From Oscillospiraceae bacterium (GTDB taxonomy: Bacteria > Bacillota > Clostridia > Oscillospirales > UBA929): a stretch of 41,676 bases of DNA. The position numbers were made by a program, and so were the translations under genes. The first letter of the stretch is position 1, and the number at the start of each line of letters is the position of its first letter. The notes under the pieces are model-generated. The model made no database searches. It was given only the letters and a program-made list of their open reading frames with translations, and was not told the DNA's origin. The stretch covers positions 1 through 41,676 of the forward strand of contig WRJE01000012.1 in NCBI GenBank assembly GCA_009782385.1, written 5' to 3'. Positions 1 to 41,676 of this stretch are shown one piece after another.

Positions 1-9
1 CCCACATTC

Positions 10-113
10 CCGCTCGCGGCTTGCTGGGATGTATCCCAAACCCTCTCGGAAAACTCAAAAATGAGTTTTCCGTTAAGCCAACAAGTTGGCTGCTGCGCGT
101 TCCTGCGGAACGC
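10..113. repeat. Five consecutive short inverted repeats (hairpin cluster), possibly continuing off the left edge
   Basis: CCGC-TC-GCGG (10-19), TGGGAT-GT-ATCCCA (25-38), CGGAAAACTCA-AAAA-TGAGTTTTCCG (47-72), GCCAAC-AA-GTTGGC (77-90), GCGTTCC-TGC-GGAACGC (97-113); all perfect by eye. Confidence 0.75.
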
Positions 114-132
114 TAAAAAATGTTTTCAATCG

Positions 133-349
133 TCACAAAATATTTTCTTCAATCCATTTTGCCACGCCGTCATCGTTGCAGTCGCCGCAAACATAATTTG
201 AAACAGTTTTACATTCATCTATCGCGTTTAATACTGACACGCTGATTTCACACTCACGAAGCATTTCAACATCGTTTATATCGTTACCGAAAGCAATAAC
301 ATCAGCCGCCGAGGCTGTTCAGTTTTTCGTTGTATGTTTTCTTAGCCAT
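133..349 (-). pseudogene. Remnant: HAD-IIB/Cof-type phosphatase C-terminus joined to a short unrelated ORF start
   Basis: Minus-strand translation ADVIAFGNDINDVEMLRECEISVSVLNAIDECKTVSNYVCGDCNDDGVAKWIEENIL* (HAD GDxxND motif) with no N-terminal domains. Immediately upstream is MAKKTYNEKLNSLGG* in another frame. Confidence 0.6.
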
Positions 350-353
350 TATT

Positions 354-1013
354 TTACGCCCTTTTCCGGATAGTCACCCGCACGGTATCACCCGGTTGTT
401 TTCCAATCTTTGCGCGAATATGTTTTAATATGCCGATGATATAACATACCGAGCCGTCAGCGTTCTTCACGCCCATGTTTACAATGCTTCCATCATACGG
501 CTCACCGTCAAAAGTGGCATGGATTTTTACTCTGCCTTTTCCGAACTCCGCTTTGATGTCATACGGGAACAGCACATACGCGCCGCCTTTGCCGATTTCG
601 GAGGATAATATCACTGCGTCATACTCATAATTTTTTTCGTCAATTTTTACTTCGCCGACCTTTTCAACACACGTCACACGAAATCGTGTAATGTCCGCAA
701 TCAGTTCGTAGTCCACCAGCCTGTCATATGGAAACTGTATCGCGCCTTTGGATGTTTTATACGCGGCGAGCCGTTCTAATAAGGCAGGATGAAGCCGATC
801 CAACGCGCCGGGATAAATTCCGATATGCTTCTTGAGCGCGGCGAAATGTATCAGGTTCTCACGCTGACAAAAGGTTGGCATTTGGTATGACATTTTCTCC
901 ACCGCATCCGGCGCGGCGGCGCGGATAGTTTCTCGGACTTTAACAAGAATAAGCCGCACATCTTCAGACTGAGCGGCGATGTACTCGTCAATATTGGCGG
1001 GTTTTATGTTCAT
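354..1013 (-). CDS. DUF1801 (YdhG-like) plus DUF1905 domain protein
   Basis: N-terminal IDEYIAAQSEDVRLILVKVRETIRAAAPDAVEKMSYQMPTF...IGIYPG is typical of DUF1801. C-terminal GKGGAYVLFPYDIKAEFGKGRVKIHATFDGEPYDGSI...IRAKIGKQPGDTVRVTI is typical of DUF1905. GAGGTG precedes the ATG at 1013. Confidence 0.8.
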   Translation of the reverse strand: MNIKPANIDEYIAAQSEDVRLILVKVRETIRAAAPDAVEKMSYQMPTFCQRENLIHFAALKKHIGIYPGALDRLHPALLERLAAYKTSKGAIQFPYDRLVDYELIADITRFRVTCVEKVGEVKIDEKNYEYDAVILSSEIGKGGAYVLFPYDIKAEFGKGRVKIHATFDGEPYDGSIVNMGVKNADGSVCYIIGILKHIRAKIGKQPGDTVRVTIRKRA

Positions 1014-1027
1014 ATTTTGCAGACACC

Positions 1028-1582
1028 TCAACAATTCCATTTCAATTTTGCCGGATTCGCTTCATCCGCCACAGCGATAGCGCGAAGTGCGTTGGTGTAA
1101 TCTACACATACTTCCTCCGCAATCTCCGCATACGCTTCCTCAACCGCTTTGAGCCCCACGCGATCATAAGCGACCGCCGCAGCCGCATAGAAGAACAATC
1201 CCAGTGAGTGCGTCAGCGTATGAACGACTGCCGAACCCTGTCCGACAGCCCGAGCCGCCGCCTGCGCTACCGGGTTGCCGTCAAGCTCACGAGCGGCGGC
1301 GTGGCACTCGTTGAGAATGATGTTCTTAACCATGGGGAACTTAACCTTGCCGTCAAGGTAATCATATGCGGCGTTCACTGCGTTTCTCGGGCGGTCATCG
1401 CCGGGACAGTGCTTCTCAAAGATAGGCAAGATTTTTTCTTCGGCGTATGCAAGACACCACTTGCGGATGGTGTCCTCGCTCTGTGTGTCAATCAGCTCTC
1501 TCAGCGCAATACAAGATGGCGCGTTTACATCGCCGAGCATTTTTCGTAGCTTTTTAGGCACGGGATGCACTCTCCTTTTCAA
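1028..1582 (-). CDS. Putative immunity protein (Imm5-like)
   Basis: 184 aa; WCLAYAEEKILPIFEKHCPGDDRPRNAVNAAYDYLDGK... and AAARAVGQGSAVVHTLTHSLGLFFYAAAAVAYDRVG pattern resembles the Imm5-like family. Confidence 0.6.
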   Translation of the reverse strand: MKRRVHPVPKKLRKMLGDVNAPSCIALRELIDTQSEDTIRKWCLAYAEEKILPIFEKHCPGDDRPRNAVNAAYDYLDGKVKFPMVKNIILNECHAAARELDGNPVAQAAARAVGQGSAVVHTLTHSLGLFFYAAAAVAYDRVGLKAVEEAYAEIAEEVCVDYTNALRAIAVADEANPAKLKWNC

Positions 1583-1606
1583 TCAATCTGAGCGCGATTT
1601 TCTTCT

Positions 1607-2068
1607 CTATCTTTCTAATCTCTTTTTGCAATCTATGAGCGCGTAAATATCGGCAGGAAGCTCCGATGTGGCGATATCAAACACCACCGGAAATGTAGGC
1701 ACTTTCCCATATGTCTCGGAATCACGAATCAACTGTTTTGTTGCTTCGTCCACATCGGATTGCAAAATTTCCGAGCGGTTCTTTTCCTTAAACCAAATCG
1801 CCACGTTGAAAGAGCTTTCATAAACATGAAGCCAGTATAGGTTTTTCTCTTTCTTTGTTCCCCGGGGCGTTGTCCAAAAGTGCTGCCCTTTTGCAAACCA
1901 TGCCTTGTGGGGCGTATACCATTGCCACTCCTGCTCCATCTCCAAGCCGGGCAAAGCCTCTTGGAGCGTTTCGTATGCGGCATAGCTGTCGCTGAGGGTT
2001 TGCCGGAGCAACTCGTCTGACGGTATCACTTTGGGGTCTCTTAGCCGCAAATTTTCGCTGTTATTCAT
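1607..2068 (-). CDS. DUF3788 family protein
   Basis: 153 aa; WQWYTPHKAWFAKG...LYWLHVYESSFNVAIWFKEK pattern. Confidence 0.6.
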   Translation of the reverse strand: MNNSENLRLRDPKVIPSDELLRQTLSDSYAAYETLQEALPGLEMEQEWQWYTPHKAWFAKGQHFWTTPRGTKKEKNLYWLHVYESSFNVAIWFKEKNRSEILQSDVDEATKQLIRDSETYGKVPTFPVVFDIATSELPADIYALIDCKKRLER

Positions 2069-2075
2069 TGATTAT

Positions 2076-2190
2076 TCAATCCTTCCAGTCGCCCCAATTT
2101 TGCTTATCCGGCGGCAGTTGCTCATTATGGTTGGCGTAATGCACCGCCGGTCTGTAGCCTTATATTTTTAATCAATTCAGAAGCATTCAT
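2076..2190 (-). pseudogene. Short gene remnant (N-terminal stub and C-terminal stub in different frames)
   Basis: MNASELIKNIR start followed in another frame by YRPAVHYANHNEQLPPDKQNWGDWKD*. Confidence 0.4.
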
Positions 2191-2503
2191 AAACTCAATC
2201 ACACTCCCACATCTTATAGTATAACAAATGATACAACATTTTTCAAAACAAAAATGAATTTTTACAAATAGTCAATAAATGAAAATCGTATTTGCTGCGC
2301 TTCTTCCTCCGATAATGAGAGGAAAGGTAAAGCGAGATACAGACTGCGTACATTATGGGGATTATTCTCTGTTTCCCTTGTATATGTAAATGATATATTA
2401 TATAATGAGTGTAAAGTTGAAATTAGTACGCTATGACTTCTTGACAACACCAATAGGAAGTCAGCAACCAACAACGCAGTCATGTATAATACCGGAGGAT
2501 GAT

Positions 2504-3712
2504 ATGCAGTTTGAACCAATTTCTCACTTAAAGGAAATGATGCGGATCCGAGGAATCAGCACACATTTTTTATCGCCACCGTACAGCGATGCTGTAAATT
2601 TTGATGATGGCTTACATCATCTGTTATATGGAGATTATGATTTCATAAGTTTTATTCAGGTAATGATTCAACGCTGTCAAATAGGAACTGTCTATTTGGC
2701 TAATGATAAATTTGAACTGAATTACATTCTCATTAAAACAAGCGCGGACGAGCTTATTATAATAGGTCCTTATGCCATACACCCTAATGAGTTGTTATTT
2801 AACATGGTCTGTGAACAAAATGATATCCCCGTTACACGATTGTCCGACATGAAGAAGTTTTTCTATGGCATTCCGTTTGTTGAACGCAGCGAAGTGCTGG
2901 AATCTGAAATAATTCTTATCGCAAAGTATATTTTGGATAACAATGATTATACAATAGAGAGGATTGATTTACCGTTTTATCTCTCTGAGCAGAATAACAA
3001 GATAAAAGAGTTATCCGACAGTAAACGTCCGCTGGCAATAATAGAAGCCCTTTACCAAAATGAGGATAACTACTTAGAAGCAGTGGAACGCGGAGATCTT
3101 AAACAGGCAACTCTATATATGAGTATGTTTAATAAGTTTACGATAGAGCAGCGGCACGCGGACAGCTTGCGGGATTTGAAAAACTACTGCTTCGTGCTAA
3201 ATACTCTGTTGCGTAAAGCGGTACAGCGGGCAGCGGTGCATCCCGCTTATATACATGAGTTGTCCGCCGAGTTTGCTGTTAAAATTGAAGCTGCCCGCAC
3301 AAGAGAGGAACTCTCGGTTAATATTACCCAATCAATGTTACGTAAATACTGCTTATTGGTTAATAACCACTCACTCAAAAATTACTCCCTGCCTGTACGT
3401 AAAGCGGTAAACTATATTGATTTTAATTTTTCGGAGCTAATAACACTGGAAATGATTGCCGAATCAGCTGCGGTCAACTACAGTTATCTCTCGTCACAGT
3501 TCAAAAAGGAGACAGGCTCGTCAGTAGTTGATTACATCAATAGAAACCGTATACAGAGAGCTTTTACGCTGTTAATTTCTACCTCTCTGTCAATTAACGC
3601 TATCGCTGAAAAATGCGGATTCAGCGATGACGCATATTTCACCCGCGTGTTCAAGAAAGTTCACGGCAAATCTCCTCGCGAATACCGGAAGAGTTTCTTT
3701 CTGCAAAAGTAG
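2504..3712 (+). CDS. AraC-family transcriptional regulator
   Basis: C-terminal double HTH: ITLEMIAESAAVNYSYLSSQFKKETGSSVVDYINRNRIQRAFTLLISTSLSINAIAEKCGFSDDAYFTRVFKKVHGKSPREYRK. GGAGG at 2494 upstream of ATG 2504; the longer ORF from 2390 is possible. Confidence 0.9.
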   Translation: MQFEPISHLKEMMRIRGISTHFLSPPYSDAVNFDDGLHHLLYGDYDFISFIQVMIQRCQIGTVYLANDKFELNYILIKTSADELIIIGPYAIHPNELLFNMVCEQNDIPVTRLSDMKKFFYGIPFVERSEVLESEIILIAKYILDNNDYTIERIDLPFYLSEQNNKIKELSDSKRPLAIIEALYQNEDNYLEAVERGDLKQATLYMSMFNKFTIEQRHADSLRDLKNYCFVLNTLLRKAVQRAAVHPAYIHELSAEFAVKIEAARTREELSVNITQSMLRKYCLLVNNHSLKNYSLPVRKAVNYIDFNFSELITLEMIAESAAVNYSYLSSQFKKETGSSVVDYINRNRIQRAFTLLISTSLSINAIAEKCGFSDDAYFTRVFKKVHGKSPREYRKSFFLQK

Positions 3713-3793
3713 GATTATTTCTAGGGAAAGCAGGATTATTTCTAGGTGATTTTTTTCACCTAAAAATAATCCGCTTTTTGCTAAAAATAATCC
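3712..3793. promoter_or_regulatory. Four-copy 14-bp operator (two direct copies, two inverted copies, 21-bp phasing)
   Basis: GGATTATTTCTAGG at 3712-3725 and 3733-3746; CCTAAAAATAATCC at 3759-3772; GCTAAAAATAATCC at 3780-3793. Confidence 0.7.
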
Positions 3794-3854
3794 TTTTATA
3801 TTCTCTCAAATAACTTTATGATTTGTATACAGAACAAATAGGAGGTGAATCCAT

Positions 3855-5684
3855 ATGTCATTTTCAAATTTATATCCTGTTACAACCTCGGTACGCAGAT
3901 TATCGGATTTAAGCGGTTTGTGGAATTTCAAGTTCGACCCGGACGGATTAGGGAAGAAAGAAAAATGGACTCAGGGCTTGCCATCGCCGATGACAATGCC
4001 TGTACCCGCGTCCTTCGCGGACATTTTCACCGACAAGAAGAGCCGTGAATACACAGGGGACTTCTGGTACGAAAAAGAAATATACATACCCGGCGAATGG
4101 AGAGACATGGAAGTAGGTCTGAGGTTTGAGGGTGCGGCTCATCGGGCAACGGTTTATGTAAATGGCACGAAAGCAGGTTCGCATGAGGGCGGATTCTTAC
4201 CTTTTACGGTGATTATCAGTAAATCGGTTGCTTTTGACGCACCTAACCTAATCAGCGTACAGGTAAACAACGAGCTGCGCGAAGACTGCCTGCCGGTCGG
4301 TCGGACCGCAGAGCTGGCTGACGGAAGTAAAATGGCTAAAGGGTATTTTGATTTCTTTAATTATTCCGGTTTAATACGCCCGGTTAAGTTAGTCGCCCTG
4401 CCTAAAAAGCATATTACGGATTACTCATTAACTTATTCGCTGATAGATAAATGCGCGGAGGTCAATTACAGCGTTACCGCTAATCATAAAAACGGATTTA
4501 GAGTTTCAGCAGCGATATACGATGAGTCCGGCAATCTTTCGGGAGAAGCCGAGGGCAAGGAGGGTAGCATCTACATCAGCAATGTCCGGCTGTGGGAAGT
4601 GCATAACGCATATTTATATAAATTTGTATTCAAAATCATTGACGGCGAAACCGTCATAGACGAATACACGGATCAAATCGGCATCCGCACATTTGAAATA
4701 GACGGACATGATTTTTTGCTGAACGGCAAACCCATATACATGAAAGGTTTCGGTAAGCACGAAGAGAGCGAATCATCAGGGCGGGGCTTAAACCCAAGCG
4801 TGTTAAAACGTGATTTTGAGTTGATGAAATGGATTGGGGCTAACTCATTCCGCACCGCTCATTACCCTCACAGCGAGGAGACTTTACGACTCGCGGATCG
4901 TGAGGGAATTATGGTTGTGGACGAAGTGGCGGCGGTAGGTTTAATGGCAAGCACCTTAAATTTCTTCGATGCAAGTCAAGGCCCTCAGACAAGGTTTTTC
5001 CAAAAAGAGACAACGGCAAAGCTGCTAGAACGGCATTTACAGCAGTTGAAAGAACTCATTCTCAGGGACAAAAACCGGGCTTGCGTTGTCGCTTGGTGCG
5101 TAGCTAATGAACCTGAAACCACGGATGACGAGTCCCGTCCGTATTTTGAAACGGTTTTTGCAAAGGCAAGGGCACTGGATCCGCAGCATCGCCCGTTAAC
5201 CTTTACATCGCTGATGACCGCAACGCCTGACAAATGTAAATGCGCGGATTTATGCGATTTTATAAGCCTTAACAGATATTATGGCTGGTATGTGTTCGGC
5301 GGCAACGAAATTACAGCGGCGGAAAACATTTTCAGGCAGGAATTAGCGGGCTGGACCGGACGCATACCCGATAAACCTTTTGTTTTCTCTGAATACGGTG
5401 CGGATACCGCCTCCGGCATACATAAATTACCCAGTGTTATGTGGAGCGAGGAATACCAGACAGAGTATCTGAATATGTGCCACAGAGTTTTTGATTCTCT
5501 GCCCTTTGTGCGCGGCGAACAGGTGTGGGCTTTTGCCGATTTTCAGACGGGCGAAGGAATTATGCGCGTTGACGGAAATAAGAAAGGTATCTTTACCCGC
5601 AGCAGACAACCAAAAGCCGCCGCGCATCTCTTAAAAGAGCGGTGGGAAGGATTACCGTTGCGGTTCAAATCAGAGGAGGAATGA
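3855..5684 (+). CDS. uidA: GH2 beta-glucuronidase (cytoplasmic)
   Basis: GH2 architecture; acid/base WCVANEPET, nucleophile FSEYGADT, and GNKKGIFTRSRQPKAAA containing the NxK glucuronate-recognition motif known from E. coli UidA. RBS GGAGGTG. No signal peptide. Confidence 0.88.
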   Translation: MSFSNLYPVTTSVRRLSDLSGLWNFKFDPDGLGKKEKWTQGLPSPMTMPVPASFADIFTDKKSREYTGDFWYEKEIYIPGEWRDMEVGLRFEGAAHRATVYVNGTKAGSHEGGFLPFTVIISKSVAFDAPNLISVQVNNELREDCLPVGRTAELADGSKMAKGYFDFFNYSGLIRPVKLVALPKKHITDYSLTYSLIDKCAEVNYSVTANHKNGFRVSAAIYDESGNLSGEAEGKEGSIYISNVRLWEVHNAYLYKFVFKIIDGETVIDEYTDQIGIRTFEIDGHDFLLNGKPIYMKGFGKHEESESSGRGLNPSVLKRDFELMKWIGANSFRTAHYPHSEETLRLADREGIMVVDEVAAVGLMASTLNFFDASQGPQTRFFQKETTAKLLERHLQQLKELILRDKNRACVVAWCVANEPETTDDESRPYFETVFAKARALDPQHRPLTFTSLMTATPDKCKCADLCDFISLNRYYGWYVFGGNEITAAENIFRQELAGWTGRIPDKPFVFSEYGADTASGIHKLPSVMWSEEYQTEYLNMCHRVFDSLPFVRGEQVWAFADFQTGEGIMRVDGNKKGIFTRSRQPKAAAHLLKERWEGLPLRFKSEEE

Positions 5685-5686
5685 TA

Positions 5687-7441
5687 ATGTATAAAAAGAG
5701 GGTTCTCTGCTTCATGCTCGCCGTGTTATTGATATTACCCGCTCTCGCGGCGTGCGGCGGCGATGCCGGCGGAGGCAATGCGTCATTCACTTGGTGGATA
5801 ATACAAGGTGCGGATGCCTCTTATTACGCGGCCTACGAAGATAATCCCGCCGTCCGCTATATGCTGTCAAAGACTTACAACGGCAGTAAAATTAGCCTCA
5901 ACTTTATGGTTCCCGTAGCCGGTTCAGAGCAGGACAACTTCAACACCCTGTTGGCCACAGGTGAGTATGCGGACATTATGGTTACGACCCAGTACCAAGG
6001 CTCTATCGAAGAACTGTATCGGGAGGGCATTATTCTGGATTTAACCGAATACATCGACAAATGGATGCCTAATTATAAGGCACTTTTAGAAAGCGACCCC
6101 GAAGCCTATATGTACGCTGCCCATATTGTTGACGGCGAACGCAAAAATTTGATACTGCTGGAGTTCGGCGACATAGTGGCGGACACATGGTGCGGTTACC
6201 AATACAGGCGGGACTGGATTGTAAAATATGGAAAAAACCCTTTTGACGGAAGTGGATTCAGCGGCAGTTACGACAGCGATGGGGAGTGGACGGATAATGT
6301 TATATTTCCCAATGGCGGCACTTATCCGATTTATATAAGCGACTGGGAATGGATGCTGAACATCTTTGCCGCCGCCATTGCTGACCTTGGTATTTCCGAT
6401 GGCTATCCTATAAGCATCGGGTACGGCGGATATTTCGGCACAGGCGACATATTCACCGGTTTTGGCGGCGGCGGTCCCACTTGGCATATCGACCCGAACA
6501 ACCAAATACAATTCGGCGGAACTTCCGCAAATATGCGCGCATATCTGCAATGTATGAACACATGGTTTGAGCGGGGGTGGATTGACAGGGCTTTTGCAGA
6601 ACGCTCGGCGGATATGTTCTATCGTATAGATGATGCCGGAGTGCGGCAGGGAAAGGTTGGTATGTGGATAGGCATACAGTCTCAGCTCGGATCGGGATTA
6701 GACAGCGACATGGGATTTGCCGAAGGCATGGTTTCCTTCGCTGCCCGCCAGCCTATTAACGATCTGTACGGAGGTTCTGAAGTTCAGGGCAAGACCCCCT
6801 ATTCCATGTATCAGATATCCAGAATCGGCGGGAGCTTAACCATCACTAGCAAAGCCGCTGAAAAAGACTTGGAAACACTGTTCACCTTCTTGGATTCCCT
6901 GTACACAAAAGAAGGCGGTTTGCTTATCCAGAGAGGGTTGTCAAAAGAACAGGTAGACGAAACCCAAGACGAATTTTACCTGCGTCATGGTCTGACGGAG
7001 GGAGGCTACCGCCCCGTTGAGACAGAGAGCGGAACTAAATATGAGATAACGGACGAGATTTACAATGACTTGGGTACGTTGGCGCAAGCTGCGGCCGCCC
7101 TGAGGCTTGGCACCGGCTGGGTTCCGCAGTCACTGCTGCAACCGCGAGGGTCGGGAAACTTCCTGCAAAGTCTGGATGAATGGATTGTATATAAATCCAC
7201 CGGATTTATGCAGCCGTCTTTCACGGCTATGCTCGCATCGGAAGACGCAAGACTTTACGCCAGAGGCAATACACAGGTCACTGAATTTTTGGAGCAAAAT
7301 CTGCCGTTGTTTGTGCGCGGTCAGCGCAATCCATTTGACGACACAGACTGGAATAACTACGTAGACGCACTTGAACGTTACAATCCGGGAAGAGTAACGG
7401 TTCTGTTTCAAAACTTGTTAAGTACACTTGCAGGAAAATAG
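5687..7441 (+). CDS. Extracellular solute-binding lipoprotein (LplA-like, CUT1 ABC transporter)
   Basis: MYKKRVLCFMLAVLLILPALAACGG lipobox; body similar to the 18242 and 36441 lipoproteins (DWEWML.IFA..IAD.GI.DGY). Confidence 0.85.
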   Translation: MYKKRVLCFMLAVLLILPALAACGGDAGGGNASFTWWIIQGADASYYAAYEDNPAVRYMLSKTYNGSKISLNFMVPVAGSEQDNFNTLLATGEYADIMVTTQYQGSIEELYREGIILDLTEYIDKWMPNYKALLESDPEAYMYAAHIVDGERKNLILLEFGDIVADTWCGYQYRRDWIVKYGKNPFDGSGFSGSYDSDGEWTDNVIFPNGGTYPIYISDWEWMLNIFAAAIADLGISDGYPISIGYGGYFGTGDIFTGFGGGGPTWHIDPNNQIQFGGTSANMRAYLQCMNTWFERGWIDRAFAERSADMFYRIDDAGVRQGKVGMWIGIQSQLGSGLDSDMGFAEGMVSFAARQPINDLYGGSEVQGKTPYSMYQISRIGGSLTITSKAAEKDLETLFTFLDSLYTKEGGLLIQRGLSKEQVDETQDEFYLRHGLTEGGYRPVETESGTKYEITDEIYNDLGTLAQAAAALRLGTGWVPQSLLQPRGSGNFLQSLDEWIVYKSTGFMQPSFTAMLASEDARLYARGNTQVTEFLEQNLPLFVRGQRNPFDDTDWNNYVDALERYNPGRVTVLFQNLLSTLAGK

Positions 7442-7452
7442 GAGGTATTTTT

Positions 7453-8934
7453 ATGAAACGTTTAATTAGTATTATCACGGTTTTAGCTCTAAGTATTACT
7501 TTACTGGCATCATGCGGAAATAACGGCGACAACTCCGCCGCCACTGCCACCCCAACGCAATCCCAAACGGAAGATACTGCGGATAAAAGTCAGGAATCCG
7601 CTGCGGTCGCTTCAACAGACCCATTGGATATGATAACGGAAGGGTATTATGTGTATTCTTTTAACGCGCCGGGGCATGGCGACTTCGTGCAATTTTTCAG
7701 ATTTTACCCTGAAGCTCCCGTGTTAGGTTCGGTTTTCTATGCGGGCTTTACCAACAACAGCTCCCTTTTCGCCGGGACATATACTGTTGAACCGATGGAG
7801 TACAGTTACCGCTGTGCCGTTGACAGGGATAATTCCGTTGCGGAAAATTTTGTAGATGGAGTCGCGCCCTATACCATAACCTTTTACGATTTCAACGGAA
7901 ATGTTTTGGATGCCTGCGGTTTTGACGGCAGTATCCTGTACAACGACATGACGGTAATAAGCGCAATGGGTTCAAGCAGGGTAATGTACCATCATGATAC
8001 CGATGGTCCGGCATCCAAGTTTGCCGGAACTTTTGCCGGAGAAATGGGTGTAACCTATTTGTCCTTTGTCGTGGAGGATGACCCCATAGGCGTGGTAAAC
8101 CTTTTGCATAATCAAACTTATATGGATATGGTGGGTATGCTTATAGAGGGCATTTGGACAATGGAAGCAGGCGCGGGAGGCGGCTTCAATTATAACCTTA
8201 TACCCGAGTTTGACATAGATACCCCGGCTGTGCTGGCGGTTTCGGCGGATACCCTTACGGCGGTATACACCCCCGAAGGCGGTTCTCCAATTAAAATGGT
8301 AAACGTGTCCTCAATGGAAGCTCAGGTGGAACACATATTTACCGGGGAAGCTCATATCGCGGCATACGATACGGATGCGCCTCTTACGCTGAGCCTGTAT
8401 GACGATGGTACGGTCATTTTGGATATGGTGCTGTTTAATAACAATGTAACTGTGGACACCGGAAACTACACCATGGTTAACGACTATACTTTCGGTATCT
8501 CTTTCGATAACGCGGGAGATTTACAAACGGAAATAGATTTCGGCACCTTCGTAATTACCTTGGATTACAAAAGTGAGATGGATCAGATAGGATCTATTGA
8601 AGCAATACTGACCCTCGGAAGCGCGGAGGCCGACAGCGGCGGTGCGGATGAACTGTTTTCATTTGACAGCGGCGAGGGCAGCAGCACAACATTGACACTT
8701 TATGGCGACGGCACATATCGGTTCGGATTCGATGCTTATGGCGTTGAGGAGTTCGGGACATGGATTTTTGAATCCTATAACCTTACGCTCATTCAGGAAA
8801 ACGGCAACGAAATTGTATCCAATATCGGTGAAGGTCACTCCATGATTATAGGATATGTGGCGGTGGTAAGCGACCAACTGGCAGACACCTTTACCGCGCC
8901 TGCGGAGTTATGGGGCGGCGCGTTGGTTAACTGA
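7453..8934 (+). CDS. Uncharacterised beta-rich lipoprotein
   Basis: MKRLISIITVLALSITLLASCGN lipobox, Thr/Gln/Ser linker, then repeated LTLYxDGTY...GTW-type segments. No recognised enzyme motif. Confidence 0.75.
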   Translation: MKRLISIITVLALSITLLASCGNNGDNSAATATPTQSQTEDTADKSQESAAVASTDPLDMITEGYYVYSFNAPGHGDFVQFFRFYPEAPVLGSVFYAGFTNNSSLFAGTYTVEPMEYSYRCAVDRDNSVAENFVDGVAPYTITFYDFNGNVLDACGFDGSILYNDMTVISAMGSSRVMYHHDTDGPASKFAGTFAGEMGVTYLSFVVEDDPIGVVNLLHNQTYMDMVGMLIEGIWTMEAGAGGGFNYNLIPEFDIDTPAVLAVSADTLTAVYTPEGGSPIKMVNVSSMEAQVEHIFTGEAHIAAYDTDAPLTLSLYDDGTVILDMVLFNNNVTVDTGNYTMVNDYTFGISFDNAGDLQTEIDFGTFVITLDYKSEMDQIGSIEAILTLGSAEADSGGADELFSFDSGEGSSTTLTLYGDGTYRFGFDAYGVEEFGTWIFESYNLTLIQENGNEIVSNIGEGHSMIIGYVAVVSDQLADTFTAPAELWGGALVN

Positions 8935-8945
8935 TTAGTGTGCAG

Positions 8946-8976
8946 GAAACCCGCCCGTTGGCACAGGGCGGGTTTC
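8946..8976 (+). terminator. GC-rich hairpin between lipoprotein and permease genes (terminator, attenuator or mRNA stabiliser)
   Basis: GAAACCCGCCC...GGGCGGGTTTC, 11-bp perfect stem. Confidence 0.6.
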
Positions 8977-9009
8977 ATTTAAGAATAATTTGTTAGAAGG
9001 GGTAGTCGT

Positions 9010-9963
9010 ATGGCAGCTAATAAAATCAAACATAAAAACACCTCCTCAAATGAGCCGCTGTCAAAGGATTTGAAGCGTAATTGGGTGATGTATTTGCTGT
9101 TTATACCTGTGGCGGCATATTTTATCACATTTAATTATATTCCCATGGCCGGTATTGTCATGGCGTTTCAAGATTTCAGCTTTGCCAGAGGTATTTTCGG
9201 CAGCACCTTCGTTGGTTTTGATAATTTTGTGGATTTGTTTACAGGTTCGGCTTTCGGGACGGTTATGCGAAATACCATTGCCATGGCAGCCCTTAACCTT
9301 ACTTTGGGCTTTTTCGCCCCTGTTGTGCTGGCGTTTATTATCTGCGAAACTCCGTATAAAAGATATCGGCGTTTGATTCAAACAGTTTCATATATGCCTT
9401 ACTTTGTAGCGGCTGTAGTTGTAACGCAGTTGGTTAGGGAACTGCTTGGCACAAACGGGGGCGTTACACTCTTCCTGTCCATGTTCGGGCTTGATAAACA
9501 GAACTGGCTGGCCAATCCCAATATACCGGTGTTCTGGCTTATAAATACCTTTACGGATATATGGCAGGGTGCGGGTTTTGGTACAATCGTATATATCGCC
9601 GCCATACATAATATAAGCGGCGACCTTCACGAGGCTGCGGCAATCGACGGCGCGGGACGGTGGATACGGCTTACGAAAATCACATTACCCGGCATATTCC
9701 CAACCATTACTTTATTCTTCGCCCTGCGAATCGGGCTTGTGTTTGTAACGGGATTTGACAAAATCCTATTACTGTATATGCCTACCACATACGCTACCGC
9801 CGATGTGCTGACAACCTATACCTTCCGTATGGCTTTCGGTGCCGGAGGCGGCAATTTCGGACTTTCGGCAGCATCCGGGTTGTTCCAGTCGGCAGTTGGC
9901 ACATTCCTGCTTATTTTCTCTAATTGGCTTAACAGGCGGCTTACTAAAAACTCATTATTCTAA
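9010..9963 (+). CDS. ABC transporter permease, LplB-type
   Basis: RNWVMYLLFIPVAAYFITFNYIPMAGIVMAFQDFS; EAAAIDGAG EAA loop; about 6 TM segments. Confidence 0.9.
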   Translation: MAANKIKHKNTSSNEPLSKDLKRNWVMYLLFIPVAAYFITFNYIPMAGIVMAFQDFSFARGIFGSTFVGFDNFVDLFTGSAFGTVMRNTIAMAALNLTLGFFAPVVLAFIICETPYKRYRRLIQTVSYMPYFVAAVVVTQLVRELLGTNGGVTLFLSMFGLDKQNWLANPNIPVFWLINTFTDIWQGAGFGTIVYIAAIHNISGDLHEAAAIDGAGRWIRLTKITLPGIFPTITLFFALRIGLVFVTGFDKILLLYMPTTYATADVLTTYTFRMAFGAGGGNFGLSAASGLFQSAVGTFLLIFSNWLNRRLTKNSLF

Positions 9964-9979
9964 AAGGAGACGGGACAAT

Positions 9980-10879
9980 ATGAATAAATATAGAAGACCG
10001 CGCGAAGGCATGGTTGAACATACAGGAGCCTTGTCCCAACTTACCAACTTTATTTTAGCGGCACTGTTGGCCGGTATAGCGTTTTGTGCTTTTGTGCCTC
10101 TGTGGCACGTGCTGATGGCATCTATATCTGAAGGCGAACGAGTACTGGCTCAATCCGGTATTTTGTGGTGTCCCGCAGGTTTCGCAAACCTAAACGGGTA
10201 TCAGTTGATTTTCCAAGATGCCAGCATAGTAAGGGGTTACTTAAATACGATTATGTACGTAGTTCTCGCCACCGGGTTGGGTGTAATAATAAATACTTTG
10301 GGAGCCTATACTCTCAGTCAGCCGTCACGATTCCGTATGATTCTGGTTTTCTTTGTTGTGTTTACCTCACTGTTCAGCGGCGGTCTGGTACCTACTTATA
10401 TGGTAATACGGTCATTGGGAATGGTAGGCACACCCCTGTCGCTGATTATACCCGGATGTACAAATGCCTTCTTTTTACTGATGCTGATGAACGGATTCCG
10501 CCGTGTGCCGGAATCAACGGTAGAATCCGCTAGAATAGACGGTGCCGGACATATAAGGGTTATGTTCCGGATTATGCTGCCCCAAGCTCGCGGTATGTTA
10601 CTGGTAACAATCATCAATTCAGTGGTTATGCAATGGAACTCTTGGTTTCCCGCGTCCATTTATGTCACCAACCAACGGCACTACTGGCCGCTTCAGTTGT
10701 GGATTCGGCAGATTGTGTCTGAAAACGTCAATATCCTTCAATCCGCCAACCCGAATTTTAATCGCTGGCTTATTCAGTACGCGGTAATAATTGCCGCCAC
10801 ACTCCCTATTTTATTAGTGTTCCCATTCTTCCAAAAACAGTTAGAAAAAGGGATGTTGGTCGGTAGCGTTAAAGAATAA
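9980..10879 (+). CDS. ABC transporter permease, YtcP-type
   Basis: PLWHVLMASIS..., ESARIDGAGH EAA loop, C-terminal FFQKQLEKGMLVGSVKE. Confidence 0.9.
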   Translation: MNKYRRPREGMVEHTGALSQLTNFILAALLAGIAFCAFVPLWHVLMASISEGERVLAQSGILWCPAGFANLNGYQLIFQDASIVRGYLNTIMYVVLATGLGVIINTLGAYTLSQPSRFRMILVFFVVFTSLFSGGLVPTYMVIRSLGMVGTPLSLIIPGCTNAFFLLMLMNGFRRVPESTVESARIDGAGHIRVMFRIMLPQARGMLLVTIINSVVMQWNSWFPASIYVTNQRHYWPLQLWIRQIVSENVNILQSANPNFNRWLIQYAVIIAATLPILLVFPFFQKQLEKGMLVGSVKE

Positions 10880-10883
10880 CAAT

Positions 10884-12443
10884 ATGAATGCGAGGGTAAA
10901 AGATATGGTTATAAAAGATGTTAACGGCGTTGGTCGTGTTGAGGTTAAAACACCGGCATTGCCCGATTATATGAAAAGAGTTTCGGGTACATACACCCGT
11001 ACCGGCAAAATCATGGTGAGTTATCGGCGTGATGACCGCCCGGAAGAAAAGGATTATACCTATATCGCCGTAGCTGACGGACATGGATTCCGCGATATTT
11101 TCGCGGGGATAATCCCTGTACATCCCAAAGCTAACGGTATCCGTTATATGGTATACAACGATAACAGGCGTGTCCTGTTGGGAGATTATGTGTTGGAATG
11201 CACGCCTGATATTGATAATTGCGAAAAGGCGGAACTTATCCCAATACAGTACCCTTGGGGTTTGAAAGATGACGAGCGTATTTTTATGAACTGGTCTGAA
11301 ATTATTATTTCACCGGATAACGAGTGCATTTGCTGGACGATTTTATTTAATGGTATGCGGGGAGCCGCTAACGGTTTCGGACAGCTTGTCCGGGAGGACA
11401 AGGTGTATGTTATCAAAAACGCGCAAATCATCAGCAGTACCGCCGCATATGAACCTGACCCGAAGCGGCATGGATATATGTTGGCGAAACCCATGCGTGG
11501 CGGCGAAGTTAAGCAATTTGTAAGGGGCGGCACGGCTATATCTTTGGTTGGCGGCAGTACATCGGCACTGACAGACTCTGTCGTGCAGGACTTATTTTCA
11601 GAAGATATTGAGCAAGTCACCAAACTGCCCGGTTACGAGGAAACTACAATTTTTTCACCTGATGAAAAACTGGGACTTGTAATGAGTACACGGGATTCTA
11701 TGAAAACAAACTGCGCGATTCTGGGACTTTTACCGCGCCCATATGCCATGCTGGTGACAATGGGGATGATTAATGTTGTGTATTTATACTGCGTTGCGGG
11801 GGTGAGGCAATTCCGCAAGGGTAATATAGGACCCGCGTTGATTGAGATTGATAAATCCGTGGCGGGCGGGGACTACCGGGGCGCGGTGTTATGCGACCCG
11901 GAAAGCGAATGGGTATACTGCTCCCCCATGACATGGCATCCGGGCGGCAAAGCCGCAATCTGGCCGGAAGTAAACCGTGGCACACTGGAATACCGTCTGC
12001 GGGTGGCGGAATTGTTGGATTACAAACCGCAAGCTACCATACCCATAAAGAAAACCCCTGTAAATATTTCTTATGGAATCCGTGATGAAAGCGTGCTTTG
12101 GCAAGCGCAAGCCCCGATACCGGAATTAAGAATCGCGGGTAAAGCCGGAGGCGATATGGTTCATAAACGGGAAGGCGGCGTTGCTGAATCAACATTCAAC
12201 CAATTTACCGATGATGGTAAATCTTTCTTTGACGGTTGGGAAAAAAGCGGATTTGATGCTGAGGGCAATGTGTTTTTTGAGGCAGACATGAAAATGTACG
12301 GGGAGCAGGTCGGAGAAATGAAATTTAAGCTCACCTTTACCGCCATGAGCTTTACCGAACCCTGTAAACTCATTAAATCAAAAAGCTATGGTTACGCGGA
12401 ATATTTGAATACCCGGCTTGAAGTTGAAGATATGGAAGAGTAA
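10884..12443 (+). CDS. Uncharacterised cytoplasmic protein, probable beta-propeller (PD40/WD40-like blades)
   Basis: 519 aa with no signal peptide. Repeated blade-like signatures: NWSEIIISPDNECICWTI, YEETTIFSPDEKLGLVMST, SPMTWHPGGKAAIWPE. An alternative start at 10905 has a better RBS. Confidence 0.6.
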   Translation: MNARVKDMVIKDVNGVGRVEVKTPALPDYMKRVSGTYTRTGKIMVSYRRDDRPEEKDYTYIAVADGHGFRDIFAGIIPVHPKANGIRYMVYNDNRRVLLGDYVLECTPDIDNCEKAELIPIQYPWGLKDDERIFMNWSEIIISPDNECICWTILFNGMRGAANGFGQLVREDKVYVIKNAQIISSTAAYEPDPKRHGYMLAKPMRGGEVKQFVRGGTAISLVGGSTSALTDSVVQDLFSEDIEQVTKLPGYEETTIFSPDEKLGLVMSTRDSMKTNCAILGLLPRPYAMLVTMGMINVVYLYCVAGVRQFRKGNIGPALIEIDKSVAGGDYRGAVLCDPESEWVYCSPMTWHPGGKAAIWPEVNRGTLEYRLRVAELLDYKPQATIPIKKTPVNISYGIRDESVLWQAQAPIPELRIAGKAGGDMVHKREGGVAESTFNQFTDDGKSFFDGWEKSGFDAEGNVFFEADMKMYGEQVGEMKFKLTFTAMSFTEPCKLIKSKSYGYAEYLNTRLEVEDMEE

Positions 12444-12463
12444 ATAACGAATGGAGTGCGGCA

Positions 12464-15109
12464 ATGAAAGCAGTACAATTAAAAACAGACTACAGGCATT
12501 CTCCCCTAGGTATTGATAATCAAACCCCGCTGTTTTCATGGAAATGTGAAGGGGGAATCAAGCAGTCTGCTTTCCGGGTTTTGGCGAAAGATGAATCCGG
12601 CACGGAAATATTTGACAGCGGTAAAGTGCAGACCGATTCCATGAGATGCCGCTACAGCGGGAATCCACTGGTCAGCAGGCAGCGTGTTACTTGGGGTGTT
12701 ACTCTGTGGGACGAAAAAAAGCGTGAGGAACAATCCGAAATAGCTGCCTTTGATATGGGATTATTAAACCCCGGTGACTGGCAAGCCGACTGGATTTGCG
12801 GCGTGGATACTGACAAGGAAGAACGGCTGCCCGCAGATTATTACAAAAGGGATTTCAATGTATCTAAGCCGATTAAATCAGCCAGACTGTATGCTACCGC
12901 TTGCGGGGTATATACGGCTTTAGTAAACGGTAAACGTGTAAGCGATATTTTAGCTCCCGGATATACGCAGTATGACAAACGCTTGTATTATCAAACTTAT
13001 GATGTAACCAACCTTTTGCTTATGGAGAATAATTCGTTGGAATTTACCGTTGGTGACGGTTGGTATAAGGGTAAGGTAGGCAACGACAACTTGGAATATA
13101 TGTACGGAGGGTATCAAACTAAGTTACTGGCGCAGTTGGAGATTAAATATGAGGACGGAATCCGGGAAGTTATAGGTACGGACAGTCAATTCTTGTGGTG
13201 TAATGACGGTCCTGTGGGTTATAACGATATGAAGGACGGCGAGGTATACAATGCCGGAAAAACACCGTCTTACTCAGCTAACGCCGTGGAAACCGCACAT
13301 AATATACACCCTATTGCCAATTTACATGATGGTATTTTTGAACACGAACGGTTTGTGCCTAAACTGGAAGTCTCACCCTCAGGCAGAAATATACTAAATT
13401 TCGGTCAGAACTTAGCCGGATATGTACGCTTTAAGCCCAACGGAAAACCGGGGGATACCATTACAATAAAAATGTTTGAAATAACTGACCACGGTGAATA
13501 CACCGATGTTAACATACGCAATCCCGCCCTGCCGGATTTTCCCGCAGTACAGCAGATTACATATATCTGCGGGGAGGAAAATAACTGGTTTCAACCGGAT
13601 TTCTTCTGCTCCGGCTTTCAGTACGCTTTGGTAGAAGGTATGGACAGTGTAAATCCGACAGATTTTGAAGCGGTAGCGTTGTATTCAAAAATGAATTTCA
13701 CCGGGCAGTTTTCCTGCTCCAATGAGTCAATCAACAAATTTCTATGCAATACCGTATGGAGCTTAAAAAGCAACTTTGCGGATGTACCCACGGACTGCCC
13801 ACACAGGGAAAAGAACGGTTGGACCGGTGATGCCCAAGTTTTCGCTAAAACTGCCGTCTACTTGGCGGATACCTACGCTTTTTTCCGTAAGTGGCTTAAA
13901 GATGTGCGGGACTGCCAGAGAGAGGATGGGCGTGTAGCCAACGTATGTCCCAAAACCGCCAAGATGGGTATGGCTGATGTGCTGAACGGTTCTGTGGGTT
14001 GGGCGGACGCGGCTGTTATTATTCCATATACCTTATGGAAATCCTACGGGGACATCAACTGCGTTACGGAGAATTACGATTTGATGCACGGTTGGAAGGA
14101 ATATGTAATCAAAGCGGCCTCAGATAAATCTATTTATCAACCGGCGGAGGATGGTTCTCCCCAAAAGCAGATGGAAGCTATAATAAAACCGTTTTTGCTT
14201 CCCTATTCGCCTTATAATCGTTTTATTATCGAGTCCGGTCTGCACTGGGGCGAATGGTGCGAACCCGGCGTGGACAGCATGGCGGGCGGGTATATAGAAA
14301 TAGCGAAACCTAAGCAGGAAGTAACCTGCGCTTATATGCACTATTCCATGACATTGCTTGAGGAAATGCTGCTTGCCATAGATAAAAGCGAAGAGGCGGC
14401 ACAATGCAAGGAATACGCAGACGGCGCGAAGGCGGCGTATAATTTCCACTTTGTAAAAGATAACGACATTGAAGCCCTGCGGCAAGCTCCCTATGTCCGC
14501 GCCCTTGCCCTAGGTTTGCTTGACGGCGAAGCCATTAAAAATGCGGCTCATCGGTTAAATGAAATGGTGGTGAACGGAGGATACAAGGTGGGTACGGGAT
14601 TCCTCTCCACGCCGTTTATATTGCAAGTTCTTATGAAACACGGATATGGGGACACGGCTTACACGATGTTGGAGAACAAAGATGCACCCAGTTGGCTGGC
14701 TATGGTGGAGCAAGGCGCTACAACGGTTTGCGAGCATTACGAAATCTACAACGAAGACGGAAGCCCGAAAAGCATTTCTCTTAACCATTATTCACTCGGA
14801 GCGGTATGCGGGTTTTTATTTGATACGGTGTGCGGTATTAGTGTCGCCGGGGAAAACCGTTTTGTAATTAAACCAATACCGGGTGGCAGTTTGGAATGGG
14901 CGGAAGCAAGTTATGATTCCGTATACGGAAAAGTAACCGGCCGTTGGGAACGGAACGAGAATGGGTATACTCTCAGTTTTGAAATTCCTGCGAATACATC
15001 GGCGGCAATTCACTTGCCGGACGGAAAAGTCTATGAGGCAGGCAGCGGCACTTATACCTATGCGGGACATCATTGGGGTTATAATCAGAAGGAAGGGGCT
15101 GCGCCGTAA
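12464..15109 (+). CDS. GH78 alpha-L-rhamnosidase
   Basis: 881 aa; N-terminal SPLGID...PLFSWK, DVPTDCPHREKNGWTGDAQVF, WGEWCEPG, GATTVCEHYE, SLNHYSLGAVCGFLFDTVCGI. Confidence 0.88.
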   Translation: MKAVQLKTDYRHSPLGIDNQTPLFSWKCEGGIKQSAFRVLAKDESGTEIFDSGKVQTDSMRCRYSGNPLVSRQRVTWGVTLWDEKKREEQSEIAAFDMGLLNPGDWQADWICGVDTDKEERLPADYYKRDFNVSKPIKSARLYATACGVYTALVNGKRVSDILAPGYTQYDKRLYYQTYDVTNLLLMENNSLEFTVGDGWYKGKVGNDNLEYMYGGYQTKLLAQLEIKYEDGIREVIGTDSQFLWCNDGPVGYNDMKDGEVYNAGKTPSYSANAVETAHNIHPIANLHDGIFEHERFVPKLEVSPSGRNILNFGQNLAGYVRFKPNGKPGDTITIKMFEITDHGEYTDVNIRNPALPDFPAVQQITYICGEENNWFQPDFFCSGFQYALVEGMDSVNPTDFEAVALYSKMNFTGQFSCSNESINKFLCNTVWSLKSNFADVPTDCPHREKNGWTGDAQVFAKTAVYLADTYAFFRKWLKDVRDCQREDGRVANVCPKTAKMGMADVLNGSVGWADAAVIIPYTLWKSYGDINCVTENYDLMHGWKEYVIKAASDKSIYQPAEDGSPQKQMEAIIKPFLLPYSPYNRFIIESGLHWGEWCEPGVDSMAGGYIEIAKPKQEVTCAYMHYSMTLLEEMLLAIDKSEEAAQCKEYADGAKAAYNFHFVKDNDIEALRQAPYVRALALGLLDGEAIKNAAHRLNEMVVNGGYKVGTGFLSTPFILQVLMKHGYGDTAYTMLENKDAPSWLAMVEQGATTVCEHYEIYNEDGSPKSISLNHYSLGAVCGFLFDTVCGISVAGENRFVIKPIPGGSLEWAEASYDSVYGKVTGRWERNENGYTLSFEIPANTSAAIHLPDGKVYEAGSGTYTYAGHHWGYNQKEGAAP

Positions 15110-15209
15110 TAAATCAAAACCACCACATAAACATCAACATCGGGGAGAGTTCGCATTAGTTCCTAATACCTGACGATGAAAATAATTACCGCAAATTTAA
15201 GATACAGCA

Positions 15210-15252
15210 AACAAATATAGTGATATACAGTTTTGCGATTCTTGTGTAAAAT
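15210..15252 (+). promoter_or_regulatory. 43-bp promoter module copy 1 (upstream of GH78 15339)
   Basis: AACAAATATAGTGATATACA-N17-TAAAAT; TATACA at 15224-15229 and TAAAAT at 15247-15252. Confidence 0.65.
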
Positions 15253-15338
15253 CCAGACACCACTATATAATCAATCTTTAAGCCAACATGAAAGAGACAG
15301 TGTATGCGCCTTGGAATGATGAAAAGGAGTTGCGCCGT

Positions 15339-18110
15339 ATGAAAATAGTTCAATGCCGCACAAACCATCTTGAATCCCCCATGGGATTCAAAATAGGAAA
15401 GCCCGTTTTTTCCTACAAGGTGACCGAAGCCAAAGGGAAAAAGCAGACCTCGGCACGTATCAGATTATCCGCAGCGGTCGATATGACCGCCGTTGTGTAT
15501 GACACCGGATTGTCTGATTCCATTAACAGCTTGGCTCATACGGCGGATATTAAACTGTCCCCCCGCACCCGTTATTACTGGGACGTGACCGTTCAAAGTG
15601 ACGCGGGCGAGGAAGCGGTCAGTGAATTGAACCGGTTTGAAACAGGAAAGCAAGACGAGAAGTGGCAGGCGGAATGGATAACCTGCGAGAGTTCAGACAG
15701 TCGCCATCCGATTTTCAGCACGCCGTTAACTATATCAAAACCTGTCACTCAAGCCAGACTGTACATATGCGGGTTGGGGCTGTACGAAACCCATATCGGC
15801 GGCGTGCGTGTCGGGAACGAGCGGCTTACGCCCTACTGCAACGATTACAATGAATGGCTGCAATATCAAACCTATGATGTCACTTCGCTCGTCAAGGACG
15901 GTGCGTCTATTGAAGTCATGCTCGGAAACGGGTGGTATAAGGGGCGTTTCGGCTTTGTCTCAAAGCCGGATTCTGAGGGATATTACGGCAGCACATGGAA
16001 GCTGTTGGCGGAACTGCGGGTTCTTCACCCCGATGGCAGTGAAACCGTCATTGGAACAGACGACAGTTGGAAGGTTTCGCGGGGTAATATCGTGTTTTCC
16101 AACATATATGACGGAGAAGTTCGCAACGATACACTTGAGCCTGTTCAAACCGTTTCCGCTTCTTTATGCGAGGAAACACTGCCGCAGCCGACCGAACGTT
16201 TAAGTACTCCTGTAGTCGTATGCGAAGAATTAACTCCCATAGCGTTAATACATACTCCGATTGGCGAGACGGTGCTTGATTTGGGGCAGAACATAACAGG
16301 AAGTTTCCGCCTAAAGGTTTGCGAACCCAAAGGCTCGATTATCTATCTGCAATTCGGTGAGCATATGCAGGACGGCAATTTCTACCGCGATAATTTACGC
16401 AGCGCGAAAGCGGAATATACTTATACAAGTGACGGGCATGAGCATATACTTGAACCGAAATTTACTTTTTACGGTTATAGATATGTCAAGGTGACGGGAA
16501 TCACGACCTTGAACAAAGAAGACTTCACAGGTCTGGTTCTGCTCTCATGGCTGCCGCCCTCCGGTAAGATAAAAACCGGGCATGAGTTGGTTAATAAACT
16601 TATATCCAATGCCGAATGGGGCATGAAAGGAAACTTCCTCGATGTACCGACAGATTGTCCACAACGTGACGAACGTATGGGGTGGACGGGCGATACTCAG
16701 GTCTTCGGTGCAACGGCTTGTTACTTCCGCGACTGCTATGCTTTTTACCGTAAATTCCTGTACGATGTCACGCAGGAGCAGAAGCCGTTAAACGGGATGG
16801 TTCCCAATGTTGTTCCCTCTTTCGGCGAGGCGGGGTGCGCGGCGGTTTGGGGTGATTTAGCCTGTATCATGCCGTGGACGGTTTACCTGTTTTCGGGCGA
16901 TGTGACAATTCTTCGCGACCAGTACGACAGCATGAAGGCATGGGTGGACTACATCACCCGTATAGACACCGACAGCGGCTGGCAGGAAGCGTTCCATTTC
17001 GGCGACTGGCTGGCGTTGGATAACCCTCGCGGCGGCACTGAGCAAACCTTCGGAGGTACAAACGAGGGCTATATCGGCTATGTGTATTACGCCTACAGCG
17101 CACAGCTTGTCTCGCGTGCCGCCGATATTTTAGACAGAGCGGACGACAAGGCAAAATACGCGGAACTGTCTAATCAGATACGCGAGAAAATTCTAAAAGA
17201 ATACTTTTCACCAAACGGACGCTGCTGTATCAACACGCAGACCGCCCTGATTCTGGCATTGCGGCATGGTTTGCCGCCCGACACCGAGAAAACAAGAAAC
17301 GCGCTAAAGCAGAAGTTCAGGGACAGTGACGGCAAGCTCCAAACAGGCTTTGTGGGTACTCCCCTGTTATGTCCGGTGCTGTCTGAAAACGGCATGACCG
17401 AGAAAGCGTATGACCTGTTATTAAATGAAGATTATCCCGGCTGGCTGTTCTCCGTAAAACTCGGGGCGACTACAATCTGGGAGCGGTGGAACAGCGTGGA
17501 GGCGGACGGGCGTATGTCGTCAACCGGAATGAACAGCCTCAACCATTACGCTTACGGGTCTATTGTGGAGTGGCTGTTCAGATACGCGGCGGGGTTAAAA
17601 CCTGTCGAGGGCAATCCCGGCTTCCGTCATGTTCTGATACAGCCTGAACCTGATATTAGATTGGAATCGTTGGATATGACCTGCGACTCATCGGCGGGAA
17701 TATATCGTATCCGTTGGGAGTTTGATAAAGGTGAAAATATAAAGTTGGATATTGAAATACCGTTTAACTGCACTGCGGAGCTGAAGCTGCCATACGCGCC
17801 GGAACGCTTGCCGGAAGGGCATTCACTTCCCGCGCAAAGCGAAGACGGCAGTTACTTATTAACTTCGGGGGTATATTCGGTATCGTATACGGTTCAGCTA
17901 AACCGCAGATGTATGTCGGCGGATTGCACACTACAGGAGCTGCTTGACGACCAATATGCCAAAAATGTTCTGATACGCGCCATACCGGGGATACTCAGCG
18001 TTCCGCCCTCTATGTGCGATAAAACCTTGAGCGAGCTGCTCATAATGATTCGCGGCGAAAACGCGGCGAAAGAAATCGCGGCTGTTAACAAGGAACTGAA
18101 ACAGGTCTAA
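15339..18110 (+). CDS. GH78 alpha-L-rhamnosidase with C-terminal helical extension
   Basis: DVPTDCPQRDERMGWTGDTQVF canonical GH78 motif; ATTIWERWNS; SLNHYAYGSIVEWLF. GGAG at about 15326 precedes ATG 15339. Confidence 0.92.
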   Translation: MKIVQCRTNHLESPMGFKIGKPVFSYKVTEAKGKKQTSARIRLSAAVDMTAVVYDTGLSDSINSLAHTADIKLSPRTRYYWDVTVQSDAGEEAVSELNRFETGKQDEKWQAEWITCESSDSRHPIFSTPLTISKPVTQARLYICGLGLYETHIGGVRVGNERLTPYCNDYNEWLQYQTYDVTSLVKDGASIEVMLGNGWYKGRFGFVSKPDSEGYYGSTWKLLAELRVLHPDGSETVIGTDDSWKVSRGNIVFSNIYDGEVRNDTLEPVQTVSASLCEETLPQPTERLSTPVVVCEELTPIALIHTPIGETVLDLGQNITGSFRLKVCEPKGSIIYLQFGEHMQDGNFYRDNLRSAKAEYTYTSDGHEHILEPKFTFYGYRYVKVTGITTLNKEDFTGLVLLSWLPPSGKIKTGHELVNKLISNAEWGMKGNFLDVPTDCPQRDERMGWTGDTQVFGATACYFRDCYAFYRKFLYDVTQEQKPLNGMVPNVVPSFGEAGCAAVWGDLACIMPWTVYLFSGDVTILRDQYDSMKAWVDYITRIDTDSGWQEAFHFGDWLALDNPRGGTEQTFGGTNEGYIGYVYYAYSAQLVSRAADILDRADDKAKYAELSNQIREKILKEYFSPNGRCCINTQTALILALRHGLPPDTEKTRNALKQKFRDSDGKLQTGFVGTPLLCPVLSENGMTEKAYDLLLNEDYPGWLFSVKLGATTIWERWNSVEADGRMSSTGMNSLNHYAYGSIVEWLFRYAAGLKPVEGNPGFRHVLIQPEPDIRLESLDMTCDSSAGIYRIRWEFDKGENIKLDIEIPFNCTAELKLPYAPERLPEGHSLPAQSEDGSYLLTSGVYSVSYTVQLNRRCMSADCTLQELLDDQYAKNVLIRAIPGILSVPPSMCDKTLSELLIMIRGENAAKEIAAVNKELKQV

Positions 18111-18136
18111 ATCACTCACAAATATGCCGCTGTTAA

Positions 18137-18179
18137 AACAAATATAGTGATATACATAATGCGATGTGTTGTGTAAAAT
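18137..18179 (+). promoter_or_regulatory. 43-bp promoter module copy 2 (upstream of solute-binding lipoprotein 18242)
   Basis: AACAAATATAGTGATATACA-N17-TAAAAT; same internal spacing as copy 1. Confidence 0.65.
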
Positions 18180-18241
18180 GGTTGTATCTATAGTGGTACA
18201 GCCATATTTTTTTGGTAAATATAAACACGGAGGTAAGAAAA

Positions 18242-20116
18242 ATGAAAAAGATTCTGTCAATTTTACTTGCGTTCTTAATGCTGTTTGCTATCCTGTCCGC
18301 CTGCGGCAGTACCGATGATAAGGACACCGCCGTACTGAAAACCGAAGAGTTTACCTATTGGTTATCTGTCGGCGAGAGTTCACTGTATTACACACAATAT
18401 CAAGACAATCCTGTTATGCAGTATATTATGAACAACATGACCTTCAAAAACAAGGACGGTGAAGACACAAAAATCAGCCTTAAATTTGAAACTCCCGCCT
18501 CGGGGCGGGAAGTAGACACCTATAACCTGATGATTTCAACGGACAGCTTACTTGACATAATGTGCATGAATTTCGGTATGCCCGTTGAGGATATGTACGA
18601 AGCCGGACAGATACTGGATCTCACCTATTATGTTGAAAATCATATGCCTAACTTCAAGGCGTATGTAGACGCGCATCCCGAATTGTACCCGTATCTCACA
18701 AAGGTGGTTGACGGCGAGAGAAAGTTTTTGAATATTCCGGGAGCGTTGGATCAGGCTAACATATACGATCAATTCTGCGGGGTTTGCTACAGGAGAGACT
18801 GGATTGTCAAGTACGGAAGCCCGCCCGCCGAGCTCTGGTCGCTCGACGCGAACAACAACAAGGTGTTCGCGCCTAACCCCAACGCGGGTGTTCCGTTCTC
18901 TTTCCGCTACACGCTCGACAAAGACGGAAACAGCATAGACACAACGGAGCTGACCGATAACGTTGATTCCGAGAGCTGGGTGGACAACATTATATTCCCA
19001 AGCGGTAACGCCGACCCGATTTATATAAGCGACTGGGAATGGATGATGGAGATTTTCGCCCGCGCCATTGCCGACCAAGGCATCAATGACGGATATGTTA
19101 TGAGCCTGTATTACCCCGGCTATATTCAAACGGGAGATATTACGTGCGGCTTCGGCGGCAAAGGTCCGTACTTCCAAATTGACAGGGACACGGGAAGAGC
19201 CACGTTCGGCGCGGCGGAGGAAGGCTTTAAGTCTTACTTGCAGTGCATGAACCAATGGTATCAGAACGGTTGGATTGATAAGGAGTTCCAAGATAAGAAC
19301 GATATGTTTTTCCAAATCGACGAGACAAAAATCTATCAGGGCAAAATTGCCCTGTGGATGGGCGCGGCAGCCCATGTCGGGTCAAGAATCAGGTCGGATG
19401 TGCAGCCTCTGACAGACGGCGCGATGGTTTTCGGCGCGCCTCAGCCCATAAATGACATTTACGGGCATGATTCGACAAAATTTGTACAGCCGTATGATAT
19501 GTTCGGCGGCGGCGACTTGCTTGGCGGCGGCGTTTGCGTGACAAACAAGGCAAAAGATAAAGACATAACCGTACTGATGGGATTTTTAGATTTCTTCTTT
19601 TCAGAGGAAGGCTCGATGCTCAAGACAATGGGGTTCAGCAAAGAGCAGTTAGAGCAGTTCCCCTCCGAACTCTATGATAAACACGGTCTGTCAGAGGGAG
19701 CGTATAGCAAAACGGCGGACGGAAAATTTATGTTTGACCCGATTATGGAAATGGACGACGGCGGCATCCGCAGCGTTATGTCGGCTAACCGTATCCCCGG
19801 ATTAACGAGAAACTCGGTAATCCAATACAACTATACACCCACTTATATACATTCGCGCGAAAATTGGGTCAAATATCCCGCGACAGGCTTTCTCGGCGGT
19901 ATGTTCAGAGGGCAGATGATGCCGGACGAACAGCGTGTAATGGAACAGGTCGGCACGGTGCTTGAGAGGGAATATATGCACATTGAAGTACCTAAGTTTA
20001 TAACGGGAGACAAGAATTTCGAGGGCGACTATGACACATTCCTTAACAATCTGGAAAAGAGAAACTATCATCGGGTTGTAGAAGCGTTAAACGCGACAAT
20101 CGATAGATTGAAATAA
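18242..20116 (+). CDS. Extracellular solute-binding lipoprotein (LplA-like)
   Basis: MKKILSILLAFLMLFAILSACGS lipobox, GGAGG RBS; clearly paralogous to 5687-7441. Confidence 0.87.
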   Translation: MKKILSILLAFLMLFAILSACGSTDDKDTAVLKTEEFTYWLSVGESSLYYTQYQDNPVMQYIMNNMTFKNKDGEDTKISLKFETPASGREVDTYNLMISTDSLLDIMCMNFGMPVEDMYEAGQILDLTYYVENHMPNFKAYVDAHPELYPYLTKVVDGERKFLNIPGALDQANIYDQFCGVCYRRDWIVKYGSPPAELWSLDANNNKVFAPNPNAGVPFSFRYTLDKDGNSIDTTELTDNVDSESWVDNIIFPSGNADPIYISDWEWMMEIFARAIADQGINDGYVMSLYYPGYIQTGDITCGFGGKGPYFQIDRDTGRATFGAAEEGFKSYLQCMNQWYQNGWIDKEFQDKNDMFFQIDETKIYQGKIALWMGAAAHVGSRIRSDVQPLTDGAMVFGAPQPINDIYGHDSTKFVQPYDMFGGGDLLGGGVCVTNKAKDKDITVLMGFLDFFFSEEGSMLKTMGFSKEQLEQFPSELYDKHGLSEGAYSKTADGKFMFDPIMEMDDGGIRSVMSANRIPGLTRNSVIQYNYTPTYIHSRENWVKYPATGFLGGMFRGQMMPDEQRVMEQVGTVLEREYMHIEVPKFITGDKNFEGDYDTFLNNLEKRNYHRVVEALNATIDRLK

Positions 20117-20127
20117 GTGAGGATAAC

Positions 20128-22521
20128 ATGAAACATATGAACGCTTCCCTCTCCCCCGAAAAACGGGCGGAGCTGCTGCTCGGTTTAATGAGCATAGAAG
20201 AAAAAATGGGACAGGTAACCTGCCTGTTCCCCCATATGCCGGACGAATATAAGTCGCCGGAAAGCTATGACCACGGCGTTGGGCAGGTCAGCTCACTGGA
20301 AGTACGCGCAATGGATACCTTGGAGGAATGCGCGTGTTTTCAAAGGGAAACCCAAGAGCGTATCATGGCGTTAAGTCCTAATAAAATCCCCGCCATATTC
20401 CATATGGAGGGGCTTTGCGGCGCGTTGATTCAAGAAGCGATCAGTTTTCCATCGGGTATCGGGCGCGGTTCGACATGGAATCCGAAGCTGGAGGAAGACA
20501 TCGGGCGCGTTGTGAGCCGTCAGGAATGCGCGGTCGGCATTACCCAAACGTTAGCACCCGTACTGGACATAGCACGCGACCCCCGTATGGGTCGTCAGGG
20601 TGAATCCTACGGAGAAGACCAAACACTGGCGGCGGCTATGGGCGCGGCGTATACCAAAGGTTTGCAGGGTGAAAGCACAGGGGGGCGCAGAACAGACGCG
20701 GCGGCAAAGCATTTCGCGGGTTCTCATCAAGCCGAGGGCGGAATCCACGGAACACACGCCGAAATCTCCGAGCGCGCGTTGAGGGAGGTATATTGCAAGC
20801 CTTTCCAAGCCGCTATAACGGAAGCGGGTCTCAAAGGCATAATGCCGTGCTATAACTCCATAGGCGGAGAACCGGTATCGGCATCGAAGAGGTTTCTGAC
20901 CGAACTGCTACGTGATGAAATGGGGTTTGAGGGCGTTACCGTATCGGATTATTGTGCCGTTGCCAATATCCACGAAGTACAGAAGGTTTGCGAGAGCCTC
21001 ACCGAAGCGGGACTGCGGGCGATGGAAGCGGGCATGGATACGGAACTGTTTTATAAAAAATGCTATAATGACGAACTCTGTGAATGGTTCAAGTCCGGCA
21101 AGGTCGATGTTAAAATACTGGATCAAGCCGTCCTGCGTATACTGACGGCAAAGTTTCGCATGGGACTGTTTGAAAACCCTTTCGCGCTTACGGGGCAAGA
21201 ACTGCGGGACGCTTTTCACCACGCGAAAGACGCGGAAATATCACTTCAAGCCGCACGTGAGTCACTTGTTTTGTTAAAGAATGACGGTACGCTTCCGATT
21301 TCTTCTAAAGTCAAGCGTGTCGCCGTTATCGGCTGCCACGCCGCCACCGCGCGTTTCTTCTTCGGCGGTTACACCCACTTTAGTATGGCTGAGGGGCGTT
21401 TAGCCGCCATATCAACTATGGCGGGACTGCAAAGCGAGAAAACCGATGAGAAAATCGAAACTTACCCCGGTTCTTCTGTTCAGGTGGATAATGAAGCGTT
21501 TGAGGAACTGATGAAGAAGCAGAAACCCGGAATAAAAAGCCTTATAGAACAGCTCAGGGACAGTCTCTGTGATACGGAAGTAGTATATGCCTATGGTTAT
21601 CCGTTTACCGGAGACGATATGTCGGGACATGACGAGGCTCTCAAAGCCGCGCGAAATGCCGATTTTGTGATTTTGACCCTTGGAGGCAAGCACGGTACCG
21701 GAAGTATAGCATCCATGAGCGAGGGTGTTGACGCTTCCTGCATAAACCTCCCGCCCTGTCAGGAGATTTTTATTGAAAAATTGGCGGCTCTTAATAAACC
21801 GGTTGCGGCGGTGCATTTTGATGGTCGCCCGATTTCAAGCAACGCGGCGGACAACCATATCGGCGCGATTCTCGAAGCGTGGAGTCCGTCTGAAATGGGA
21901 GCGCAAGCCATTGTTGACGTTTTAACGGGCAAATACAACCCGGGCGGTAAACTTCCGGTGTCTGTCGCCCGTCACGCGGGACAGATTCCCGTATATTACA
22001 ATCACCCCAACGGTTCAAGTTACCATCAGGGTGAGAGCATTGCATTTGCCGACTATGTTGACCTATCGCACAAGCCGCGTTATTTCTTCGGGCATGGGCT
22101 GTCTTATACGAACTTTGCGTACTCAAAACTCGCGTTGGATACCAACGAGATTAGCCCTAACGGTCAGATTTCAATTTGCGCGGATATTGAGAACATCGGC
22201 GATGTCTCGGGCGATGAGGTGGTTCAGCTCTACATAAAAGACCGCTTCGCTTCCATGACGCGCCCTGTGACGGAATTGGCGGGTTTTAAGCGGATACATT
22301 TACAACCGGGCGAAAAGAAGACGGTTTGCTTCAAGCTCAAAGCAAGCCAGCTCGCGTTCCTTGACCGCGAAATGCGGTGGAAAATCGAGGCAGGGGACTA
22401 TGATGTTTTAGTCGGCGTGTCCTCTGACGACATCAGATTGCGGGGCGGCTTCCGCGTGACGGAGGACAGGCACATCGAGGGGAAAAGCCGTGGATTTTAC
22501 GCTCAGGCGAAAGTTCTGTAA
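20128..22521 (+). CDS. GH3 family beta-glycosidase
   Basis: PVLDIARDPRMGRQGESYGEDQTLAAAMG, AAKHFAGSHQAEGG, GVTVSDYCAV, C-terminal FFGHGLSYTNFAYSKL and fibronectin-III-like domain. Confidence 0.92.
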   Translation: MKHMNASLSPEKRAELLLGLMSIEEKMGQVTCLFPHMPDEYKSPESYDHGVGQVSSLEVRAMDTLEECACFQRETQERIMALSPNKIPAIFHMEGLCGALIQEAISFPSGIGRGSTWNPKLEEDIGRVVSRQECAVGITQTLAPVLDIARDPRMGRQGESYGEDQTLAAAMGAAYTKGLQGESTGGRRTDAAAKHFAGSHQAEGGIHGTHAEISERALREVYCKPFQAAITEAGLKGIMPCYNSIGGEPVSASKRFLTELLRDEMGFEGVTVSDYCAVANIHEVQKVCESLTEAGLRAMEAGMDTELFYKKCYNDELCEWFKSGKVDVKILDQAVLRILTAKFRMGLFENPFALTGQELRDAFHHAKDAEISLQAARESLVLLKNDGTLPISSKVKRVAVIGCHAATARFFFGGYTHFSMAEGRLAAISTMAGLQSEKTDEKIETYPGSSVQVDNEAFEELMKKQKPGIKSLIEQLRDSLCDTEVVYAYGYPFTGDDMSGHDEALKAARNADFVILTLGGKHGTGSIASMSEGVDASCINLPPCQEIFIEKLAALNKPVAAVHFDGRPISSNAADNHIGAILEAWSPSEMGAQAIVDVLTGKYNPGGKLPVSVARHAGQIPVYYNHPNGSSYHQGESIAFADYVDLSHKPRYFFGHGLSYTNFAYSKLALDTNEISPNGQISICADIENIGDVSGDEVVQLYIKDRFASMTRPVTELAGFKRIHLQPGEKKTVCFKLKASQLAFLDREMRWKIEAGDYDVLVGVSSDDIRLRGGFRVTEDRHIEGKSRGFYAQAKVL

Positions 22522-22531
22522 AGACCGTAAC

Positions 22532-22557
22532 GGGACGCGCGGGAGCGCGTCCCCTAC
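22532..22557 (+). repeat. Palindromic repeat family (GGG...CCCCTAC) copy
   Basis: GGGACGCGC-GGGA-GCGCGTCCC-CTAC. Confidence 0.7.
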
Positions 22558-23717
22558 AAGTTGTTTCTGTATTCTGTCGGCGTATTCCCCGTTACTTTCT
22601 TGAAAATCTTTATCAAATAACTCTGCGATGAAAAACTGAGCTGTTCGGAGATTTGACTGATTGACAGGTTCGTTGTTTCGAGCAAACGTTTGCACTCGGT
22701 AACTTTAATCTCATTTATATACTCCGAAATTGTTTTTCCGGTTTCGCGCTTGAAGTGCGCGCACAGATATGTGACATTCATGCCGAGAACTTCAGCGATA
22801 ATGGTCGGCGTTGTCTTTTCATAAATACGCCCCAACGCGGTCTTGCTGATATTCATTACCACCGCCGTATTTGTCAATGTCAAGCGGGCACGCGCCGTCC
22901 TGCGTGCGAACTCCAAAAACATCTGCTTAAATAAAGCGAAAAGGTCGGTCTGACGGTTCAGCGACTCAACTTGATTTAGATATCTTGTCGTTGTTGAGGT
23001 CATAGTATCATAATCCAATCCGCCTTTAAGAGCCGCTCTTGACGCTACCCCCAACGAGAAAAGCACGATGTTCTTCATTGACCGGATTGCGTCTGCGGCA
23101 ACCGGGGGAACAAGGTCTGAATCGGTACTTTCGATTTTACTGAACATACTCTCCAGCAGTTCCGGTTTGCCGTACTCAACACATGATATAAGTTCCTTTT
23201 CAAGAACATCATTGAAATGCTCGATATAGTCGGGCAGCGGCTGCGGCTCTTTTACATCAACACTGCCTTTAATATACGGGACAAATGCCAAATCACGCCC
23301 CGATACACCGTTAAGGAGATAATCCAAGTAAAACAGCATCGCGCGAAACCGCCGCAAATCACAGAGCGGGGTGCTGTTTAACCATATAATTAACTCGTCA
23401 ACACGGTCGGCGGGCTGTTGCAAATCAGAGAGGATTTTCCGCGCTTGGTTGCGGGTACAATCCCTTGACATTACCGGACCGACCAAAACATAATCCTCCG
23501 ATTCTCCAACGCGCACCATTCCGTAATACTGATGCTCATGCACCACGGTATAACACAGGCTGTGAGGGGAGTTCACCGCGCACTTTATAATCAGCGAAGC
23601 GGGATTCGGCTCGAAGCCGCCGCTTGTATAAGTACACACCGAACTCTCGTAAAGCTGCAACGGAATTTTTGTCACCGCGTACAGCATTTGCAGCAATGTA
23701 CAGTCAATCATATACAA
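22554..23717 (-). CDS. AraC-family transcriptional regulator
   Basis: C-terminal IIAEVLGMNVTYLCAHFKRETGKTISEYINEIKVTECKRLLETTNLSISQISEQLSFSSQSYLIKIFKKVTGNTPTEYRNNL. Confidence 0.9.
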   Translation of the reverse strand: MYMIDCTLLQMLYAVTKIPLQLYESSVCTYTSGGFEPNPASLIIKCAVNSPHSLCYTVVHEHQYYGMVRVGESEDYVLVGPVMSRDCTRNQARKILSDLQQPADRVDELIIWLNSTPLCDLRRFRAMLFYLDYLLNGVSGRDLAFVPYIKGSVDVKEPQPLPDYIEHFNDVLEKELISCVEYGKPELLESMFSKIESTDSDLVPPVAADAIRSMKNIVLFSLGVASRAALKGGLDYDTMTSTTTRYLNQVESLNRQTDLFALFKQMFLEFARRTARARLTLTNTAVVMNISKTALGRIYEKTTPTIIAEVLGMNVTYLCAHFKRETGKTISEYINEIKVTECKRLLETTNLSISQISEQLSFSSQSYLIKIFKKVTGNTPTEYRNNL

Positions 23718-23757
23718 CCCTCCCGATTTTTCATTCGCCTAAGTATAGTATAGCATA

Positions 23758-23800
23758 AACAAATATAATGGTATACGAATTTTTTCAATTTCGTTAAAAT
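23758..23800 (+). promoter_or_regulatory. 43-bp promoter module copy 3 (araC/esterase divergent intergenic region)
   Basis: AACAAATATAATGGTATACG-N17-TAAAAT; TATACG at 23772-23777 and TAAAAT at 23795-23800. Confidence 0.65.
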
Positions 23801-23822
23801 TATTATATAACTATTCAGGAAG

Positions 23823-25856
23823 ATGGTGGCTAAAGTGAAAGAACTGTACGATGCTAAGAAAGACCCTGAATTTCAAAAGCCCTATGTTGACATTGACGAG
23901 TGGAGAGAAGACGCGGTCCGCTATCGGTACATACACGGCGGGTTCGAGGGTACGGATACAAGATTTTCGTTTTTCTTTCCCGATAAAGAGCAGTATAAAG
24001 GACGGTTTTATCACTTTATGGCACCCGCTCCCGGCAGTGAAAACGCTTCTATCCTCAGGGAAGGCGAGGAGGACAAAATCGCGTTTGCGATAACTCACGG
24101 CGCGTATTTTGTCGAGACAAATATGGGCGTTACAAGCCCCTTCGCGCCTGTTTCCGACCCGACCCTTATCTATCGCTCAAGCGCGGCGGCGGCGGAATAT
24201 TCCCGCGTTAAAGCGGCGGAATTATACGGCGAACACCGCCCTTTCGGATATGTCTACGGCGGCAGCGGCGGCGGTTATAAATCCACAAGCTGCTTGGAAA
24301 GTGCCACAGCTTGGGACGGAGCCGCTCCTTATATAATCGGTTCGCCCATGGCGATTCCAAACGTGTTTTCCGTTCGCGCTCTCGCAAGGCGCATACTCCG
24401 CAATAAACTGCATTTGATTGTGGACGCTATGGAACCGGGCGGCGACAAAGATTTTATAGAAAAGTTGTCCGAAGAGGAACGGTCGGTGTGGAACGAGGTC
24501 ACACAAATGGGCTATCCGACCCGCTCATGGTTCTTCTATGAGACAATGGACGATGGCGCGCTCCCCGTCCTAACGCCCGGTATCGAGCGCATTGACAGCA
24601 CATACTATAAGGATTTCTGGACACTGCCGGGCTATGAGGGAACTAATCCTAACGGCTCTGCCGCCAAGGACAGGATATTCTTTGAAACTGCTATAGCAGA
24701 TATTCACGTCCCCGAACGTGACGGCGAGATAAAACCTGATGCCGATGAAAGCGGCGCGGATAACTCATGGAAGCAGAATCGCGGCGACAAAGGATTAAGC
24801 TCACGCCCCATGTTGCGCCTTGATAACGCACCAACGGGCGACTTGTACCTATACGGCACAAAAATAGTTTTCGTAACGGGCGAAGCGGCGGGATACAGCG
24901 TCCCTCTGGAATCGCTTGACAATAAAACAGCGGTAATCGGCGCGGGATTCGGACAGCCCGACATCCTTGAAAACCTTCTGAAAGTTAAGACAGGCGATAA
25001 AATCCGTCTGGATAACTCGGATTACATCGCCATCCAATACTACCACCGCCATCAAGTACCCGATTCGAGCTACCCCGTGTGGAATCAATTCCGTGATGAT
25101 AAGGGTGCGCCGTTATACCCGCAGCGTCCGATGCTTGTCGGACCGATGATTTCGGCGGGCGGCGCGGGTTCACTGCAAAGCGGTCGCTTTAACGGAAAGA
25201 TGATTGTTCTCGCAGCCTTGATGGATGAAAGCGCGTTCCCGTGGCAGGCTGATTGGTATCGCCAAAGGGTAAAGGAAGCGTTGGGCGATAACACCGATGA
25301 CTCTTTCAGATTATGGTTCATGGATAATGCCCTGCATGATGACAGGTATACCACCACCGATGAGCTGCACTTAATCAGCTACTTGGGTGCGCTTCATCAG
25401 GCGTTGCTTGATTTGTCTGACTGGGTGGAAAACGGGACAGCTCCCGCCGAAACATCGGTATATGCCGTTGAGAACGGTCAAATGGTTGTTCCCGCCACGG
25501 CTGACGAACGAAAGGGCGTTCAGCCCGTGATCCGCCTAAAGGTTAACGGAGGCGAAGCCGCGCATATTTCATGCGGTGAGGCCGCCTATTTCAACGCCGA
25601 TGTCTCGCTTCCCGCAGGGACAGGCAAGCTGACCTCTGCGGAATGGAGTTTTGAGGGTGAGGGTTATACAGATGAAGGCACATTCAGCGGCATGAGCGCG
25701 GACGGCGCAAGCGCAACGGTCGAAGCGGTATATCATTTCAACAAACCGGGAACATATTTCGCTGTTTTGCGGGTAAAAGCGCAGAGGCACGGCAACGCAG
25801 GCTGTATCTTTACACAGGTAAAGAACCTGTGCCGTGTGCGCGTTGTCGTTAAATGA
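23823..25856 (+). CDS. Tannase/feruloyl-esterase-like alpha/beta hydrolase with C-terminal PKD-like beta domain
   Basis: 677 aa; nucleophile elbow VYGGSGGGYKS; downstream MDESAFPWQADWYRQRV and DNALHDDR supply plausible Asp and His; no signal peptide. Confidence 0.6.
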   Translation: MVAKVKELYDAKKDPEFQKPYVDIDEWREDAVRYRYIHGGFEGTDTRFSFFFPDKEQYKGRFYHFMAPAPGSENASILREGEEDKIAFAITHGAYFVETNMGVTSPFAPVSDPTLIYRSSAAAAEYSRVKAAELYGEHRPFGYVYGGSGGGYKSTSCLESATAWDGAAPYIIGSPMAIPNVFSVRALARRILRNKLHLIVDAMEPGGDKDFIEKLSEEERSVWNEVTQMGYPTRSWFFYETMDDGALPVLTPGIERIDSTYYKDFWTLPGYEGTNPNGSAAKDRIFFETAIADIHVPERDGEIKPDADESGADNSWKQNRGDKGLSSRPMLRLDNAPTGDLYLYGTKIVFVTGEAAGYSVPLESLDNKTAVIGAGFGQPDILENLLKVKTGDKIRLDNSDYIAIQYYHRHQVPDSSYPVWNQFRDDKGAPLYPQRPMLVGPMISAGGAGSLQSGRFNGKMIVLAALMDESAFPWQADWYRQRVKEALGDNTDDSFRLWFMDNALHDDRYTTTDELHLISYLGALHQALLDLSDWVENGTAPAETSVYAVENGQMVVPATADERKGVQPVIRLKVNGGEAAHISCGEAAYFNADVSLPAGTGKLTSAEWSFEGEGYTDEGTFSGMSADGASATVEAVYHFNKPGTYFAVLRVKAQRHGNAGCIFTQVKNLCRVRVVVK

Positions 25857-27190
25857 CACACCCGGATGAGCGCGTAGGCGCGAAACGCCTCCTGCTCTGG
25901 ACGAGCAGGTCCGTTTCCCAAGGCTGTCATGTAATTATACTGGGATTTTTGGCTATTTACTGCACGGATACGCTGTTAATGCCCGCTTCACTGGTTGGTG
26001 TCCTGCTGATGGTAAGCAAGATATTCGATGCTTTCGCAAGTATGATAGCAGGGTACATAGTTGACAAGACAAACACAAAGCTGGGGCGCGGAAGACCTTA
26101 TGAACTCAGCATTATCGGATTATGGTTCTGCACATGGCTTCTGTATTCATGTCCGCCTGAGTTCGGTATATTTGCCAAGAGCGCGTGGGTACTGGCAATG
26201 TATATCTTTATCAACTCGATTTTTTCAACATTTCTTCACGCAAACAACTTGGTTTACATGGTTCGTGCCTTTCCCCAAAAACAGTTTGTCGCGCTGACAT
26301 CTTACGGAAACATTATAGTCATGCTGTTCACGGTGGGCGTAAAGATTTCGTTCCCGATTCTTATGGCAAAGATAGCGACCTCGGCTCAGGGATGGAGTTC
26401 ACTGATGGCGATTTACGCCATACCGCTCGGGTTGATTGGATTGCTTAGATTTATCACAATCAAGGAAAACGCGGCGGCAGACGTGAAAGCAAACGATAGT
26501 ATACGGCTGAAAGACGTTGGTATCTTACTAAAGACAAACCCCTATATCTACATTGTGGCGTTTATGGGGCTGATATTCAATTTGGCAATGAATATGGGGA
26601 TAACGCAGTATTATTTTACTTACATTGTTAAGAATATGGAACTAATGGGGGTTCTCGCGCTTACACAGGCAACCATAATACCGCTGATTCTTATATTTCC
26701 GCGATTGATTAAGCGCGTGTCGCCCGTTAAGGTTATCACCGCCGGAATTATCTGTATGTGCGTAGGATACCTTGTCAACTTTATCGCTTTAGACAGATTC
26801 CCGCTTCTTGTGACGGGTGCGTTGCTCACCGGGGTCGGCGGCGTTCCTATAGCCGTGCTGGGCGTTATGCTGACAATAGACTGCGCCGATTACAACGAGT
26901 GGAAGAAACGTCCGCGTATGGAGGGAACTCTCAGCAGTGTCAACGCATTTGCCGGAAAGCTCGGGACGGCGTTAGGCGCGGGTCTTTTGGGAATACTGCT
27001 TGGAGTGTCGGGATACACCGGGGTTATGGACACGATGCCCGAATCGGCGTTTACAATGATTCGCCTGATGTACAGCGTGATTCCCATCGCCTTGTTCAGT
27101 GTCGTCATTGTCGCGCTGAGGTTCTACAAGCTCGATAAACTGATGCCGCAGATACGCGGTGAAACCGGAGCTTCTAAAAATGAGCGTTAA
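25853..27190 (+). CDS. MFS/GPH-family glycoside-cation symporter (MelB-like)
   Basis: 12-TM pattern; SKIFDAFASMIAGYIVDKTNTKLGRGRPYELS and CADYNEWKKRPRMEGTLSSVNAFAGKLGTALG are GPH signatures. ATGA overlap with the preceding gene. Confidence 0.88.
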   Translation: MTHPDERVGAKRLLLWTSRSVSQGCHVIILGFLAIYCTDTLLMPASLVGVLLMVSKIFDAFASMIAGYIVDKTNTKLGRGRPYELSIIGLWFCTWLLYSCPPEFGIFAKSAWVLAMYIFINSIFSTFLHANNLVYMVRAFPQKQFVALTSYGNIIVMLFTVGVKISFPILMAKIATSAQGWSSLMAIYAIPLGLIGLLRFITIKENAAADVKANDSIRLKDVGILLKTNPYIYIVAFMGLIFNLAMNMGITQYYFTYIVKNMELMGVLALTQATIIPLILIFPRLIKRVSPVKVITAGIICMCVGYLVNFIALDRFPLLVTGALLTGVGGVPIAVLGVMLTIDCADYNEWKKRPRMEGTLSSVNAFAGKLGTALGAGLLGILLGVSGYTGVMDTMPESAFTMIRLMYSVIPIALFSVVIVALRFYKLDKLMPQIRGETGASKNER

Positions 27191-27220
27191 CCAATTTATA
27201 TATTATTAAGGAGAAAAAAA

Positions 27221-28360
27221 ATGAAAACTTTGAAAACCTTCGCACAGGTGTTGTGCGTCATCTTAGTTTTTACATTATTGCTCAGTGCCTGCGGCAGCGA
27301 AACGCCCGCCGCGACACCCACACCCGCGCCCGCGACACCCGCGCCCGCAACCCCGGCGGTTACCGAACCCGAGGACGAACCCGCCCCCGCGGAAGTCAAA
27401 ATGACAGACGGTTACTTCTTCTATAACGGACCCAGAACCGGCGACATGGACAGCTGGATTCGCTTTAATGAAGACGGCACATGGTACGGTAAGTATTTCA
27501 TGGGCGGCGTTGTTGAGGCGGGGCTGTACGAAGTCCTTGACAAGAGCATGGATTACATTTCCGACTTCGGGCCTGACGGCGAACCCGAAACCGGTGACGA
27601 TGTAATAGCCACCGCCAATCAAGTTGTAGCGTTCACCAACTATGCCACAGGAGATGTACAAGAAGTCGCTTTTACAGGAGATCAGCTCTGTGACTTCTCT
27701 TTGGGCGGTATGTCCCACCACAATACCCTCACGCACAAACCCGAATATAACTATGTCCACAGTGTGGAAGAAATCGCCATCGCCGTTCAAACCTTCTATT
27801 ATGAAAACGACACCGGGTCGTCCTTAACCTTGTACCACAACAGAACGTTCAACGACTATACAACCGCCGGGGAAGACGGCACATGGGATATGGCGGGCGG
27901 CTCATACACCCTTACGTCATCCGATGGGAATGTGTATACGCTGACCGTTTCCGAAAACGGCAAGATGGCGAACTATGTAAAAGGCGGCGATACACTGGAA
28001 CTGTCAAGCACAACAAGCGATGCTCTGTACACGTTTGAAGCGGTCACCATGCCCGACGGCTTACCGATGGAAATTGATATAGAACTGCGCTGTAAGCCCG
28101 ACGGTTCGGTTGAAGTTGTTATCATGCACGATATGATGGGTGTCATTGCAATAGATAAAGGCACATTTGTCATTGAAAACATGGTGTTCATCAGCTTCGA
28201 GCTTGAAAACGGCGGCGCGTTCGCGGGAGAACCGGATTTTGCCTCCGCAACGGAATCGGGCATAAATGTGAGTGTGCCATATAAAGCGGATGTGCATCTC
28301 GCTGATTTTGGAATGGATTTGAGCTTTGACTGCGTTCTCGAAGGAGCTATAACTGCATAA
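27221..28360 (+). CDS. Uncharacterised beta-rich lipoprotein, related in layout to 7453-8934
   Basis: MKTLKTFAQVLCVILVFTLLLSACGSE lipobox, Pro/Thr/Ala linker, DGYFFYNG...FNEDGTWYGKYFMGG and SLTLYHNRTFND...GTWDMAGGSYTL. Confidence 0.75.
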   Translation: MKTLKTFAQVLCVILVFTLLLSACGSETPAATPTPAPATPAPATPAVTEPEDEPAPAEVKMTDGYFFYNGPRTGDMDSWIRFNEDGTWYGKYFMGGVVEAGLYEVLDKSMDYISDFGPDGEPETGDDVIATANQVVAFTNYATGDVQEVAFTGDQLCDFSLGGMSHHNTLTHKPEYNYVHSVEEIAIAVQTFYYENDTGSSLTLYHNRTFNDYTTAGEDGTWDMAGGSYTLTSSDGNVYTLTVSENGKMANYVKGGDTLELSSTTSDALYTFEAVTMPDGLPMEIDIELRCKPDGSVEVVIMHDMMGVIAIDKGTFVIENMVFISFELENGGAFAGEPDFASATESGINVSVPYKADVHLADFGMDLSFDCVLEGAITA

Positions 28361-28381
28361 TCAACAAATGGCCTTGTGTTG

Positions 28382-28430
28382 ACGGGGCGGCGGGATTAAA
28401 CGGAAGTAAAAACTCGCCGCCCCGTTTTGT
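28382..28430 (+). terminator. GC-rich hairpin with T-rich tail between lipoprotein and permease genes
   Basis: ACGGGGCGGCG (28382-28392) pairs with CGCCGCCCCGT (28415-28425), followed by TTTGT. Confidence 0.65.
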
Positions 28431-28456
28431 ATACCAACAATGGAGGGGTGAATGTA

Positions 28457-29410
28457 TTGGATCAAGCGCGCGGAATGCCTAAGAGAATTAAAGAGGGAAG
28501 AGTGTCTTGGAAATTAGATTTTAAGCGCAACTGGCTGGTTTACGTCATTTTTCTGCCTGTGTTCGTCTATTTCTTTGTGCTGAACTACCTGCCGATGTTC
28601 GGTCTTAGCATGGCGTTTCAAAATTTCAGCATCACCAAAGGATTCTTTAACAGTGATTGGATTGGTTTCCAGAATTTCAAGGATTTGTTTATGGGCGATG
28701 CTTTCCCGAACGCCCTGAAAAACACGTTTATAATGGCGGGGTTCAACCTTGTCTTGGGATTCCCCGCGCCTATTATCTTTGCCCTGCTGATAACATCGGT
28801 AAAATTTGAGGCATTCAGAAGGTCAAGCCAAATAATCTCATATCTCCCCAACTTTGTCGCCGCAGTGGTAATGGTTAATATAATGAAGCAGTTTTTAAGC
28901 CCCACCGGGGCAATAACGGAGTTTCTCGCTCTTTTCGGGTTGCAGGAACAAAACTGGTTGGTAAACCCCAATCCGCCCGTTTTTTGGCTGATTAACACCT
29001 TGTCGGGCGTGTGGCAGGGTTTCGGCTACGGTTCGATTATATATGTCGCGGCAATTACAAACATCAACGGCGAGTATTATGAGGCGGCGGCTATTGACGG
29101 CGCGAACGGTTGGCAGAAGATGTGGAAAATAACGCTTCCGTGCATAAAACCCATCATTATAATGCTTTTCGTGTTACAGTTCGGTATCCTTCTGCGTGTC
29201 GGCTTCGACAGGATATTGCTTATGTATGTTCCGAGAACATACGAGGTTGCCGACAACTTGTTCACTTATACCTACAGAATGGCGTTCGGAGCGGCTCCCA
29301 ATTTCGGTCTCGGCGCGGCTTCGGGTCTGTTCCAATCTGTCGTGAGTACGATTTTGCTGATTACTTCCAATCAAGTGAGCAAGCGATTATCGAACAACTC
29401 GCTGTTTTAG
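28457..29410 (+). CDS. ABC transporter permease, LplB-type
   Basis: RNWLVYVIFLPVFVYFFVLNYLPMFGLSMAFQNFS; EAAAIDGANGW. Likely TTG start behind GGAGGGG. Confidence 0.88.
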   Translation: MDQARGMPKRIKEGRVSWKLDFKRNWLVYVIFLPVFVYFFVLNYLPMFGLSMAFQNFSITKGFFNSDWIGFQNFKDLFMGDAFPNALKNTFIMAGFNLVLGFPAPIIFALLITSVKFEAFRRSSQIISYLPNFVAAVVMVNIMKQFLSPTGAITEFLALFGLQEQNWLVNPNPPVFWLINTLSGVWQGFGYGSIIYVAAITNINGEYYEAAAIDGANGWQKMWKITLPCIKPIIIMLFVLQFGILLRVGFDRILLMYVPRTYEVADNLFTYTYRMAFGAAPNFGLGAASGLFQSVVSTILLITSNQVSKRLSNNSLF

Positions 29411-29454
29411 AGGGAGGCATTTATGATAAAGAGTAAATTAAGGGGGAACTCGGC

Positions 29455-30324
29455 ATGATAGAAAATAAAGCAATCGGCGCGGTTATTTCACAGATTATTT
29501 TAACGTTAATTGTTGCCGTTCTGGCTCTTATCTGCTTGCTTCCCATGTGGCACGTTCTGATGTCCTCCATATCCGATGGTTTCAGCTTGATGAGCCACAC
29601 GGGCTTGGTGCTTTTTCCGGTCGGCAGACCTACCATTGAGGGCTATTCTCTGATTTTTCGGGACGCGGGAGTAATAACGGGATACACAAACACCATCATC
29701 TACGTTATCGGCACTGTACTGTTGGGCTTTGTTTTGAATGTTCTGGGCGGTTACGCTCTGAGCCGCAAAACCAAACTCAAAGCGTTCATGATTGTCTTTA
29801 TTATGTTTCCCATGTTGTTCGGGGGAGGCATGATTCCGACATACATGGTCGTTAAAAGCCTTAACTTGGTAGGAACGCGGTTTTCTATAATGCTGCTCGA
29901 GGCTACTATGGGTATGTTTATCATCCTTGGAATGAGGGCGTTCCTCAGTGTGCCCGAATCAACGGTCGAGGCGGCCCGCATTGACGGCGCGGGTCATTTG
30001 CAGACAATGTTCAGGGTCATGCTGCCGCAGTGCTTGGGTATGTTTATGGTTACGGTTATGATGACATTTGTGGCGGCGTGGAACTCATGGCTTACAGCCG
30101 CTATTTATGTCGCGGGCGATCGCGGCAAGTGGCCTATTCAGCTTTGGATTAACCAAATTATCGCTGAAAACGCGGACATTATCAAGGGCGCGAACCCTAA
30201 CTACGACCGTTTTCTGATTCAGTTTGCCGTGGTTGCGGCGGCGACAATCCCCATGCTTGTAGCCATTCCGTTTTTGCAGAAGTATATTGAAGCGGGCGTT
30301 CTGACAGGCGCGGTAAAAGAATAA
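29455..30324 (+). CDS. ABC transporter permease, YtcP-type
   Basis: PMWHVLMSSIS..., EAARIDGAGH, C-terminal FLQKYIEAGVLTGAVKE. Confidence 0.9.
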   Translation: MIENKAIGAVISQIILTLIVAVLALICLLPMWHVLMSSISDGFSLMSHTGLVLFPVGRPTIEGYSLIFRDAGVITGYTNTIIYVIGTVLLGFVLNVLGGYALSRKTKLKAFMIVFIMFPMLFGGGMIPTYMVVKSLNLVGTRFSIMLLEATMGMFIILGMRAFLSVPESTVEAARIDGAGHLQTMFRVMLPQCLGMFMVTVMMTFVAAWNSWLTAAIYVAGDRGKWPIQLWINQIIAENADIIKGANPNYDRFLIQFAVVAAATIPMLVAIPFLQKYIEAGVLTGAVKE

Positions 30325-30396
30325 ATATTTTTTCTTAAAAGTTTACGCGAATGTTACATTGACCTGTTATAAATAATGACGGGGAGGTACAGTGCC

Positions 30397-31164
30397 ATGC
30401 TAACACTTAATGAAATCGCCGCCTCGCGCCGTCTCGATGTGCTTGAAATGGTATACCGCGCCAAATCGGGGCATATCGGCGGCAGTATGTCCTGCATGGA
30501 TATTCTGGTTAACCTCTACTACTACGTAATGGACAGAGATACCGACTATTTCATCCTCAGCAAGGGACATTGCGCGGAAGCGTTGTACTCTGTCCTTGCC
30601 GACTTGAATTACATACCGAAAGAGGAGTTGGAGACATTTACGCGCTTCGGCACGCGGTTAGCAGAACACCCGACTAAGAAAGTACCCGGCGTGGTAACCG
30701 CTACGGGCGCGTTGGGGCATGGGCTGTCTGTCGGCGCGGGCATTGCGTTGGGACTGAAGCGCGATAAAAAGGGCGGCAGTGTCTACATTCTAATGGGTGA
30801 CGGCGAAATGGCGGAGGGCAGTATATGGGAGGCTATAATGTCTGCCGCGAAATACAAATTAGACAACCTAATAGCGATAGTTGACCGTAACCGCCTGCAA
30901 ATCAGCGGCGGCACGGAGAACGTAATGCCGATGGACGGTTTATCCGCGCGTTTTCAGGCGTTCGGTTGGAACGTTGTTGAATGTGACGGTCACGGCGATA
31001 TGACGGCAGTCCTCAAAGCACGCCGCAAGGATAAGCCCTCTGCTGTCATAGCAAACACAATCAAGGGGCGCGGCAGTTCGGTCATGGAGAACAATGCGGA
31101 ATGGCATCATCTGATACCTAGCGCGGAGCAGTATATTCAAATAAAAAATGATTTAGGAGGATGA
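30397..31164 (+). CDS. Transketolase, N-terminal (ThDP-binding) subunit
   Basis: RAKSGHIGGSMSCMDILVNLYY, SKGHCAEALY, GALGHGLSVGAGIALG, GDGEMAEGSIWEA; RBS GGGGAGG. Confidence 0.92.
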   Translation: MLTLNEIAASRRLDVLEMVYRAKSGHIGGSMSCMDILVNLYYYVMDRDTDYFILSKGHCAEALYSVLADLNYIPKEELETFTRFGTRLAEHPTKKVPGVVTATGALGHGLSVGAGIALGLKRDKKGGSVYILMGDGEMAEGSIWEAIMSAAKYKLDNLIAIVDRNRLQISGGTENVMPMDGLSARFQAFGWNVVECDGHGDMTAVLKARRKDKPSAVIANTIKGRGSSVMENNAEWHHLIPSAEQYIQIKNDLGG

Positions 31165-32675
31165 AAACAGTGGAAAAATACGGGATTTTTGAGCTTAGAC
31201 TGAAATGTGAATCAGAACCTAATGTCACATTCACCTGCGGCGATACGGCAATTAACGTAAAGGGTTTCCGCGTTGGTGACGGCGAGTATGCCGTGCGGTT
31301 CATGCCGCAGACGGAAGGCGTTTGGAAGTACGGCGGCGCGGCGGACGGTGAGTTTACCTGTGCCGCCAACACGGGCGGCAATCACGGTCCTGTCATTGCA
31401 AACGGAACACACTTCCGCTACGCTGACGGCACGCAGTATGTCCCGATGGGTACGACTTGCTACGCTTGGATACATCAAACGCCGGAGCTTATCGCAAAGA
31501 CATTGGAAACTCTTGCCTCCGCGCCGTTTAACAAAATAAGGATGTGCGTGTTCCCGAAACATATGCCTTTTAATCAGAACGACCCCGAATTGTATCCGTT
31601 TGATAAAAAAACGGATGGGTCATGGGACGTAAACAGACCTAATGAGCGGTTTTGGGTGCATTTGGAAACGAACATAGGTAAACTGCGTGATTTAGGCATT
31701 GAAGCCGACCTCATACTGTTCCATCCCTATGACCGTTGGGGATTTGCGGATTTTTCCACAGAGGATTGCCTTATCTATTTGGATTACTGTATACGGCGGC
31801 TGTCGGCATATAGAAATATCTGGTGGAGTCTCGCCAACGAGTACGACCTTATACCTCAGCGCAAAGCAGAGGATTGGGACGCTTTCGGCGAAAAAATTCT
31901 GTCCGAAGACCCATATCGCCACTTAACATCCATCCATCACTGTCTCGCTATTTACCCGAAAAGGGACTGGATGACACATTGCTCCATCCAATCAGGATTT
32001 GTAAAACGTATGGCGGAATGGCAAAAAGAGTACAACCTGCCCGTTATGAACGATGAATACGGGTATGAGGGCAATATTGAATATGACTGGGGCAATCTCT
32101 CCGCGTTTGAGTTCGTACACCGCGCTTGGACTGTTATTACCGGAGGCGGCTTTGTCACCCACGGCGAGACGTACTACCGCGAAGACGAGGCTCTTTGGTG
32201 GGCGAAAGGCGGCGAGCTGTACGGGCAGAGCCCCGAGCGGTTAGCGTTTTTGAAGGCTCTGCAATATGAAATAGGCGATGTTGAACCGTATTCCAATACA
32301 TTCTTTGGCAATCCGAACGAGAAACCTAATGAAAATATAGAGGGTGCGGACGCGCAGCAGCAAGATTTTGCGCGGCTGTTTGTGAGGGTAATGCGCTCGC
32401 TGCCGGAGTTTGAACTCCGTTCGTTTATGACGGGATTTTCACCGAGCATTGTGAGAAACGAAAATTACCGGCTTCAATATTTGGGACGGCAATGCCCCTG
32501 CCGCTTGGATGTGAAACTTCCCGAAAACGGGAAATATAAAGTTGAAGTCATCGACATCTGGGAGATGACAAGAACGGTCGCGCTGACGGAGGTCAGCGGC
32601 ACGTTACAGGTTAAGCTCCCCGGCAAAGAGGGCGTTGCCATTTTAGTTACAAGAACCTCCGGGGAAGCGTTGTAA
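31161..32675 (+). CDS. DUF5060/DUF4038-type glycoside hydrolase (TIM barrel; GH140-like candidate) with C-terminal DUF5605-like domain
   Basis: HGPVIANGTHFRYADGTQYVPMGTTCYAW, WWSLANEYD (candidate acid/base), NDEYGYEG (candidate nucleophile), GGGFVTHGETY. Confidence 0.75.
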   Translation: MKTVEKYGIFELRLKCESEPNVTFTCGDTAINVKGFRVGDGEYAVRFMPQTEGVWKYGGAADGEFTCAANTGGNHGPVIANGTHFRYADGTQYVPMGTTCYAWIHQTPELIAKTLETLASAPFNKIRMCVFPKHMPFNQNDPELYPFDKKTDGSWDVNRPNERFWVHLETNIGKLRDLGIEADLILFHPYDRWGFADFSTEDCLIYLDYCIRRLSAYRNIWWSLANEYDLIPQRKAEDWDAFGEKILSEDPYRHLTSIHHCLAIYPKRDWMTHCSIQSGFVKRMAEWQKEYNLPVMNDEYGYEGNIEYDWGNLSAFEFVHRAWTVITGGGFVTHGETYYREDEALWWAKGGELYGQSPERLAFLKALQYEIGDVEPYSNTFFGNPNEKPNENIEGADAQQQDFARLFVRVMRSLPEFELRSFMTGFSPSIVRNENYRLQYLGRQCPCRLDVKLPENGKYKVEVIDIWEMTRTVALTEVSGTLQVKLPGKEGVAILVTRTSGEAL

Positions 32676-33595
32676 TGGTATCATGCCGAAAAGCGTTCAC
32701 TTCAACACTGCTTGAGCTTGCCAAAAATGACCCGTCCATCTACGCCGTTGCCACGGATTCACGCGGCAGCGTCACGCTCGGAGATTTTGCGGAACAACTG
32801 CCCGAGCAGTTTGCGGAAGTCGGCATAGCCGAGCAGAACGCCGTTGCGATGGCGGCGGGCTTGGCAATAACGGGCAAGAATGTGTTCGTCACGGGTCCGG
32901 CGTGTTTTCTGGCGGCAAGGGCATATGAGCAAATCAAAGTGGATATCGCGTATAACATCAGCAACGTCAAAATTGTGGGCGTATCGGCGGGCGTAAGCTA
33001 CGGCCCGTTGGGCGGAACGCATACCTCCCTGCACGACTTCGCGGGTATGCGGGCATTGCCGAACCTCAGCGTGTTCGCGCCTTGTGACGCGGTACAAGCA
33101 AGATATATAACAGAATATCTCGCAAAATACAGCGGTCCGGCTTATATGCGTATGGGTCGCGGCGATGTTGAGCGAGTGTATGACGATGATGAAACGTTTG
33201 AAATCGGCAAGGCAAAACTTGTAAAAGACGGCAGTGATGCCGCGATTATAGCCTGCGGCGAGATGGTGTATTACGCGAAACAGGCGGCGGAACTGCTTCA
33301 AAAAGGCGGCATATCGGCGCGTGTTCTTGATATGTTCACAATTAAGCCGTTCGATACCGAGGCTGTCATAAAGGCAGCACAGGAGACGAGAGCCATTGTT
33401 ACCGTGGAAGAACACAGCGTTTTCGGCGGTTTGGGCGAACAAGTATCGCATATCGTTTCGGAGAACTGTCCCGTCAAGATGAAGATTATGGGCTTTCCCG
33501 ATGAAGAAATTAAAATCGGCAATTCCGCCGAGCTGTTTAACCATTACGGACTTACGCCTGAGGGCATTGCGGCGGAGGTGAAGCGGCTGTTATGA
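32675..33595 (+). CDS. Transketolase, C-terminal (pyrimidine-binding) subunit
   Basis: FAEVGIAEQNAVAMAAGLA, GGTHTSLHDFAGMRALPNLSVFAPCDA, TVEEHSVFGGLGEQV. Confidence 0.92.
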   Translation: MVSCRKAFTSTLLELAKNDPSIYAVATDSRGSVTLGDFAEQLPEQFAEVGIAEQNAVAMAAGLAITGKNVFVTGPACFLAARAYEQIKVDIAYNISNVKIVGVSAGVSYGPLGGTHTSLHDFAGMRALPNLSVFAPCDAVQARYITEYLAKYSGPAYMRMGRGDVERVYDDDETFEIGKAKLVKDGSDAAIIACGEMVYYAKQAAELLQKGGISARVLDMFTIKPFDTEAVIKAAQETRAIVTVEEHSVFGGLGEQVSHIVSENCPVKMKIMGFPDEEIKIGNSAELFNHYGLTPEGIAAEVKRLL

Positions 33596-34992
33596 TACTT
33601 TCAATAGACCAAAGCACCGCCGGAACAAAAGCTCTGTTGTGGGGCTTGAACGGCGAGCTGCTTGACCGCGAAGACCTGCCGCACCGTCAAATAACCACGC
33701 CGCAGGGATGGGTGGAGCATGACCCCGAAGAAATAATTGATAATGTAAAGACGCTTATCAATAAAATATCCGAAAATAAAGAAATTTCAGCGATAGGCAT
33801 ATCTAATCAGCGTGAAACAGTCGTATGCTGGGACAGAAAAACAGGAAAGCCCATACACAACGCCGTTGTATGGCAATGCGCCAGAGGAGCGGACATCTGC
33901 GAGCGGCTGAAAGATAAAGCGGATTTCATCAAAGACCGCACGGGACTGCCGTTATCGCCGTACTTCTCCGCCGCTAAAATAGCGTGGCTGCTGCAAAATA
34001 TAGGAGACAAAGACATCTGCGCGGGTACGATAGACAGCTGGCTGATATACAACCTCACGGGCGAGTTCAAGACGGACTATTCAAACGCGAGCCGCACACA
34101 GCTCTTGAACCTCGACACGCTGACATGGGACGAGGAAATTTGCGCCCTGTTCGGCATAGACACGGGCATATTGCCAGAGATTTGCCACAGTGACAGCCTG
34201 TTCGGATATACCGCCGGCAATATCCCCATTCACGGTGTCATGGGCGACAGTCACGCCGCGCTGTATGCCAACAAGTGCCATGAAAAATACACGGGAAAAA
34301 TCACATACGGAACGGGATCGTCAATCATGGTAAATGTCGGGGACGAGCGTCCCCAACCTTTAGACGGTATTGCCACAAGCCTTGCGTGGGGCATTAACGG
34401 CAAAGTGCAATATGTACTTGAGGGCAATATCAACTATACGGGAGCGGTCATAAAGTGGCTGGTCGAAGACGTGAAGCTGTTGGATAAATCCTCAAACGCC
34501 GGGATTTATGCCGAAAGCGTATCCGACACAGGCGGTGTGTACCTCATACCCGCGTTTTCGGGTCTGGGCGCGCCGTACTTTGACGACAAGGCGCGTGCCG
34601 CCATTGTCGGCATGAACCGCTCGACAAAACACGAACACATCATCCGCGCCGCCGAGGAATGTATAGCGTATCAAATCAAAGATGTTGTCGATGAAATACG
34701 CAAAATCGCGCCGCTCACGGTCATAAGGGCGGACGGCGGCCCGGCTAAAGACAGCTTCCTTATGCGCTTTCAAGCCGACATACTAGGATTGCCCGTTGAA
34801 ATCAGTCAAACCGAGGAGCTGTCGGGCGCGGGCGCGGCTTACTGTGCGGCATTGGGCGCGAAAATAACCGACTATGACACGGTGTTTTCATCGCATAAGG
34901 TCAAGAAGGTCATGCCGCGCACAATTTCAGATTGTTATTACGCGGGTTGGAAAAACGCCGTTAAATTGATTAGGGGAGGTAAATCAACATGA
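33592..34992 (+). CDS. FGGY-family carbohydrate kinase
   Basis: DQSTAGTKALLWG, GISNQRETVVCWDRKTGKPIHNAVVWQC, GDSHAALYANKC, TYGTGSSIMVNVG. Confidence 0.9.
   Translation: MILSIDQSTAGTKALLWGLNGELLDREDLPHRQITTPQGWVEHDPEEIIDNVKTLINKISENKEISAIGISNQRETVVCWDRKTGKPIHNAVVWQCARGADICERLKDKADFIKDRTGLPLSPYFSAAKIAWLLQNIGDKDICAGTIDSWLIYNLTGEFKTDYSNASRTQLLNLDTLTWDEEICALFGIDTGILPEICHSDSLFGYTAGNIPIHGVMGDSHAALYANKCHEKYTGKITYGTGSSIMVNVGDERPQPLDGIATSLAWGINGKVQYVLEGNINYTGAVIKWLVEDVKLLDKSSNAGIYAESVSDTGGVYLIPAFSGLGAPYFDDKARAAIVGMNRSTKHEHIIRAAEECIAYQIKDVVDEIRKIAPLTVIRADGGPAKDSFLMRFQADILGLPVEISQTEELSGAGAAYCAALGAKITDYDTVFSSHKVKKVMPRTISDCYYAGWKNAVKLIRGGKST
34339..34354. repeat. Palindrome inside the kinase coding sequence
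   Basis: GGGGACG-AG-CGTCCCC, encoding GDERPQ. Confidence 0.5.
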
Positions 34993-36392
34993 CATTCGGG
35001 GTTATAGTATCCACACGCAGTTTTTTTCCGTCACATTTGGTTAAAACCGCGAGGGGTGAAATCAACGCCAAACTAAATGAGCTTGGACATAAAGCGGTTA
35101 TGGTCGGCGAGCGCGATACCGAGTATGGCGCGGTGCTGACCTATGACGAAGCGAAAACCTGCGCCAAGTTATTTCAGAAACACAGAGACAAAATATCAGG
35201 TATCATCGTTGTACTCCCCAACTTCGGCGAGGAATTGGGCGTTGTTGAAGCCATAGATATGGCGGGTTTGGATGTTCCCGTACTGGTACAGGCATATGAC
35301 GATGACTTTGATAAACTCGACATGGCGAACCGCCGCGATGCTTTCTGCGGCAAGATAAGCGTATGCAACAACCTCTATCAGCGCGGAATCAAGTTCACGG
35401 ACACGACAACTCACACCTGCAAGATTAACTCCCCCGAATTTACGGAGGATATTAAACGCTTTGCGGCGGTGTGCCGTGTAGTCGGCGGTCTGAAAGGCGC
35501 GAGAATCGCGATGCTCGGTGCGCGTCCCGTGGCGTTTAACACCGTTCGCTTCTCCGAAAAGATACTGCAAAAACATAAAATCAGCGTCCAGACTGTGGAT
35601 ATGTCCGAAATTATCTTCGCGGCACAGAGTTATAACGATACCGAAAAAATCGCGCAAAAGGAAGCGGAGATACGCGCCTATGGGCGTATCCCCGAGAGCA
35701 TTGAAGCGGAGAAGATAACGCTACAGGCAAAGCTCTGCCTTGTACTGGAAAAATTTGTCGATGACTTAGACTGTCATGCAAGCACGGTGCAATGCTGGGA
35801 CAGCGTTGAGAACAACTACGGCTGCGCGGCGTGCCTTGCCATGAGCATGATGGGCGAGAAAGGCCGCCCGAGCGCGTGTGAATCCGATGTGACAGGCGCG
35901 GTGAGTATGCTTGCGGCACAGTTGGCGGCGGACAACCCCGCCGCGCTGATGGACTGGAACAACAACATCCGCGATGACCGCGACACCTGTATCGCCCTGC
36001 ACTGCTCCAACTTCCCCAAGAGCTTCTTCAACAGCTCCGAGCTTGAAATCGGGTGTCTTGATGTTCTCGGCGGCGTTCTGGGCAAGGATAAATGCTTCGG
36101 CGCGTGCAAGGCACAGGCGGCTCCCGGTCCGATGACCTTTATACGCATTACGACAGATGATACACGAGGTATTATGAAAGCGTATGTGGGCGAGGGTGAG
36201 TTTCTGGCGGAACACATTCCAACAAAGGGCGGCACGGCGAACTGCCGCGTTGAAGGATTACAGGAATTGATGAAATATATCTGCAAGAACGGATTTGAAC
36301 ATCATGTCTGCTTTGTGCGGGGTCACGCGGCGGATGTATTGGTTGAGGCATTGGAAAATTACATGGGTATTGAGGTTTTTCGGCATAAATAA
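34989..36392 (+). CDS. L-fucose/L-arabinose isomerase-like sugar isomerase
   Basis: 467 aa; GVIVSTRSFFPSHLV...LNELGHKAVM, TVQCWDSVENNYGCAACLAMSMMGEKGRPSACESDVTGAVSMLAAQLAADNPAALMDWNN, ALHCSNFPKSFF. Confidence 0.8.
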   Translation: MTFGVIVSTRSFFPSHLVKTARGEINAKLNELGHKAVMVGERDTEYGAVLTYDEAKTCAKLFQKHRDKISGIIVVLPNFGEELGVVEAIDMAGLDVPVLVQAYDDDFDKLDMANRRDAFCGKISVCNNLYQRGIKFTDTTTHTCKINSPEFTEDIKRFAAVCRVVGGLKGARIAMLGARPVAFNTVRFSEKILQKHKISVQTVDMSEIIFAAQSYNDTEKIAQKEAEIRAYGRIPESIEAEKITLQAKLCLVLEKFVDDLDCHASTVQCWDSVENNYGCAACLAMSMMGEKGRPSACESDVTGAVSMLAAQLAADNPAALMDWNNNIRDDRDTCIALHCSNFPKSFFNSSELEIGCLDVLGGVLGKDKCFGACKAQAAPGPMTFIRITTDDTRGIMKAYVGEGEFLAEHIPTKGGTANCRVEGLQELMKYICKNGFEHHVCFVRGHAADVLVEALENYMGIEVFRHK

Positions 36393-36396
36393 AAAC

Positions 36397-36422
36397 GGGC
36401 GGGCATGGAAGCCCGCCCCTAC
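36397..36422 (+). repeat. Palindromic repeat family copy
   Basis: GGGCGGGC-ATGGAA-GCCCGCCC-CTAC. Confidence 0.75.
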
Positions 36423-36440
36423 AAACCGTTGGTAATTATT

Positions 36441-38174
36441 CTACCTGTTCTGATACCTGTTCAAAGCCTCTTGCTGTAATTTAATGTTATCCTCCAACCC
36501 AAGGGAGATAAGCTGTGCCTTGAACGCCTCGAACGCCGCTTCATCAAATGCCGTTGTTCCCATGATGAACTGCGGAATCATTGAACCCGCATAGTCGTTT
36601 ATGGCAACGTTTCTGTTGTTCAAGAGAATTTCTTCTTCCAGTGGGTGCGAGATTTTTGAGGGAAGTCTTTTCAGCTTTCCATCGGGATTTTTCCATGTGT
36701 TATGGGCATCCAATACAAGAGGAGATGACAGAGGGAGTTCAAGACCGTTTCTGATATAGCCCGGAACTCTTATGCAGTTGATGTCCGACCTTTGGATAGG
36801 TCCTCCGCCGAGGTCAATAAGGGGGTTAATAACTATATTTCCGGCATCGTCAAACCAATATGCGCCGTCTTCCAACCCGTTAGACGTGTAGATAACATCG
36901 TTCGCGGGAATCTGCTCTTTTGTCATTCCCCATGCCCACAGCCAACCACCTTCATCGGAATACATGAAGTCGAGAACTGACAGCAGCTTGGGTATATCCT
37001 TACACGCTGTGGTGACAACGAAACTAATCGCGTCTTCATACTTGGGGTTTAACATATCAATAACTTCTGATGAAGTGATACCATAGTCAACATCAATCGG
37101 GGTTGCCAACGGGCGCACATCGAAGAACAGCCCGTATTCCGGCATTGACATAAGGTCGCCCAACTGCGCTTGAAGACCGTACCAGATACCCGCCGCCGCG
37201 CCGTAGGTGAGCGAGGTATTGGGCAGGAAGAACATATCGTTTGTACGGCTGGCGAAATCCTGATAGATATATCCTGCCTCGAACCACTCGTTCATCTTTT
37301 TTACATAGTTGTAGAAACCATCGGTGAGATAGCCGTGGTTCACCGCGTTAGTTCTCGTGTCATAGAAATAACCGGGGGTCGGGAATCCGAATCCTGAGTT
37401 AAATTCACCGAAATAGAAAGAACCATTATACGGAAGGATAAGCGGCGCGTACTCCGCCATGCCCGCCGCCTCGAAGTACATCTTGAACAGCATAAGCATA
37501 TACTCCCAGTCCGCAACGGTAGTAGGCGTGTCGTTGCCGCTTGGGAACGCCACGTTGCCGCCTGTCATAGTCTCCAAAATGTCATGACGGTAGACAAGCC
37601 CGCCCCAACAAATTTGCTCAGTCTCTGAGAAGTTGGTGAGTATCAGCATTTGCCCCTCGTCATTAAAGAACTGCTTGCGTACATTGGGGTCTGCTTCCAT
37701 TTGAGCCACGAGATTGGGCATATATTGCAGATAATCCGCGAAGTTGATGATAACGCCGTCCGCGTAAAGGTCGCCGATTGAGCCTTGATAGGACGATATG
37801 TCAATCAGGTCGGTGTACTGCCCCGTGCCGAACATCAGCGAGAGAGAATCGGCTTCCGTACCCGAGACAGGCTGCTCGAACTGGAGCGTAACGTTAAACA
37901 TCTGGTTCAGATAATTTATACACGGGTTATTTGAATAACCGGCATATAGGTCATGGCTTGTCGAATACATCCATATGTCAAACACTTGGTGTTTATCCCA
38001 GTCAATCGCCGAGGGGTCGGGTTGTTCCGTATTGCCCGAATCCGATGAGCCGGACGAGCTTGACGAGCTGCCTCCGGCGGGTGTGGGCGTTGCCGCGTTG
38101 TCCGAGCCGCCGCACGCCGCCAAAAGGGCGAGGAGCATTAAGCAGCTCAACAGTAGACACAGTGCTTTTTTCAT
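36441..38174 (-). CDS. Extracellular solute-binding lipoprotein (LplA-like)
   Basis: MKKALCLLLSCLMLLALLAACGGSD lipobox; Ser-rich linker; YSNNPCINYLNQMFNVTLQFEQPVSGTEADSLSLMFGTGQYTDLI. Confidence 0.87.
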   Translation of the reverse strand: MKKALCLLLSCLMLLALLAACGGSDNAATPTPAGGSSSSSSGSSDSGNTEQPDPSAIDWDKHQVFDIWMYSTSHDLYAGYSNNPCINYLNQMFNVTLQFEQPVSGTEADSLSLMFGTGQYTDLIDISSYQGSIGDLYADGVIINFADYLQYMPNLVAQMEADPNVRKQFFNDEGQMLILTNFSETEQICWGGLVYRHDILETMTGGNVAFPSGNDTPTTVADWEYMLMLFKMYFEAAGMAEYAPLILPYNGSFYFGEFNSGFGFPTPGYFYDTRTNAVNHGYLTDGFYNYVKKMNEWFEAGYIYQDFASRTNDMFFLPNTSLTYGAAAGIWYGLQAQLGDLMSMPEYGLFFDVRPLATPIDVDYGITSSEVIDMLNPKYEDAISFVVTTACKDIPKLLSVLDFMYSDEGGWLWAWGMTKEQIPANDVIYTSNGLEDGAYWFDDAGNIVINPLIDLGGGPIQRSDINCIRVPGYIRNGLELPLSSPLVLDAHNTWKNPDGKLKRLPSKISHPLEEEILLNNRNVAINDYAGSMIPQFIMGTTAFDEAAFEAFKAQLISLGLEDNIKLQQEALNRYQNR

Positions 38175-38217
38175 GTTTCTTTCCTCCTAAAAATTATATG
38201 GTTTTATGTCCATATGA

Positions 38218-39474
38218 TTATGAGAATTTACCGAGATACTTCAAGCTCTCTTTAGGATGCCGTGTTTGAGTGGTTCTATCCACGGCGATCAGACCGAAAG
38301 TCATCGAGTAGCCGAGCATCCACTCGAAGTTGTCCAACAGCGACCAGTGCATATACCCCTTGACGGGTATGCCGTCCGCTATACAGGCCTCGACCCCCGC
38401 CAACGCCCGCTTGATGAACTCAACGCGGCGGCTGTCGTCAGATGTCGCAATGCCGTTTTCCGTGACATAAATCGGCAGCTTCAAGTGTTCGTGTACTTGG
38501 CGTATCACACCCTGCAACGCTTCGGGGTAATACTCATAGCCCATCTGCGTAACCTCCGTACCCTCTTTAACGGGTACAATGCCGTCTTTGCCGTATATCT
38601 TGCGCGAATAGTTTTGAAGCCCGAAGAAGTCGTCCTTTTGCAGATACGGCAGATAGTGCAGAAAATCCTCTTCCTGCGCTTGCCGCGCGTTTTCCTCGCC
38701 GCCCTCAATCGACTGATAGTTGTACAGCGACAGCGTAATCCCGACTTTCAGATTCGGGCAGACGGCTTTCATAGCGTCGCGGGCTTTCTCGTGCGCCTCG
38801 AAAATCAGTTGGTCGCCCCTCTCCGTGCGCGGGGACAGGAATGTATGTATCTCGCGCGGGTTGATACCGCTGAAAACCCCGGAGAGCTTTGACATATAAT
38901 CGCGCATGACGGCCTCGCCGTCACCCATGCTGTCGCTCAAGCCCACCTGAACGTCCACGGTGCGCTCTTTCATGATTTTGGTGATTTGCAAGCCCATGTT
39001 CGCCTCGTTTATGGTGCAGACAAATTCCATGACATCGCCAAGCTCTTTTGCCACATACGCGCAGTAGCTTGCGAACGCATCGGGGGTCTTCTCGCTCTCC
39101 CAGCCGCCGTCCTCAATCAGCCACTTGGGCGATGTGAAATGGTGCATTGTCACCATCGGCTCAACGCCTTTCGAGCGGCAGTATTCTATGACCTCGCGGT
39201 AGTGCTTAATCTCTTTCGCGTCGAATACGCCTTTCTGCGGCTCGATTCTCGCCCATTCGATTGAGAAACGGTAAGCGTTAAGACCCGCCGCCGCCATAAG
39301 GTCAACGTCCTCTTTGTACCTGTTGTAATGATCGACCGCGTCAAGTGACGGCTCTTTGAACATTAAGCCTCCCGCCTGTTCCATAGCCCAAAAGTCGCAG
39401 TTTTTGTTGTTACCCTCGACCTGATGCGCCGCCGTTGCCGCGCCGATTAGAAAACCCTTTGGAAAATTTGACAT
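38218..39474 (-). CDS. GH1 family beta-glycosidase
   Basis: GAATAAHQVEGNNKNCDFW, acid/base region CTINEANM, nucleophile IYVTENG, GYMHWSLLDNFEW. Confidence 0.92.
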   Translation of the reverse strand: MSNFPKGFLIGAATAAHQVEGNNKNCDFWAMEQAGGLMFKEPSLDAVDHYNRYKEDVDLMAAAGLNAYRFSIEWARIEPQKGVFDAKEIKHYREVIEYCRSKGVEPMVTMHHFTSPKWLIEDGGWESEKTPDAFASYCAYVAKELGDVMEFVCTINEANMGLQITKIMKERTVDVQVGLSDSMGDGEAVMRDYMSKLSGVFSGINPREIHTFLSPRTERGDQLIFEAHEKARDAMKAVCPNLKVGITLSLYNYQSIEGGEENARQAQEEDFLHYLPYLQKDDFFGLQNYSRKIYGKDGIVPVKEGTEVTQMGYEYYPEALQGVIRQVHEHLKLPIYVTENGIATSDDSRRVEFIKRALAGVEACIADGIPVKGYMHWSLLDNFEWMLGYSMTFGLIAVDRTTQTRHPKESLKYLGKFS

Positions 39475-39505
39475 TGTTACCTCTCCTTTTTATTATTTTT
39501 ACGGC

Positions 39506-39528
39506 GGGCGGCCAATGACCGCCCCTAC
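39506..39528 (+). repeat. Palindromic repeat family copy
   Basis: GGGCGGCCAATGACCGCCCCTAC. Confidence 0.75.
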
Positions 39529-39542
39529 GGTTTGTATTTTAC

Positions 39543-39568
39543 GGCGCGCCGGGGGCGTCGCGCCCTAC
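39543..39568 (+). repeat. Palindromic repeat family copy (tandem with 39506)
   Basis: GGCGCGCCGGGGGCGTCGCGCCCTAC, preceded like its neighbour by TTTTAC. Confidence 0.6.
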
Positions 39569-39571
39569 GGG

Positions 39572-40459
39572 TTAACCCTTAACGCCGCCCAGAGTTACGC
39601 CTTTTACAAAATATTTCTGGGCGAACGGGTAAACCAACAGTATCGGTATAGTGCCGACAATAGTCACGCAATATTTGACGAGATTGCTCGTCATGTCGGC
39701 GGCGCGGAGCGCGTCCGTGCCGGACAGTATCCTCGCGGTGTCGTTCTGTACCAGTATCTCGCGCATATACAACTGTAACGGCCACAGTTCGCGGCTCTTC
39801 TGCAAGTATATAGACGCGGGAAACCACGAGTTCCACTGCATAACGATTATAAACATCATAATGACGGCTATCGTTGCCTTAACGAGCGGCGCGAGAATAC
39901 GAACCATTATAGTAAACGGACCCGCGCCGTCCAGTTTTGCCGATTCCTCGAAGCTCGCGGGCAGCTGTTCAAACGATGACTTCATGATTATAATGTAAAA
40001 TGCGTTCATCAAGCCCGGCAGTATGATTGCCCATCTGGTATTTACAATCCCGAGCTGTAAATTTACCATAAACGAGGGAATCAAGCCGCCGTTGAACATC
40101 ATCGTAAATAGCACGAAGATAGTCAGCGGTGTGCGAAGTTTTGTCCTGCGGCTTAACACAAAGCCCGCAATCATTGTCAGCAGTGTTCCGACTAACGTTA
40201 TCGCCCCGACATAAATCAGGGTGTTTATATAGCCCGTCAATATCGAGTTGTTCTTGAAAACGAGCTGATAGCCCCTAAATGTCATCTGCCCCTCCGGTGT
40301 CCACAGCAATCCTCTGGCGTTCATCAGGGCTCGCGGGTCGGACACGGATGCCATCAGGACGTGCCAAATCGGCGCGACGCACACGAAGCACAGTAAAATC
40401 ATAAAAGCAACGTTAAATACATTAAAGAATATACGGCTTATCGAACGATTCTCAACCAC
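39572..40459 (-). CDS. ABC transporter permease, YtcP-type
   Basis: PIWHVLMASVSDPRALM..., ESAKLDGAGPF, C-terminal FAQKYFVKGVTLGGVKG. Confidence 0.9.
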   Translation of the reverse strand: MVENRSISRIFFNVFNVAFMILLCFVCVAPIWHVLMASVSDPRALMNARGLLWTPEGQMTFRGYQLVFKNNSILTGYINTLIYVGAITLVGTLLTMIAGFVLSRRTKLRTPLTIFVLFTMMFNGGLIPSFMVNLQLGIVNTRWAIILPGLMNAFYIIIMKSSFEQLPASFEESAKLDGAGPFTIMVRILAPLVKATIAVIMMFIIVMQWNSWFPASIYLQKSRELWPLQLYMREILVQNDTARILSGTDALRAADMTSNLVKYCVTIVGTIPILLVYPFAQKYFVKGVTLGGVKG

Positions 40460-40473
40460 AGCTTGTCCCCCCT

Positions 40474-41388
40474 TTAATAAATAGATGTTTCCGATACCTT
40501 GCGGCTGATATAGTTTGAGGTAATCAGCAGAAACGTACCGATAACGGAATTGAACAGACCCACAGCCGCCGAGTACCCGTACTGCATACGCTCGATACCC
40601 ATGCGCGTTACGTGCGTTGCTATAACGTCCGCCGTTGAGTATATGCTAGGGTTGTACAGGAGAAGTATGCGGTCAAATCCAACTGTCATTATCATGCCCA
40701 AGCGCAGAACGAGCATCGTGACGATGGTCGGTCTGATTGCGGGCAATGTGACGTGCCATATGCGCCGCAGCCTTGTCGCGCCGTCAATAGCCGCCGCCTC
40801 ATGCTGCTCTTGGCTTACGCCGGATATGGCGGCGATGTAGATTATCGCGCCGTAACCCAATCCCTGCCATAGGTCGGTGAAGAAGTTCAAACCCCAGAAG
40901 TAACTCGCGTTAAGCAATAGGTTCTCGCGCTTTATCCCGAACACAGTGACTAAGAGATTGGTGATGATGCCGTTTGACGAGACAAACTCGATAACAAGCC
41001 CCGCGATAACAACGGCGGAGACGAAGTAGGGCATATAGCTGATTGTCTGTACGGTTCTCTTAAACGGCAGGAAGGTCAGCTCGTTGAGCATAAGCGCGAA
41101 CGCAATGGTTATCGGCATACCTAAGAACAGACCCATCATGCTGATTACAAGCGTATTACGCAGTATCGTCAGAAAGTTCGGACCGGAGAAGAACTCGATA
41201 AAATTTTGAAACCCCACAAATGTGCTGCCGAAAAAGCCCCTTACCGCGCTGAAGTCCTGAAACGCCATGACAACGCCGAACATGGGCAGATAGGCAAAAA
41301 CGATAAAGAACGCGAAGACCGGAAGAAACAGGAGATATACGCTCCAGTTCATCATAAAGTCCCGCTTCCAGCTATCCCCGACTTTCAT
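40474..41388 (-). CDS. ABC transporter permease, LplB-type
   Basis: MNWSVYLLFLPVFAFFIVFAYLPMFGVVMAFQDFS; EAAAIDGATRLR. AGGGGG RBS before ATG at 41388. Confidence 0.9.
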   Translation of the reverse strand: MKVGDSWKRDFMMNWSVYLLFLPVFAFFIVFAYLPMFGVVMAFQDFSAVRGFFGSTFVGFQNFIEFFSGPNFLTILRNTLVISMMGLFLGMPITIAFALMLNELTFLPFKRTVQTISYMPYFVSAVVIAGLVIEFVSSNGIITNLLVTVFGIKRENLLLNASYFWGLNFFTDLWQGLGYGAIIYIAAISGVSQEQHEAAAIDGATRLRRIWHVTLPAIRPTIVTMLVLRLGMIMTVGFDRILLLYNPSIYSTADVIATHVTRMGIERMQYGYSAAVGLFNSVIGTFLLITSNYISRKVSETSIY

Positions 41389-41423
41389 ATAAAACCCCCT
41401 CATAAACTTAGGATTGTAAGTTC

Positions 41424-41452
41424 AATATAACATAGGCTTAGTTAGTCGTATA
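41424..41452 (-). promoter_or_regulatory. Promoter candidate resembling the 43-bp module (diverged copy 4)
   Basis: Minus strand TGATATACG-N17-TATATT, with AACAATATGGTG further upstream; precedes the permease/GH1/SBP operon. Confidence 0.45.
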
Positions 41453-41530
41453 TCAATAAACACCATATTGTTATCAGATAATTGACACTATTTTTTGGGG
41501 ATGATATAATTAACTCGCAGGGGTACACGC

Positions 41531-41553
41531 GGGCGGTCAATGACCGCCCCTAC
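41531..41553 (+). repeat. Palindromic repeat family copy
   Basis: GGGCGGTCA-A-TGACCGCCC-CTAC, perfect 9-bp stem. Confidence 0.8.
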
Positions 41554-41623
41554 TATATCTTGTCAGCAAAAACTTTACAAGCGATGAAACATATGATACA
41601 CTGGGAAAAAACGAGGTGATCAT

Positions 41624-41676
41624 ATGGCAACGCGAGAGATATGGTTAAGCGAAGAGCAACGCAGCGAACTTTTGAA
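41624..41676 (+). CDS. Start of a CDS truncated by the window edge, function unknown
   Basis: GAGGTG RBS then ATG: MATREIWLSEEQRSELL... Confidence 0.5.
   Translation, partial: MATREIWLSEEQRSELL

Follow-up and report, generated by a model that had tools for sequence, protein, structure and literature searches.

A candidate four-half-site operator for an AraC-type regulator ahead of a β-glucuronidase gene in an Oscillospiraceae bacterium

The β-glucuronidases of gut Clostridia free drugs, hormones and plant compounds from glucuronides. For AraC, the araI spacing is 21 bp, and extra sites (araO1) lie near the divergent regulator promoter. At Pm, the XylS site consists of two 15-bp direct repeats (PMC5481539), the MtlR site at PmtlE is described as at least 37 bp upstream of the -35 element (PMC4514859), and the title of Samarasinghe 2008, as cited in PMC4514859, names four MelR molecules in melR autorepression. 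The AraC-family sites of Caldicellulosiruptor bescii are tandem repeats with large spacers, lie upstream of the promoter and have been read as activator sites (PMC8579813). The β-glucuronidase operon of Escherichia coli is repressed by the well-described GusR (UidR), a TetR-family protein (PMC9881133). In gut metagenomes, GUS/C7D2 transporter loci have been reported with an AraC-type gene next to them, in a paper whose text makes no mention of an operator, promoter or intergenic region (PMC4732671), and the open-licence papers that we searched hold no description of an operator for AraC-type regulators beside Clostridia β-glucuronidase genes.

The window, by which we mean the whole 41,676-nucleotide stretch of DNA analyzed here, shows the same gene partnership as the GUS/C7D2 gut loci, and an array of four half-sites lies between its araC-type gene and its GH2 gene (Table 1). 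We consider it highly probable that the neighboring AraC-type regulator has the array as its operator, in which the right pair would activate GH2, the left pair would be a mirror site, and the stem probably helps to end the araC transcript. As in XylS/Pm and MtlR/PmtlE, there are two direct half-sites, each for a double helix-turn-helix (HTH), directly upstream of a weak -35 element, an arrangement that would suit an activating dimer; the window system differs from both in its motif, TAAAAATWWTMC, in its regulator subfamily and in its second, mirror-image pair. The likeness to AraC at araI1/araI2 lies in the 21-bp spacing and in further sites close to a divergent regulator promoter, but the N-terminal domain of the window regulator is unlike PDB entries and the sites form a near-perfect palindrome, which sets the system apart from AraC and from MelR (melAB/melR). 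The C. bescii sites are likewise tandem repeats upstream of a promoter, but they belong to other regulators and sugars, and KdgR/XynR are the regulators assigned to the glucuronide genes of that species. GusR is, like the window protein, a local regulator of a β-glucuronidase operon, but the two are unrelated.

Table 1. Coordinates of the regulator, operator, promoter and target gene features in the window
Feature	Position	Strand	Basis
araC-type regulator gene, 402 aa	2504..3712	+	Pfam HTH_18 4.5e-22, HTH_AraC; AlphaFold pLDDT 89
Whole quasi-palindrome, 39-bp arms and 6-nt loop (3750-3755)	3711..3794	.	Inverted-repeat and fold analysis
Left outer half-site GGATTATTTCTAGG	3712..3725	+	Exact copy; reverse half-site at ~-52 in relatives, -50 here
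Left inner half-site GGATTATTTCTAGG	3733..3746	+	Exact copy; reverse half-site at -31 in nine relatives, -29 here
Right inner (promoter-distal) half-site, + strand reads CCTAAAAATAATCC	3759..3772	-	Within motif match 3762-3799
T-rich tract past inner stem, possible U-tract of an araC mRNA terminator	3774..3779	+	Fold
Right outer (promoter-proximal) half-site, + strand reads GCTAAAAATAATCC, adjoins -35	3780..3793	-	Motif match
Weak -35 TTTTAT, GH2 promoter	3794..3799	+	Sequence
-10 TATGAT, 23 bp past half-site	3817..3822	+	Sequence
Ribosome-binding site AGGAGGTG	3840..3847	+	Sequence
GH2 gene, β-glucuronidase	3855..5684	+	NF007538 728 bits (cut-off 544); PDB 7kgy β-glucuronidase 5e-226

Residues 297-397 of the regulator form the C-terminal double HTH of about 100 amino acids that marks a member of the AraC/XylS family, and the fold of this DNA-binding domain resembles the AraC, MarA and AdpA domains in the PDB (TM-score by target, 0.74 to 0.92). 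Residues 1-290 gave no Pfam match, that to an AraC-type cupin sugar-binding domain included; an N-terminal cupin domain is not needed for membership in the wider AraC/XylS family. AlphaFold models the N-terminal half as mixed alpha/beta and then helical, and confident PDB fold matches were confined to the C-terminal domain, the N-terminal half having no convincing one. This half (window positions 2504-3370) is well conserved in the AraC subfamily, with invariant GP, YxxEN and RKxxxxxxVHP and a confident model, and it shows a sub-threshold NCBIfam likeness to YSIRK-associated regulators.

The best structural relatives of the GH2 protein are solved β-glucuronidases. Downstream of it lie transport genes, two GH78-type α-rhamnosidases, a GH3 enzyme and an MFS_2 permease, because of which the cluster looks like one for glucuronide- and rhamnose-bearing glycans. 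Long open reading frames that match nothing in Pfam are also found in the cluster (window positions 5642-7441, 18212-20116, 23823-25856 and 27221-28360). The araC gene is upstream of GH2 in tandem, a divergent araC promoter is absent, and the region ahead of the window's araC gene gave no motif match. The -35 and -10 hexamers proposed in the first-pass annotation are both present, 17 bp apart, and the -35 is poor. Elsewhere in the genome there is one uxaC gene (uronate isomerase), at which the paired site is not repeated, according to a pair-pattern search of the whole assembly, the one incomplete genome (88% complete) that represents the species.

The half-site GGATTATTTCTAGG is present in two exact forward copies and two inverse copies, the inner inverse copy with one mismatch and the outer with two, and the start-to-start distance is 21 bp within the left pair and within the right pair alike. 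The direct repeat covers 20 nt at 95% identity and reaches upstream as AAAGYAGGATTATTTCTAGG. All four copies are part of 21-bp units (AAAGYAGGATTATTTYTAGGK) set two against two about a T6 loop, the two arms (3711-3749 and 3756-3794) are complementary at 32 of 39 positions, and the resulting quasi-palindrome is by a wide margin the longest inverted repeat of the window. The array begins inside the araC stop codon, a TAG at 3710-3712. In Markov simulations of intergenic sequence, the direct pair reached at most 13 of 14 positions (observed, 14 of 14) and the palindrome score at most 12 (observed, 25); the four-site array is above chance by far. Searched with up to 3 mismatches, the pair pattern matched the 2.17-Mb assembly at the window array and nowhere else, and its reversed control gave 0 matches. 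Thus, the first-pass annotation had the copies, their spacing, their two-against-two orientation and their start at the end of the AraC gene right, and the genome scan that it proposed returned the paired site once, beside its own regulator gene. The inner copies also pair, as it had described for a 17-bp stem with a T6 loop, but the pairing is wider, continuing through GGTGA/TCACC and the A/T-rich linker, and the hairpin spans all 84 bp of the array.

In 57 relatives, most matches of the same pair pattern sat at the limit of 3 mismatches and the reversed control also matched a few times; the best pattern match lay inside an HTH gene unrelated to the araC/GH2 system. Among 80 GH2 relatives examined, 17 had a clear regulator homolog upstream, in divergent orientation, and a one-site-per-sequence model was trained on 16 of these araC/GH2 intergenic regions, all from other bacteria, with the window excluded. 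The learned motif, AAAAAAaaTACGaAaAt.aa.AAAAATT.TaCTCAC, consists of two half-sites 21 bp apart. Used blind on both strands of 840 kb of the window's genome, taken in stretches, it placed the right pair of the window (3762-3799) at rank 1, with a score of 12.2 versus 11.0 for the runner-up against a promoter background (most relatives, 18 to 43) and with a larger lead, 19.4 versus 15.1, against a genome background. The motif is AT-rich and weak single hits mean little, so the argument is made by phasing, position, strand and linkage jointly. In leave-group-out runs, 13 of the 16 sites ranked first in their own locus, one ranked second, and those of L130 and L137 were weak or shifted; four araC-linked GH2 promoters of the 16 (L090, L093, L130 and L137) have no convincing right pair. 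The letters AAAAATAATCC of the right outer half-site are the same in L046, L049 and L123. The locus was not found in the same-genus genomes searched, and a direct scan of genome contigs with the AraC protein as query gave no match.

A further set of 27 loci with AraC homologs, from the same order and none of them used in training, was searched up to 600 bp upstream of araC. The motif was found in 18 of these loci, and none of 200 shuffles did equally well; the other nine had no site. Every one of the 18 sites is on the strand that points away from araC. From the proximal half-site onward, the distance to the best -10-like hexamer is 23 bp in 11 loci and 24 bp in the other 7, with 24 positions allowed and ties resolved towards 23, the distance found in the window. 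The relatives' -35 elements at this place are also weak (TCACTG, TCACGA and similar). Most of the genes beside the sites encode GPH/MFS_2 permeases or GH2 enzymes, β-glucuronidase among the targets. In GH2 loci that have no linked AraC gene the motif is absent, with scores of about 4 or less. Both sequence marks of an AraC-type class II activator operator, a pair of direct half-sites with a spacing of about 21 bp and a proximal half-site that adjoins or overlaps the -35 and keeps its distance to the -10, are found in the window and in the relatives, which as a sample are phylogenetically non-independent. The AraC-operator reading of the first-pass annotation therefore gains strong support from homologous AraC-linked promoters, where the 21-bp phase, the place at the -35 and the -10 distance are kept; loss of the repeats in orthologous loci would have spoken against it, and the sites are conserved with an AraC homolog and absent where there is none.

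Two other promoters drew our attention. In L059, a second motif copy (1417-1454, minus strand) lies downstream of araC, in tandem, ahead of another GH2-like gene; this is a tandem layout in a relative, with no mirror pair. The GH2 promoter of Bifidobacterium tissieri (L164) carries perfect 18-bp palindromes, TTAGTGTGATCACACTAA, repeated just upstream of the GH2 start, which are probably the operator of a different regulator.

A scan of the opposite strand, on which the motif had no training, found a second pair in nine GH2 promoters, always with the same 20-bp gap, so that the mirror-image arrangement seen by the first-pass annotation in the window extends to relatives. The forward half-sites lie at -1/+20 in the nine promoters and in the window, and the reverse ones at -31 and ~-52 in the nine and at -29/-50 in the window, where the center between the pairs is 2 bp shorter. 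Since these offsets are nearly equal, GH2 promoters of Lachnospiraceae, Eubacteriaceae and Oscillospiraceae share a mirror design of four half-sites in 21-bp phase. In the relatives the left sites fall on the divergent promoter of araC itself, with the inner half-site within the spacer (in L104, TTGAAA-17 bp-GATAAT on the minus strand), and this overlap suggests araC autoregulation there. The window has no araC promoter hexamers at its left sites, as expected given that its araC gene is not divergent. The left pair is absent from the loci of the regulators that lie closest on the tree (L123, L095/L125 and L046/L049) and from the permease-promoter group; because the nearest regulators lack it, the left pair of the window may be a separate inverted duplication rather than ancestral.

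The RNA of the array is predicted to fold at -40 kcal/mol (z = -7.5; z = -5.1 in a second comparison alongside relatives). The operator region of the relatives shows no unusual fold, with z about 0 and at most -3.8. Because the window is alone in folding at -40 kcal/mol, hairpin formation is, on these predictions, a local addition in the window, and its position upstream of the inferred GH2 start would make it part of the araC message. An intrinsic terminator is classically a GC-rich stem with a U-tract directly after it. The stem of the array is long and AT-rich, with UUUUUG after the inner part and UUUUAUAUU after the outer. A terminator role for araC is plausible from these U-rich tracts, but a simple consensus scan called no terminator at the hairpin. 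Of the combined operator and terminator functions put forward at first pass, the combination itself may still hold, but the strong hairpin is found only in the window and is not conserved. This genome has many strong 3' hairpins, and at 44 of 421 gene ends the fold is more stable than that of the array. A dispersed GC-rich hairpin of the GTAGGGGCGGCC...GGCCGCCCCTAC type follows many of its genes (in L067, L076, L078, L080, L082 and L083), and intergenic quasi-palindromes built of short tandem units (TAAGTGT, TTAACAATTAACAG and AACAGATAACAG) occur at L074:18097-18176, at L077:12680-12765 and after the gene at L069:5787-6290. A known structured RNA was rejected for the array itself, for which Rfam gave nothing above the gathering score and sub-threshold miRNA models only.

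It is possible, if somewhat doubtful, that only the right pair is an operator and that the left pair was kept or copied mainly to pair with it and terminate araC, not for binding. Complementarity that runs through linkers and center goes beyond what binding sites alone need, the hairpin is confined to the window with its tandem araC, and the closest regulators have no left pair. However, the 21-bp phase is preserved in the left half-sites, and their positions differ by no more than 2 bp from those of the left half-sites in the nine relatives, as would be expected of a binding site, and a C.A mismatch is kept in both copies of the stem. We find it very unlikely that the array serves araC solely as an intrinsic terminator, or as a hairpin protecting the 3' end, with its repeats a by-product of a long AT-rich stem: so stable a hairpin starting at the araC stop codon, with U-rich tracts after it, in a genome rich in strong 3' hairpins, would fit, but the relatives keep the sites with no hairpin, the motif, phase and -10 distance are conserved, and a terminator has no need of a 23-bp register to a downstream -10. 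An inserted dispersed repeat or mobile palindrome, for which the other repeat-built intergenic palindromes of the genome might speak, can be set aside, since the array has a single genomic copy and none in viral contigs, and other bacteria carry similar sites at this point in the promoter.

In the operator reading that we prefer, a regulator dimer would sit on the right pair, two direct half-sites of ~17 bp whose 21-bp spacing would put them on one face of the DNA. Adjoining the weak -35, 23 bp ahead of the -10, the bound dimer would activate the β-glucuronidase operon, like XylS at Pm or AraC at araI1/I2; by analogy with XylS/Pm and MtlR, a dimer beside a poor -35 would recruit RNA polymerase. 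The left pair would be a second, mirror-image dimer site, nearly where the relatives' sites sit in the divergent araC promoter; with araC in tandem and that promoter absent, it would most likely act on the glucuronidase promoter. It may serve a second dimer there, which on the first-pass suggestion could act together with the first or switch states, bring about repression when no inducer is present, or be simply one half of the stem, and the two pairs together would form the stem that probably helps to end the araC transcript. The target genes point to glucuronate or a glucuronide as the probable inducer.

The analysis provides a concrete candidate site for an uncharacterized AraC subfamily, TAAAAATWWTMC twice at 21 bp, 23 bp ahead of the -10, and the window array is a case of a candidate operator and a hairpin on the same bases. 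The subfamily may consist of AraC regulators for glucuronide use, and in the window the left pair may also take part in 3'-end formation. We offer as a speculation, and one that we think unlikely as a whole, that the divergent promoter was lost, that araC came to lie in tandem and that the mirrored operator then became a near-perfect palindrome, an 84-bp element that is both a two-dimer operator and the araC terminator. If so, regulator binding and 3'-end formation on that element could interfere, giving feedback on araC.
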